IMG/VR virus record: IMGVR_UViG_3300023087_000023
Coordinates: 1-49,366 of that record
DNA: 49,366 nucleotides
Origin: a virus
Strand: one strand, 5' to 3'
Under the pieces are notes generated by a model that saw only the letters and a list, made by a program, of their open reading frames with translations, was not told the DNA's origin and ran no database searches. How positions within the stretch are numbered: position 1 is the stretch's first letter; the number at the start of each line of letters is the position of its first letter. A program made the translations under genes and the position numbers. Shown here one piece after another: positions 1 through 49,366 of this stretch.

Positions 1-872
1 AATTCAAGCAAGCCGCTATATGGATTCATACCTGTTTCGTATGGAATCTTAACTTGTACACCTTCAAACGGTTTAGCATAACGTGTTTTCATAACCTTAC
101 AAGCGGCACGAATACCACGCACTTCACTGATCTTGTTACCGTCTTCATCTTCTTTAAGTTTCAACTTCTTCATTGCAACTACGATAGATGATGCGTAGAT
201 AAAGCCTTGACCGCCTGAGATTTTATCATCTGGGTCAAACATATCTTGCGATGCATAAGTGTGGTTAGTTGCTACTAAGCCTACATTGTGCGAACCAAAC
301 ATATTAACGGTGTTACGAACAAGTGCTGTTAGTGCTTTAGGCTTACGACCCATATCACCTTTCATATCACCTTTGTTAAACTGGTCAACGTCTGTAGGTG
401 TTAGCAACATGCCTAGTGAGTCAACTACAAACAATACCTTAGGACGATCTTCTTCGTTCATTGCTTTGTAGTCTGCCATAAACGTACTAATAGTCTTTGC
501 TACGTCATCAATCATTGACATATTAAGTTTTAGCAGTTTATCTTCTGAAGTATCTACGTCAAGTGCTTGTAGCCACGCTTCGTCAAGTGCGTTCTCTGAG
601 TCAATAAGAACTACAAAGATACCTTGATCTTGTGCTGACTTTACAATGTTGCCTGAACAGATATAAGACTTACCTGCACCAGATTCGCCTGCAAATACGC
701 TTACTTTGCCTAGCGGAATACCTTTGTTCCAATCACCTGAAATAAGATAGTTGAGTGCAAAGTTACCTGTGCTAATCCAATCAGTAGGATCGTTAAATCC
801 TGCACTCATGCCTGTAATGGATTTCGTTAGCGATGTTCGAAACTTAGTAGGATCGAATGCCTTATTAGCCAT
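1..872 (-). CDS. uvsX: UvsX/RecA-like recombinase (3' end cut by window edge)
   Basis: RecA-family strand-exchange protein of T4-like phages, which coats ssDNA at replication and repair forks together with gp32. Translated from ATG at 872, the reading frame stays open to position 1, so at least 290 residues are present and the C-terminus is missing. A Walker A P-loop GESGAGKS lies at about residues 62-69 and a Walker B strand with VLFVVDS follows in the middle of the protein. The start is set by an AGGAG Shine-Dalgarno at 880-884, seven bases before the ATG. It follows gp32 on the same strand but a strong terminator lies between the two, so its transcript level is probably set by read-through or by a promoter not recognised here. 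The product call is secure; the exact C-terminus is unknown. Confidence 0.93.
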   Translation of the reverse strand, partial: MANKAFDPTKFRTSLTKSITGMSAGFNDPTDWISTGNFALNYLISGDWNKGIPLGKVSVFAGESGAGKSYICSGNIVKSAQDQGIFVVLIDSENALDEAWLQALDVDTSEDKLLKLNMSMIDDVAKTISTFMADYKAMNEEDRPKVLFVVDSLGMLLTPTDVDQFNKGDMKGDMGRKPKALTALVRNTVNMFGSHNVGLVATNHTYASQDMFDPDDKISGGQGFIYASSIVVAMKKLKLKEDEDGNKISEVRGIRAACKVMKTRYAKPFEGVQVKIPYETGMNPYSGLLE

Positions 873-884
873 AATTAATCTCCT

Positions 885-919
885 AATCTAAAAAGCAAAA
901 TGGGGGATTGCTCCCCCAT
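885..919 (-). terminator. Rho-independent terminator between gp32 and uvsX
   Basis: A perfect stem (TGGGGGA at 901-907 pairing with TCCCCCA at 912-918, extended by one A-T pair) with a 4-base loop lies directly downstream of the gp32 stop. On the minus-strand transcript it is followed by TTTTGCTTTTT. This is a textbook intrinsic terminator and would separate abundant gp32 mRNA from uvsX. Confidence 0.9.
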
Positions 920-925
920 AATATA

Positions 926-1915
926 TTACTGTCCTTGACGTGCTCGGATCATTGCAAGAATGTCTTGCGCACCGCCGGCATCTCCTGTCGCTTCTGCTGC
1001 TGGAGCAGCTTCAGGTTCTGGAGTAGGTTCAACAACTGGTGCTGCCTCTGCTACCGGAGCAGGAGCAGTTTGACTAGTTGCAGTACCATTAGATGTCGCT
1101 ACATTAGGATCACCTGTACGTGCAGCCATGCCGCTTGGACGGAAGTAATTGCTCCAACGATCTGCATCGTATGCTTCACCGTCTACTGACGCTTCAAACA
1201 TTTCCTGCATCACCTTGACAGCAGTTTCGTCTGGCTTTTTGGGAAGGAAATCTGAAAGATTAAACAAGCCGTGTTCGTTAATTGCAGCCATTTCTACATC
1301 ACTCAATGGACGCTCTCTACGTGCCCAATTAGATGTGCCATAATCTGCATAACCGCCTTTTGAAGTTTTATTAAGACGGAAGTCAACACCAGCAGTATAA
1401 TCTGTTGGCAACTCTTCCATGTCTGGATCCATAAGCGCCTGCTTAATGATCTGGAAGATTTGTGGACCAATAATAAAGCGACGAATTGGATTGTCGGGTG
1501 CTTCATCATCGGCTAGCGGATTGTCCGTTACAAAGCCTTGGAAGATATACGAACGCTTTTTCCAATACTTACGACCCATATCTTCTAGACTTGGATCTTT
1601 AAACCAGCCACGTACTTCATTAAGAATGTTACATGTCTCGCCGTACATTTCCATACATGGAATTTGTACTTGTACTGGACGCGAACCTGTGTCGCCTTTT
1701 ACTCCGCTAAAAGGAAGTTTAATCATCAGACGCTCTTTCCAAAAGAAAGTATTATCGGCGTCACCGTCAGGTAAGAAACGCATAGTTGCGCTTTCGCCTT
1801 CTTTAATATTCCAGAATGGGTAAATTGGGTTAGGGCCGCTTGGGCCGTTTGATGCACCTGATGAACGTGCTTCTTGTTCTTTGAGCTTTGCTCGGATTTC
1901 TGCTAATGATGCCAT
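926..1915 (-). CDS. gp32: gp32-like single-stranded DNA-binding protein
   Basis: T4-type ssDNA-binding protein that protects replication intermediates and recruits replication and recombination proteins. The 329 residues show the family layout: a short basic N-terminus (MASLAEIRAKLKEQ), a central OB-fold core, and an acidic Ala/Pro/Glu-rich tail from about residue 275 ending in a short conserved helix (ILAMIRARQ). T4 gp32 holds zinc with one His and three Cys; here the matching region (PCMEMYGETC, about residue 85-95) shows only two Cys, so zinc binding may be altered or lost. The ATG has a strong GGAGG at 1923-1928. Upstream is a sigma70-type promoter with an embedded late-type octamer, and downstream an intrinsic terminator, so the gene can be its own transcription unit. 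Confidence 0.92.
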   Translation of the reverse strand: MASLAEIRAKLKEQEARSSGASNGPSGPNPIYPFWNIKEGESATMRFLPDGDADNTFFWKERLMIKLPFSGVKGDTGSRPVQVQIPCMEMYGETCNILNEVRGWFKDPSLEDMGRKYWKKRSYIFQGFVTDNPLADDEAPDNPIRRFIIGPQIFQIIKQALMDPDMEELPTDYTAGVDFRLNKTSKGGYADYGTSNWARRERPLSDVEMAAINEHGLFNLSDFLPKKPDETAVKVMQEMFEASVDGEAYDADRWSNYFRPSGMAARTGDPNVATSNGTATSQTAPAPVAEAAPVVEPTPEPEAAPAAEATGDAGGAQDILAMIRARQGQ

Positions 1916-1977
1916 AGTTATGCCTCCTATTGTTATGCCTATGTGCTTTGTGCCTATATTTGTGTAGCACAGTTATA

Positions 1978-2006
1978 ATACTACACTCGTTTATTTATCT
2001 TGTCAA
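1978..2006 (-). promoter_or_regulatory. Sigma70-type promoter of gp32
   Basis: TTGACA (minus strand, 2006-2001), a 17-base spacer and TAGTAT (1983-1978). The -35 is perfect and the -10 matches TATAAT at four of six bases. The predicted start leaves a leader of about 55 nt before gp32. This implies expression by host RNA polymerase. Confidence 0.7.
1992..1999 (-). promoter_or_regulatory. Late-promoter-like octamer inside the gp32 sigma70 promoter
   Basis: GATAAATA on the minus strand, falling within the spacer of the sigma70-type promoter and 76 nt before the gp32 ATG. It matches the octamer in front of many structural genes here. If active it would allow both early and late expression of gp32. 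Confidence 0.45.
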
Positions 2007-2025
2007 CTATTTATTTAATTATTTT

Positions 2026-2259
2026 TTAATCGTATTCTACGCCATCTTTTTGTAGAAGATCTCTAAGATACTTTTCTGTAATAAATCCGTCTACATATGC
2101 ATCTCTTAGTGCGTATGAACATTCTTGCATAGTCAACTTAGAACCACCCTCTTTCAATTCTTGTACAATTGCTGCAACCATTCCTGGATAAGGTTTGTCT
2201 CCTCTTGCAACAAGTTCCAAACATCTTGTTTTTAATTCTTCTGTAGTTGTAATAGCCAT
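2026..2259 (-). CDS. Small hypothetical protein upstream of gp32
   Basis: A 77-residue protein that I do not recognise. It is mostly helical by appearance, with no Cys pairs beyond isolated residues, no membrane segment and no nucleotide-binding motif. Charged and hydrophobic residues alternate as in a small soluble adaptor (for example TMQECSYALRDAYVDG at about residues 43-58). The ATG has AGGAG at 2266-2270. That Shine-Dalgarno can pair with CTCCT just upstream in the transcript (2275-2279), so translation could be gated by a small hairpin. It follows the large Ala-rich gene by 29 bases and precedes gp32. T4 gp59 (helicase loader) and gp33 occupy nearby positions in T4 but I see no sequence match to either. 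Confidence 0.7.
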   Translation of the reverse strand: MAITTTEELKTRCLELVARGDKPYPGMVAAIVQELKEGGSKLTMQECSYALRDAYVDGFITEKYLRDLLQKDGVEYD

Positions 2260-2265
2260 TTACTG

Positions 2266-2306
2266 CTCCTGTATAGGAGTCTTGCAGGTTAGCGTAAACC
2301 TGCAAG
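2266..2306 (-). promoter_or_regulatory. Two tandem hairpins at a gene junction, one covering a Shine-Dalgarno
   Basis: A perfect 10-bp stem (CTTGCAGGTT at 2281-2290, AACCTGCAAG at 2297-2306, 6-base loop) spans the stop codon of the upstream gene. Next to it CTCCT/AGGAG (2266-2270 and 2275-2279) forms a 5-bp stem containing the Shine-Dalgarno of the 77-residue gene. No U-run follows, so these look like RNA stability or translation-control elements rather than a terminator. Confidence 0.5.
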
Positions 2307-4757
2307 CTCCTTCATTCTGTCAAACTCTTCTGTATCCAACTGCTGTGGTTGTGTATGCATCTGATACTCATCGAAGAGTGCTTGTACCTGTTCAATGAAA
2401 GCCTTTGCCGGTTCTATGAACTCTTCGCCGTAGTCTTTCTCAACCATAGTTAATACTGCGGTCTCGCCTTTTGGAAACAGGCCTGTTTCTCTGTCATAGT
2501 ATGATAGTATAAACTCGCCTAATGGTGTCTTTTGTTCTTTGACGTCTTCTTCGTCATCTTTTCCCATTGCCTTTTTAATAGCAATATCTTTTGCCTTCAT
2601 ATAATCATCTGAATCAATATCGCCGTCCTTGTCAAGATCTTTGCCTTTAGATTCGTCTTTTGGATCTTCCATTACATCTCTAATATAAACCATCAATGGA
2701 TATAATGCATTTACAATTTGATTACCAAAACGTGCATTTTCACCGCTGCCTGGCTTAGTTTCTAATTTCTTAGCTTCGCCACGTAACTGCATAACAGGTT
2801 CTAGAACTTCCTTTAGCTTAGGATCATTCATACCGCTAATACCTAATTTGCTATCCATCCAACTGTATACATCGTATACATCACTTACATATTCATTGGC
2901 TAAGTTGCCATCATATGTGTCTTTGCCTGTTTCAATCTTTTTACCAATGCCACGCAAACGACCTAATGCTTCTACAGCGTCTTTGCGTGTTTTGATATAT
3001 GCTTCTTCTAGATCATTTTCAGCTTCGCTAAACTGACCCATCATTTCTTCAAAGCCTTGTTCTAATGCAGTTTCTTCTGGAATGCAAGAACCTTTAGATC
3101 CTCTTGTTGCACCTGGTTTTTTACGCCAACCGTCGCGGCACTTATCATAAATCTTACTATTGCCGTGACGTTCGCCTTCGTCAAATTCAATTTCTTCTGT
3201 TCTAGGTTCGTCGCCTTTGCCCATTAACCAATTTATTACTTTCTTGCCACCATATAATATAGCAATAACTGCAAGTACAGGTAGTCCATATTTAGCTGCT
3301 GATGCTCCAATTTGTCTAAGAGCGCCGCCGCCTAAAAATGCTGAAATTTCGTCTTGTATACCATTAATACCTTGAGAAGCTTTATCCATAAGTTCTTCTG
3401 CACTAGTTGCTAAATCATCTATAGTATCGCTTACTTGCTTTCCAACATAAGCAGCACCGCCCAGTGCTGCGGTTGTTCCTGGATTTTTTGCAATATAGTT
3501 TCCTGCGCCTCTTGCAACTTGTCCAGCTGCTTGTCCTGCGCTTCTTGCAACTTGTCCGGCTGCTTGCCCAACTGCTTGTCCGGCTGTTTGTCCTGCGGCT
3601 CTTGCAGCAATGCGGGCTTTTGCAGCTTTTATTGCAGCACCTCTTTTGGCTAATATTGAAGCACCCATTCTCGATAGTTGCGGAATTGCTGCTCTAGCTG
3701 CGGCCATTACACCTGCTGCTATAAGCGGAGCAACTTCGTCTAATTCTTCTTCTGACTCTCCTAGTACATCATCTGGACCTAGTTCTTTGGCCTTTGTACC
3801 TTCTTTTACTAGGTTGTATATGTATGGGAAGATATCTTGTAGTTCTTCATTAAACTGCTTAATAGTTAGTTCGTCTATCCAGTTTTCAGCAACATCACTT
3901 GGAACATCTTCTAGTACTGGGGGATTAAATGTTTCAAATGCTTCTTTGTAGTATGCTGGCTTTTGTAATGACGCTATTTCTTTTTTAACTGTAGCAATAC
4001 GTTCTTTGACAATATCTGTATATCCTGCTAGGCTTTCTGCCATTACAGCTGAACGGCTCATATAGTTTTTAAACTTACGTAGCTTTGCCATTTCTTCTGA
4101 TAGGCCTACAATATGCTTACCAAAATCGTCGTATGTGTTTCCGCCTTCTGCTACGTGACGTGCCATTGCTCTTGCACCACTTAGATGTTTGTATGGATAT
4201 TTAAATCTTTCACCTTCGGGAGATTCAATATAAATTTTTCCAATCTTTTGTGTTCTACCTGTGGCACTTTCCTGGTTAATACTTTCTGTATGTTTGATTA
4301 TAATACGTGCTTCGCCTACTTTTTGATAGCTTACACGACTAGTGCCATATAGTTTTGATTCTGTCATTTTTCCGTCCCCAGACCGATTTGTTGCTAAAAA
4401 CTTATAATCTTTTTTTGTTAAGTTTGATTTGTTTATGTCTCTGATACTGAAATCAAGTAATCTTTTTTTACTAAAGACTCTTAGTTCTTTTAAAAAATTA
4501 AACCATTGTTTCTTTGTTATATCATCTTGAAATTCAACAATATCATTAGAATAAATTACAGTGAGTCCTTCTTGTTCCGAAATACTTATACTAACTTTTC
4601 CAATATCCGTTCCGTCATTGTTATAAGAAAAATCAAAGAATCTAGCTTCTGAAGGTTCATTTGTTACATTGCCTTCAGCATCGCCTATTGTAATCGCTGG
4701 AAATTTTCCACGCAATTTTTTAAAAAGATCTTCACTTATTCTGTCAAATTTCTGCAT
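2289..4757 (-). CDS. Large Ala-rich putative virion protein with one membrane segment
   Basis: An 822-residue protein of unknown exact function. Its length and its place directly after the terminase gene suggest a virion-associated protein of marine T4-like phages. The N-terminal 300 or so residues are mixed alpha/beta. From about residue 330 there is a long Ala-rich helical stretch with an AGQ-type repeat, then a strongly hydrophobic segment (YGLPVLAVIAILYGG, about residues 485-500) that looks like a single membrane helix. Near the C-terminus DKDGDIDSDDY is a calcium-loop-like motif. I chose ATG 4757 (MQKFDRISED) over the longer TTG start at 4817 because a GATAAATA octamer sits 4 nt upstream and the choice removes a 50-base overlap with gp17. 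An internal or ejected protein is possible; this is inference. Confidence 0.75.
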   Translation of the reverse strand: MQKFDRISEDLFKKLRGKFPAITIGDAEGNVTNEPSEARFFDFSYNNDGTDIGKVSISISEQEGLTVIYSNDIVEFQDDITKKQWFNFLKELRVFSKKRLLDFSIRDINKSNLTKKDYKFLATNRSGDGKMTESKLYGTSRVSYQKVGEARIIIKHTESINQESATGRTQKIGKIYIESPEGERFKYPYKHLSGARAMARHVAEGGNTYDDFGKHIVGLSEEMAKLRKFKNYMSRSAVMAESLAGYTDIVKERIATVKKEIASLQKPAYYKEAFETFNPPVLEDVPSDVAENWIDELTIKQFNEELQDIFPYIYNLVKEGTKAKELGPDDVLGESEEELDEVAPLIAAGVMAAARAAIPQLSRMGASILAKRGAAIKAAKARIAARAAGQTAGQAVGQAAGQVARSAGQAAGQVARGAGNYIAKNPGTTAALGGAAYVGKQVSDTIDDLATSAEELMDKASQGINGIQDEISAFLGGGALRQIGASAAKYGLPVLAVIAILYGGKKVINWLMGKGDEPRTEEIEFDEGERHGNSKIYDKCRDGWRKKPGATRGSKGSCIPEETALEQGFEEMMGQFSEAENDLEEAYIKTRKDAVEALGRLRGIGKKIETGKDTYDGNLANEYVSDVYDVYSWMDSKLGISGMNDPKLKEVLEPVMQLRGEAKKLETKPGSGENARFGNQIVNALYPLMVYIRDVMEDPKDESKGKDLDKDGDIDSDDYMKAKDIAIKKAMGKDDEEDVKEQKTPLGEFILSYYDRETGLFPKGETAVLTMVEKDYGEEFIEPAKAFIEQVQALFDEYQMHTQPQQLDTEEFDRMKELAGLR
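3505..3608 (-). repeat. DNA and protein repeat encoding AGQ units
   Basis: A run of related units (cttgcaacttgtccggctgc and variants on the plus strand) encodes AGQxAGQ-type steps within the Ala-rich region of the large putative virion protein. About seven AGQ or related triplets occur. This low-complexity tract is prone to copy-number change. Confidence 0.7.
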
Positions 4758-4761
4758 AATG

Positions 4762-4769
4762 TATTTATC
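4762..4769 (-). promoter_or_regulatory. Late-promoter-like octamer 4 nt from the Ala-rich gene start
   Basis: GATAAATA on the minus strand, overlapping the gp17 stop codon and followed by CATT then ATG. No Shine-Dalgarno is visible, so a transcript starting here would be essentially leaderless. Confidence 0.5.
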
Positions 4770-6348
4770 AATAATTGCTGCTAATGAAGATTGGCATTGG
4801 AGGATCATAATCTTCAATATCTTCTGCTTGGTTAAATGTATTGTATACTCTTGGATCCCAATCCTTCAAAACACTCATCATCCTTATTGCTAATAATGTT
4901 GCACTTATCAAATCATCTGTCATACCGCTTTTAGCTTGGTAACTAGATCCTGTTGCAACATATCCTTTTAGTTCAGATATAAATGGCTTTGAATGTATAA
5001 CCATTTTGTCATTTTCTATCATTGTTTTGAGTCTGGAACAAGCTGTAACTTTGGTACTGTGGGTTGTGTTGAATCCTTTGCGGAACTTTCTGACGTGTCC
5101 CTTTCTAATGGGTTCACTAACAAACAAACCAGGGATATTTTCCTCCCCAAAGTCATTGATAACGATAAGCGCGGCTTCTCCCAACCCATTGTTTTCTACA
5201 CTCCAATAAATACCTTGTGGGTTTTGTGTACATTCTTCAATGTATTTACAAATATCTGCAAGCACTCTTATCTGTCCAGGTATAGCAGTTTGATTGTGCT
5301 GCCATTCAGCAACTTGTTCGTATGTAGGTAATTCGAATACCTGTATTGCCGCATAATCTCCTCCTGTGCCCATTGAAGGATCTAGTGCAATTGCATAGGT
5401 GTACTGGTTAGATGGTTTTTTATACCAACGTGTTTGACCCATGTTTATAATCGGTGACCCGCCTTCCATGGTTGCTAGTTTGATTGAGTTAATTAGTGTT
5501 TCATCAAATACTAGAAACTCACAGCCATACTCACGTCTAAACTTTTCTTCGCCAATGCGTCCAATTTCATCTTCTTTCCACTTTTCGTCTCTATCAGGAT
5601 GTTCGTCCCAATGTGCCATAAATGAACGAAAACCGTTGATACCTACTTCTTGTTCATTACCGTGATTATCAAAACGCTGTTCTGCTTGCTTCCAAATAGT
5701 AGCAAAGGTATCTTCATCACTATTTGGTGTACTAGTAATAATAGCACGACCACCTGTTGCTAGTGTAGGAGATATTGAAGTCCAAAATTCTTCAGCAATA
5801 TTAGGTTGTACGAACGCAAACTCGTCACAGTATAGTAGCGAGATAGACATACCACGTCCTGTGTTGCCTGTTGTTGTTTGACTTACAATTCTACTACCAT
5901 TCTCAAACTCTATGCTACCTTTGTTGTAGCTTGTAACACCTGCTCTAATGTGATCAGGGCAAGTTTCATACACATAACGTATACGTGCCATGATCTCCTG
6001 TGCACCTGTGTATTTGTGTGCAGCAATAAGAATAGTTTGATCTGGATTAAACATTGCATACCAAGCAAGATAGATAGCAGCACAAGTTGTTTTGCCTGTC
6101 TGTCTAGGCATCATGTTAATATTAAAACGATAGTTATGATATGTATCCATTAAGCCTAGTTGATAATTGTAAGGCTCAAACAATAGCTTACCTTTTACAG
6201 GATGTTGGATGTACGCAAATTTACGTGCAAAATACAAGTAGCCATTATCAGGATCCATGCATTGCATCAAATCTTGTATTTGCTCTTCTGTATATGTTTC
6301 TTTAGTATTAGCCTTTTTGGTTAATACACCATCTAAACTTTTGCTCAT
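4768..6348 (-). CDS. gp17: Terminase large subunit gp17
   Basis: ATP-driven DNA-packaging motor with nuclease activity that cuts and pumps DNA into the prohead through the portal. The 526 residues (T4: 610) carry a Walker A PRQTGKTT at residues 81-88, a Walker B LLYCDEF at 171-177, the coupling motif ITSTPNS at about 204-210, and a C-terminal RNase H-type nuclease with D323 in ALDPSMGTGGDYAA and a distal DDLISA. The gene starts right after a strong terminator, and GATAAGTA lies 5 nt before the ATG with no clear Shine-Dalgarno, so the mRNA may be leaderless. In T4, gp16 and gp17 are adjacent; here two other genes lie between them. Confidence 0.96.
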   Translation of the reverse strand: MSKSLDGVLTKKANTKETYTEEQIQDLMQCMDPDNGYLYFARKFAYIQHPVKGKLLFEPYNYQLGLMDTYHNYRFNINMMPRQTGKTTCAAIYLAWYAMFNPDQTILIAAHKYTGAQEIMARIRYVYETCPDHIRAGVTSYNKGSIEFENGSRIVSQTTTGNTGRGMSISLLYCDEFAFVQPNIAEEFWTSISPTLATGGRAIITSTPNSDEDTFATIWKQAEQRFDNHGNEQEVGINGFRSFMAHWDEHPDRDEKWKEDEIGRIGEEKFRREYGCEFLVFDETLINSIKLATMEGGSPIINMGQTRWYKKPSNQYTYAIALDPSMGTGGDYAAIQVFELPTYEQVAEWQHNQTAIPGQIRVLADICKYIEECTQNPQGIYWSVENNGLGEAALIVINDFGEENIPGLFVSEPIRKGHVRKFRKGFNTTHSTKVTACSRLKTMIENDKMVIHSKPFISELKGYVATGSSYQAKSGMTDDLISATLLAIRMMSVLKDWDPRVYNTFNQAEDIEDYDPPMPIFISSNY

Positions 6349-6353
6349 ACTAA

Positions 6354-6361
6354 TACTTATC
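6354..6361 (-). promoter_or_regulatory. Late-promoter-like octamer 5 nt from the gp17 start
   Basis: GATAAGTA on the minus strand, followed by TTAGT then ATG. It differs by one base from GATAAATA and matches the arrangement at 11403-11410 almost base for base. It lies directly downstream of a terminator, where a fresh promoter would be needed. Confidence 0.5.
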
Positions 6362-6362
6362 C

Positions 6363-6389
6363 AAAAAAATAGGCTCCTAAGAGCCTATT
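6363..6389 (-). terminator. Rho-independent terminator upstream of gp17
   Basis: A perfect 9-bp stem (AATAGGCTC at 6368-6376 with GAGCCTATT at 6381-6389) and 4-base loop, followed on the minus-strand RNA by a run of seven U residues. It ends the transcript of the preceding Gly/Ala-rich gene. Confidence 0.92.
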
Positions 6390-6404
6390 GATTTGCTGGG
6401 GGAA

Positions 6405-7661
6405 TTAATTACAATTACTTGCGTATAGTTTTTCGAACTTGCCTTTGCTACAACCATACTTTTCATGTACTTTTTTATACATTTCCATTTTAGCACAGCC
6501 ACTTGCGTTTAACTTTTTCATTTCTTCTTTGCAGCCCATTTCATCAAACTTTGCTGAGCCGTCGCCATCTCTGCCAGTTTTCTTAAATTCTGCTTCGTTT
6601 GTTTTCTTTTTCTTCTTTAGATCGTTTGGACCTTTGCCATCTTCCGCATAATCTGGAATGCCATTCTTATTTGCGTCTGGCTTTTTCTTTTCTGAAAGAG
6701 CTTTCATAAGTGCTGCTTTGATGGTTTCTACAGCAAGAGCATTATCGCCATCTTGTGCTTTAGCATACATTTTCTTTTCGCGGTTAATACCACCGCTTAA
6801 ATCTTTAGTCATATGCTTGTGATCTTGGTATTCTGGTTCTGGCTCGTTGTCATAACCTTCATCCATATCGTCCATATAATCTTCAATGTATTCTTGGGCT
6901 CTCTGCATTACCATATCAAACTTATCACTACCACCATCTTGATCAGCCATAGCATCTGCCATTTCTCCAGCAGCATCCTCTATATTACCTTGTTTGATTA
7001 ATGCACCTACTTTAGCAACGTCAGGTTGGCCATAGTACATCATATCTGTATCCATTTCGTCTACAAACTTAGCAATCATTGACGCAACTTTAGGATCAGC
7101 ATCTTCTTCAATATTGTCGGTCATTTTATCACCGATAGCTGCTCCTGCTGCTCCTGGTATTGAACTGCCTACTGCTTTACCTATATTAGATCCTATATCA
7201 GCTGCTTTTTGGCTGACCTGTTTTCCAAGCCATCCCCCGGCACCTGCTGCTTTGGCAGCTAGTGCACCGCCTGCTTTGGCACCCAGGGCGCCGCCTTTTG
7301 CTGCTAGTGCGCCTGTTGCACCTGTTGCTGCACCTGCTGCTGAACCTAATGCGCCGCCTGCTAGGGCACCAATTAGTCCTGCATTTAAATCTTGATCGCC
7401 TTCTACATCGTCACGTCCTGGAATTTTTGGATCGTCGTCCATTGCTGCACGGAACTTATCAATATCAGTACGCATTGGCATCGGCATATCTGCCGGTACT
7501 GGTTTTGGCCCTACTCCTGCGTGTCCTTGCATAGCTGCAATCATATCTGCAATCTCTGCGCCTGTTTCTGCACTTATTGAAATAGTTGCAGCTTCATTTA
7601 ACTGCTCTTTGTTTGCATTTTCAATATCAGTCATTTTCTGAATTAAATTTTTCATATTCAT
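6405..7661 (-). CDS. Gly/Ala-rich putative virion protein
   Basis: A 418-residue protein whose family I cannot name. Its start is set by GGAGG seven bases before ATG 7661; the longer frame up to 7745 would overlap the upstream gene and has no such site. From about residue 90 to 185 it is a Gly/Ala-rich low-complexity stretch (GALAGGALGSAAGAATGATG and similar), like a glycine zipper. An acidic central region follows. Near residue 330 DANKNGIPDYAEDG resembles a thrombospondin type-3 calcium loop. The C-terminus is Lys-rich with four Cys. Setting, composition and terminator suggest an internal head or prohead core component, by inference only. Confidence 0.72.
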   Translation of the reverse strand: MNMKNLIQKMTDIENANKEQLNEAATISISAETGAEIADMIAAMQGHAGVGPKPVPADMPMPMRTDIDKFRAAMDDDPKIPGRDDVEGDQDLNAGLIGALAGGALGSAAGAATGATGALAAKGGALGAKAGGALAAKAAGAGGWLGKQVSQKAADIGSNIGKAVGSSIPGAAGAAIGDKMTDNIEEDADPKVASMIAKFVDEMDTDMMYYGQPDVAKVGALIKQGNIEDAAGEMADAMADQDGGSDKFDMVMQRAQEYIEDYMDDMDEGYDNEPEPEYQDHKHMTKDLSGGINREKKMYAKAQDGDNALAVETIKAALMKALSEKKKPDANKNGIPDYAEDGKGPNDLKKKKKTNEAEFKKTGRDGDGSAKFDEMGCKEEMKKLNASGCAKMEMYKKVHEKYGCSKGKFEKLYASNCN

Positions 7662-7665
7662 TGTA

Positions 7666-8223
7666 TTAACCTCCGACGACCGCTTTACTGTTTTCTGTAT
7701 CGCCAATATCTTGGGATTCACCTTGTGGTGCACCTGCTGCTGCATCGTGGTCGCGTTCTTTACGAGCAGTTTCTAATTCTTTTAACAAATCCATAACACG
7801 ATTACCTGCTACGTCTTCCTGGGCAGACTCTCCGCCTAGTTCTTCTGTTGTTAACATAGCTTCGTATGGTTCATCGTCTTTGGCTTCTTGATATTCTTCT
7901 CTAGGATCATTCATATTGCGCACAATGATATGACTCTGATCTACTCCGCAGCATTTTCCTAAATATTCTTGTAGTACCTGTGAAGTAGTTGGATATTCTA
8001 CTGTTGCTTCAAAATATGTAACTTCCATATTTTGTAATTGAGGAAAGTCTAATGGACGTTCTTGGATAGGTGTTTTCTTTCCTGACGTCATATTTGTTAC
8101 GTTAAACTTCTTAAGGGCAGTTTCAAGCATGTCTACACATTCTTGTGGGCAATCGCCTGCTATGCCTATTTTAAATTCATAAGTCTTTTTAGACTCTAGT
8201 AATATATCTTTAAATGATCTCAT
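7666..8223 (-). CDS. Conserved hypothetical protein between gp16 and the Gly/Ala-rich gene
   Basis: A 185-residue protein resembling conserved proteins found in this part of marine T4-like phage genomes, with no established function known to me. The N-terminus MRSFKDILLESKK resembles the short leader with an L-x-E cleavage site that T4-type prohead proteases remove from proteins packaged in the head; that link is inference. A compact alpha/beta domain (about residues 15-110) with paired Cys (CPQEC, CC) is followed by an acidic disordered tail. The ATG sits in a 12-base palindrome (8221-8232) with AGGA upstream. It follows gp16 by 25 bases and has its own late-type octamer. Confidence 0.75.
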   Translation of the reverse strand: MRSFKDILLESKKTYEFKIGIAGDCPQECVDMLETALKKFNVTNMTSGKKTPIQERPLDFPQLQNMEVTYFEATVEYPTTSQVLQEYLGKCCGVDQSHIIVRNMNDPREEYQEAKDDEPYEAMLTTEELGGESAQEDVAGNRVMDLLKELETARKERDHDAAAGAPQGESQDIGDTENSKAVVGG

Positions 8224-8248
8224 TGCGCAATGATCCTATGTTTATATA

Positions 8249-8746
8249 TTATTTATCTTTATCAAGCCCTTTAAGCTTCTCTAATAGACTATTTCTGTCT
8301 GTAACAACGTAGCCTTCGCCGCTTACAATATCGCCGTCAACTCCGCCTTCTTTGTCCATTTTTTCTTTTTTAAGTTGTAGTTCAACCATTTTCAGTTTTT
8401 TATCTAACTTGGCAACTTTAGCATCAAGACCTGTTTTTAACATTCCTCCTGCAACTTCGAAAACTCTACCACTATAACGGCTTTCAACATTCATGCCTAA
8501 ATCCATTAGGTCTTCGTATGCTTGCATAGCTTTATCTGCAACTTCATTCAATTCTTTATCTGCCATTTCGCCTAGGCCTTTTACAGCAGGAAGTGCAGCA
8601 TTGATTTTATCAAAGTCTGCAATATCTCTAAAAGTTTGAGCTTGCTCTATTTCATACTGTTTTTGATCTTCTTGTTGAGACTCTGCTTGTTCAACTATCT
8701 CTTTTGCATCCGGCAAATTAAGTAGATCTTCTAATTTTTTAGTCAT
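8249..8746 (-). CDS. gp16: Putative terminase small subunit gp16
   Basis: The small terminase subunit binds DNA ends and regulates the gp17 motor. The 165 residues are close to T4 gp16 (164) in length and share its make-up: an acidic N-terminus beginning with a short LEDLLNLPD helix, a long central coiled-coil region (about residues 60-130) and a Lys-rich C-terminus. There is no sharp catalytic motif to confirm it, so the call rests on length, composition and position in the packaging cluster upstream of gp17. It begins with a weak AATGGAAA-type ribosome site after a GATAAATA octamer. Confidence 0.65.
   Translation of the reverse strand: MTKKLEDLLNLPDAKEIVEQAESQQEDQKQYEIEQAQTFRDIADFDKINAALPAVKGLGEMADKELNEVADKAMQAYEDLMDLGMNVESRYSGRVFEVAGGMLKTGLDAKVAKLDKKLKMVELQLKKEKMDKEGGVDGDIVSGEGYVVTDRNSLLEKLKGLDKDK
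8250..8257 (-). promoter_or_regulatory. Late-promoter-like octamer upstream of the 185-residue gene
   Basis: GATAAATA on the minus strand, 26 nt before the ATG at 8223 and overlapping the stop codon of gp16. Spacing leaves room for a short leader with a Shine-Dalgarno. Confidence 0.5.
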
Positions 8747-8770
8747 TGTATTTCCATTATATGCTACTAT

Positions 8771-8778
8771 TATTTATC
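8771..8778 (-). promoter_or_regulatory. Late-promoter-like octamer upstream of gp16
   Basis: GATAAATA on the minus strand, 24 nt before the gp16 ATG and touching the stop codon of the sulfotransferase gene. Confidence 0.5.
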
Positions 8779-9356
8779 TAAGGAGTGTATTCAAAATAAT
8801 CTAAATCTTTATGAAAATGTTTTTTTATGCATCTAATATATTCTGTAGAATATTCTGTTATTGTTTTTTCTTTATAATTGTGTATTTGTTGTGTTAAAGG
8901 TTCATTACAATTTACTAATGTTTGTATTTGCATAAAATCTTTTTCCAAAGATTCGTATCTTAAAATTATATCTACACCTTCTATAAAATCAGTTTGACAT
9001 TTTACATTTCTAAGTTTATTTGCAACACAATAATCAATGTAATAAACAATTCCTTTTTCCCATGCTTGTTGCAGGGGATAATAATAATTTTCTAACATGT
9101 CTATTTTATTTTGCTTTTTTGCTCTCCAAATACTTTTAGGTATTTTGTGTTTCCCCCAATTGTATAAACTTAACATTCTTGAATATGTGTTTCTTACTAT
9201 TGTAAAACTAGTGTCATACTTCGTCGGTCTATTTCTTTCAATCCTTTCAGCTAGTGTAAGATGTCCAATTTGTTGATGGTGTATCTTATTTTGTTTCAAC
9301 CAGGCCTGAACACTTGCTCCTGCTGTTTTAGGTATATGGACGAACGCAATTTTCAT
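8778..9356 (-). CDS. Sulfotransferase-family protein
   Basis: A 192-residue member of the PAPS-dependent sulfotransferase superfamily, which moves sulfate onto hydroxyls of glycans or small molecules. The N-terminus FVHIPKTAGAS (residues 5-15) is the 5'-phosphosulfate loop and VRNTYSRMLSLY (54-65) is the 3'-phosphate-binding motif with R55 and S59. A tyrosine- and lysine-rich acceptor region follows. It overlaps gp4 by four bases (ATGA), so it is translationally coupled to a head-completion gene and likely made late. It is more AT-rich than its neighbours, which may indicate separate acquisition. Target unknown: virion fibres, host surface polysaccharide and a small molecule are all possible. 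Confidence 0.82.
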   Translation of the reverse strand: MKIAFVHIPKTAGASVQAWLKQNKIHHQQIGHLTLAERIERNRPTKYDTSFTIVRNTYSRMLSLYNWGKHKIPKSIWRAKKQNKIDMLENYYYPLQQAWEKGIVYYIDYCVANKLRNVKCQTDFIEGVDIILRYESLEKDFMQIQTLVNCNEPLTQQIHNYKEKTITEYSTEYIRCIKKHFHKDLDYFEYTP

Positions 9357-9790
9357 TTTCTGCGTCCATTATGAAATATATCATCCTCTGTTACTATACG
9401 GAAATATATACCATTTTGTTTACAATAGGCTCTAGCTGCTTCCCACTTAGCTTGATTTACAATCCAATGTGCTTGATTAGCTCTATTGCGTCCTACTTTT
9501 TCTTTGAGTGTTTGATTTTTTGGCTTGACTTCTATAAGTTCAACTCGTTGTTTTCCTTTGCGGTCACTATATACTATAAAGAAGTCAGGAACATATATTG
9601 TCTGTTTTCCGCTCAGCGGATTACGATATGGTATTTTTATAGATTCACTAGCCCATTTTGCTACACTTGGATGCTCATCGCAAAATTTCATAAAGGTAAA
9701 CTCCCAACCACTTCTATATGTAGGAGTTCTATTGCCAATATATTTGTCAGGATTTTTTAGATTAAATTTACCTTGGGCAAATCTTGACAT
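9353..9790 (-). CDS. gp4: Head completion protein gp4 (TnsA-like nuclease fold)
   Basis: T4 gp4 is needed to complete DNA-filled heads before tail joining. The 145 residues are the usual length. The protein opens with the family signature FAQGKFNLKNPDKYIGN and then shows a PD-(D/E)xK-like core: E29 in SGWEF, PDF in YVPDFFIV (about residues 68-75) and ELIEVKPK (about 85-92). This supports the view that gp4 proteins are nuclease-fold relatives of the TnsA/VSR group. Ribosome site AGGA. It ends in an ATGA overlap with the sulfotransferase gene and follows the 119-residue gene by 10 bases, so all three are probably one transcript. Confidence 0.88.
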   Translation of the reverse strand: MSRFAQGKFNLKNPDKYIGNRTPTYRSGWEFTFMKFCDEHPSVAKWASESIKIPYRNPLSGKQTIYVPDFFIVYSDRKGKQRVELIEVKPKNQTLKEKVGRNRANQAHWIVNQAKWEAARAYCKQNGIYFRIVTEDDIFHNGRRK

Positions 9791-9800
9791 AGTCTCAGTC

Positions 9801-10160
9801 CTATACTATAATATTTCTTTGTTCGTATAATGACAGCACTGAGTTTTTCTTAAAGCCAATAACACTAGTTTTTGGTCTGTATAGATTTAATATTTGTGAT
9901 ATAACATTGTTTATTTCAACATCATTAAAACCTTTGAGAGTATCTAACAATTTGAACACAGGAACATTATCAATTTTTGCTTGTTGTAAAAAAATAGCTG
10001 CTGTGTTTATCGCAGACAATCTATCAAAACCTCTTTTCAAGAAATATGTTACTACTGCACTAACATCATTTGCATTATAACTAATTTGTTCCTTAAAATA
10101 GTTGTTGAAAATAATTTGTGTGTCGTCTAGCTTTAATGATTCAGGATTATTAGATTGCAT
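9801..10160 (-). CDS. Small hypothetical protein coupled to the tube-like gene
   Basis: A 119-residue mostly helical protein that I do not recognise. The start ATG at 10160 overlaps the end of the upstream tube-like gene by 11 bases, which implies translational coupling. No motif, membrane segment or Cys pair is visible. Its place between a tail-tube-like protein and gp4 suggests a small tail or baseplate factor, or an assembly chaperone. Confidence 0.72.
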   Translation of the reverse strand: MQSNNPESLKLDDTQIIFNNYFKEQISYNANDVSAVVTYFLKRGFDRLSAINTAAIFLQQAKIDNVPVFKLLDTLKGFNDVEINNVISQILNLYRPKTSVIGFKKNSVLSLYEQRNIIV

Positions 10161-11397
10161 TTTGTATTTCCAGTGCTGCTTTCATGAAAGTAAATATTTT
10201 ATAATCGCCACTCAGTGCTTGTTCTTGTATATCTGTAAGTATAATAGACTGTTCACTTGGTGATAATCGTAAATAAGCTTCATAATCTAATCCTTCTACA
10301 TACCCTGTGTTCAAAAGTTTTGCAAGAAAACTATTATATGCAGTGGGATTATCTGTAAGTAAATTATAAGTTGTTTCTGGATCTCCAGAAACTCTATCAA
10401 CTTTAAGTATTGCATCAGGCAAGTTGTTAGATTGTGTGTCTCTAACAGGAATTAGATATCCGGGAATAGTGTTATTGGTATTAGGAAATATAGGGGTTTG
10501 GGAGAATTGCTGGCTGGTTATTTTGCCAAACACATCTAAACCAGGTGCATCATTAGTGCCAAAAGGTAAATTAAAATCAAAAATATCTTCAACTATTTTT
10601 CCTATTGTTGGTAAAACAAAATCAGAAGTTTTATTATTCACTGCACTACTTAGTGGACTAAATGTGTTATCATATCCTGTTTCTGCATCAGTAAAGTTTT
10701 TAGGTTCTCCATCTTCTCCTACTGTCCCGCTATCATAAAGCACACTTTCATAAGCAATAGTTATTGAGTTTTCATTCATTTCATTACCGCTTGAAGAATC
10801 TACAGAGCCATGTTCCCAACCTGAAAGTAAAGGATTAACAAGTGTATAACTGTACCAATTTTGTAGGCTCAATTGGTATATTTTAATCGTACTAAAAAAC
10901 GGACCATCTAAAAAATTATTCAATCCATAGTTAGGTGTTATACTACTATATTTGTCTCTAGGTGCAAAGCTGCCGTCGGGTGTAAAAAATGATCCACCTA
11001 GGACGTGATTGCCATCTTGGAAATAAAATCTATAATATTCTTCTAGCATAGATCTTGTAGCACCTAGATTGTCATCATGTAATACTATGCGAATATCTTG
11101 ATAGTCTATTCTCGTTTGCAGATTTTTCTTACGATTATACTGTTGTTTATTTTGTATATCTGCTCTATACGCAGGTAAGTCTGCACTCTTAACAAGCACA
11201 CCTATTTGTTTGTTATATTCTCGTGTGTTAGAATTGAAACTGACATCGGCTGCTGGTTCAAATACAACATGATATAAAAATTTTACTTTAGGGGAAAATA
11301 AATGTCCGTATTGCGTGAATAAATTATTCGCATGACGTGCATCACGCAAATGTGTGTTAATTTCCCTAGGGATTATGAAACTATTCCACCAACTCAT
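10150..11397 (-). CDS. Tail-tube-like protein, candidate baseplate-tube junction (gp54/gp48-like)
   Basis: A 415-residue protein with two segments resembling the gp19 tube fold: KVKFLYHVVFEP with VLVKSADLPAYRAD in the N-terminal third, and IKIYQLSLQNWYSY with NSITIAYESVLYD near the middle. The corresponding gp19 parts are YRFRVLFENF, DRFQLVGCYLES and DAVTVSLSIRYD. In T4 the gp48 and gp54 proteins are tube-like and start tube assembly on the baseplate, and this gene following gp19 fits that role. The C-terminal 150 residues are an extra domain without recognisable motif. GATAAATA is 5 nt before the ATG and no Shine-Dalgarno is seen, so translation may be leaderless. Assignment to gp54 rather than gp48 is uncertain. 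Confidence 0.6.
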   Translation of the reverse strand: MSWWNSFIIPREINTHLRDARHANNLFTQYGHLFSPKVKFLYHVVFEPAADVSFNSNTREYNKQIGVLVKSADLPAYRADIQNKQQYNRKKNLQTRIDYQDIRIVLHDDNLGATRSMLEEYYRFYFQDGNHVLGGSFFTPDGSFAPRDKYSSITPNYGLNNFLDGPFFSTIKIYQLSLQNWYSYTLVNPLLSGWEHGSVDSSSGNEMNENSITIAYESVLYDSGTVGEDGEPKNFTDAETGYDNTFSPLSSAVNNKTSDFVLPTIGKIVEDIFDFNLPFGTNDAPGLDVFGKITSQQFSQTPIFPNTNNTIPGYLIPVRDTQSNNLPDAILKVDRVSGDPETTYNLLTDNPTAYNSFLAKLLNTGYVEGLDYEAYLRLSPSEQSIILTDIQEQALSGDYKIFTFMKAALEIQNAI

Positions 11398-11402
11398 ATT
11401 AG

Positions 11403-11410
11403 TATTTATC
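11403..11410 (-). promoter_or_regulatory. Late-promoter-like octamer 5 nt from the tube-like gene
   Basis: GATAAATA on the minus strand followed by CTAAT then ATG. It lies just after the terminator that ends the gp19 transcript. With T4 late-promoter geometry the first transcribed base would be the A of the ATG. Confidence 0.55.
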
Positions 11411-11430
11411 TACTTAAATTTGTGCGTACA

Positions 11431-11467
11431 TAATAAAAAAGTAGGAACCTAAGAAGATTCCTACTTT
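11431..11467 (-). terminator. Rho-independent terminator after gp19
   Basis: A perfect 10-bp stem (AAAGTAGGAA at 11438-11447 with TTCCTACTTT at 11458-11467) and a 10-base loop, followed by a U-rich tract on the minus-strand RNA. Confidence 0.9.
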
Positions 11468-11496
11468 CTTTATACAAGAATACCAGAATGTAAATA

Positions 11497-12144
11497 TTAG
11501 CCAGTAGCTTGTGTGCCGCCGATAGCGTCTTGTGCAGCTCTAGTAATAGCTTCGCCAACGCCGCTAAACTGTTCTTCACTACCAAACTGAATTGCGTTAT
11601 CGTAACGAATACTTAGAGAAACTGTAACAGCATCACTAGTTGCATATGCTAGTGTGTTATAGTTTGCACTTTCTAAGTAACAACCTACTAGTTGGAATCT
11701 ATCAATTATATTAGAACCATTAGCGCCGTTACCACCGTCTAGTATTTCTATTTTTGTAATAAACTTATATGAACCACCTGACACAGCACTTGACTGCTCA
11801 AAAAAGTCAAACTGTCTTTGAAGTTGTTGACCAACAATCTTTTGAATGTTATTGTTAGCATCTTCACGTAGTGTTAATGTAATTGGTTCCCAGTTGTGCT
11901 TACCAGCAAGATATGTTCTTGAGTTGTAAGCATCTAATGTCATTTGTTCAAATGTTAAGTTTGGACGGGTGACATCAACAACTTGTCTAGTAATTTCGCG
12001 GATACCATCTGGGCCGCCTGTTGTTCCAAAGTTTTCAAATAAAACTCTAAAACGATATTGAAGTTTTGGCATTAGCAATGAACTGTTGCTGCCGCCCCCA
12101 TCTTCTGTTGGGATTGAAATATTTGTTAATGTTGTAATTGGCAT
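11497..12144 (-). CDS. gp19: Tail tube protein gp19
   Basis: Forms the inner tube through which DNA passes, stacked as hexamers inside the gp18 sheath. The 215 residues (T4: 163) have the family pattern: a disordered N-terminus, LQYRFRVLFENF, the ITRQVVDVTRPNLTFEQM strand-loop, NSRTYLAGKHNWEPITLTLRED, and the C-terminal DRFQLVGCYLESANYNTLAY with DAVTVSLSIRYDNA. A good AGGAG precedes the ATG. It has its own octamer upstream and a terminator downstream, separating this highly expressed gene from its neighbours, as expected for a major structural protein. Confidence 0.94.
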   Translation of the reverse strand: MPITTLTNISIPTEDGGGSNSSLLMPKLQYRFRVLFENFGTTGGPDGIREITRQVVDVTRPNLTFEQMTLDAYNSRTYLAGKHNWEPITLTLREDANNNIQKIVGQQLQRQFDFFEQSSAVSGGSYKFITKIEILDGGNGANGSNIIDRFQLVGCYLESANYNTLAYATSDAVTVSLSIRYDNAIQFGSEEQFSGVGEAITRAAQDAIGGTQATG

Positions 12145-12165
12145 TCTTGTCTCCTGTTACAATAG

Positions 12166-12173
12166 TATTTATG
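12166..12173 (-). promoter_or_regulatory. Late-promoter-like octamer upstream of gp19
   Basis: CATAAATA followed by C on the minus strand, 21 nt before the gp19 ATG, between the gp18 hairpin and the gp19 Shine-Dalgarno. Confidence 0.5.
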
Positions 12174-12180
12174 CATAATA

Positions 12181-12202
12181 GGACGGGGTAATTTCCCCGT
12201 CC
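12181..12202 (-). terminator. Hairpin terminator after gp18
   Basis: A perfect 8-bp GC-rich stem (GGACGGGG at 12181-12188, CCCCGTCC at 12195-12202) with a 6-base loop lies just after the gp18 stop. The downstream RNA (TATTATG) is only partly U-rich, so termination may be incomplete. Confidence 0.7.
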
Positions 12203-12216
12203 ATTAAGTACGCATA

Positions 12217-15200
12217 TTAACCTAGTGCCGAAATTTCTCCTGTGTTCTTAAGTCTTAGAGGAATGTAAATAAATTCAATTGCTTTGACTGGTTCAATAGC
12301 AACATCTAAGTACAATTCGTTTCTATCGATTCTAGCTGGTGTGTTGTTTGTTTCATCACATACAACTAAGAAGTCGTATACAGCTCTTAGTCCTACTAAT
12401 TCAAGTAGCAATTGATCTGCTGCTGACTTAATTTGATCACGTGTTACTTTATCGTTTGGTTCAAACAAGTATGGTCTTGCTAGTAGTTCTAACTGACCTC
12501 TTAAGTATACAACTAAACGTGCAACATTTACTCTGTCTAGTGCAGAAGCGTTTCTTGCGCGAGTCTTTTGTCCAAACACAACAAGTCCAGCACCATTAAT
12601 AAATGTTATCGGATTGATTTGGTTTGAATAAAGTGTATCACGCTGTCCTGTGTTCAACGAAACTCCTACAAATTCACCTTCATTGTTAATGTAACCTGAA
12701 CTTGAAGCGTTTGTTACCCCGCCGCGTCTTGTACCTGCTGGTGCAAACCAGGGGAATGCCACTTGGTCGTTTAGCACTAGTGTGCGTAATGCCATATGAC
12801 TTGGAGGAACAACTACATTATTACCAAAGTTGTCGCTGCTAAATCCGCTTGGATAATACATACCAAGATATTCATCTTTTGAAACTGCACCCAAGTCGTT
12901 ATCTTCTAGTGCACCTCTAACATTGTTTGCCCACTCATTAAGTGATGTTGCATCAGGTGTTAAACGGAATGGTGTGTCACCTACAACAAATGCTGTCAAG
13001 CGTCTGTCATAGTTTAGTGTAATCATTTCACCTATTAGCTCTGGATAACCTGGAGCAGCAATTAGATTAAACTGACGTGATTCCTCATCACGAATATCTT
13101 GGTTACTGTTGACCAATGATTGTAATGCCTGTACAACTGACTTGCGTTGAGCAAAACGTCCAAATGTGCCTGAGCCATCTTCGTTATTACCTGAGTCAGT
13201 AACCCAACGGTGTGGGTAATAGCTACTCATTGGCTGATCAATTAAATCTGCTGGATCAGCACTTTGCGGATCGTCTACCTGGAAGCGTGTGTTTGATCCT
13301 GCTACATCAATGTAGTCACGTACAAAACGCTTTACATTAAATCCGCTTCTGCGAGTGTTCCAAAGCATCATACCTTTTGGATATAGTGCTGGATCTGGAG
13401 CATCTGGATCTAAATAATCATTTACAAGTAAGTCAGCAATTTCTGCTGGCCCAAATGGACCTGCTGTTGAGCCGCCTGACGTGCTCCAACGTGCATCTGC
13501 AAATAGCATCCCATTTTCAGTTGTTTGATCTGTTTTGTCAATTAGGACCCATTCTTCAGAAGTACCGTTCCAGCGATATACTAGTGGAAAGTTTTCTAAA
13601 TCTGCTGTAGAAATCCAAAGGTCACCGTCGACTAGTGGACTTGCATCTGACTGCTCTGTAGGTGCAGCAGCACTTACTTTTGGTCCTGCTGGATCTGTGT
13701 TTGCGTAGTCATCGTTGTAATTCTGATATCCTACCCAAGTGTCACCATCGTGAATCATAATATCTACTTCGTCAACAACAGAACTGTACCAACGCTGGCC
13801 ATCTTTTGTTAGTGCCAAAGGTTCAGTGCTAGATGCTGTATATTCTAGTGGCTTCCAGTTTGACGCAATCAAATCATGTGTAGCATCGCCTGTTGGTGCA
13901 TCGAGCAATCCTGGTGTAGCTGTGTCTTCATTAGAACCAGCTGCGTTCAACCCTTCCATGCCCATTTGTGCAAATAAACCGTCAGTGTCAGCAATTCTAA
14001 TTTCGCCGCCTAATTTATGTTCAATTACAACCTTGTTAGAAGCATTCACATATGCAACGATGTTTTGAAAAGCTGCGCTGTTTATAGCACTAGCAACAAG
14101 CTCAGCATCATCAGCATCTCCTATAATAGCTATTGGACCTACTGTTTTAGTTGTTAGTGCTGCGCTATTAACCACTGTTTCAGCTAAGTCAAAGCTGTAT
14201 GATCCTGCTGTCATTGCACTAATAGTATCTGATACAACTTGTGTAGCACCTGATCTAAATCTGTACTTGACTCTGAAATCTGCTTCTACTGGCGATGCTT
14301 CTCCAACGTTTGCATCTACATACACATCTCCTACGAGTAAGTTGGAGCCACCACCTGTTTTATCAAGTGCAAAAATAGCACTTTCATTGCTTGTATACAT
14401 TGGTGCAGATACATTTGCCCAAAGTTGTGTGTCTGTGCTATACTGTTTGATTCTCCAGTTTGCACCACCATTTGGCGCTGTAGTTTTAATCCATAAGCTA
14501 CCTGTTGGTGCAGGACTTGTGTCTGCAACTTTGTACTCAGGTACACTTGTATGTGGTGCAATTGTTGCTCTTGGAGCACTGTATGTACCTTCTCTAATGC
14601 CTAATGCGCCTACTCCGCTTGTGCCTTCAGTTTCAGATAGCAATGAACCACTGCCTCTGTTCAAAACAATATCAACTCCAGTTGAATAAATTTCCAAAAT
14701 TCCGTTATGTGCTGCTGCACTAATTCCTGCAGATGTCAGTGCTACAGTGCTGTTTATTGCTGCTACTAAATCAGCAATAGCGCCTGCGCCACCTACTGTA
14801 ACAGTAGTACCATTTATAAGCATTGTGTCTGCAGGGTTCATTACTGGACTTTTAGTTGCTGCTTCAACTGCTGGCCAGCTTGCTTTCCATTTTGTACCAC
14901 CAACTTTTACCCATTCACCTGCGTTTGCATTTAATGATCTACCTGCACTCTTGTAGTACAAATCATTTGTATCTACAGTTGCATCTAGGGCATATTCGCC
15001 TACTTGGCCAACTGAGCCTTTTGGTCCGCTGCCAGTTACGTCTGTACCTTCTGTTAGCACTCTTACTGGAACTGTGCTGAATGATTGTCCGCCTGTCGAT
15101 GTTACAGGTGCTGCATTCCATTCTAAAATACCAAATACTGTGTTTGCAGTATCAAACCAATGTGCGCCATCAACAGGCTCGCCGCCTGGAGCAGTTGCAC

Positions 15201-15564
15201 TTGGTGAAAGTTCTGATAGATCAATGTCTGCTCTAGCAACATAAGCACGGTTTGTTACGCCTAATAATGAATATGCTGTGTTTAAGCCGTATTCATTAAG
15301 TTCGCCTCCGTGAATCATGTTACCGTTGTTGTCTGATTCAAATATTGCATCGCCAAATAAATCGCCAAGTTCTCTTTGACTTGTAACTAGATAGGCTTTG
15401 CCTGCGTTTGCTGCTGTTGTGCCCTGAGCAACACCGCTTCCCGATGCGCTAGTTTTATTTGCGGCTGTAGCAACAAAGATCATCGGAACGGTTGCTGCCG
15501 CTCCTGGTGTGTAGAATGATTCGTCAATTACATTGACTTCTACGCCTGGTGATACTAATGCCAT
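12217..15564 (-). CDS. gp18: Tail sheath protein gp18 (enlarged)
   Basis: Contractile sheath subunit that shortens to drive the tube through the cell envelope. The N-terminus MALVSPGVEVNVIDESF and the C-terminal domain (AFPWFAPAGTRRG near residue 930, then ARNASALDRVNVARLVVYLRG, ending IYIPLRLKNTGEIS) are typical of T4-type sheaths. At 1115 residues it is much longer than T4 gp18 (659). The extra length lies in the middle (about residues 110-720) and includes repeated GSLWIKT/GDLWIST ... W.G....W modules that are likely surface-exposed. A good AGGAG precedes the ATG. Its own octamer lies upstream and a hairpin downstream. Confidence 0.94.
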   Translation of the reverse strand: MALVSPGVEVNVIDESFYTPGAAATVPMIFVATAANKTSASGSGVAQGTTAANAGKAYLVTSQRELGDLFGDAIFESDNNGNMIHGGELNEYGLNTAYSLLGVTNRAYVARADIDLSELSPSATAPGGEPVDGAHWFDTANTVFGILEWNAAPVTSTGGQSFSTVPVRVLTEGTDVTGSGPKGSVGQVGEYALDATVDTNDLYYKSAGRSLNANAGEWVKVGGTKWKASWPAVEAATKSPVMNPADTMLINGTTVTVGGAGAIADLVAAINSTVALTSAGISAAAHNGILEIYSTGVDIVLNRGSGSLLSETEGTSGVGALGIREGTYSAPRATIAPHTSVPEYKVADTSPAPTGSLWIKTTAPNGGANWRIKQYSTDTQLWANVSAPMYTSNESAIFALDKTGGGSNLLVGDVYVDANVGEASPVEADFRVKYRFRSGATQVVSDTISAMTAGSYSFDLAETVVNSAALTTKTVGPIAIIGDADDAELVASAINSAAFQNIVAYVNASNKVVIEHKLGGEIRIADTDGLFAQMGMEGLNAAGSNEDTATPGLLDAPTGDATHDLIASNWKPLEYTASSTEPLALTKDGQRWYSSVVDEVDIMIHDGDTWVGYQNYNDDYANTDPAGPKVSAAAPTEQSDASPLVDGDLWISTADLENFPLVYRWNGTSEEWVLIDKTDQTTENGMLFADARWSTSGGSTAGPFGPAEIADLLVNDYLDPDAPDPALYPKGMMLWNTRRSGFNVKRFVRDYIDVAGSNTRFQVDDPQSADPADLIDQPMSSYYPHRWVTDSGNNEDGSGTFGRFAQRKSVVQALQSLVNSNQDIRDEESRQFNLIAAPGYPELIGEMITLNYDRRLTAFVVGDTPFRLTPDATSLNEWANNVRGALEDNDLGAVSKDEYLGMYYPSGFSSDNFGNNVVVPPSHMALRTLVLNDQVAFPWFAPAGTRRGGVTNASSSGYINNEGEFVGVSLNTGQRDTLYSNQINPITFINGAGLVVFGQKTRARNASALDRVNVARLVVYLRGQLELLARPYLFEPNDKVTRDQIKSAADQLLLELVGLRAVYDFLVVCDETNNTPARIDRNELYLDVAIEPVKAIEFIYIPLRLKNTGEISALG

Positions 15565-15599
15565 TTTTGTTCTCCTGTTGGATATTGTTTATGCTAATG

Positions 15600-15607
15600 T
15601 ATTTATT
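15600..15607 (-). promoter_or_regulatory. Late-promoter-like octamer upstream of gp18
   Basis: AATAAATA followed by C on the minus strand, 35 nt before the gp18 ATG. It lies back-to-back with a weak plus-strand promoter for the HNH-like gene. Confidence 0.45.
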
Positions 15608-15634
15608 AAGATAATCAAAAATGTACCCTATAAT
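15606..15634 (+). promoter_or_regulatory. Weak sigma70-type promoter of the HNH-like gene
   Basis: TATAAT at 15629-15634 preceded with 17-base spacing by TTAAGA at 15606-15611 (four of six matches to TTGACA). The predicted transcript leads straight into a GGTGAGGT ribosome site. Confidence 0.45.
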
Positions 15635-15674
15635 TAGCCAAAAAAAGGGATAAAAAAGGTGAGGTAAATACAAT

Positions 15675-16010
15675 ATGAGACCTTTATGTAAGTGCGGACA
15701 ACGTCCTGCTGCTATAAACTACAAAAAAAATGGTAAAACTTATTATCGCAAACTTTGTGAAGTTTGTTTAAGGCACGGACTTAACCATGGGAAGCCTTTG
15801 TGGCAACAGCGTGGTTATACAAAAAAGAATGAATGCGAAAAGTGTGGCTTCAAGTCAAAACACGAAGAACAATTTAATGTGTTTCATTTAGACGGAGATT
15901 TAAATAACTGTAGACCAACAAACTTAAAAACAGTATGTGCTAATTGCCAGCGTATTATACAAAAAATCGACGGGCGGTGGAAGCAGGGAGACTTACGCCC
16001 TGATTTCTAA
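15675..16010 (+). CDS. Small HNH-like zinc protein
   Basis: A 111-residue Cys-rich protein. The N-terminal half has a zinc-ribbon-like pair of motifs (CKCG ... CEVC). The second half has CEKC followed by VFHLDGDLNN, NLKTVCANCQ, which follows the HNH endonuclease pattern (H-x-D ... N ... NL-x-T-x-C-x-x-C) except that the usual final His after the last CxxC is Gln. It may be a homing-type nicking enzyme or a DNA-binding remnant. It is the only plus-strand gene in this part of the late block, has its own promoter and GAGGT ribosome site, and its 3' end overlaps the convergent NMP-kinase-like gene by 56 bases, which fits insertion between gene modules. Confidence 0.7.
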   Translation: MRPLCKCGQRPAAINYKKNGKTYYRKLCEVCLRHGLNHGKPLWQQRGYTKKNECEKCGFKSKHEEQFNVFHLDGDLNNCRPTNLKTVCANCQRIIQKIDGRWKQGDLRPDF

Positions 16011-16500
16011 AGATTGTACGCATAAGTATATCTACATTCTTTTTAAGCCTTTTTAAATCACCATTGTTATCAACTGTATAATCACACATCCATTGTTCAA
16101 TGCTCATTGAGCTAGGATCTTCTGTAGGTAAATGATCTGAGCGATCTACCCAAATAGCGTAATCAAATATTTCTTCGTTTTGCATGGCAAAGAATTCACG
16201 CTTATTTCGTAGCCCGCAATAGATATCATTTTCTGCAAATAAGTTACGTCCAAGACGTGCTAGATCATCTTTGCAATAATCGTGGATCATATTATACCAT
16301 TCTGTACGATGATTATGTCTATCAGAAAAACATTCTTCTTCGTCTGCATAACCGTACTTGTCTTTTAGTTCGTTAAATATAAAAAGTTCTGAACAGAACT
16401 TACTGCTAGATTGAAAAGTATATCCGTAATCCTGTAATATTTCACAGACGGTATCTTTGCCATGTCTGCCATGACCAACAACTAAGAGCTTAGGTAACAT
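15955..16500 (-). CDS. P-loop nucleotide-kinase-like protein (dNMP-kinase-like)
   Basis: A 181-residue protein with an N-terminal P-loop VVGHGRHGKDT (about residues 7-17), where GRHGKDT matches the G-x-x-R/H-G-K-D-T pattern of T4 gp1 deoxynucleotide kinase and other NMP kinases. The next segment (GYTFQSSSKFCSELF) matches the substrate-binding part after the first helix. A role in dNTP supply is plausible, but the specific substrate cannot be read. It has its own consensus sigma70 promoter and an AGAGGA ribosome site, so it is probably expressed early, unlike the late genes around it. Confidence 0.72.
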   Translation of the reverse strand: MLPKLLVVGHGRHGKDTVCEILQDYGYTFQSSSKFCSELFIFNELKDKYGYADEEECFSDRHNHRTEWYNMIHDYCKDDLARLGRNLFAENDIYCGLRNKREFFAMQNEEIFDYAIWVDRSDHLPTEDPSSMSIEQWMCDYTVDNNGDLKRLKKNVDILMRTIFRNQGVSLPASTARRFFV

Positions 16501-16527
16501 GTAATATCCTCTTTACACTATTAATAA

Positions 16528-16556
16528 ATTATATAATAAATAGCCAGATTTGTCAA
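16528..16556 (-). promoter_or_regulatory. Consensus sigma70 promoter of the NMP-kinase-like gene
   Basis: TTGACA (16556-16551), 17-base spacer, TATAAT (16533-16528) on the minus strand: 12 of 12 consensus bases. The leader is about 20 nt and contains a Shine-Dalgarno. Confidence 0.85.
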
Positions 16557-17134
16557 GTATTTTTTATCACAAAAAATATACCCAGATTGTATAAGATGTT
16601 AAAATTATTTTGCCTATAAAATTCATCCCATCTATCATCGCCGCAAAAAATTTTAGATTTTTCCAAAAATTGAATTATAGTTTTATCCGACAACGCGGTT
16701 CTTAATTTTTTTAAAACAACATTGTCTAAGTAAATTAAATCGTAATTGTTGTGATTGTCTTTACTATGTAACCAGTCCTCTGCTCTTTGTTTATATATAT
16801 TTTTTATTATTGATAAATTTTTGTGCTGTTTGATAAATTTTTCGAATATTTCTCTTTGAGATAAATGTTTTGGTATGTTGGTATGAGGAGCAATTTTATC
16901 TAATACATGATTACCTAATAGAAAACTATCTACAACATAGTATGATGCGGTGCTAGGCAATATGTCTAACCAAGCCCATGTGCTTCTGCCATAGCCACAT
17001 CCTAATTCTAAAACCTTAGGATTATTAGGCAAATTGCATACTATTTTTTTATAGAAACTATGTTGACGTTTTGTCGTCCAGCCTGGAATTTGTAGGGCGT
17101 CTGTAGCTTTAAAAAGACTGCGTTGTTTTAACAA
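16553..17134 (-). CDS. Class I SAM-dependent methyltransferase
   Basis: A 193-residue protein with the class I motif I VLELGCGYGRS (about residues 40-50), an acidic residue at the end of strand two (YYVVDSF) and DLIYLDN as motif IV region, similar to methyltransferases of small molecules or sugars. No DNA-methylase catalytic motif (DPPY or PC) is seen, so DNA as target is unlikely. The only in-frame start is TTG at 17134, six bases after the gp13 stop codon region, so it is probably read through from gp13. It is more AT-rich than gp13. Acceptor unknown. Confidence 0.75.
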   Translation of the reverse strand: MLKQRSLFKATDALQIPGWTTKRQHSFYKKIVCNLPNNPKVLELGCGYGRSTWAWLDILPSTASYYVVDSFLLGNHVLDKIAPHTNIPKHLSQREIFEKFIKQHKNLSIIKNIYKQRAEDWLHSKDNHNNYDLIYLDNVVLKKLRTALSDKTIIQFLEKSKIFCGDDRWDEFYRQNNFNILYNLGIFFVIKNT

Positions 17135-17139
17135 TGTCT

Positions 17140-17898
17140 TTAACCTATTGTAAAACCGTAACCTGTTCCTCCCGGTACAGCCATTGCTACCTCTAATTCA
17201 AGCTTGTCCATTTCGGCCTGTGCTTCAGCTTTAAGTGTATCTCCGTTTAGAGTTGATCCTCCTTGTGGACCAGCAATAGTAGCAAACTTTGAACGTGCTT
17301 CGCCTAGCATATATTTGCAGCTTGCAAGTGTGTAATCCTTGATCCATTGCGATGCTAGATAATCATTTAGAAGTTCTGAATCTGGACGATAGTTATACAC
17401 ATATAGTAAAAGATCTTCTTCTGCCCTTGGGCGTTGCAATAAAGTTAATTTTTTACTAGTATTATTCCATGTAAATTCTATAAATGAGCCGAACATACGT
17501 CCTACAAGTTCTTGATGTTGTGAAAACAAATCATATGTTGCAAGGCCTCCTAGTTTTGAACTAGAAAGCAAGTATGTATTTGTGTACGCTAAATTGAAAG
17601 GTTCAAAAAGACTTCCGCCGTCGCCTCCGCCTGTTCTAGAACCAATGCTTCTACGAAATAACTTACGAACTTCTACCACTTCGTTAGGTAGTGTATATTC
17701 GTTTTGATCTATCACTGTTGGCATGAACATATAAGATTCTTCCACAGAATTATCTGAACGTTGTCTAAATCTTGAAAGTGCTTTTGTTAAGGCAGTCTGA
17801 TAGTGAACTGGATCGAGTTCAACATCTACCATTCCGCCGCCTAAAAACGCATTAACGTAATCAAATATTTCTTGCTTCTGTGTTGCTATATCTGCCAT
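17140..17898 (-). CDS. gp13: Neck protein gp13-like
   Basis: The head-to-tail neck of T4-like phages contains gp13 and gp14, which close the portal after packaging. This 252-residue protein (T4: 309) starts with MADIATQKQEIFDYVNAFLG followed by VDVELDPVHYQTALTKALSRF and SVEESYMFM, the helical pattern seen in gp13-type neck proteins, and then has a beta-rich core. The pairing with gp14, which is transcribed divergently from a 44-base gap, supports the call. GGAG lies before the ATG, behind a late-type octamer. Confidence 0.75.
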   Translation of the reverse strand: MADIATQKQEIFDYVNAFLGGGMVDVELDPVHYQTALTKALSRFRQRSDNSVEESYMFMPTVIDQNEYTLPNEVVEVRKLFRRSIGSRTGGGDGGSLFEPFNLAYTNTYLLSSSKLGGLATYDLFSQHQELVGRMFGSFIEFTWNNTSKKLTLLQRPRAEEDLLLYVYNYRPDSELLNDYLASQWIKDYTLASCKYMLGEARSKFATIAGPQGGSTLNGDTLKAEAQAEMDKLELEVAMAVPGGTGYGFTIG

Positions 17899-17916
17899 AT
17901 GACTTTCTCCATATAG

Positions 17917-17924
17917 TATTTATC
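17917..17924 (-). promoter_or_regulatory. Late-promoter-like octamer of gp13 (divergent pair)
   Basis: GATAAATA on the minus strand, 18 nt before the gp13 ATG. It faces away from an identical octamer on the plus strand at 17930-17937, only 5 bases apart. Confidence 0.6.
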
Positions 17925-17929
17925 GTTGC

Positions 17930-17937
17930 GATAAATA
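17930..17937 (+). promoter_or_regulatory. Late-promoter-like octamer 5 nt from gp14 (divergent pair)
   Basis: GATAAATA on the plus strand, followed by TGTAT then ATG at 17943. No Shine-Dalgarno is present, so the transcript would begin at or next to the start codon. Confidence 0.6.
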
Positions 17938-17942
17938 TGTAT

Positions 17943-19109
17943 ATGCCAAGACTATCTTTATATAAACCAGAACGCGGCAACGACTATCATTTCCTAGACA
18001 AACAAATCTTGGAAATGTTTACTGTTGGCGGTACAGACATCAATATACACAAATATATAGGAACAGAAGTCCCTAGTGCAGATGATAGAAGTGCAACACA
18101 ACCAGAGTATGATGTAGTAGCTGAAACAAATATACAAGACTTACTGTTTCTAGAAAACAGAGACCGTAAGTACGATCCAGATATTTACACTACTCGTGCA
18201 ATTTACAATGTTCAAGATATAGATTTTGATCTCAGCCAATTTGGTTTATTTTTAAGCAATGACACACTTTTTATGACTGTGCATATTAATAGTATTGTAA
18301 AAACACTTGGACGTAAGCCGTTGTCTGGAGATGTAATTGAACTACCTCATCTCAAAGATGAATATGCGTTAAATGATTATTCAACTGCTCTTAAAAGATT
18401 TTATGTAATCGAAGATGTAAACCGTGCAGCGGAAGGTTTTTCACAAACTTGGTATCCGCATTTGTACAGGTTAAAATTAAAACAAATTTACGATGGACAA
18501 GAATTTGCAGAAATTTTGGACCTGCCAGCAGAAGAAGGCAGTGATACTACTCTAAGAGATGTTTTAAGTACTTACGAAAAAGAAATGCAAATTAATGACG
18601 CTGTTGTAGCCCAAGCTGAAGCAGATGCTCCTAAAAGCGGATTTGATATTAGTCATTACTATACTGTTGCAACAAATGACGACGGAAGCGTTGCTCTACG
18701 AACAGCTGATAGCGACGAATTAGATGCAAGTGGAATAACAACTAGTGCAGATGAAGTTACTGATAGACCTGACAGAGCAGGATATACAGGATATCTAGTT
18801 GGGACAGGCGCTGAAACTCCGAATGGTGCACCGTTTGGATTTGGTATCAATTTTCCAGCAAACAATCAAGAAGGAGATTACTTTTTACGTACAGATTTCC
18901 TTCCAACTAGAATGTTCAAATATGACGGAGTACGTTGGGTGAAAGTAAGTGACGATATAAGAATGACTTTGAGTAATACACTAGAGCGCAGAACATACAA
19001 AACTGATTTTATTAACAACACCAGTGTAAACAATATTGGTGGAGAAGAAGTACCTGAAAGACAGAGCCTTTCAAAAGCACTTCGACCAAGAGCGGATAAC
19101 GAAGAATAA
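17943..19109 (+). CDS. gp14: Neck protein gp14
   Basis: Partner of gp13 in the neck, joining the filled head to the tail. The protein from ATG 17943 (MPRLSLYKPERGNDYHFLDK) has 388 residues (T4: 256). Conserved parts include EMFTVGGTDINIHKYIG, TNIQDLLFLENRDRKYDPDI and FDLSQFGLFL. A C-terminal insert (about residues 250-340) holds a GDYFLRTDFLPTRMFKYDG and VRWVKVSD module of the W.G..W kind also seen in gp15 and gp18. I prefer 17943 to the in-frame ATG at 17937 because MPRLSLYKPE is the family start. It ends with a TAATG overlap to gp15. Confidence 0.93.
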   Translation: MPRLSLYKPERGNDYHFLDKQILEMFTVGGTDINIHKYIGTEVPSADDRSATQPEYDVVAETNIQDLLFLENRDRKYDPDIYTTRAIYNVQDIDFDLSQFGLFLSNDTLFMTVHINSIVKTLGRKPLSGDVIELPHLKDEYALNDYSTALKRFYVIEDVNRAAEGFSQTWYPHLYRLKLKQIYDGQEFAEILDLPAEEGSDTTLRDVLSTYEKEMQINDAVVAQAEADAPKSGFDISHYYTVATNDDGSVALRTADSDELDASGITTSADEVTDRPDRAGYTGYLVGTGAETPNGAPFGFGINFPANNQEGDYFLRTDFLPTRMFKYDGVRWVKVSDDIRMTLSNTLERRTYKTDFINNTSVNNIGGEEVPERQSLSKALRPRADNEE

Positions 19110-20521
19110 TGTTACATTTTTACGACGGCCAAATTAGACGTTACACAACTCAAATGATGAGAATTTTAAGTAATTTTCCTGTCAAAGATGGCAAAGGCAA
19201 AACTAAAGATGTACCTGTTATGTACGGAGATTTGACACGTCAAGTAGCAAATATTATACGAGATAATAGTGAAAATAAATTACCTAGTGCTCCAAGAATT
19301 TCATTATATATAACTGGTTTAGAACTAGATAGAGATAGGCTCACAGACGCAACATATACTCGCAAAACCAATATTAGAGAACGTGCGTGGGACGATGAAA
19401 ACAAAGAATACTTAAACTACCAGGGCAAAAACTATACAGTTGAAAGACTTATACCTACACCTTATATGATGCGATTAAATGCAGATATATGGGCAACAAA
19501 TACAGATCAAAAATTACAAATACTAGAACAAATACTTGTTTTGTTCAATCCAAGTTTAGAAATGCAAACTACAGATAACTTTATTGATTGGACTAGTATT
19601 ACAGTTGTTAATTTAGAAAATGTACAATGGTCAAATAGAAGTATACCTGTAGGTGTTGATTCCGAAATTGATATAGCAACTTTAACGTTCAGTATTCCAA
19701 TATATATTAGTCCACCTACCAAGGTGAAAAAGATGGGTGTCATTACAAACATTATTACATCTATGTTTGATGAGTCTAGAGGAACAATAGAAGATGGCGT
19801 GAGCGGACCTGAAAATAACGCATACACAGACTTCATTGCAGGAATAACAGGCAATAACGATGATGATAGAAAACCGTCAACTCTAGCCGTAGATGAAATG
19901 GCAAATGTCAATTACAAACAGTATGGGGTCTATTTAAGCACCGGCACAGCACAATTAATTCATAACGGTATGGTTGGTGCCATTAGTTGGAGAGAAATAT
20001 TTGAAGCACACCCTTCTGTGTATAAAGCAGATGTAAGTAGAATATACTTTAATAATTTAGATAGCAATGTAACTGTTACAGGTACAGTTGTGTTGAATCC
20101 TTTTGACGAGGGTAAATTAGAAATTAATTTTGACACTGATACGTTTCCTACTGACACTGTTATAGAAGGTAAAACTACAGTTGATTACATAATTGATCCA
20201 ACAAATTTTAATCCTACAGATATAAAAGCTGATGGTTTAAGATTATTACTTTTAGAGGATATAGGTGATGCACCTACTGGATCAGGTCCTGCTGCATGGA
20301 AGAATACAGATAATTCAAACTTAGTAGCAAAGAGTAATGATATAATTGAATGGGATGGAACAAAGTGGAACGTTGTATTTGAAGCAAGTAGTGCAACTGA
20401 AACAACTTTTGTAACTAATTTGAATACAAGCATACAATACAGATTCAAAGACGGTGAATGGTTATTAAGCATAGACGGTGAGTATTCAATTGGTACGTGG
20501 AGGATAGACTTAGACGGCTAA
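19109..20521 (+). CDS. gp15: Tail sheath stabilizer / tail completion protein gp15
   Basis: gp15 caps the sheath end of the tail and contacts the neck. The 470 residues (T4: 272) begin MLHFYDGQIRRYTTQMMRIL, followed by KDVPVMYGDLTRQVANIIRD, RENxx-type strand NIRERAWDDENKEYLNYQG, TVERLIPTPYMMRLNADIWA and a sheath-contact region with FSIPIYISPPTKVKKMGVI, all as in T4-like gp15. The last 110 residues are an added beta-rich module with WDGTKWNVVFE and YRFKDGEWLLSIDGE. Start overlaps the gp14 stop (TAATG), so the two are coupled. Confidence 0.93.
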   Translation: MLHFYDGQIRRYTTQMMRILSNFPVKDGKGKTKDVPVMYGDLTRQVANIIRDNSENKLPSAPRISLYITGLELDRDRLTDATYTRKTNIRERAWDDENKEYLNYQGKNYTVERLIPTPYMMRLNADIWATNTDQKLQILEQILVLFNPSLEMQTTDNFIDWTSITVVNLENVQWSNRSIPVGVDSEIDIATLTFSIPIYISPPTKVKKMGVITNIITSMFDESRGTIEDGVSGPENNAYTDFIAGITGNNDDDRKPSTLAVDEMANVNYKQYGVYLSTGTAQLIHNGMVGAISWREIFEAHPSVYKADVSRIYFNNLDSNVTVTGTVVLNPFDEGKLEINFDTDTFPTDTVIEGKTTVDYIIDPTNFNPTDIKADGLRLLLLEDIGDAPTGSGPAAWKNTDNSNLVAKSNDIIEWDGTKWNVVFEASSATETTFVTNLNTSIQYRFKDGEWLLSIDGEYSIGTWRIDLDG

Positions 20522-20529
20522 CTACATGT

Positions 20530-20970
20530 ATGAATGACGTTATTACATGTAGTGGTGCACTATTTTACACCCTAAAAACAAATAGATTTCTTTTTTTACA
20601 CAGAACAAGTGGTAAGCGTAACAATATGTGGGGGCTGGTTGGCGGACAAAATGAAGGGTCCGAAACTCCATGGGAAGGATTACGTAGAGAAATAGAAGAA
20701 GAAATTGGATTCTTGCCAGAGATCAAAAAAACACTTCCATTAGAAAGTTTTATTTCTCAAGACAATAAGTTTTTGTTTCATACATATCTATGTGTAGTTC
20801 AAGAAGAATTTATTCCTACACTAAACAACGAGCACGATGGTTATGCTTGGTGTAGCTTTACTAAATGGCCAAAACCGTTGCACCACGGTTTACGCAACAC
20901 ACTTCAAAGCAAAGTAAATTTATCTAAGTTAGAAACTGTGTTTCAAACTATTAATTTACTTGACACATAA
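20530..20970 (+). CDS. Nudix hydrolase
   Basis: Nudix enzymes cleave nucleoside diphosphates linked to another group, such as nucleotide sugars, NADH or Ap4A. The 146 residues contain a complete Nudix box, G-x5-E-x7-REIEEEIGF, at about residues 43-65. I chose ATG 20530 (MNDVITCSGALF), eight bases after the gp15 stop, rather than the in-frame GTG at 20497, which would overlap gp15. The reading-on position before the heptose cassette raises the possibility of a nucleotide-sugar or GDP-mannose-like substrate, but the cassette has a separate promoter that begins inside the end of this gene. Substrate unknown. Confidence 0.85.
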   Translation: MNDVITCSGALFYTLKTNRFLFLHRTSGKRNNMWGLVGGQNEGSETPWEGLRREIEEEIGFLPEIKKTLPLESFISQDNKFLFHTYLCVVQEEFIPTLNNEHDGYAWCSFTKWPKPLHHGLRNTLQSKVNLSKLETVFQTINLLDT

Positions 20971-20988
20971 ACTCAAATAAAGTATAAT
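20960..20988 (+). promoter_or_regulatory. Consensus sigma70 promoter of the heptose cassette
   Basis: TTGACA at 20960-20965, spacer of 17, TATAAT at 20983-20988: all 12 consensus bases match. The hldE ATG at 20994 begins 5 nt after the -10, at the expected transcription start, so hldE would be leaderless. The -35 lies within the last codons of the Nudix gene. Confidence 0.88.
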
Positions 20989-20993
20989 AAAGT

Positions 20994-22133
20994 ATGAAAG
21001 TTCTAGTAATTGGCGACATTATTATTGACAAATATATCACAGGAACATCAACACGATTGAGTCCTGAAGCTCCTGTGCCTGTTGTTAGTCAACAAGATTT
21101 CTGGGAGCAACTAGGAGGTGCTGCACTTGTGCACACTAATTTAGTTAGTTTAGGTGTAGATGTAGAAATGTTAGACTTGTCATATCCTAAATGCGTTAAA
21201 ACCCGTGTGCTGTGTGATGGGCATTACGTTACACGTATAGATCAAGATTATAAAACAGACGGCGGAAAAACACTTGACATTATTAAGGAAAAAGATTTTT
21301 CTGCATATGACATTGTAATACTAAGTGATTACAATAAAGGTGTGCTAGAATACTCACAACAAATTATAGAACACATCAACAAATACAATTGTAAAATTAT
21401 TGTAGATCCTAAACGTCATTTTAGTTTTTATCAAGGTGCTTGGTTAGTTAAACCTAATAAAAAAGAGTTTGAAGATTTAGGTTTTACAAATTGGACTGGC
21501 AATATAATTATTACTGCTGCTAGTGATCCTACTATAGCACAAATAGACAGTGAATATTATACTATAAAAACAGATCCTGTAGAAGTAAACGATGTTACAG
21601 GAGCAGGTGATTGTTTTCTTGCTACGTTTGTTTATGGTATGAGTCAAAACAAAAGTTACGAAGAATCTATTAGATTAGCAGTCAAAGGTGCAACAGAATC
21701 AGTCAAACACACTGGCACATATGTAGTTAAACCTGAAGATTTGCAGTATCGCACAATATTTACAAATGGTGTGTTTGATATATTACATAAAGGTCATTTA
21801 ACACTATTACAAGAAGCTCGGTCGCTAGGTGAAAAACTTGTAGTAGGTATTAACAGTGATGCTAGTACAAAACGTCTCAAAGGAGATAGTCGTCCTATAA
21901 ACACAGAACAAACACGCAAAGAACAATTAGAAATATTGTCTTGGGTAGACGAAGTTGTTGTATTTGATGAAGACACACCTTATGAATTAATTAAAAAACT
22001 AAATCCTGACATGATTGTCAAGGGTGGAGATTACACTGTAGAACAAGTAGTTGGGCATGACATTGTGCCTGTAAAAATTATTCCTACAGTAAAAGGATAC
22101 AGTACAACAAGTATTATAGAGAAGAGCAAATGA
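20994..22133 (+). CDS. hldE: Bifunctional heptose-7-phosphate kinase / heptose-1-phosphate adenylyltransferase
   Basis: HldE makes ADP-D-glycero-D-manno-heptose: it phosphorylates heptose-7-phosphate at C1 and later joins the 1-phosphate to AMP. Residues 1-250 form a ribokinase-type PfkB kinase with N-terminal VIGDIIIDKYITG and a signature VTGAGDCF (201-208, catalytic D206). Residues 255-379 form a nucleotidyltransferase with FTNGVFDILHKGH (HxGH at 265-268), RLKGDSRPI and VKGGDYTVEQVVG, close to the E. coli HldE C-terminus. The 379 residues are about 100 fewer than E. coli HldE (477), with the loss in the kinase half. No Shine-Dalgarno, start codon at the predicted mRNA start. Ends in an ATGA overlap with hldD. 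Confidence 0.92.
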   Translation: MKVLVIGDIIIDKYITGTSTRLSPEAPVPVVSQQDFWEQLGGAALVHTNLVSLGVDVEMLDLSYPKCVKTRVLCDGHYVTRIDQDYKTDGGKTLDIIKEKDFSAYDIVILSDYNKGVLEYSQQIIEHINKYNCKIIVDPKRHFSFYQGAWLVKPNKKEFEDLGFTNWTGNIIITAASDPTIAQIDSEYYTIKTDPVEVNDVTGAGDCFLATFVYGMSQNKSYEESIRLAVKGATESVKHTGTYVVKPEDLQYRTIFTNGVFDILHKGHLTLLQEARSLGEKLVVGINSDASTKRLKGDSRPINTEQTRKEQLEILSWVDEVVVFDEDTPYELIKKLNPDMIVKGGDYTVEQVVGHDIVPVKIIPTVKGYSTTSIIEKSK

Positions 22134-22954
22134 AAATATTAGTAACAGGACACAAAGGATTTATTGGATCAAATCTTGCATTGTATTTACAATCACAAGG
22201 ACATGAAGTTGAAGGTTGGGAATACATTCCTAACACAATACCGGATCCTAGTAGCTATGACTGGGTCATACATTTAGGTGCTAATAGTTCTACTACAGAA
22301 ACAAATGTAGAAGAAATTATGGAAACTAATTTTGAGTTTAGTGTGCGTTTAGCACAAGCATGTGATATGATGGGGGTCAATTTGCAATATGCATCTAGTG
22401 CAAGTGTGTACGGTCCTGAAAGACATTTTATAGAAGAAGGGCCATTACAACCAAAGTCTGCGTATGCATGGACCAAATATTTGTTTGACAGATTTGTAAA
22501 TCAGTTAAAAGACGATTTCAGTATAAAAATTCAAGGATTTAGATATTTTAATGTTTATGGTAATGGCGAAGATCATAAACTAGATCAAGCAAGTCCTTAT
22601 ACTAAATTTATAAAACAAGCCAAAGAAAACGGTGTTATTAAATTATTCGAAAATAGTGAAAACTACAAACGAGATTTTATCTGTGTAGAAGATATTTGTC
22701 GTGTACATGAAAAAATGTTTAATGTAGATCAGTCAGGTATATGGAATGTAGGAACCGGAAGACCAGTAAGTTTTGAAACTGTAGGTCGTGAGATAGCAAA
22801 AAAATACAATGCAGAAATAGATTACATTCCAATTCCTGATAATTTAAAAGGTCAGTACCAAGACTATACATGCGCAAATTTAGATAAGCTGTATGATACT
22901 ATAGATATAGAATGGACAAACATAGAGGATTATATTAATGCAAGAACCAACTAG
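22130..22954 (+). CDS. hldD: ADP-glycero-manno-heptose 6-epimerase-like (HldD)
   Basis: HldD converts ADP-D,D-heptose to ADP-L,D-heptose. The 274 residues (E. coli: 310) form an extended SDR: GHKGFIGS at 7-14 for NAD(P) binding, S90/S92 with Y112-x3-K116 (YAWTK) as the catalytic core, and GFRYFNVYGNGEDHKLDQAS, which matches the HldD signature (FNVYGP..HK). That match and the gene order point to HldD rather than a general NAD sugar epimerase. It overlaps hldE by 4 bases and the cupin gene by 17, so translation is likely coupled. Confidence 0.9.
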   Translation: MKILVTGHKGFIGSNLALYLQSQGHEVEGWEYIPNTIPDPSSYDWVIHLGANSSTTETNVEEIMETNFEFSVRLAQACDMMGVNLQYASSASVYGPERHFIEEGPLQPKSAYAWTKYLFDRFVNQLKDDFSIKIQGFRYFNVYGNGEDHKLDQASPYTKFIKQAKENGVIKLFENSENYKRDFICVEDICRVHEKMFNVDQSGIWNVGTGRPVSFETVGREIAKKYNAEIDYIPIPDNLKGQYQDYTCANLDKLYDTIDIEWTNIEDYINARTN

Positions 22955-23342
22955 ATTAAGTGGCCTTCAAAAGAAAGGTTGGGGTTATGAGCTTATTTGG
23001 GCAACTACTGATCGTTATTGTGGTAAACTAATGGTTTTTGATCGCGGCGGAGCAAAATTTAGTATGCACTTCCACAAAGAAAAAGACGAAACCTGGTTTG
23101 TAAACAGTGGTAGATTTTTAGTAAAATGGATAGACACTGACACTGCAAAACTAAATCAACGAGAACTAAAAGAAGGCGATACTTGGCATAATCCACCTTT
23201 GCAGCCGCATCAATTGATTGCTGTTGTACCAGGCACTATAACTGAAGTAAGCACTGCTGACAGTGTTGAAGATAATTATAGAGTTTTTCCGGGAGATAGT
23301 CAAAAGGAAGAAAATGGGCAGATACAGTCACCTCAAGAATAA
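22938..23342 (+). CDS. Cupin-fold putative sugar isomerase
   Basis: A 134-residue single-domain cupin. The first metal motif is MHFHKEKDETWFV (H-x-H-x5-E) with the second His in PPLQPHQLIAVVPGT; this resembles mannose-6-phosphate isomerase type II and related nucleotide-sugar enzymes. In the cassette it could isomerise a sugar phosphate such as sedoheptulose-7-phosphate, or edit the heptose nucleotide. The known isomerase GmhA is missing here and has a different (SIS) fold, so this would be a novel replacement; that is speculation. Overlaps hldD at its start and gmhB at its end. Confidence 0.75.
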   Translation: MQEPTRLSGLQKKGWGYELIWATTDRYCGKLMVFDRGGAKFSMHFHKEKDETWFVNSGRFLVKWIDTDTAKLNQRELKEGDTWHNPPLQPHQLIAVVPGTITEVSTADSVEDNYRVFPGDSQKEENGQIQSPQE

Positions 23343-23919
23343 CATTCTACCGCCTAATAATTTTACCAAGTGTATAGTCGGTTTAGATAGAGACGGCGTA
23401 ATAAATGTAGACAGAGGCGAATATACTTGGCGAAAACAAGACTTTGAAATTATACCTAAGAGCTTAGATGCAATTGCACTAATAAGAAATAAAGGACACA
23501 AAGTTGTAATCATTACTAATCAAGGTGGGATATCTAAAGGTTTGTATACAGAAGATGATGTAAATTTGTTGCATCAACACCTTTTAGATCTTTTAGGAAA
23601 GGCAGGGTGTCCTAGTATAGACGGGATATATTTCAGTGCTACAAGTTTCAAAAACGATCCTTGGGCAAAACCAAATACTGGCATGTTTAAGAAAGCATCA
23701 GAAGATGTCAAATCGATAAAATGGCCAAATGGATTTTATGTTGGAGATAAAATTACCGATCTGAAGGCTGCACATAAAATAGGAGCAACACCGGTACTAG
23801 TGCGTACAGGTCACGGCAGAGAAACCGAAGAGCTAATGCAATCTAGGTATACTTATAAATCTATTCACAAAAAAACAAAAGTATATAATACCTTGTGGGA
23901 ATTTGCACAAGCACTTTAG
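23314..23919 (+). CDS. gmhB: Heptose-1,7-bisphosphate 7-phosphatase-like HAD protein
   Basis: GmhB removes the 7-phosphate from heptose-1,7-bisphosphate between the two HldE steps. From ATG 23314 (AAGGAAG ribosome site) the 201 residues contain the HAD motifs of histidinol-phosphatase/GmhB type: GLDRDGVIN (D25, D27), VIITNQGGISKG, the Lys motif KPNTGMF (K119) and YVGDKITDL (D145, D149). The Cys-rich zinc loop of typical GmhB is absent. The frame upstream of 23314 lies inside the cupin gene and is not used. It closes the cassette, and the last bases form a hairpin with the convergent fibre gene. Confidence 0.88.
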   Translation: MGRYSHLKNNILPPNNFTKCIVGLDRDGVINVDRGEYTWRKQDFEIIPKSLDAIALIRNKGHKVVIITNQGGISKGLYTEDDVNLLHQHLLDLLGKAGCPSIDGIYFSATSFKNDPWAKPNTGMFKKASEDVKSIKWPNGFYVGDKITDLKAAHKIGATPVLVRTGHGRETEELMQSRYTYKSIHKKTKVYNTLWEFAQAL

Positions 23920-23927
23920 GCTTGTGC
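23905..23927. terminator. Hairpin spanning both stop codons of convergent genes
   Basis: GCACAAGC (23905-23912) and GCTTGTGC (23920-23927) form a perfect 8-bp stem with a 7-base loop. The loop holds the stop codons of gmhB (+) and the 2148-residue gene (-), which overlap by four bases. Neither side has a U-run, so termination may rely on collision or other factors. Confidence 0.55.
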
Positions 23928-26900
23928 TTCACCCCATTTTAGAATCAAGTTAGCATTTGTAGCTGCACCCGACACCTTATACACGTTAATAGCAAGTACG
24001 TCAGGTCCATTAGGGAAAGTTCCTCTTCCACCTAGCGTAGTATTTGTCAATTCCTTCAACTCACTAAAGTCAGCAGTTGACCTTTCTCCTGGTACCGCGA
24101 TAAACGAGAATACAGTTTCTCCTGGTTGTGCATACGGCGGTTGACTAAATTCAAATTGTATAGTACCTGTACTTGGCTGTAACGTGCCTGAAAATGCATT
24201 GTTAAATGTTACTTCGTAGTATGTTGTTCCAGCAAAAGACCTTTGTGCAATGGAGTTCACAGTTGTGTTAGCAGGGAAAGTAACTGTGCCGCCTGTCTGG
24301 GTGACTGTTGTACCGTTGGCAATTCCTGAAGCCAAATAACTCGCTGATGTTAAATATGCAAAGTTTCTGTTATTTAAAGTTGCATCAAGCGTAACAGTTA
24401 AATCATTAGCCTGGTTTTGATTAATATTGCCGGTTAATCTATCGCTTAGAATGAAATATCCATAATCTCCTGTGTCAGCAATAAATCCACCGTTTATTGT
24501 AGTGCCGTTACGAATATTGCCAGTATTAGAATCAACTTCAAGACCGCTTACAGGTGCTAAAGAAGTTGTTCCAAAGGTGTTCCTATAATCAGTTGCATTT
24601 ACCCAAAGATAATTAGATCTTCTATTACTTCTATATATACCTGTATCAAGTGTAGCTGTTAAGTTTGAAATTTGTGTACCTGTAGTGTTTGTAGCTGCTT
24701 GTCCAGTGGTCCATTTCACAGAACCTCCAGATGCTACCTGTGCAAAGCTAGGCTGACCACCTTGTGCAACTGAACTTAGTCCTGTCCAACCAACATCACT
24801 TGGGTTTGTAGGATAGTTTTGCGGATTTAGAATTCCTTCAATAACAATGCCGCCTGTGACAGTATTGCCCGAACTGTCACTACCATCTGACGTAATTTCA
24901 AGACCCTGTAGTAGCAATTGCGCTCTGTTTAGTAGTTCTCTTTCGCCTAAATCGCCTACAATAGCATTACTTACACTAGGTGCTAGTCTAATCATAAATG
25001 CAGTTTGTTTTGTTGTACTTGCTTCAATACCTGTTTCTGAATATGAAAAGATATAACCGCGATCTTCGTCAAATCCGCCGTCTGTAAGGAACGCAGAACC
25101 CCAGTGACTTATCAGTGGTGTAATTGTATTGCTTATAAGAACAACGCCTGTTTTATTTACATGAGACAAAGCACCTCCTGCACTATATGTTCTTTCAGCA
25201 CCTGCCTGGAAGTTAGTAAGTGTAGTTCCTCGTGTACATCCTGTAAGAGTATTAGTCGTTTTGTCATTACCTGTAAAACTAATAATTTCGTTATCAATGT
25301 ATACTGTTCCATTTGTAGGGAAGAAACTTGAATCTTCTAATGGTATTGTTGTTTGAGTGTTATCGATTGCTGCTGCAAGTTTGCCTGGGGGGCCTTCGTT
25401 TGTAACTTCATAACGCACAGGCAAGTTACCTGAACGCATAAATGCTTCTGTATTTACGTTTGAGTTACGCATTCTATGACAGAACACAAAGTTACCATCT
25501 GAGCCACGCAGCATAAAGTCAATAAAACCAGCACCGTACCATGAGTATTGAATACCAATCATCTGCATCTTAGCAATATCTATATCGTAGCCGCTTGGAC
25601 CTGTGCCGTCTAATCTATCTAAGTTGAAGTCTGATTGCTTAGTTTTCTTATCTGTAATCAGCATCATTTTTGCACCACTGATGTCGCTAACACCTCTAAA
25701 GTCAGGAGTAACATTTATCTCTGTCTGGCTTACTACATGTGATACTACATGGGTCATTCCTCGTATAATGACCCGATCTCCTGCTTTAAGCTGATCACGA
25801 AATCTTGTACCGCTTCCAATAAGTGTGTTACTATCACTGCTTACTGCCACAGTACCTGCAATTTGTAGTGTACCAGTACGCTGTACTACACTGATTTGTG
25901 TTCCGTCATATTCCCAGAAAATACCGTTTTGGTCATCAAAAATACCCGAACGTACTGTTGCACCATGCCAACTAACAACACTCATTTGAGCTCCGAAGCC
26001 AATTACTGCTTCTTGTTCCATTACTGGAACTGTATCTTCTACAGTGCCAACATTCCGTCTAGCTTTTAATTCATCCAGTGCAATTTTTACTCTATTATTA
26101 AGGTCAGTTGCTTGGTTTATTCCTTGCAAATAATTTGTTAATGCTAATTTATCGTCAGCTGTAACGGACCCGCTTCCGTTAAAGTCGCCCCATGAATAAC
26201 CATCATATGCTGTTTCATTGATAAAGAAATCATGAATATCGCTTGTGTTTGTTCCTAAGATTATGTCATCAAAAACTTGTACTATAGGATAATCTGCAAT
26301 ATTGGTAGCAGTAAGATATTCAGTTGTATCGCCCAATCTACGCAATGCTCTTACTTTGAATGTCCTTTCATTTACAACTTCCTGAACAGTATAATCATAG
26401 TCCGGAGGAGTTACAGATTGTAAACCACTATTATAACCTGAGGTTTCTATACCTAATAAACGTATAACGCCTCCGGCCTGTACTCCGTGATCGTTATCAT
26501 CTGTAGTAATTGTAATAAGATTACCAACTTCGGTACCTTCTGCTGACACACTTTTTAGATCATAACTAGGAGCAAACAGTGCACCAGTTGTATACATAAT
26601 ACCTTTACCTGATTGATAACGAATATATTTTTTACTTTGACGTATTGCTTGCGCACCGTGTTGTGGACCGCCGGTGCCTAACTGTACGCCACCATCAAAT
26701 GGCCTGTGAATAAAAAACGAATCTGGTCTTGTGTAAAATGTTCCTGCAATAACGTCTGTTGCACTTGTCGATATTGTGCCTGCGGTTCTTGCATTAAATC
26801 TTAGTTTTGTTGTAGAAGGAATATTAGTTGCTAAAAATGCGCCTGCTGCTAATGAGTGATTGTTTGAACCATCGTCTGAAGTGACTGTTATAATAAAACT

Positions 26901-29900
26901 ATTACCAGGTACAATTCCATGTGGTGTGCCAAATGTAGCTTCTAGTGTAGCAAGTTCACTAAAATCAACTGTAGATCCTATAGGAATTGTAGCTGTAGTC
27001 AATTCACTCATGGTCATAGTACAAATCAAAGCTAAATTTGTTCCTGGTTCAGCACTTGTAAATGTTGTGTTAACGCTTGTAATCGCACCTCCAGAAACTC
27101 CTGTTACAAAGAATACAATCTCATTTTGTACTTGTCCGTCTAACTGATTACCAGGAATACTTAATGTGTTTCCTAATTCATAGTTAGACCCACCATTTTG
27201 TAGAGTAATATTTGAATATGTACCATTTGATCTAGTAACATCAAATACTGCGCCTGTTCCTTGCGGAATTTCTGCAATAGGACTTAAATTTGTATATGAT
27301 AAAGTACCATTATTACCAGTACCTGTGAAAGTAAAGGTAGTTATATCTCCAGAAGCCCCTACACCTGTTACTGTAATTGTAATGTCATTTGTAGGTGTTT
27401 CGCCTCCTATCAAATTACCTCTGATGTAAAGTTCCTGATTGACTGCATAATTAGAACCAGCTGAAGCTAGTGTTACTGTATACACTGTAGCATTTAGATC
27501 AACATCAAATAATGCACCCGACGGACTAATTGTATTAAATAATCCAGTCGTAATAGTTTCTTCGTTTACTGCTACACCAGCTACACTTACAGCAGTTATT
27601 GCACCGCTCCCGTCAACATTATCTACAGTAACAGTTGCATTGTTCGTTGTACTTGCACCTCCTAGAGCTGCACCATCTACTACTAAAGTATCGTTGATGC
27701 TATAACCAGAACCTGCTGCTACTGGTGCAACAATTGCTTCGTACACTGTACCTACTCTTCGTATATCAAGTGTTGCAGTAGTATTTGCTCCTGTTGCAGT
27801 ATATGTAACATTAGGATATACTACATCGGCATTAGGTGCAGTACCACTTATTGATAACCCTGTAACATTACCTGTTCCACCAACAGAAGTTATTGTAACT
27901 AATGCGTCTTCAACACCGTCTGTTCCACCGAATTCGCTGCCTAAAATACGAACTTGTTCATACGCAATATAATCTTGAGAAGCATCTGTACTTGCAAGTG
28001 CAACACTAAATACGTTATTGGACAGAGTAACATCTAAAACTAAACCAAAACCATTTCCACCTAAATGTAAACCTGGTACATCAGTAAAAGATGCAACAGA
28101 ACCTATTGCTGTGCCAGAAAGTGTAGCAGAAGTTACGCCGCCGTTGGCATTTACACCATCAATGTAAATTGTACAGTCATTTGCAGGAGTTGCACCTCCT
28201 AATTGAGGACCTAATACCTTAAGTCTATCACCGATCTTGTAAAAACTACCAGGTACTGAAATTTGATCTAATGAATATGCTCCGCCTGATCTTGTAATAT
28301 CAAATTGGGCTGCTACGCCGTCAACAGGCTCAGTATTTGGCAAAAGACCTGTGTATGTTTTGGTATTACTAGTAATAGGTGCAGTTAATGCACCACTTAA
28401 TTCTAGTGTGTTGCCGACTATGTTGTTTATAAAAACTGCTTGTCCGTCGCCTCTGTCAACAGCAAGATTTTGTACAATTCCTGATACACTTGTTACAGTG
28501 ATTTCTGTATCTCCAGGCTGCTGATTTTCTGAAATATCTAATGTCAAGTATTCGCCGCCGCCGTTAGAGTTATCAATAAAGTTTGTTACCTGTGCACCTG
28601 TTTGTATTCCTGTCCCGTTAAGTGGAGAACCAATTTCAGGAGAGTTACCATCATAAGGAATAGTGTTTACACCTGCAGGTACTTGTAACTGAGCTGTCAT
28701 TGTGCCTGCAGAACCATTACTAACTACTTGGAAATCTGCATTTGTAATTCCTGCTCCTGTATAAAATCCTGCTTCTCTCAATTGTGTGTAGTTTGTAGAT
28801 AAAACTTCACCGTTGCTTATGCCAACTTTAGACTTAGCATAGTAAGTAAACGTTCTATCTGTAGGAACACTAACAATAACAAATGAACCTTCTGCTCTAG
28901 CTGCGCCTGTTACACTATTTTCTAATGCTTTAATCGTAATAGGGGTACCGTCCTGAAATCCATGTGGAGCAACTGTTTCGACAGTAATCAAACTTGCGCC
29001 TATTCCGTTTGTACCTGCAGAAGCATCTGTAGTTATGCTCAGAACGTCTGCGTCAGTACCTGGTATTTCGTAAACTGACGGGTAGCCACGCATCATTGCA
29101 ATAGCACTCCATTTGGTAGGCTGTAAGCCATACTCAAAGTCAGCATCAAGCATTGAAAGCGGCGGCGCAATGCGCATACGCTCAATTGCGTCTGTACCAA
29201 AATCATATGGTCTTACTGTTTGTATACTCTTGCCGTTTTCAATTTTTTCTACAAAAATTTGTAACTCGTCTGTTGAAGGATGTGCACTAGTGTTATAATC
29301 CAGTGACACAATAGTGACTGCATCAGTTGTTTGGAGATAACTAGGAAAGTTTTCACTATCTCCTCTAGTGACTAGTTCTATTTCGCCACCTAATGTAGGA
29401 TCTGCAAAATTATATATAATTTGGTTCTCTGTTGAGTCTGTTATAAGTAAAAGTTCGTCAATATCATAACGACCTTGTATAGAAATTTGTCCTACACCTG
29501 TATCTTCAAAAACAGGAAGTGAAGATGTTCCGTTATGGATTACATTAATTACAACAGTGCTTAATTCGTCAATACGTGATAATGCACCAGCCTCTCCGGT
29601 AGCAGATCCTATTGTTTGGCTTACACCCTGTACATTCTGAGGAGTCCATGTAGTATTTGTAAAAATATAGTCAGTAATTAATCTTTGAATAAATGCATGG
29701 GCTGCTAGTTCAGGGCCTCGGTCACCGTCTACTTGAGCGACTCCGTTATCCCAATAATAATTTACATACTTATAAGTTTTACTATTGCCGCCATATCTTA
29801 TATCATATTTGTACGCATCAATAATTAAACCAATGTCACGTTCACACTTGGCTTGGCTAGTATTTTGATAGTTAAAAAATACATCCTTAACTGCATTTGT

Positions 29901-30362
29901 TTTTGCACTGTAAAAAGTATGCGTACTTGTGTCAGATGATATACCTACATTTACTGTAACAGTTGTAGCAGTCGTGGCAGTAATTATAATTGGTTTATTA
30001 TAGTATGGATCATGACCAGTTTCGTTTGGCACACCGACAGGTCTTGGATATGGATGTAAACTTGCATTACTATCTAACTCACATGTAAATGTAATGCCGT
30101 GGGTATCTATCATTATAGCATCGCCGACATTAAATGTATGTGTGCCTATAGTGATAGTCATGTCTCCGGTAGCAGGTATATAAGTAGCATCAGTAGGTGT
30201 ATACTGTGCTGCATTTGCTATTCTGTCAGTAATATACTGTGTACCCTCTTTTTGGATAAACTCTTTATTGTCTACTAACAGGCTGTATGCATTTGGGTAA
30301 AGATTATCATCTCTACCTATACCTGGTTTAAATACGTAATTTTTTATTTGTGTTTTTGCCAT
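23916..30362 (-). CDS. Giant virion protein, probable tail fibre or baseplate-associated
   Basis: A 2148-residue protein of a type common in marine T4-like phages. It starts MAKTQIKNYVFKPGIGRDDN. Near residues 172-200 AKCERDIGLIIDAYKYD with YGGN is a motif shared with the two giant fibre genes at the right end. Near 390-435 RMRIAPPLSMLDADFEYGLQPT and GYPSVYEIPG are a highly conserved block. Residues 670-1105 are five tandem beta-rich repeats of about 87 residues. At about 1390-1410 DFNGSGSVTADDKLALTNYL resembles a dockerin-type calcium loop. The C-terminal 500 residues are beta-rich. It lies downstream of two small virion genes with a GGATC ribosome site and no own promoter. Role in the tail is an inference from composition. 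Confidence 0.8.
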   Translation of the reverse strand: MAKTQIKNYVFKPGIGRDDNLYPNAYSLLVDNKEFIQKEGTQYITDRIANAAQYTPTDATYIPATGDMTITIGTHTFNVGDAIMIDTHGITFTCELDSNASLHPYPRPVGVPNETGHDPYYNKPIIITATTATTVTVNVGISSDTSTHTFYSAKTNAVKDVFFNYQNTSQAKCERDIGLIIDAYKYDIRYGGNSKTYKYVNYYWDNGVAQVDGDRGPELAAHAFIQRLITDYIFTNTTWTPQNVQGVSQTIGSATGEAGALSRIDELSTVVINVIHNGTSSLPVFEDTGVGQISIQGRYDIDELLLITDSTENQIIYNFADPTLGGEIELVTRGDSENFPSYLQTTDAVTIVSLDYNTSAHPSTDELQIFVEKIENGKSIQTVRPYDFGTDAIERMRIAPPLSMLDADFEYGLQPTKWSAIAMMRGYPSVYEIPGTDADVLSITTDASAGTNGIGASLITVETVAPHGFQDGTPITIKALENSVTGAARAEGSFVIVSVPTDRTFTYYAKSKVGISNGEVLSTNYTQLREAGFYTGAGITNADFQVVSNGSAGTMTAQLQVPAGVNTIPYDGNSPEIGSPLNGTGIQTGAQVTNFIDNSNGGGEYLTLDISENQQPGDTEITVTSVSGIVQNLAVDRGDGQAVFINNIVGNTLELSGALTAPITSNTKTYTGLLPNTEPVDGVAAQFDITRSGGAYSLDQISVPGSFYKIGDRLKVLGPQLGGATPANDCTIYIDGVNANGGVTSATLSGTAIGSVASFTDVPGLHLGGNGFGLVLDVTLSNNVFSVALASTDASQDYIAYEQVRILGSEFGGTDGVEDALVTITSVGGTGNVTGLSISGTAPNADVVYPNVTYTATGANTTATLDIRRVGTVYEAIVAPVAAGSGYSINDTLVVDGAALGGASTTNNATVTVDNVDGSGAITAVSVAGVAVNEETITTGLFNTISPSGALFDVDLNATVYTVTLASAGSNYAVNQELYIRGNLIGGETPTNDITITVTGVGASGDITTFTFTGTGNNGTLSYTNLSPIAEIPQGTGAVFDVTRSNGTYSNITLQNGGSNYELGNTLSIPGNQLDGQVQNEIVFFVTGVSGGAITSVNTTFTSAEPGTNLALICTMTMSELTTATIPIGSTVDFSELATLEATFGTPHGIVPGNSFIITVTSDDGSNNHSLAAGAFLATNIPSTTKLRFNARTAGTISTSATDVIAGTFYTRPDSFFIHRPFDGGVQLGTGGPQHGAQAIRQSKKYIRYQSGKGIMYTTGALFAPSYDLKSVSAEGTEVGNLITITTDDNDHGVQAGGVIRLLGIETSGYNSGLQSVTPPDYDYTVQEVVNERTFKVRALRRLGDTTEYLTATNIADYPIVQVFDDIILGTNTSDIHDFFINETAYDGYSWGDFNGSGSVTADDKLALTNYLQGINQATDLNNRVKIALDELKARRNVGTVEDTVPVMEQEAVIGFGAQMSVVSWHGATVRSGIFDDQNGIFWEYDGTQISVVQRTGTLQIAGTVAVSSDSNTLIGSGTRFRDQLKAGDRVIIRGMTHVVSHVVSQTEINVTPDFRGVSDISGAKMMLITDKKTKQSDFNLDRLDGTGPSGYDIDIAKMQMIGIQYSWYGAGFIDFMLRGSDGNFVFCHRMRNSNVNTEAFMRSGNLPVRYEVTNEGPPGKLAAAIDNTQTTIPLEDSSFFPTNGTVYIDNEIISFTGNDKTTNTLTGCTRGTTLTNFQAGAERTYSAGGALSHVNKTGVVLISNTITPLISHWGSAFLTDGGFDEDRGYIFSYSETGIEASTTKQTAFMIRLAPSVSNAIVGDLGERELLNRAQLLLQGLEITSDGSDSSGNTVTGGIVIEGILNPQNYPTNPSDVGWTGLSSVAQGGQPSFAQVASGGSVKWTTGQAATNTTGTQISNLTATLDTGIYRSNRRSNYLWVNATDYRNTFGTTSLAPVSGLEVDSNTGNIRNGTTINGGFIADTGDYGYFILSDRLTGNINQNQANDLTVTLDATLNNRNFAYLTSASYLASGIANGTTVTQTGGTVTFPANTTVNSIAQRSFAGTTYYEVTFNNAFSGTLQPSTGTIQFEFSQPPYAQPGETVFSFIAVPGERSTADFSELKELTNTTLGGRGTFPNGPDVLAINVYKVSGAATNANLILKWGEAQA
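26120..26195 (-). other. Dockerin-like calcium-loop segment in the giant virion protein
   Basis: Encodes GDFNGSGSVTADDKLALTNY, a D-x-N-G-S-G-x-V-x-x-D-D calcium-loop pattern followed by an amphipathic helix, as in one half of a dockerin domain. Similar loops appear in three other virion proteins here. Confidence 0.6.
27048..28349 (-). repeat. Five tandem ~87-residue repeats in the giant virion protein
   Basis: Each unit has the pattern F-D-V-T-R-x-x-G-x-Y ... G-S-x-Y-x-(L/I)-G-(D/N)-x-L-x-(I/V)-x-G-x-x-L-G-G ... T-I-T-V-x-G-V-x-x-x-G-x-I-T. The repeats start near residues 680, 770, 860, 945 and 1035. They have diverged in sequence but kept spacing, giving a rod-like beta structure. Confidence 0.75.
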
Positions 30363-30365
30363 TTT

Positions 30366-31274
30366 TTATGATCCAAGTGCTATTGAGTAGACAATTGATG
30401 TTTTATCTACATATCCTTTGTTTGTTATATTTACTCTAGTAGCAGGTTCTTGACTAACTTCGCCACTAGTCATTTTTACTGTTGAAGGAGATGTGCCTCC
30501 AATGGGTGTGCTGTCTATTGTGCTCGATGTAATTGCACTATTGTTTATAGGAATACTTAACCCAGTCTCATCTATTTTACCTAAAAGAATATTCTCTATT
30601 TTTAACACTATTCGATTTGCAGCATTAAACTCTAGATTAGTTGTAGCATTAAAACTACTTACGCCTAATCCGTTTACATCTACTCCTTTAGTGGTTGTGT
30701 ATCCTCCGACACTTAAATTTTTTCCAATGCTTGCTCCGCCTCTAGCAATAAATGCTCCTGTTCCTACGCCAGTTGAGTCAGTAAGTGCAGTACTTTCTAA
30801 AGTTCCAAATTTACCAGGAGAATCTAAAATTTCAAATTCGCCCATTATACTACCGTCTACATTTCCATAGTATAGTGTATCGGGAGCATTGATAGGTACA
30901 GACCATTGTAATTGTCCATCATCTCTACCTTGAGCTGCTGCACCAACTGTGCCGTCAGAATGAACAATGCCTTCGTTGTATAATGTTATCCCAGGATTAT
31001 CGCTATAAATTTTAAGTACATGATTATTGAGATCTAAATTGAATGTATATCTCAAATTTCTGTACAAAGTAATCTTTGGATTTTCTCCTGTCTCTCCAGA
31101 AAATATAAACCCTGTAGTGCTGTCGTTTATTGTATAATCACTGACGCCGCCAGTGCCGCCTCCGGCACCTGCTGCTTGAATAGATAAGGCAATAATATTT
31201 CCGTTTGCATCTACACTGAATCCAGGGCTCTTAAAGCCAAACTCAGATTCAAAAGGATTATTTGTTACTGGCAT
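30366..31274 (-). CDS. Putative virion structural protein
   Basis: A 302-residue protein of the kind found beside fibre genes in marine T4-like phages. The first third has a Gly-rich linker and YTFNLDLNNHVLKIYSDNPG, a conserved block. The middle is cupredoxin-like in pattern (LQWSVPINAPDTLYYGNVDGSIMGEFEI). The last third resembles repeats that end tail-fibre proteins (GVDVNGLGVSSFNATTNLEFNAANRIVL and TNKGYVD). GGAG lies before the ATG, behind a perfect TATAAATA. It is the promoter-proximal gene for the giant virion gene, 3 bases downstream. Confidence 0.72.
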   Translation of the reverse strand: MPVTNNPFESEFGFKSPGFSVDANGNIIALSIQAAGAGGGTGGVSDYTINDSTTGFIFSGETGENPKITLYRNLRYTFNLDLNNHVLKIYSDNPGITLYNEGIVHSDGTVGAAAQGRDDGQLQWSVPINAPDTLYYGNVDGSIMGEFEILDSPGKFGTLESTALTDSTGVGTGAFIARGGASIGKNLSVGGYTTTKGVDVNGLGVSSFNATTNLEFNAANRIVLKIENILLGKIDETGLSIPINNSAITSSTIDSTPIGGTSPSTVKMTSGEVSQEPATRVNITNKGYVDKTSIVYSIALGS

Positions 31275-31291
31275 TATCTTCTCCGTTACTG

Positions 31292-31299
31292 TATTTATA
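31292..31299 (-). promoter_or_regulatory. Late promoter TATAAATA upstream of the 302-residue gene
   Basis: TATAAATA followed by C on the minus strand, 17 nt before the ATG. This is the exact T4 late consensus and is the only site here with T in the first place. The stop codon of the upstream gene lies inside it. Confidence 0.65.
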
Positions 31300-31690
31300 C
31301 GTCACTCAATGTATGATAATAATCTGCACTGAACATAATTCTGCAACCTGCTACGTTTTGATTTGCAGGATTAGCTAAAAGTACAAATGTAGATGAGTCT
31401 ACTGTTGCATCTAATGTAACTAATTTTTCTTGTATATTAGCCCTTCCTACAATAGAAATACTTGCATCGTTTGGACCTGCTATAACAATAGCTTTTAATA
31501 TCTCTTTACTATCTCTTCCATGATCTACTACAATTGTGTATTCCGCAGCCACTACTTCTCCAACATGCCACGAATCTACTACTGTATTTTCGTAAACTTG
31601 CTTCCAACGAGGACTATGTGAAAATTGTGTATTGTTTTTTAATTTTAGAGTGCCGTTTGCACCCCTAGCAAAATACGTGTTAAAATCCAT
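31295..31690 (-). CDS. Small conserved virion protein
   Basis: A 131-residue protein of the type found next to fibre and baseplate genes in marine T4-like phages; specific function unknown. Sequence is beta-rich with VVDSWHVGEVVAAEYTIVVDHG near residues 38-58 and repeated strands after. No catalytic motif or membrane segment is seen. It starts the fibre-related operon, behind a GATAAATA octamer and a TTAGGAT ribosome site. Confidence 0.7.
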   Translation of the reverse strand: MDFNTYFARGANGTLKLKNNTQFSHSPRWKQVYENTVVDSWHVGEVVAAEYTIVVDHGRDSKEILKAIVIAGPNDASISIVGRANIQEKLVTLDATVDSSTFVLLANPANQNVAGCRIMFSADYYHTLSDV

Positions 31691-31717
31691 TGTTTATCCT
31701 AAGTTCAATATTAATAA

Positions 31718-31725
31718 TATTTATC
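31718..31725 (-). promoter_or_regulatory. Late-promoter-like octamer upstream of the 131-residue gene
   Basis: GATAAATA on the minus strand, 27 nt before the ATG at 31690. It lies in the divergent gap with the plus-strand operon beginning at 31766. Confidence 0.5.
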
Positions 31726-31731
31726 TAATTC

Positions 31732-31737
31732 TATAAT
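31732..31737 (+). promoter_or_regulatory. -10-like element before the 241-residue gene
   Basis: TATAAT on the plus strand in the divergent gap; no good -35 is seen at the right spacing. The downstream leader contains CAGGAG (31750-31754) before ATG 31766. Confidence 0.35.
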
Positions 31738-31765
31738 AAGTAATTAAACAGGAGTAATAAAAAAT

Positions 31766-32491
31766 ATGTTCAAGAAATCAGTCGTACTAAATTTGTATAC
31801 AGCTAATCCTGCTGCGTACGAAACTGCCAAGCCGAACTGGGGTAAAGACAAACCAAAACCTAGCTGGTTGAAAGAATTAAAAACAAGTATGACAATGTGG
31901 TGGGATCATCTAGGAATGTGGGGTAAAACAAGTACAGTTGCTATATGTCCTGGAATTAGAGAATATATAGCTACTCCTATTCATCAAAATATGTGGGCTG
32001 ATTTAGATATAAGAGTTAATCCAGACGGCACATTTACAACATCTGCAGAAATGAGACCATGGGATGTTCATGTAAGCGAGCATCCAGAAATTCAATGGAA
32101 AGGTCTTTATACAGGAAAAAGGCTTGCACTAAAATTAGATAATCCCTGGAAGGCTGTTTCTGATTCTCCTATTAATTACTTAATGTGTGAATCTCACTAT
32201 TCTACTAATTATTTTAGAGATCGGCAAGTATGGATGAGTCCAGGCGTTACAAATTACAAATATCAGCACAGCTTAAATGTACACTTAAATTGTCCTGTCA
32301 AAGAAGAACCTTATATAGTTTCTTTAAAATATGATTGTCCGTTAATAAGTATATTTCCTATGACAGACAGGCACGTAGAAATTAGACATCATTTAATTGA
32401 TCAAGATCAATGGAATAAAATTGGCAGCCAAATGCCAATGACAATGGTTGGAAGATATTATAGACAAAAAGGAGTCAAAAAGCTACAATGA
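31766..32491 (+). CDS. Unknown protein, first of a tandem pair
   Basis: A 241-residue soluble protein that I do not recognise. It is rich in Trp and His (MWWDHLGMWG, PWDVHVSEHPEIQW), with a beta-rich C-terminal half (EEPYIVSLKYDCPLISIFPM and VEIRHHLIDQDQW). It starts after a CAGGAG site and ends in an ATGA overlap with the next gene. Its C-terminal strand pattern (EP-x-I ... TDR) recurs in the next protein, so the two may be distant paralogues. The operon then leads into two 2OG-Fe(II) oxygenases, which suggests a shared modification pathway, by context only. Confidence 0.7.
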   Translation: MFKKSVVLNLYTANPAAYETAKPNWGKDKPKPSWLKELKTSMTMWWDHLGMWGKTSTVAICPGIREYIATPIHQNMWADLDIRVNPDGTFTTSAEMRPWDVHVSEHPEIQWKGLYTGKRLALKLDNPWKAVSDSPINYLMCESHYSTNYFRDRQVWMSPGVTNYKYQHSLNVHLNCPVKEEPYIVSLKYDCPLISIFPMTDRHVEIRHHLIDQDQWNKIGSQMPMTMVGRYYRQKGVKKLQ

Positions 32492-33198
32492 AGACAGTTT
32501 ACTGGGCACCTTGGGGACATCCTAGTTCTGAACTTGCAGAACGTTTTATTTCCTATTCCGATCCTGTTAATGTCTTACAAGATCTACAATTACTTAATAA
32601 TAAAAATAATAAACAAGACAATTTTTTAAATTGTCCTGCATTTGTTAATCAATATAAAAATACATTTATGTTCAAGAGTCCTACTTTTGCAGATATAGAA
32701 ATTAGAGGCAATGAAATAGTAGGACATAATGGTACAACTAACAAACATCTTATTACTAAACAACCTAGTTTAATAAATTCTCATACAATTAAAGTATATG
32801 CTAATTGGATATTTTTTTGCGAAGAAGAATTACATATGGAGTCTATGCATCCTTTTATGCATAGAACTACTGCATCAAATCATGGTTATTATGTGCCGGG
32901 AGGTTTTGATATTAGTCAATGGTTTAGACCATTAGAATATGCATTCCAACTTTTTCCTGATGAGACTAAATTTAAGATTAATCAAGACGAGCCTATGATA
33001 TATGTTAGATTTAACACTACAGACAGAATACAATTAAAAAAATTTAGATTATCGCAAGAATTATTTGATCATTCTATTAGTTGTGTTAGATTGAAAGATT
33101 TCTGGCATCAACGTAATTTAAAAAAATTATATGAAATGTTTAATCAGTCTAGAATTAAAAAAAATATTCTCAAAGAAATAAAAAATAATATTATGTAA
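32488..33198 (+). CDS. Unknown protein, second of a tandem pair
   Basis: A 236-residue soluble protein with no recognised family. It begins MKTVYWAPWGHPSSELAE, has an aromatic and His-rich middle (MHPFMHRTTASNHGYYVPGG) and a basic C-terminus. DEPMIYVRFNTTDRIQ matches in layout the EEPYIVSL ... MTDRHVE part of the preceding protein. It is translationally coupled to that gene by ATGA and followed 10 bases later by the first oxygenase gene. AT content is high, like the whole four-gene plus-strand block. Confidence 0.68.
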   Translation: MKTVYWAPWGHPSSELAERFISYSDPVNVLQDLQLLNNKNNKQDNFLNCPAFVNQYKNTFMFKSPTFADIEIRGNEIVGHNGTTNKHLITKQPSLINSHTIKVYANWIFFCEEELHMESMHPFMHRTTASNHGYYVPGGFDISQWFRPLEYAFQLFPDETKFKINQDEPMIYVRFNTTDRIQLKKFRLSQELFDHSISCVRLKDFWHQRNLKKLYEMFNQSRIKKNILKEIKNNIM

Positions 33199-33208
33199 AG
33201 TACACTAA

Positions 33209-33775
33209 ATGCAAAATCTACAGTTATTTCCTACCAATGTTTACAAAGATTATATTAACGAAAACATGAGATTAGATCTTCTATCTCTATGTAACAAATA
33301 TACGGCGGAAACAACTACAAATTTATTACACATAGAAAACTTTCCTAGCACCCTTGCAAATCAAGAATTGCAAAACAATGTCAATAATGAAATAGTTGTA
33401 AAAATGGTTTTCAATTTTTTGTTTGAAAAAGTGAAGGAAATATCGTATGCTAACGGCGTTACACTAACACAAGAAGATATAAGGCCGTATGGCTTTTTTA
33501 GTTCTATGAATAAAGGTGCATACCTAAGACAACATAGTCATAAGGATTGTAAATTTAGTGGTATAATATATTTAGAAGTAGGTGACGATGTTCCTGGGTT
33601 ACTTTTTCACGATCCTAGACCTTTGGCAAAATTTACAAATTCTCAAGAACATCAATCCCTATATCAAGTAAAAGCAGAAAATAATTTATTATTAATATGG
33701 GATAATTGGTTAGACCATGAAGTATTACCAAAAAGCAATGCCCAACCTAGAAAGTCATTTACATTTAATTTATAA
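33209..33775 (+). CDS. 2OG-Fe(II) oxygenase family protein 1
   Basis: A 188-residue protein of the 2-oxoglutarate/Fe(II) dioxygenase type, which usually hydroxylates an amino acid, peptide, sugar or base. The iron ligands are likely H111 and D113 in QHSHKDCKFSGIIYLE and H170 in WDNWLDHEVLP; R181 in PRKSFTFN would bind 2OG. This is the layout of the short phage and bacterial family whose C-terminus reads W-L-x-H-x-V-x-P ... R-x-S-x-x-F-N. The substrate is unknown. It sits in the plus-strand block directly before a second, different oxygenase. Confidence 0.8.
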   Translation: MQNLQLFPTNVYKDYINENMRLDLLSLCNKYTAETTTNLLHIENFPSTLANQELQNNVNNEIVVKMVFNFLFEKVKEISYANGVTLTQEDIRPYGFFSSMNKGAYLRQHSHKDCKFSGIIYLEVGDDVPGLLFHDPRPLAKFTNSQEHQSLYQVKAENNLLLIWDNWLDHEVLPKSNAQPRKSFTFNL

Positions 33776-33784
33776 GGAAAGCTA

Positions 33785-34381
33785 ATGGATAGTGATTTTA
33801 AAGAACATATTATGTGGATGGAAGTTCCTGTACACTTCTGGGAATTTTCTATGCACGATAGCCAAGAGTATACTGTAAATGAATTACACAAAGAAATAGA
33901 AAAAATCATTAAAAAAGTAGGCGATGGTCAAAAAAATGCTACAAATGTCAAGGCCATGATGACAAAATGGAATATGTTAGAATATAAACCATTTGAACTG
34001 ATTGCAAAAAAAGCTGCAAAAATTTGCGAAGATTGGCATGCAGAAAAAACAGATTTAGATCTTGTAACTTTTATGACTACATGTTGGGGATCTATATATA
34101 CTAGAGGAAACTACAGCGAAAGGCATGCTCATGTACCTGCTTTATATAGTTGGGTATACTACGTTAAAGTCGATGATAATTCTGCTCCTATATACTTTCC
34201 TAATAATCCAGGATTTTACTATAAACCTACAAGCGGTACGGGAATTATTTTTCCCGGATGGTTAGATCATGAAGTTCCGCCGCACGAAAGTGACGATGAA
34301 CGAATAATTGTTGTTGGTAATATAGAAGGAACAGGTAGTGTCAACTACCCTCAACGTTCCTTCTTAGATACAAAGAATTAA
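33785..34381 (+). CDS. 2OG-Fe(II) oxygenase family protein 2
   Basis: A 198-residue protein with a second version of the double-stranded beta-helix core: RHAHVPALYSWVYYVK (H114, H116), GTGIIFPGWLDHEVPPH (distal H162) and DERIIVVGNI (R173). The first iron motif is H-x-H rather than H-x-D, so the ligand set is less certain than in the preceding protein. AAGGAAA lies before the ATG. Its stop overlaps the stop of the convergent carbamoyltransferase gene by 4 bases with no hairpin. Overall similarity to the previous oxygenase is limited to the fold motifs, so this does not look like a recent duplication. Confidence 0.75.
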   Translation: MDSDFKEHIMWMEVPVHFWEFSMHDSQEYTVNELHKEIEKIIKKVGDGQKNATNVKAMMTKWNMLEYKPFELIAKKAAKICEDWHAEKTDLDLVTFMTTCWGSIYTRGNYSERHAHVPALYSWVYYVKVDDNSAPIYFPNNPGFYYKPTSGTGIIFPGWLDHEVPPHESDDERIIVVGNIEGTGSVNYPQRSFLDTKN

Positions 34382-36180
34382 TCATTTTTTATTGTAACTA
34401 ACTTTCCTAATTCAGGAAGATATAAGTATTCTATTTGACTATTTGCAAGAGTGCGCAAAGCATCATCTAAAGTTTCTACTAAAGGTTCACCGCCTAAATT
34501 AAAACTTGTATTAAAAATAATAGGACAGCCTGTTACTTTTTTAAATTCTTTAATTAATCTATAGTATAAAGGATTTTGTTCTTCGGTAACAGTTTGAATA
34601 CGACACGTACCATCTACATGAATAATTGACGGAATCTTTTCTTCTACTCCTGGCTTACAATTTACAGCATACATCATGTAAGGTGTTTCTTCCATGCCTC
34701 TTAAATCAAACCAATCGTGTACATCTTCTTTAAGAATACTTCCTGCAAATGGTCTAAAATATTCTCTACGCTTTACAGTATTAACATGATCTTTTCCGTT
34801 AGGATCTGTAGGATCATATAGGATACTCCTGTTACCTAACGCTCTTGGACCAGCTTCTGACTTTCCTTGGAATAAACTTACAATATTTTTGGACGTAATT
34901 AATTCGATGACATCTTCATCCGATGCATTGCTAATTTCTGCATTATATTGTTCAACCAAATTATATAATTTGTCGTAGGATGGTTCAAAACCAAGATATA
35001 TTTTATCTTTTGAGTAATCTACAGGTTCAAACTCATGCTCAAAGTTAGATATTAAGTCGTGCCATACTAATAATGCTGCACCAATAGCAGTTCCTGCATC
35101 GGAGCTAATTGGTTCTACATATAAATTAATATTTTGCTTATTAAGTTCTTCTAAGTACCAATAGTTTGCAACACAATTAAGACCATAACCTCCACACAGA
35201 ACAACATTTTTGTTTCCTGTTCTTTTTACTGCATCGAGTATTAAAGTAAGTGCTTGCTGTTGTGTTGCTTTTTGCACAGCATATGCAACGTCTCTTCTAT
35301 TTTGAAGCTTTGTTAAATCATCAGTATCGCGGTTTGATAAAAATTCGTTTAATCCTCTATCAATGTATGCACCATTCGGATAAGTAGAATAAATTAAATT
35401 TTTATTAGCATAACCTGTATGTTCATCTATAACATTTGGAACTTTAGGATTTTCTTTACCGTATGGCGCTAACCCCATTGTTTTGCCTGCTTCGATAAAA
35501 TGCCATCCGCAGTAGTGTGTAGCTGCTTCATAAATTTTTGTTATACCTGCATGTGTACCTAAAACTGCTTCACAATCTGAATCTTCTTCAAACCATATTG
35601 CTGTAGACATTTTATCTGTTTTGTATGTAGGAACTTCGTCATTACCACAAGCATGTTTGTACAACGTCTCAACTTTATTAGGGTACTCTACATTAAAAAT
35701 AGTTTCTGTTTCCCAAACTCTTCTAGATTCATCGTCTACTTTTACTTCGAAACCAGATCCTGCGCCGTCAATAACTACAGCAGTTGCAGTTTCAAATCCA
35801 CTACGATAAAAAGCACAGGCAGCGTGTAGTTTATGGTGGATACTTCCTAAGTCGATAATTTGTGGGTGTTGATATTCTCCTGGAGACTGCCAGCTAATTA
35901 ATCCTAGTTTTCTAGCCATAGAAAAATATATATCTTCCCCTGTATAATCTACTTTAGGAGAAAACTGTTCTAAAGTTGCAGTATGTGCAATTACAAGATA
36001 GTCTAATTTATCCGTATAATCTAAAATTTTTGCCATGCCGCCAAAAGGAGTTCCGTCATATTTTACTCTTGAAATCCGTTCTTCTTCTATAGAAAATACT
36101 ACTTCTCCATTTTTAAGCAAGCATAATGCACCGTTATGGCCGCGTACTAATGCTGCAATCCAAATATCTTTTTCTTTCAT
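34378..36180 (-). CDS. NodU/CmcH-family carbamoyltransferase
   Basis: These enzymes use carbamoyl phosphate and ATP to make carbamoyl-adenylate and then carbamoylate a hydroxyl of a sugar or other acceptor. The 600 residues match the whole family length. The N-terminal half has GHNGALCLLKNGEVVFSIEEER and the metal-binding HHKLHAACAFY with VIDGAGSG. The C-terminal YrdC-like half has LFQGKSEAGPRALGNRSIL and REYFRPFAGSIL, followed by TCRIQTV and IIFNTSFNLGGEPLV. It lies 3 bases after the GT9 gene and shares its promoter, so the two probably act on the same glycan. Family members in other phages have been linked to modified-base carbamoylation; that alternative cannot be excluded. Confidence 0.92.
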   Translation of the reverse strand: MKEKDIWIAALVRGHNGALCLLKNGEVVFSIEEERISRVKYDGTPFGGMAKILDYTDKLDYLVIAHTATLEQFSPKVDYTGEDIYFSMARKLGLISWQSPGEYQHPQIIDLGSIHHKLHAACAFYRSGFETATAVVIDGAGSGFEVKVDDESRRVWETETIFNVEYPNKVETLYKHACGNDEVPTYKTDKMSTAIWFEEDSDCEAVLGTHAGITKIYEAATHYCGWHFIEAGKTMGLAPYGKENPKVPNVIDEHTGYANKNLIYSTYPNGAYIDRGLNEFLSNRDTDDLTKLQNRRDVAYAVQKATQQQALTLILDAVKRTGNKNVVLCGGYGLNCVANYWYLEELNKQNINLYVEPISSDAGTAIGAALLVWHDLISNFEHEFEPVDYSKDKIYLGFEPSYDKLYNLVEQYNAEISNASDEDVIELITSKNIVSLFQGKSEAGPRALGNRSILYDPTDPNGKDHVNTVKRREYFRPFAGSILKEDVHDWFDLRGMEETPYMMYAVNCKPGVEEKIPSIIHVDGTCRIQTVTEEQNPLYYRLIKEFKKVTGCPIIFNTSFNLGGEPLVETLDDALRTLANSQIEYLYLPELGKLVTIKND

Positions 36181-36183
36181 AAA

Positions 36184-37107
36184 TTATTTTACCTTTGATT
36201 TAATATCGTCTAATATTTTTTTGAAAAAATCGTTCTCTTCTTCAGGAGTGAAATCCATACAAGTATCGTTATAACGATTAGCAATATCTCCGTCTAAACC
36301 ACCTTCTAGCAGCCTAATCGGAAAATATCTTATATCTACTGGCTGCTTTTGTAATACTTGAAAATATTCAGGATATGTAACATTTTCTGCAAATGTGCTG
36401 CCTAAGATTACTGTACCCGGTTTGCCACAAGCATACGCTATATGTTGTCCTACACTATCACAACCTACAAAATAATCACTTGCTTCTATAATAGCAGCCC
36501 ATTGCCGCAGACCTGTTTGAATTTTAAAAGTTTTATCTTCTACTTCTAAAAATTCTCCCATATAAATTACATTATATTGTTTTTGTAATTCATCTACTAA
36601 TTTTAAATATGTTGATAGACTTAACGATCTACTCATTTCGTCTATGATTTCTGTATGCTTTGGTTGAGCAGATCTTCCAAAAGGTTGTATTACAATAGTT
36701 TTTTCTTTGCCTTGTTGATTTTTTGCGTTTTGTAAGGCATCTAATGCATTTATTTCTTCTGCTTTGTTTAATACGATTTTTGGTATTTCAAGATCTGAAT
36801 GATCATCAGTTTCATTTATTTCTGCGTCAAATGCTTGTATTAGATTTTTTTGTTGATTATAGTAACCATGATTTCTATACGGTTCTGGAGTAACCATTTG
36901 ATTAGGCTTAATATAATTTTCAAAAGCATTTTTATCATTTGCTGTAAATACTAGATCTTGTAATTCCTTAATACCGACAAAGAATTCTAAACCTGATTCT
37001 GCAAAGATATAAAAATTATCTCCGTGTTTCTTTTTATATTTAATTAGTGCAGGAATACTGCATATTACACGGCCGGCGCCGCCTGTAATTGAAAAAACTT
37101 TTTTCAT
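36184..37107 (-). CDS. GT9 heptosyltransferase-like glycosyltransferase
   Basis: A 307-residue GT-B fold enzyme of the heptosyltransferase (GT9) type, which transfers L,D-heptose from ADP-heptose. It has the N-terminal Gly-rich loop SITGGAGRVICSIPAL (about residues 6-21), a central IVIQPFGRSAQPK and a C-terminal donor site DSVGQHIAYACGKPGTVILGST followed by CxD near the end. This is the counterpart of the D-S-G-x-x-H-x-A-A-x-x-x-x-P-x-x-x-L-F-G-x-T motif. The ADP-heptose donor is the product of the cassette 13 kb away, which makes a matched pair. It has a private consensus sigma70 promoter. The acceptor is unknown. Confidence 0.82.
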   Translation of the reverse strand: MKKVFSITGGAGRVICSIPALIKYKKKHGDNFYIFAESGLEFFVGIKELQDLVFTANDKNAFENYIKPNQMVTPEPYRNHGYYNQQKNLIQAFDAEINETDDHSDLEIPKIVLNKAEEINALDALQNAKNQQGKEKTIVIQPFGRSAQPKHTEIIDEMSRSLSLSTYLKLVDELQKQYNVIYMGEFLEVEDKTFKIQTGLRQWAAIIEASDYFVGCDSVGQHIAYACGKPGTVILGSTFAENVTYPEYFQVLQKQPVDIRYFPIRLLEGGLDGDIANRYNDTCMDFTPEEENDFFKKILDDIKSKVK

Positions 37108-37111
37108 GAAA

Positions 37112-37165
37112 ACACCTAGTTCAGTTTATACATATAATAATTATACAATAAACCAGACTAGGTGT
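37112..37165 (-). promoter_or_regulatory. Inverted repeat bracketing the GT9 promoter
   Basis: ACACCTAGT at 37112-37120 and ACTAGGTGT at 37157-37165 are perfect 9-base inverted arms, 36 bases apart. One arm overlaps the -35 and the other lies just before the ATG, so the promoter is enclosed. It may be an operator or, for read-through RNA, a long-loop stem. Confidence 0.5.
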
Positions 37166-37168
37166 CAA
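37140..37168 (-). promoter_or_regulatory. Consensus sigma70 promoter of the GT9-carbamoyltransferase operon
   Basis: TTGACA (37168-37163), spacer of 17, TATAAT (37145-37140) on the minus strand, 12 of 12 consensus bases. The leader before the ATG is about 25 nt. Confidence 0.88.
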
Positions 37169-37181
37169 GAAGTGATTTAAT

Positions 37182-37889
37182 TTAGCCTGCTAATCTAGCA
37201 GTAAGAAAATCTACAAACGCTTGTTGATCTGCTTGTACAGTTCTCCAATGAGCTAGATAATCTTCTTTATCTTCATCAGCTAAAACAATATACTCTATTG
37301 TATGCTCTTCCGGTGTGCCATCTAAGAATGTAATTGGCTCTGGAAAACGCACAATATCAGGATCGGGATCTGTATCGTTTTCAATACCAGAAATCATTCT
37401 ACCTGTATCTGCAAGAATTTCAGTATAAAGATCTAATGTTTCTTGCGTATACGGAGGAATTTCCTCTTGCTCCCGAATTGGAACATATATAGGTTTTCTA
37501 GATTGCTTTGCTAATATTTTTTGCTCTGCAAGATCAAGATTAGGTACATCCTTTACTTCTGGATCAGCAGGAACAACTCCTGCTTCCTGTTCTTCTAGTA
37601 AACGCTGTCTTTCTGCTGCAATTTCTGCTGCTTGTTGCTCTAATACCGCATTTTCTATTTCACGTGCTTCGTGTATAATAGGTGCTATATTATCATTATA
37701 GTCATCAGATCCTGGCTTAATTATTCTTTCTTCGAACCAATAATCACCTGTCTCTGGCATAGTTATTTCTTCGTCTACTTGTAACCATGCAAGGCCTGTT
37801 GAATTTACAAAGTCAGCATTTCCTTCGCTCATAGTATGTTCGACTACCTTTAATCCGTATTTGTTTGTTATTGTAGTAAAATACCTCAT
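37182..37889 (-). CDS. Unknown protein downstream of the adhesin, possible fibre accessory factor
   Basis: A 235-residue acidic protein with no recognised family. The N-terminal 70 residues are a small beta-rich domain (MRYFTTITNKYGLKVVEHTM). Residues 80-125 form a charged helix with many Glu and Gln (EQQAAEIAAERQRLLEEQE), likely coiled coil. The C-terminal third is again mixed and ends DFLTARLAG. AAGGAGG gives a strong start. It lies 10 bases after the candidate adhesin gene; a small protein in this place in T4-like phages is often a tail-fibre chaperone, but there is no sequence proof here. Confidence 0.68.
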   Translation of the reverse strand: MRYFTTITNKYGLKVVEHTMSEGNADFVNSTGLAWLQVDEEITMPETGDYWFEERIIKPGSDDYNDNIAPIIHEAREIENAVLEQQAAEIAAERQRLLEEQEAGVVPADPEVKDVPNLDLAEQKILAKQSRKPIYVPIREQEEIPPYTQETLDLYTEILADTGRMISGIENDTDPDPDIVRFPEPITFLDGTPEEHTIEYIVLADEDKEDYLAHWRTVQADQQAFVDFLTARLAG

Positions 37890-37899
37890 TTATGCCTCC

Positions 37900-39396
37900 T
37901 TAATAAACAACCACAACTGCGCCGTTGCCGCCGCCTGGATATAAGCGGTTGCCGCCGCCTCCTGGGCCTGCTGCTTCTTTGCTAGTTGCACCGTAACCAA
38001 ATTTAAAATCACCTATGTTTGCACCATCAGTGTCTGCTAGTGTCGATAACGGAATAACATTGTTTGACGATGCTCTGTGTGACGATGCATCTTTAGAGTA
38101 TCCTAGTGTTAAGCCGCCGCCGGCGCCGCCAGTAGATTGCAAGTTTTGCCATTGTGCACAAGGCCAGTTACTGTTACCTGCGCCAAAGTAGAATGTCCAG
38201 TGATCTTGTCCAAATCCAGTATAGCATACAGTTGATGTGCCGACTGTAATACTGCTGCTACCGCCGCTTCCTGAACCTATGCTCATAACTTGAACATCAC
38301 TTACGCCTTCATAACCATTTCTAGATGAAGATCCCGACTCTGCTCCTATACCCACTGGGCATGCATTTACTGCAAAGTCGTCGTCACCATAAGGAAAACT
38401 TGATGCTCCGCCTGTGTTAGGTTGTATAACTGTGCCGCCTGATGATCCGCCTTGAGAAGCACCAGAAGAGCAAAGGTAAACGCCATTACACATACGTTGA
38501 CATGTGCAGCTTTGCCAGTTTAGTCTATCGTAAAAGTTTTGGCCGAATACGTAATGATAACCTATATAACACAAACAAGTATAATCAGAGTTGCCGCCCC
38601 AGTAGAAACAACAACCACAGTTTCCATTATTTAATGTTTGTGCAGGTTCCAAATATGCAACAGTACATACACAACTGCGTCTTGTTCCACCGAACCAATA
38701 ATCATAACCGTTAAAATAATTGTTAGCACAAGTACAGCCTGCTAACCCAGCAGACGAACCACCGCCGCCTGAATCAATTGATAATTGGCCATCCAAATTA
38801 GCTTCTTCTCTAAAGAATGGAATAAACACACCATCACCGCCGGTTCTATTTATATCACCGCCTGTAGCTGTGCCTCCTGAGTTAAAGTATCCGTTAATAC
38901 AGTTTACATAACCACAAGTAGGAAGGTCAAAACCTAAACTTACTTTGTTATCATTTGAAGCGTCTCTAGCTGTAGAATTGCTTGTACAGTTCCAAGATAT
39001 TGATTGCTCAGTAGCATTATTAGCCGTAACTGTTGTTGCACCTAGCACAATACTGCTTGCTGTTAAGCCGCCTGTAGAACCAACGTTGATAGTCATCGTT
39101 GATCCTGGTGATACACCGTCAATTGTTTTTTCAGCATAGCCTCCGCCGGCACCTGTTAAGTGTCCAACAAAGTTCATACAATAGGATGTTCCCGGAGTTG
39201 CTACTCCAGAGCAGCAAGACGTGCTGTCAAAGCAAAAATCTGTTGTTCTATAGCAACTACCTGCGCCTATAACAAATACTTTTACTTTGTTGATGCCTGC
39301 TGGAACTTCCCATGATGTAGTGCCTGGAGTTGTATAAACAGCAGCCTTGGTGTATCCAAAGTCTGTAACTGATCCTCCTGATATAAATCTACCCAT
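37900..39396 (-). CDS. Cys- and Gly-rich candidate tail-fibre adhesin
   Basis: A 498-residue protein of unusual composition. The first 50 residues (GYTKAAVYTTPGTTSWEVPAG, VKVFVIGAG) are the start of a Gly-rich phage tail-tip family. The body has Gly runs (GAGGGYAEK, DSGGGGSSAG, GSGSGGSSS, GGAGGGL) and the C-terminus GPGGGGNRLYPGGGNGAVVVVY, like the receptor-binding proteins of T4-like phages that fold as polyglycine sandwiches. It also has 24 Cys, many in CxC or CGCC clusters between residues 225 and 315. Receptor binding is inferred from composition and position after giant fibre genes. AAGGA is before the ATG. It belongs to the same operon as the 106-residue gene. Confidence 0.78.
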   Translation of the reverse strand: MGRFISGGSVTDFGYTKAAVYTTPGTTSWEVPAGINKVKVFVIGAGSCYRTTDFCFDSTSCCSGVATPGTSYCMNFVGHLTGAGGGYAEKTIDGVSPGSTMTINVGSTGGLTASSIVLGATTVTANNATEQSISWNCTSNSTARDASNDNKVSLGFDLPTCGYVNCINGYFNSGGTATGGDINRTGGDGVFIPFFREEANLDGQLSIDSGGGGSSAGLAGCTCANNYFNGYDYWFGGTRRSCVCTVAYLEPAQTLNNGNCGCCFYWGGNSDYTCLCYIGYHYVFGQNFYDRLNWQSCTCQRMCNGVYLCSSGASQGGSSGGTVIQPNTGGASSFPYGDDDFAVNACPVGIGAESGSSSRNGYEGVSDVQVMSIGSGSGGSSSITVGTSTVCYTGFGQDHWTFYFGAGNSNWPCAQWQNLQSTGGAGGGLTLGYSKDASSHRASSNNVIPLSTLADTDGANIGDFKFGYGATSKEAAGPGGGGNRLYPGGGNGAVVVVY

Positions 39397-39406
39397 AATT
39401 AATTCC

Positions 39407-39727
39407 TTACGCTGTGCTTGTTTCTATTCCGTATACAACTGCATTAACGTCTGTTGCACTTGATCTAACGATAACTCGTTGGTTTGAACCAACAACTATG
39501 CCTGTTCTTTCAAGAACTCCTTTTGGATTAATGCCTACATCGTATTCGATATATTCGGCAACCGTTGGAGAATCTGCATCTCCAATTGCAATTCTTGCAG
39601 TAATTGTGCTGCCGCTCCTGTTAACAATGTTAACTGTTGCAACTGCAAATGTATTAGCTGGCGCTGTATACACAACCGTGTCAGTTGCTGCAGATAAATT
39701 GTTTGCTCCTAATTTTCCTGATGCCAT
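39407..39727 (-). CDS. Small virion protein between fibre genes
   Basis: A 106-residue beta-rich protein with the pattern MASGKLGANNLSAATDTVVYTAPANTF, VNIVNRSGSTITARIAIG and ERTGIVVGSNQRVIVRSS, typical of small structural proteins next to the fibre genes of marine T4-like phages. No enzymatic motif. GGAGA before the ATG. It is 15 bases after the giant fibre gene and 10 before the adhesin, so likely a fibre adapter or decoration protein. Confidence 0.72.
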   Translation of the reverse strand: MASGKLGANNLSAATDTVVYTAPANTFAVATVNIVNRSGSTITARIAIGDADSPTVAEYIEYDVGINPKGVLERTGIVVGSNQRVIVRSSATDVNAVVYGIETSTA

Positions 39728-39742
39728 TTTATTTTATCTCCA

Positions 39743-42700
39743 TTATCTTTGTAAAAAGTAATTCAAAGCTAAAGCAGCTCCATCAATACTTCCTGTAAAA
39801 TTGACAGGACTGTTAATATTTATAACATTCCCTTCGGTATTAGTAATAGTATTCAACGTAACTTCTATTTCACCAGCTGTAATACTATTTACATTCAATG
39901 TGGCGCCGCCGCCACCTATCTGACTCTGAATGTAAGTTCTAATTGCTTTTTGTGTTGGTACAATGTTGTCTGAATTAGCAGCAAATGTACCATCTGTACT
40001 AAATTCATTTACAGCAGTATTAGAACTACCAAGTGTAACTGAACCTAGTTGCAATTCTTGTAGACCCGCTAAGTTAAACGCATCAGCATTCAAACTTGAC
40101 TTACCAGTTGACTGTTCAACGCTAAACAATTCGCCTACTCTAAAGTTGCCGTCTTGGTCAGTTGAAGTATAGAATACTCTACCTCCACCAAAATCATTTG
40201 TTTCTTTAGTTGGATCCGGAGATACTAAAGGATCTCCAGGATAATTTGTGTTAGCAAAGTTTCCTGTTCCTATATCTAAGAAATCGTGTCCTGTCAAACG
40301 CACTTGTGAGTATCTTAATCTAACTTCTAACGCATCGTTATGCTCAGGAGCAACATTGATTTCTACAGTAGGACTTAGCTGTAGTTCTGCTGTATACGGT
40401 CCGCTGCCTAACAGTGATAATACATTTACTAGTTTGTAAACTTGACTGTTACCTGCAAATGTTACATTTGAACCTTCAATCGGAACTTCATTTAGGCCTG
40501 CTACAGCGACAAAGTTACCAGCTTGATAAATGTCTGCGTATCCATCTCCTGTAATTAATGCTGTTGCACTTTCCCAATCTGCACCTCTATTTGTAAATGT
40601 TGGTTGAGCTAGTACCCCATCTCCTACACGCACAGTAAATGTAGAAGCTACTGTATCGTTAGGATCAGTAATTGTTAGTGTCGGAACACTAGTGTATCCT
40701 GAACCAGGCTCTAGTATCTTGTATCCTGATATTTGTCCGTCTGTTGTAACTGTACATCTTACAAATGCCTGACCTACGTTTTTCTGATATTGTGCTACAG
40801 CAGCAGTAGTATTACCACCTACTGTTACCCAAGTACCTTCAGAGCCTGGTGAACCAAATGCAGTAGCATTGTGATTGTTTGTAGTGGTTAATGTGCTTGA
40901 TGTCCAGTTATACCCATCTGTTGATATTGCTGATTCATTAGCACCATTTACAACATGCCACACGCCTTGACCATAACCAATATTTGTCCATGTACTGCTT
41001 AATGGTAGTGTTGATGTATACCATGTTGCACCATCAAAGCTGTGACTTACTGTATCTGTACCTGTAGCTACAGCAACATATTTGCTGTTACCAAATGCAA
41101 CAGATGTGTATGTAAGTGCTGTTGCACTTGTACTACCTATCCAGCCTGTACCGTTGTTTGTACTCACTGCTGTATCTGCACCTTCTGACATAACAACGTA
41201 TCTACCTGCGCCATATACTAGTGCAGAGTAACTGTTACCAATTACAGGTAGTGTTGTAGCTGCAACCCACGCTGTGCCGGTATTTGATACAGCAACATTA
41301 CCTGCTGTACTAATTGCCATAAAGTATTCATCATCTTTGTTATAAGTAATGTCTACCCAATCTGCACTTGCTGGTAATGTCATTAGTGTCCATGTTGCGC
41401 CATCGTCTGCACTATATGCACCTTGTGTTCCTGTTGCCGCTGGCAATGTTACAAAATAACCTGTGCCGCCAACTTCACCGTAAGTTATCTTACCTTGTGC
41501 TGCTGGAGTTGCGCCGCCTGCATTAAAGATTTGACCTCCTGGTGTCCAGGTGCTTCTGTCTACTGTTACGACTGTATCTGTATTTGTGTTACTTACCGCA
41601 ACCCATTTATCATTACCAAAAGCAACATCTGCGTATACATTAGATGTATTGTAAGTGCCCGAAGCTGGATATGATGCTCCGTTATATGATGGAGCAGCAG
41701 GCGCTGCTAACTCAATTCTAGGTTCAACACTATAAGTTGAAGTTTGATCTAGTGTAGCTTCAATTGGAGTACCAGCTATGATATGATCCCATCCTGGATT
41801 ACCGTCTGACTCTCTATAAACTTGTGCTACTTTTGTACCCGAACTATATGAATTTATGTATCCGTATTGTCCTGCACCTTTACCTGCAATAATCATTATA
41901 CGCATACCTGTATACGCCGCCGATGGAGCAGTATCTTGTCCTGCAAGAGTAATACTTGTAGTATCACCTGTTTGTGGACTGTTTGATGCAAAACGATAAT
42001 CTGCACCAGTAGTTAACAATCTAACTTCAAATACACCATCATCTCTAATTTCATCAAGTGTTGCATCTTCATCGTAACCAATACCACTAAATGATAAAGT
42101 GTTGTTTGTAGTTGTGTAGTTGTTACCAGCATTTGAGTATTCTAATGCAAGTAATTCACTTGTATCTGTATATACATCGGCAACTTGAGCCTCAAATGCT
42201 CTGTTATTTACAGTACCAGTGATTGGTACTTCAGTTGAATCAACACCTTCTGCTACACTACCATAATCGCCATAAGAGTTGTTACCATTTGTTGCACGTA
42301 TCTTACCACCTGATTCTGATAAGTATCCAATGTGATTATAATATGTAAACACAGAAACTAATTCTGAACGTCCTAAGTTTGAAACCCAATATCCAATACC
42401 ATCACTTAATACCTGTGTAAAGTCATTTGCTACCATTGAGTCATTGCCGCCATTGTGCAATGATCCATCAACTTTCATACCTACACACGCTGTACCAAAT
42501 GTTGATACGTTTTGTACATAAGGTGATTTGGTGTTAATCCAAACTCTTTGATCTGCTGGTCCCCAACCTGGATCTAATGATACATATGCACCTGCACTTG
42601 GACGTTTAGTACCGTATGAGTTTGCAGAACCTAGTGTACCTGTAAGGCCGTCTAGTGTCATGTTACGTAAGCCAGTACCATTTCTCATATAGAACATGTT

Positions 42701-45451
42701 TTCTTGGGTACTACCTGTTACTGAATTAACATATAGTTGGCCAGCTGTAAATGATTTATAATTGCCTGTATAAATTAAGTCGTGTTGTATAGCATCTATA
42801 TAACGACTTACATCTCTTTCACATTTTGCACTGTTATAACTTAAATCTACTGTCATTGTTCCTGATGCAGTAGTTAATGTTAGTGCTGTGCCGCCTCTTG
42901 TTTCAGAAACTGTAAATGTTGTTCCGTTTGGTACTGATTCTACATAATATACTGTATCTGCGGTAATGCCGCCAAATGTTGTACCACTGAACACAACAGC
43001 AGTTCCTACATTTAACCAACTTGTATCTGCGATTGTAATCACGTTACCGGTTGCATTTGTATCTGTTGCAGTATCAGTATATGTTGCTGCAATGTATGCT
43101 GTAGTTTCAGCTATAATAAAGTTTCTATTTAATTCTATACATTCTATAGCGTATGTATAATCTGTAGTTGTGTTAGGAACATTAGAACCTGTTATAGCCG
43201 GTGCAGTAGAATCACCAGTTGCACCATTTAAACCGTAATCTATGTAGTCATGTATTTGTTGAACAAGATTAGCAGCATCAACACCCGCTGCTGCGCCGCC
43301 TGCTGGAGCAGTTGTTACTTGTGTTTCACCGTTTCCAGCTGTTGGAGTTACGGCTGCATTTGTTACAATACTATCAATAAAGGTCTCCATATGCAACAAC
43401 GTTCCCAAGCTATAGTCTACTTCAGATGTATCTACATACGAATCTGCTGGCATTATTCTGGTAGAACGCAATTCGTCACCTATTACAGCAGTTTGATGCG
43501 GAACAATCAAAGGAGGAACTTCTTTGAATTGTCCTGTTTTTACAAATAAACTGTTAGTTGGGATACGTTCTGCTGGAACTTCTCCGTCTGATTGTGCATC
43601 GATTGCATTTATTACAATATCTAACAATCCTTCAGCAACACTTTGTGCATCGTTTTCCTCAGTATAATTTGTATCAATTACTTGATTAAACGAGCTATAA
43701 GTAGTTCCCGGTGCAAGATTAGATAATACAGCATCAATAACTACTTTCATTTGACTTAATGTTTCAGACAACTGTTCATATTCATCTTGAATCGATGCTA
43801 TTAACGCTCCGCCTTCAAAATAAGTTAACGTAGCTGCTCTGGTTCTTTCATTGCCGCCGTGTCCTAAGTCGTAGATAATTGCATCTAAAATTTGTCCCAT
43901 ATCTCTACGACATGTTGCAATATTATCATTTGTAAAACCTGACCAAATACCAGTTCCTGCTGTTATTTGAGCGTCAACCCATTCTACTAATTCTTCTTGT
44001 ATAAAACTTCTATTAACTTTTAACAAGTGTTGTGCATTTGTTCTTAAATGTCCTGCGTCAATTCTTTCCAGACCGTATCTAACTGTTTTAAAAGGTTTAT
44101 CAAGTGTATATCCGTAATCTATTTCATCTGTGCCTTTTTCTGCAACATAAAATACATTATTGATAATACCAAAGTCTGCCCATACTAAATCAGCATCTTC
44201 TACTTTCAGTACTTGTCCATCTTTTCCTATAGGTAGTCTTGTTGCGCCGCCACCTGAGTAGTAAACAATATCGCCGTCTGTTGTAAGAACACTAACTTCA
44301 CTACCGCCTACTAATTGATTCCAAGTTGTACCTGTTAAATCTTGATCTGGTCTATTTTGTACTGTAACTTCATCTGAAGTATGGCTATCTACACAGATAT
44401 ATGTAGAATTTAAATACCTAACCATATCACCTAAATCATAGATAGTAGCATCTGCCCAGTTGCCCTTCCAGTATGCTCCTGAATTTAATCTAGACCAGTA
44501 AGTATTATTAGGTGGTCGTTGTCCTGTACCTTCGTGTTCTTCTGTGCATAGATAGGTGTAACCGCCTAAAGTAACAACATCACCTATACGATAATCTTGG
44601 TTTGTTGAGTCTTCGCCCCATTCGCCTCTAAAATTAAATCCTGTTGAAAATACATCCCAGTCGTCTAAACTTACAGTTGGTTTAGCATCTAGATTATTAG
44701 TTTTTGCAACATATTGGTATCCACCAAAAGTAACAATATCTCCAGGCTGGTATCTGTTTCCTTGATCCCAACTATCTTCGAATTCTAAACCTTCTACAAA
44801 TTGTGCCCACTTTGCTTCGTCATCTGTGAGATAAGTTTGACTTGTATGATGAGCAACACATATCCAAAGTCCGCCACCAAATTTTACAACATCGTTTACT
44901 TTGTATCGTATAGCACCTTGCCAATTTCCCTTATATTCAAAGGTTATATTAAATGTATCCCATTTTAGAGTATCTACTTCTAAACCGTCTGCATCTGTAG
45001 CAGCACTTGTATGTGCTGTATTACATCTATAAATACCCGGACCGTATCTAACTAAATCTCCAATTTTGTATGTTGTAGCTGTTGACCAATCTCCTAACCA
45101 CTCAATACCTGTAGTTGCGAAAATATCCCATTTTCCTTGATCTAGTTCAAGCGTTGCTTGAGATGTATGACCTGTTGTACATATGTAAACAGTAGCTCCA
45201 TACTTTACTAAATCATTTAGTTGATATTGCGTAGCAGATGCCCAGTCGTCTAACCAACTTAGTCCTTCAGTAAATAATTCCCATTTCGCAGAATCTAAGT
45301 CTAAATTAAAATCTGACTTTGATGTATGTCCTGCTACACAAAGATAAGTTTTTCCGTTGACTTTAACAACGTCATCTACATAATATATGGTAGAGGCTGT
45401 CCAATCGTTTTTCCAAACAAATCTAATTCTACCTAGTTTAAATTCTGCCAT
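39743..45451 (-). CDS. Giant tail fibre protein with carbohydrate-binding-like modules and a beta-propeller insert
   Basis: A 1902-residue fibre or baseplate appendage. Residues 13-380 are seven tandem modules with W ... Y-x-x-x-D-x-V-x-x-x-G-x-x-Y-x-C-x-x-x-H-T-S, like chitin-binding type 3 folds. Residues 435-460 (VFYVAEKGTDEIDYGYTLDK) open a beta-helix-like region with two helical motifs (CRRDMGQILDAIIYD and KCERDVSRYIDAIQHD). SELVSVFTYYNHIGYLSESGG marks a block shared with the next gene. Residues 1250-1560 or so are BNR/propeller-like. The C-terminus (RLTGHDFLDIGTGN, VFYTSTDQDGNFRVGELF) is shared too. Behind GATAAATA, with TTTGGAGT before the ATG. Confidence 0.85.
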   Translation of the reverse strand: MAEFKLGRIRFVWKNDWTASTIYYVDDVVKVNGKTYLCVAGHTSKSDFNLDLDSAKWELFTEGLSWLDDWASATQYQLNDLVKYGATVYICTTGHTSQATLELDQGKWDIFATTGIEWLGDWSTATTYKIGDLVRYGPGIYRCNTAHTSAATDADGLEVDTLKWDTFNITFEYKGNWQGAIRYKVNDVVKFGGGLWICVAHHTSQTYLTDDEAKWAQFVEGLEFEDSWDQGNRYQPGDIVTFGGYQYVAKTNNLDAKPTVSLDDWDVFSTGFNFRGEWGEDSTNQDYRIGDVVTLGGYTYLCTEEHEGTGQRPPNNTYWSRLNSGAYWKGNWADATIYDLGDMVRYLNSTYICVDSHTSDEVTVQNRPDQDLTGTTWNQLVGGSEVSVLTTDGDIVYYSGGGATRLPIGKDGQVLKVEDADLVWADFGIINNVFYVAEKGTDEIDYGYTLDKPFKTVRYGLERIDAGHLRTNAQHLLKVNRSFIQEELVEWVDAQITAGTGIWSGFTNDNIATCRRDMGQILDAIIYDLGHGGNERTRAATLTYFEGGALIASIQDEYEQLSETLSQMKVVIDAVLSNLAPGTTYSSFNQVIDTNYTEENDAQSVAEGLLDIVINAIDAQSDGEVPAERIPTNSLFVKTGQFKEVPPLIVPHQTAVIGDELRSTRIMPADSYVDTSEVDYSLGTLLHMETFIDSIVTNAAVTPTAGNGETQVTTAPAGGAAAGVDAANLVQQIHDYIDYGLNGATGDSTAPAITGSNVPNTTTDYTYAIECIELNRNFIIAETTAYIAATYTDTATDTNATGNVITIADTSWLNVGTAVVFSGTTFGGITADTVYYVESVPNGTTFTVSETRGGTALTLTTASGTMTVDLSYNSAKCERDVSRYIDAIQHDLIYTGNYKSFTAGQLYVNSVTGSTQENMFYMRNGTGLRNMTLDGLTGTLGSANSYGTKRPSAGAYVSLDPGWGPADQRVWINTKSPYVQNVSTFGTACVGMKVDGSLHNGGNDSMVANDFTQVLSDGIGYWVSNLGRSELVSVFTYYNHIGYLSESGGKIRATNGNNSYGDYGSVAEGVDSTEVPITGTVNNRAFEAQVADVYTDTSELLALEYSNAGNNYTTTNNTLSFSGIGYDEDATLDEIRDDGVFEVRLLTTGADYRFASNSPQTGDTTSITLAGQDTAPSAAYTGMRIMIIAGKGAGQYGYINSYSSGTKVAQVYRESDGNPGWDHIIAGTPIEATLDQTSTYSVEPRIELAAPAAPSYNGASYPASGTYNTSNVYADVAFGNDKWVAVSNTNTDTVVTVDRSTWTPGGQIFNAGGATPAAQGKITYGEVGGTGYFVTLPAATGTQGAYSADDGATWTLMTLPASADWVDITYNKDDEYFMAISTAGNVAVSNTGTAWVAATTLPVIGNSYSALVYGAGRYVVMSEGADTAVSTNNGTGWIGSTSATALTYTSVAFGNSKYVAVATGTDTVSHSFDGATWYTSTLPLSSTWTNIGYGQGVWHVVNGANESAISTDGYNWTSSTLTTTNNHNATAFGSPGSEGTWVTVGGNTTAAVAQYQKNVGQAFVRCTVTTDGQISGYKILEPGSGYTSVPTLTITDPNDTVASTFTVRVGDGVLAQPTFTNRGADWESATALITGDGYADIYQAGNFVAVAGLNEVPIEGSNVTFAGNSQVYKLVNVLSLLGSGPYTAELQLSPTVEINVAPEHNDALEVRLRYSQVRLTGHDFLDIGTGNFANTNYPGDPLVSPDPTKETNDFGGGRVFYTSTDQDGNFRVGELFSVEQSTGKSSLNADAFNLAGLQELQLGSVTLGSSNTAVNEFSTDGTFAANSDNIVPTQKAIRTYIQSQIGGGGATLNVNSITAGEIEVTLNTITNTEGNVININSPVNFTGSIDGAALALNYFLQR
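40785..41712 (-). other. Beta-propeller-like insertion in the giant fibre protein
   Basis: About 309 codons with repeated (V/L)-x-(Y/F)-G-x-(G/N)-x-(Y/W)-V-(V/A)-V ... S-x-(D/N)-G-x-x-W-x-x-(S/A)-T units, as in BNR or photosystem-stability-type propellers. The paralogous gene to the right goes straight from EPRVVIPDP to GGLGEFKILDPGSGYT and lacks this block. Confidence 0.75.
44312..45415 (-). repeat. Seven tandem W/Y-GD-V-C-HTS modules
   Basis: Modules of about 50 residues at the N-terminus of the 1902-residue protein. Each has a Trp pair, a GD(L/I)V step, a Y-x-C strand and usually GHTS or HHTS. This is the layout of small carbohydrate-binding modules of the CBM5/12 type. Confidence 0.75.
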
Positions 45452-45478
45452 GTTTTACTCCAAAACCTGTATTATACA

Positions 45479-45486
45479 TATTTATC
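45479..45486 (-). promoter_or_regulatory. Late-promoter-like octamer upstream of the 1902-residue fibre gene
   Basis: GATAAATA on the minus strand, 27 nt before the ATG at 45451 and overlapping the stop codon of the upstream paralogue. A GGAG lies in the leader. Confidence 0.55.
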
Positions 45487-48400
45487 AATTACCTAAGAAC
45501 AATGCTTGTTGTAAGTATGTTCCGCTAACTCCTCCGTTTAGTGCAACGTCTGCGTTAAATTCTATTCTATTAGCTTCAGTTGAAATACTGCTTCCAGAAA
45601 TTTCAACCTGTCCTGCTACTACTCCTACTACTTGAAGATTGGCAGATCCGCCGCCAATTCTGGACTCAATATAGGCCCTAATTGCTTTTTGTGTAGGTAC
45701 AACTTCATCACTATTTGCACTCAGTGTTGCATCAGTACTAAACTCTCTAACCGTAGCACTAGTACCCCCTAATCTTACACCACCTAATCGTAGTTCCTCA
45801 AGTCCGCCTAATTCAAATGCATCAGCATTAAGTGTAATAATACCTGTTGCCTGCTCTACTTCAAATAGTTCACCAACTCTAAAGTTACCATCTTGGTCAG
45901 TACTTGTATAGAACACACGACCACCTCCACTATCAACAGCTTCGTATGCTTGTGTTGGTTCATTTGTAGACGTATAGCCTTCTACATACCTAGTAGGATA
46001 ATCTGTATCAACAATATTACCTGAGCCGATGTCTAAGAAATCATGTCCTGTTAGTCTTACTTGACTATAACTTTCTCGTATTGTTATTGATGCTAAATGC
46101 TCAGGTGCTGTAATAGCATCTAACAAAGGACTGATTGTTAAACTTGCTGATTGGTTGCCTAGTGAACCAACTACATTATCAACTGCAACTAGTCTATAAA
46201 TTGTTGAATCTCCAGCAAGTTCTACGTTAGCGCCTGGACCAGGTAAGTTAGTCATACCCGTAACATGCAACCCAGAACCTGTTTGGTATATATCAGCATA
46301 ACCGTCGCCTGATACTGTTGCTATAGCAGATACAAACCCTGTTCCTCTGTCATTCCATGTAGGTTGGCCTAATACTCCGTCTCCGACTCTAACTTCCCAA
46401 GATCCACTTGCAGTTCTATTAGGATCGGTAATTAAAATGCTAGGCGGTGAACCTGCTGTATAACCTGAGCCTGGATCTAAAATTTTAAATTCGCCTAGGC
46501 CGCCGCCTGACACAGATAATCTTATAAATGCAGTAGTTCCTGATACAGGATCAGGAATTACTACTCTTGGTTCTATTTGATATCTAGATGTGCTATCAGG
46601 TATCTCTAATGTACGTCCAGGAACAACATGATCCCAACCATAAACTCCGTCAGATTCTCTAGCAATAATCATATCTTTTGTAGCAATATCATAAGATGTA
46701 ATATAACCATATTGTCCTGCACCTGCACCTGCAATAATCATTATACGCATACCTAAATAATTGTCTATAGTGTTTGCATCTGCTTGTGATATTTTTATAT
46801 TCCCATCTGTATCTACAGGACCGTCTTGTGCGTTACCTTGCACAGTTAAATACCCTGCACCTAAAGGATTTTCGCCTGTACCTGTGAGACGTACTTCGTA
46901 GATGCCTCCGTTATTTACATTTGCAGAAGCTATGGACGCCCCTGTGCCTGTACCCGTAATGGCAAATGAAGCAGTAGTGTACGCACTTCCTGCATTTGAA
47001 TATTCAAACACTAATATATCGTCAAATCCATCTGTGAACACAGTGGAAATTTGCGCATCAGTGCTTCTGTTATTCACTTCAGCAGTAATTGCTGTTTCTG
47101 TAGTATCTACACCCTCGGCGACACTACCATATCTTCCATAGGAGTTATTACCGTTGGTTCCTCGAATTTTACCACCATTTTCAGCTAGGTATCCAATATG
47201 GTTATAGTATGTAAATACTGATACAAGTTCAGATCTAGCTCTATTTGTACACCATACCCCTATACCATCACTTAATACCTGTGTAAAGTCGTTTGCAACA
47301 ACAGAGTCGTAACCTCCGTTATGAAGATCGCCATCAATTTTAAGTCCAGTAACACCGTTACCAAATGTAGAAACATTTTGCACATACGGAGATTTGTATA
47401 TCCATACAGTTTCATCATCTGGTCCGGTCCCTGGATCTAAGCTTACATATGCTGCGTCTAGAGTAGGTCTTCTAGTTAGATACGCATTTGCTGTGCCTAA
47501 AATATCTGATAAACCTTGTAGGCTCATATTTCTAATTCCACAACCACTATTTACGTAAAACATTTTAGCAGATTCATAACCTGTTGCAGGTGTTACAATA
47601 GTGCTCCTCAATTCGTCACCTATCAAAGCACAATTGCGTGGTAACGATATTGGCAGTATTTCTTCATAATATCCTGTTTTTACAAATATAGAAGTGTTAG
47701 GGTAAGACGTATATATTGGATAGATATTTCCTGCGTCTGTATGAGTTACATATTCACCTACAAAATCATTAAAGTTTGCTTCTATATAATCTATAACATC
47801 TTTTATAGCATCATTTTGTGCTTTAGTATTGACACTTCCTGTCTGTGATTCATATCTTAAAAAATATGCAGAATCAGCAACTGTAATAGATCCATTTTGA
47901 TCAATATCTCCGTATGCAAAATTAGTGTTCGGATTTATTGATTGTAGCAGTGTTTCTAAATTAGGCGCATTAACTAATGACCCTGCACTGTCTAATTCTA
48001 ATATTGCTGCGGTTAATACGTATGTATCTTGATTGCCTGCTGTTGTATCGTACGGAACTCTATTAAACATAAAATCTGCTTCATTTGCTCTTATATGATC
48101 TGCGGCATATTTTATTGTTCTAAAAGGAGATTGCAAACTTTTGCCGTTTTCAGGTAAGTCTACACCGTCCTGTGAAACGTAATATACTTTTGAAACAACA
48201 TCAGCACTAGTCCACTCCAGTGCATTGCCTGTAGATGATAAAATTTCGCCTTGTGCACCTCTAGCAAATCGTGTCTTATTAAGATTTGTTGGATCATTAG
48301 CATATGTAATTAAATCTCCTCGAGTTGTAAGTACGTTTGTAGGGAAACCTTCGGCATATAGTTCATAGTAAATTCCGCCTGCAAGTAAATCTAGATCTGG

Positions 48401-49366
48401 ACGTTTATCTGCTGTTCCTAAATGAGGACGTATAACTTTGTGTGTATTAGACCCATAGGTAACTAAGTCATTAAGTTTATATTCTTGGTTTTCTACCCAT
48501 TGCCCTGTCCAATATGTATGAGGCACTACTACTTTCCAATGTATATCGCTAGGGGGTTCTATATTTTCTACATTTTGTATAGCAGTATACAGTATACCAT
48601 TATGTCTAATAGTGTCACCAACATTATATGATGTCGAACTATCATAATTATAGTCTTCTCTAAAATTGTAAGATTCACTTACTTGTTCCCAAGTAGCACT
48701 ATCTTCTGCTAACGGTTTAATTCCTTCGTTGTTAACCTTAGCCCTGTATTGGTATCCACCATAAGACACTACGTCACCAATTTGGTAATATGTGTTAATT
48801 ACCCATTGATTTTCTGCTTCTACGCCGTCTAAGTATAGTTCCCAACCGCCAGCAATAAAATCGGTTTGGAAATCAGTAGCAGTATGGTGTAAAATACATT
48901 TCCAAATACTGCCGCCTTCTTTTATTGTATCATTTTCTCTATAAACGGTTCCAGTTTGCCATTCTTGCAAATATTGTATTGAATCTACATACATATCCCA
49001 TTTATTAATATCTGCAACGATGCCGACTTCATATGTTGCAGCACTTGTATGTCCGGTGATACATCTATAAACTCTACCATTAGATTTTACTAAGTCATTT
49101 GCCTTATATCTAGTGCTAGGTAACCAAACACCTTTATATTCAACAAATTTTGCTAATACAATCCAAGATAATATATCAACTTCTAATCCATTAGCAAATG
49201 AAGCTGCGCTGTTGTGTGGATATTGACATTGATATACTACAGGTCCATATTGGACTATATCTCCAAATTGGTAGTAAGTTGATACTGCCCAATCACCTCT
49301 CCACTTAGTTCCTTGAGCTTGTAACTCCCAAATTGCTGGAGTATCAAGTACTAATTGTTCCCCCAT
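45485..49366 (-). CDS. Giant tail fibre protein, paralogue of the 1902-residue gene (5' end cut by window edge)
   Basis: At least 1293 residues are visible. The first codon in the window is ATG at 49366, but the sequence before the first Trp module (LDTPAIWELQAQGTKW) equals the tail of a preceding module in the paralogue, so the gene most likely continues past the edge. Six chitin-binding-like modules occupy about residues 15-340. A beta-helix-like region (VYYVSQDGVDLPENGKSLQS) follows, then GDIDQNGSITVADSAYFLRY (dockerin-like) and the shared block SELVSVFTYYNHIGYLAENGG. The C-terminus (RLTGHDFLDIGSGN, VFYTSTDQDGNFRVGELF) is closely like that of the 1902-residue protein. It lacks the propeller insert. 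Confidence 0.85.
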   Translation of the reverse strand: MGEQLVLDTPAIWELQAQGTKWRGDWAVSTYYQFGDIVQYGPVVYQCQYPHNSAASFANGLEVDILSWIVLAKFVEYKGVWLPSTRYKANDLVKSNGRVYRCITGHTSAATYEVGIVADINKWDMYVDSIQYLQEWQTGTVYRENDTIKEGGSIWKCILHHTATDFQTDFIAGGWELYLDGVEAENQWVINTYYQIGDVVSYGGYQYRAKVNNEGIKPLAEDSATWEQVSESYNFREDYNYDSSTSYNVGDTIRHNGILYTAIQNVENIEPPSDIHWKVVVPHTYWTGQWVENQEYKLNDLVTYGSNTHKVIRPHLGTADKRPDLDLLAGGIYYELYAEGFPTNVLTTRGDLITYANDPTNLNKTRFARGAQGEILSSTGNALEWTSADVVSKVYYVSQDGVDLPENGKSLQSPFRTIKYAADHIRANEADFMFNRVPYDTTAGNQDTYVLTAAILELDSAGSLVNAPNLETLLQSINPNTNFAYGDIDQNGSITVADSAYFLRYESQTGSVNTKAQNDAIKDVIDYIEANFNDFVGEYVTHTDAGNIYPIYTSYPNTSIFVKTGYYEEILPISLPRNCALIGDELRSTIVTPATGYESAKMFYVNSGCGIRNMSLQGLSDILGTANAYLTRRPTLDAAYVSLDPGTGPDDETVWIYKSPYVQNVSTFGNGVTGLKIDGDLHNGGYDSVVANDFTQVLSDGIGVWCTNRARSELVSVFTYYNHIGYLAENGGKIRGTNGNNSYGRYGSVAEGVDTTETAITAEVNNRSTDAQISTVFTDGFDDILVFEYSNAGSAYTTASFAITGTGTGASIASANVNNGGIYEVRLTGTGENPLGAGYLTVQGNAQDGPVDTDGNIKISQADANTIDNYLGMRIMIIAGAGAGQYGYITSYDIATKDMIIARESDGVYGWDHVVPGRTLEIPDSTSRYQIEPRVVIPDPVSGTTAFIRLSVSGGGLGEFKILDPGSGYTAGSPPSILITDPNRTASGSWEVRVGDGVLGQPTWNDRGTGFVSAIATVSGDGYADIYQTGSGLHVTGMTNLPGPGANVELAGDSTIYRLVAVDNVVGSLGNQSASLTISPLLDAITAPEHLASITIRESYSQVRLTGHDFLDIGSGNIVDTDYPTRYVEGYTSTNEPTQAYEAVDSGGGRVFYTSTDQDGNFRVGELFEVEQATGIITLNADAFELGGLEELRLGGVRLGGTSATVREFSTDATLSANSDEVVPTQKAIRAYIESRIGGGSANLQVVGVVAGQVEISGSSISTEANRIEFNADVALNGGVSGTYLQQALFLGN
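47850..47918 (-). other. Dockerin-like calcium-loop segment in the second fibre protein
   Basis: Encodes YGDIDQNGSITVADSAYFLR, with the D-x-D-x-N-G-x-I-x-x-x-D calcium-loop spacing followed by a helix. The related 1902-residue protein has no such segment at this place. Confidence 0.6.
48350..49366 (-). repeat. Six tandem W/Y-GD-V-C modules in the second fibre protein
   Basis: The same module type as at 44312-45415, but more diverged: some copies have lost the Cys or the HTS step. The first copy is cut by the window edge. Confidence 0.7.

Follow-up and report, generated by a model that had tools for sequence, protein, structure and literature searches.

Why should a phage carry a sulfotransferase gene that overlaps gp4, the gene for head completion, and on what might such an enzyme act? 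The question is raised by one locus of the window, by which we mean the whole 49,366-nt stretch of DNA that was analyzed. The overlap of the two genes had been reported in the initial annotation and was confirmed here with exact coordinates: the TGA of gp4 and the ATG of the sulfotransferase share the four bases ATGA. All of the features that the argument requires lie on the minus strand.

8249-8746, minus strand: gene in the position of gp16 (small terminase); phrog_445, PA5oct gp283
8754-8778, minus strand: conserved element GATAAATAATAGTAGCATATAATGG before gp16, kept in empty and occupied relatives
8778-9356, minus strand: sulfotransferase open reading frame, 192 aa, ATG start; Sulfotransfer_2 (PF03567), PHROG and structure models
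9168-9194, minus strand: 3'-phosphate-binding segment (PB), residues 55-63 RNTYSRMLS, mapped to HS2ST (R55 = R164, S63 = S172)
9261-9263, minus strand: H32, candidate catalytic base, mapped to HS2ST H142; 97% conserved in 156 homologues
9312-9338, minus strand: 5'-phosphosulfate-binding loop (PSB), residues 7-15 HIPKTAGAS, near-invariant in 156 homologues (K10 = HS2ST K83)
9353-9356, minus strand: ATGA stop/start overlap, gp4 TGA with sulfotransferase ATG
9353-9790, minus strand: gp4, head completion/head closure, TnsA-like nuclease fold (phrog_218, E = 1.1e-45; PF08722, E = 1.2e-25)
9801-10160, minus strand: small conserved gene 5' of gp4 in the same transcription unit, recognized by synteny in relatives
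10150-11397, minus strand: tail-tube-like protein (phrog_13438/4542), opening the unit that the sulfotransferase closes
11403-11410, minus strand: GATAAATA, T4-late-promoter-like, found by motif scan; it would head the unit 10150-9801-gp4-sulfotransferase

The source is a marine T4-like phage, of whose virus record the window is a 49-kb fragment. It is likely a jumbo (giant) phage, because the terminases closest to its own, at approximately 55% identity, belong to the PA5oct group (roughly 287 kb) and some contigs that share the window's gene block reach 230-275 kb. The gene in the gp16 position starts 31 nt past the end of the sulfotransferase gene. Its match to the small-terminase family phrog_445 is weak (E = 1.3e-4), and it is syntenic with PA5oct gp283, to which it is 38% identical (E = 3e-27); the label gp16, which we use below, appears reasonable, though uncertain.

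The initial annotation had called the product a PAPS-dependent sulfotransferase and had proposed an alignment as the check on its PAPS-binding residues. Sulfotransfer_2 (PF03567) is matched narrowly, with a score of 22.9 bits where the curated Pfam cut-off is 22 (E = 1.1e-4), and the match to phrog_3347, 'Galactose-3-O-sulfotransferase', is clear (E = 2.8e-13). What strengthens this narrow Pfam match is a family alignment of 156 sequences from viruses and bacteria, whose signature residues are all present in the window protein: H7, P9, K10, G13, S15, H32, R55, S63 and E135 are kept, each at a position that is 92-100% invariant. Conservation reaches 99% for the PSB lysine K10 and 100% for R55 and S63. 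When the chain of heparan sulfate 2-O-sulfotransferase (HS2ST) in PDB 3F5F/4NDZ was added to a 65-row alignment (A4), K10, H32, R55 and S63 fell on K83, H142, R164 and S172, respectively. According to a review, these enzymes have in common a PSB lysine, a serine of the PB helix and a base that is either histidine or glutamate (PMC11625862), and the H142A variant of HS2ST has less than 1% activity (PMC6094399). With K10, R55 and S63 present, and all tested PAPS-site and catalytic residues intact, the assignment to the PAPS-type sulfotransferases is borne out.

Two AlphaFold models of the protein agree with each other (pLDDT 87.9 and 94.1), and in the model R55 and S63 lie at the turn between a strand (residues 49-54) and a helix (57-81). 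Sulfotransferases fill the best seven PDB places for the first model (E = 3e-3 to 1.5e-2) and the top three for the second. The best E-values of these fold matches are 3e-3 to 6e-3, with low global TM-scores (0.3-0.5), and no PDB structure matched the models at E <= 0.001. Viral predicted structures match with E-values down to about 1e-6 to 2e-7, and many of them are named 'Sulfotransferase family'. A single-protein sequence search against solved structures gave no match; family profiles matched SULT, HS6ST and HS2ST structure entries weakly.

A low Pfam score, a GC content of 28% in the gene versus 37% in the window, and the lack of the gene in the closest relatives (below) could point to a decaying remnant without activity. 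We nevertheless consider decay very improbable: the reading frame is intact, the catalytic and cofactor residues are all kept, the sequence recurs identically in two other metagenome contigs (three contigs in all), and relatives in the same position are under purifying selection. Homologues at 34-41% identity hold the equivalent position, between gp4 and its downstream neighbor (hereafter the slot), in other phages. Among relatives in the slot, dN/dS is 0.11-0.26 for the L012 type, 0.18-0.27 among L085, L086 and L088, and 0.04-0.07 for the L104 type, and from this selection it follows that these sulfotransferases are used. For the window protein itself dN/dS is not measurable, because there is no diverged orthologue above approximately 42% identity. 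A chance or spurious reading frame was ruled out by the Pfam match, the identical copies, the conserved residues and the dN/dS of the slot homologues.

We took 80 relatives of gp4 from IMG/VR and, excluding the identical copy, counted slot contents on 79 contigs (lineage 1). In 55 of the 79, gp4 directly abuts gp16 with a gap of 26-39 nt, and the slot is empty in the nearest relatives, L005 and L006, whose gp4 is 92% identical. A divergent sulfotransferase occupies it in 11 contigs, and in one more (L018) it is cut by the contig end. Two contigs (L009 and L042) hold a tryptophan halogenase there, one (L024) a radical-SAM protein, and five others small ORFs; the remaining contigs have short spacers or end too early. 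The halogenase genes span L009:4357-5832 and L042:3289-4518 (PF04820, E = 6e-92 and 1.5e-62). A profile scan added further occupied slots (L085-L091, L116, L138, L142 and L143), with gp4 identity down to 48%. Some of these hold more than one gene: a tandem pair of different sulfotransferases in L089/L090 (L090:4393-5600), a radical-SAM gene with a sulfotransferase in L116, and in L138 a sulfotransferase with an ORF that is glycosyltransferase-like by eye, without any Pfam match. Sulfotransferases account for 11-12 of the approximately 15 gene-sized cargo genes in this lineage.

The gp4-gp16 locus is a cargo slot, and the window sulfotransferase is an optional cargo gene, missing from close relatives and sitting between conserved genes as a moron or accessory gene does. 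The initial annotation had named two findings that together would speak against it, namely absence of the gene from this locus in all close relatives and loss of the PAPS-binding residues. Since the gene is absent from the closest relatives (L005 and L006, with 55 of 79 slots empty), the former was largely observed; the latter was not, as the residues are retained.

The association with gp4 extends to a second T4-like group, whose gp4 is approximately 33% identical to that of the window. In L104, L120, L125, L146 and L150, a Sulfotransfer_2 gene directly follows gp4, often with an ATGA overlap, and the downstream neighbor is an unrelated 194-aa protein. The slots of 79 relatives of the L104 gp4 comprise 66 that are empty, 6 with Sulfotransfer_2, 3 with Sulfotransfer_4, 2 with an FkbM methyltransferase, 1 with an HNH-like ORF and 1 bare spacer. 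The Sulfotransfer_4 (PF17784) gene lies right after gp4 at L310:3974-4567 (E = 4e-14), and also in L313 and L316, so that sulfotransferases of two Pfam families make up 9 of the 12 cargo genes in this lineage. When only bacterial family members served as seeds of the scan (A3), no upstream neighbor of the viral Sulfotransfer_2 genes was as frequent as gp4, which preceded 10 of the 66 at distances of -26 to 52 nt; a gp4 HMM found 10 adjacent and 3 nearby cases among 69 such genes; both counts include related sequences.

On the tree, the window-type slot proteins form a group (SH-aLRT 85-93) together with L092 and L093, which come from other places, and the other slot types stand apart. We rejected a strictly slot-specific window-type subfamily, since the loosely related L092 and L093 have no gp4 alongside. 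The lineage-1 slot label needs 7 changes on the tree, but by an AU test one origin in that lineage is compatible with the data (p = 0.51), so multiple independent arrivals are not taken as proven. We therefore claim a recurrent address and not a number of independent captures.

What the address says about function is a separate matter. The slot could be a neutral, insertion-tolerant site in which sulfotransferases appear as common marine phage cargo, with position uninformative on function, and we give this reading appreciable, if minority, weight. It fits the variety of cargo (halogenase, radical SAM, FkbM methyltransferase, HNH-like and small ORFs) and the presence of sulfotransferases elsewhere in related phages, such as a cluster beside gp32 in L134. 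The predominance of sulfotransferases among gene-sized cargo in both lineages and the rank of gp4 among upstream neighbors in the bacterially seeded sample argue the other way; shared descent within each lineage is possible (the AU result for lineage 1), so this enrichment is no clean count of independent events. Neutrality of the slot concerns position, and it is compatible with the reading of the enzyme that we favor below.

The boundary of the slot is marked by elements that resemble phage late promoters. The T4 late promoter is TATAAATA, which GATAAATA resembles. The window contains 9 copies of GATAAATA, of which 7 lie within 120 nt 5' of same-strand genes, where about 0.4 would be expected from the space covered (binomial p ~1e-8 for this placement, for a motif chosen after inspection). 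These seven copies have their 5' base at 1999, 8257, 8778, 11410, 17924, 31725 and 45486, all on the minus strand. Judged by motif and placement, the GATAAATA copies, which are mostly before structural genes, likely represent the late-promoter class of this phage group.

The conserved element GATAAATAATAGTAGCATATAATGG consists of such a motif (8771-8778), overlapping the stop codon of the sulfotransferase, and a conserved 20-mer (8754-8773). In empty relatives the gp4 stop codon falls inside GATAAATA, followed by ATAGTAGCATATAATGG and then gp16. Occupied relatives keep the element, and the end of the cargo overlaps or abuts it, as TTAGATAAATA in the window and TGATAAATA in L012; the cargo is placed exactly between gp4 and the late-promoter-like element of gp16. 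The 20-mer ATAATAGTAGCATATAATGG has a single copy in the window, at 8754-8773 on the minus strand (0.01 expected), and its 16-base core was found in 48 loci. GATAAATAATAGTAGCATATAATGG is conserved over a longer stretch than would be needed for a promoter core. The radical-SAM cargo gene at L024:5441-6541 has a copy of the conserved 16-mer AATAGTAGCATATAAT on either side, a pattern that would fit duplication of the element on insertion.

Given this placement of the GATAAATA copies, the motif at 11403-11410 probably heads a unit 10150-9801-gp4 that ends with the sulfotransferase. The conserved late-promoter-like element falls after the sulfotransferase gene, so gp16 probably begins a unit of its own with its own promoter. 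No copy of GATAAATA lies within 120 nt upstream of the sulfotransferase gene, whose ATG overlaps gp4, and the gene would therefore depend on the upstream unit; it acts like a moron, but not an autonomous one. Late expression is plausible, because the four genes of this unit, of which the sulfotransferase gene is the last, are tightly packed behind a late-promoter-like motif. The earlier proposal that the enzyme is made late with the packaging proteins thus stands in part: the timing is plausible, but the coupling is to gp4 and not to packaging genes generally.

As for the acceptor, 7 of 10 scanned neighbors of bacterial homologues are glycan-type genes (glycosyltransferases, flippase-type, GDP-mannose dehydratase, sugar kinase), and in L134 and L095 a family member lies beside gp32 among cytidylyltransferase, GT25 and methyltransferase-like (FkbM-like) genes. 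A glycan would be the likeliest acceptor, because homologues lie among glycosyltransferases and other glycan genes. The cluster in L134 (1746-7581) contains the sulfotransferase with glycosyltransferase-like, GT25 and cytidylyltransferase genes; it is on the same contig as L013, whose gp4-gp16 slot is empty.

A non-glycan acceptor, either tyrosines of a virion protein (perhaps a head or neck protein linked to gp4) or a small molecule of the host, seems unlikely to us. The lasting linkage of the gene to gp4 across two lineages might reflect a substrate that is made or assembled together with gp4, and other cargo of the slot (Trp_halogenase, PF04820, and radical SAM) is of the type that tailors natural products or peptides. 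Bacterial and phage homologues, however, accompany glycan genes, and among the PF03567 seed members whose function is annotated, most are glycosaminoglycan sulfotransferases (PMC11625862). Moreover, most gp4-bearing relatives lack the sulfotransferase, so no assembly step can require it. We rate somewhat lower still the bolder proposal that the enzyme acts on the particle while the head or neck is being completed, so that the virions of some marine T4-like phages would be sulfated; recurrent, separate captures after gp4 in two lineages would then be the genomic trace of this.

Other genes in the window and its relatives bear on supply and context. The 49-kb window contains no APS kinase. PF01583 matches occur in 5 of 10 related records, and we do not claim them as APS kinases; the two that were translated score 28-39 bits against a cut-off of 138.7 for true apsK. 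These APS-kinase-like P-loop proteins are found in L398, L399 and the records behind L013, L148 and L151, and one is fused to an NMNAT-like domain. An ADP-heptose-type cassette (HldE-, HldD-, cupin- and GmhB-like) occupies 20994-23919 on the plus strand of the window. None of its proteins reaches the NCBIfam equivalog cut-off, and the HldE-like one, at 379 aa, is short, with its kinase part matched in pieces; the products may therefore differ from ADP-heptose. At 33209-36180, two adjacent 2OG-Fe(II) oxygenase-like genes (PF13759) face a NodU-type carbamoyltransferase, a grouping that suggests another small-molecule or glycan tailoring set. The initial annotation had joined the sulfotransferase to the heptose and carbamoyl genes as a third sugar-modifying activity; such genes are indeed present, but nothing in the window ties the sulfotransferase to them.

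We favor, with moderate confidence, a soluble and catalytically competent PAPS-dependent Sulfotransfer_2 enzyme, the product of a moron-type cargo gene lying in a permissive slot where a late transcription unit has its 3' end; the likeliest acceptor would be a sugar hydroxyl on a surface glycan. The gene would be lodged behind the tail-tube-like gene, the 9801 gene and gp4, just 5' of the late promoter of gp16, and would be expressed late and translated by coupling to gp4. The predicted sulfotransferase would draw PAPS from the host and hold it with K10, R55 and S63, and H32 would deprotonate the acceptor hydroxyl. That acceptor might be host lipopolysaccharide or polysaccharide, whose sulfation could conceivably protect cells or released progeny against re-adsorption, and less probably a virion glycan.

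Marine phages and giant viruses repeatedly carry sulfotransferases, for which we know of no role. The gp4 slot, which divergent sulfotransferases occupy in both T4-like lineages while close relatives leave it empty, offers natural with/without pairs for testing the candidate roles of host surface remodelling, superinfection exclusion and virion decoration. Should these enzymes sulfate glycans of the host envelope, phages would be an unrecognized source of sulfated surface glycans in marine bacteria.

Phage sulfotransferases have been reported earlier, with their function called unclear (PMC10580990). Annotated examples include those of Stenotrophomonas phage DLP6 (AAY80_051), Prochlorococcus phage P-SSM7 (E3SP23), Ralstonia phage phiRSL1, Synechococcus phages S-T4, S-PRM1 and ACG-2014f, and OM43-phage metagenomic genomes. 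Like the window protein, these are phage-encoded members of the sulfotransferase superfamily; the DLP6 protein is only 23.5% identical, and its gene lies near a DNA polymerase gene, not after gp4. In the phage collection we found no annotated isolate with a gp4-sulfotransferase junction, and a literature search, with few subscription journals covered, yielded neither a dedicated paper on phage-encoded sulfotransferases nor a description of the gp4 slot.

The window protein resembles HS2ST (PF03567; PDB 3F5F/4NDZ) in the equal order of its PSB lysine, catalytic histidine, and PB arginine and serine, and its model has the same strand-loop-helix and strand-turn-helix layout. It differs from HS2ST and other Sulfotransfer_2 enzymes in being short (192 aa), with no membrane anchor seen, and in a sequence too distant for direct PDB detection. 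PA5oct (Arenbergviridae), of the closest isolate group by terminase, shares the order tail tube-tail tube-small gene-gp4-gp16-structural-structural-terminase, but there gp4 adjoins the gp16 counterpart with no cargo. Morons and the 'hyperplastic' regions of cyanophages likewise place optional host-like genes between conserved structural genes and leave the flanking promoter undisturbed; the slot described here differs in that it is set by gp4, its cargo is mostly sulfotransferase, and the insertion abuts a conserved late-promoter-like element. The protein itself adds a member to a known family; what is new is its address after gp4 and the repeated use of that address.
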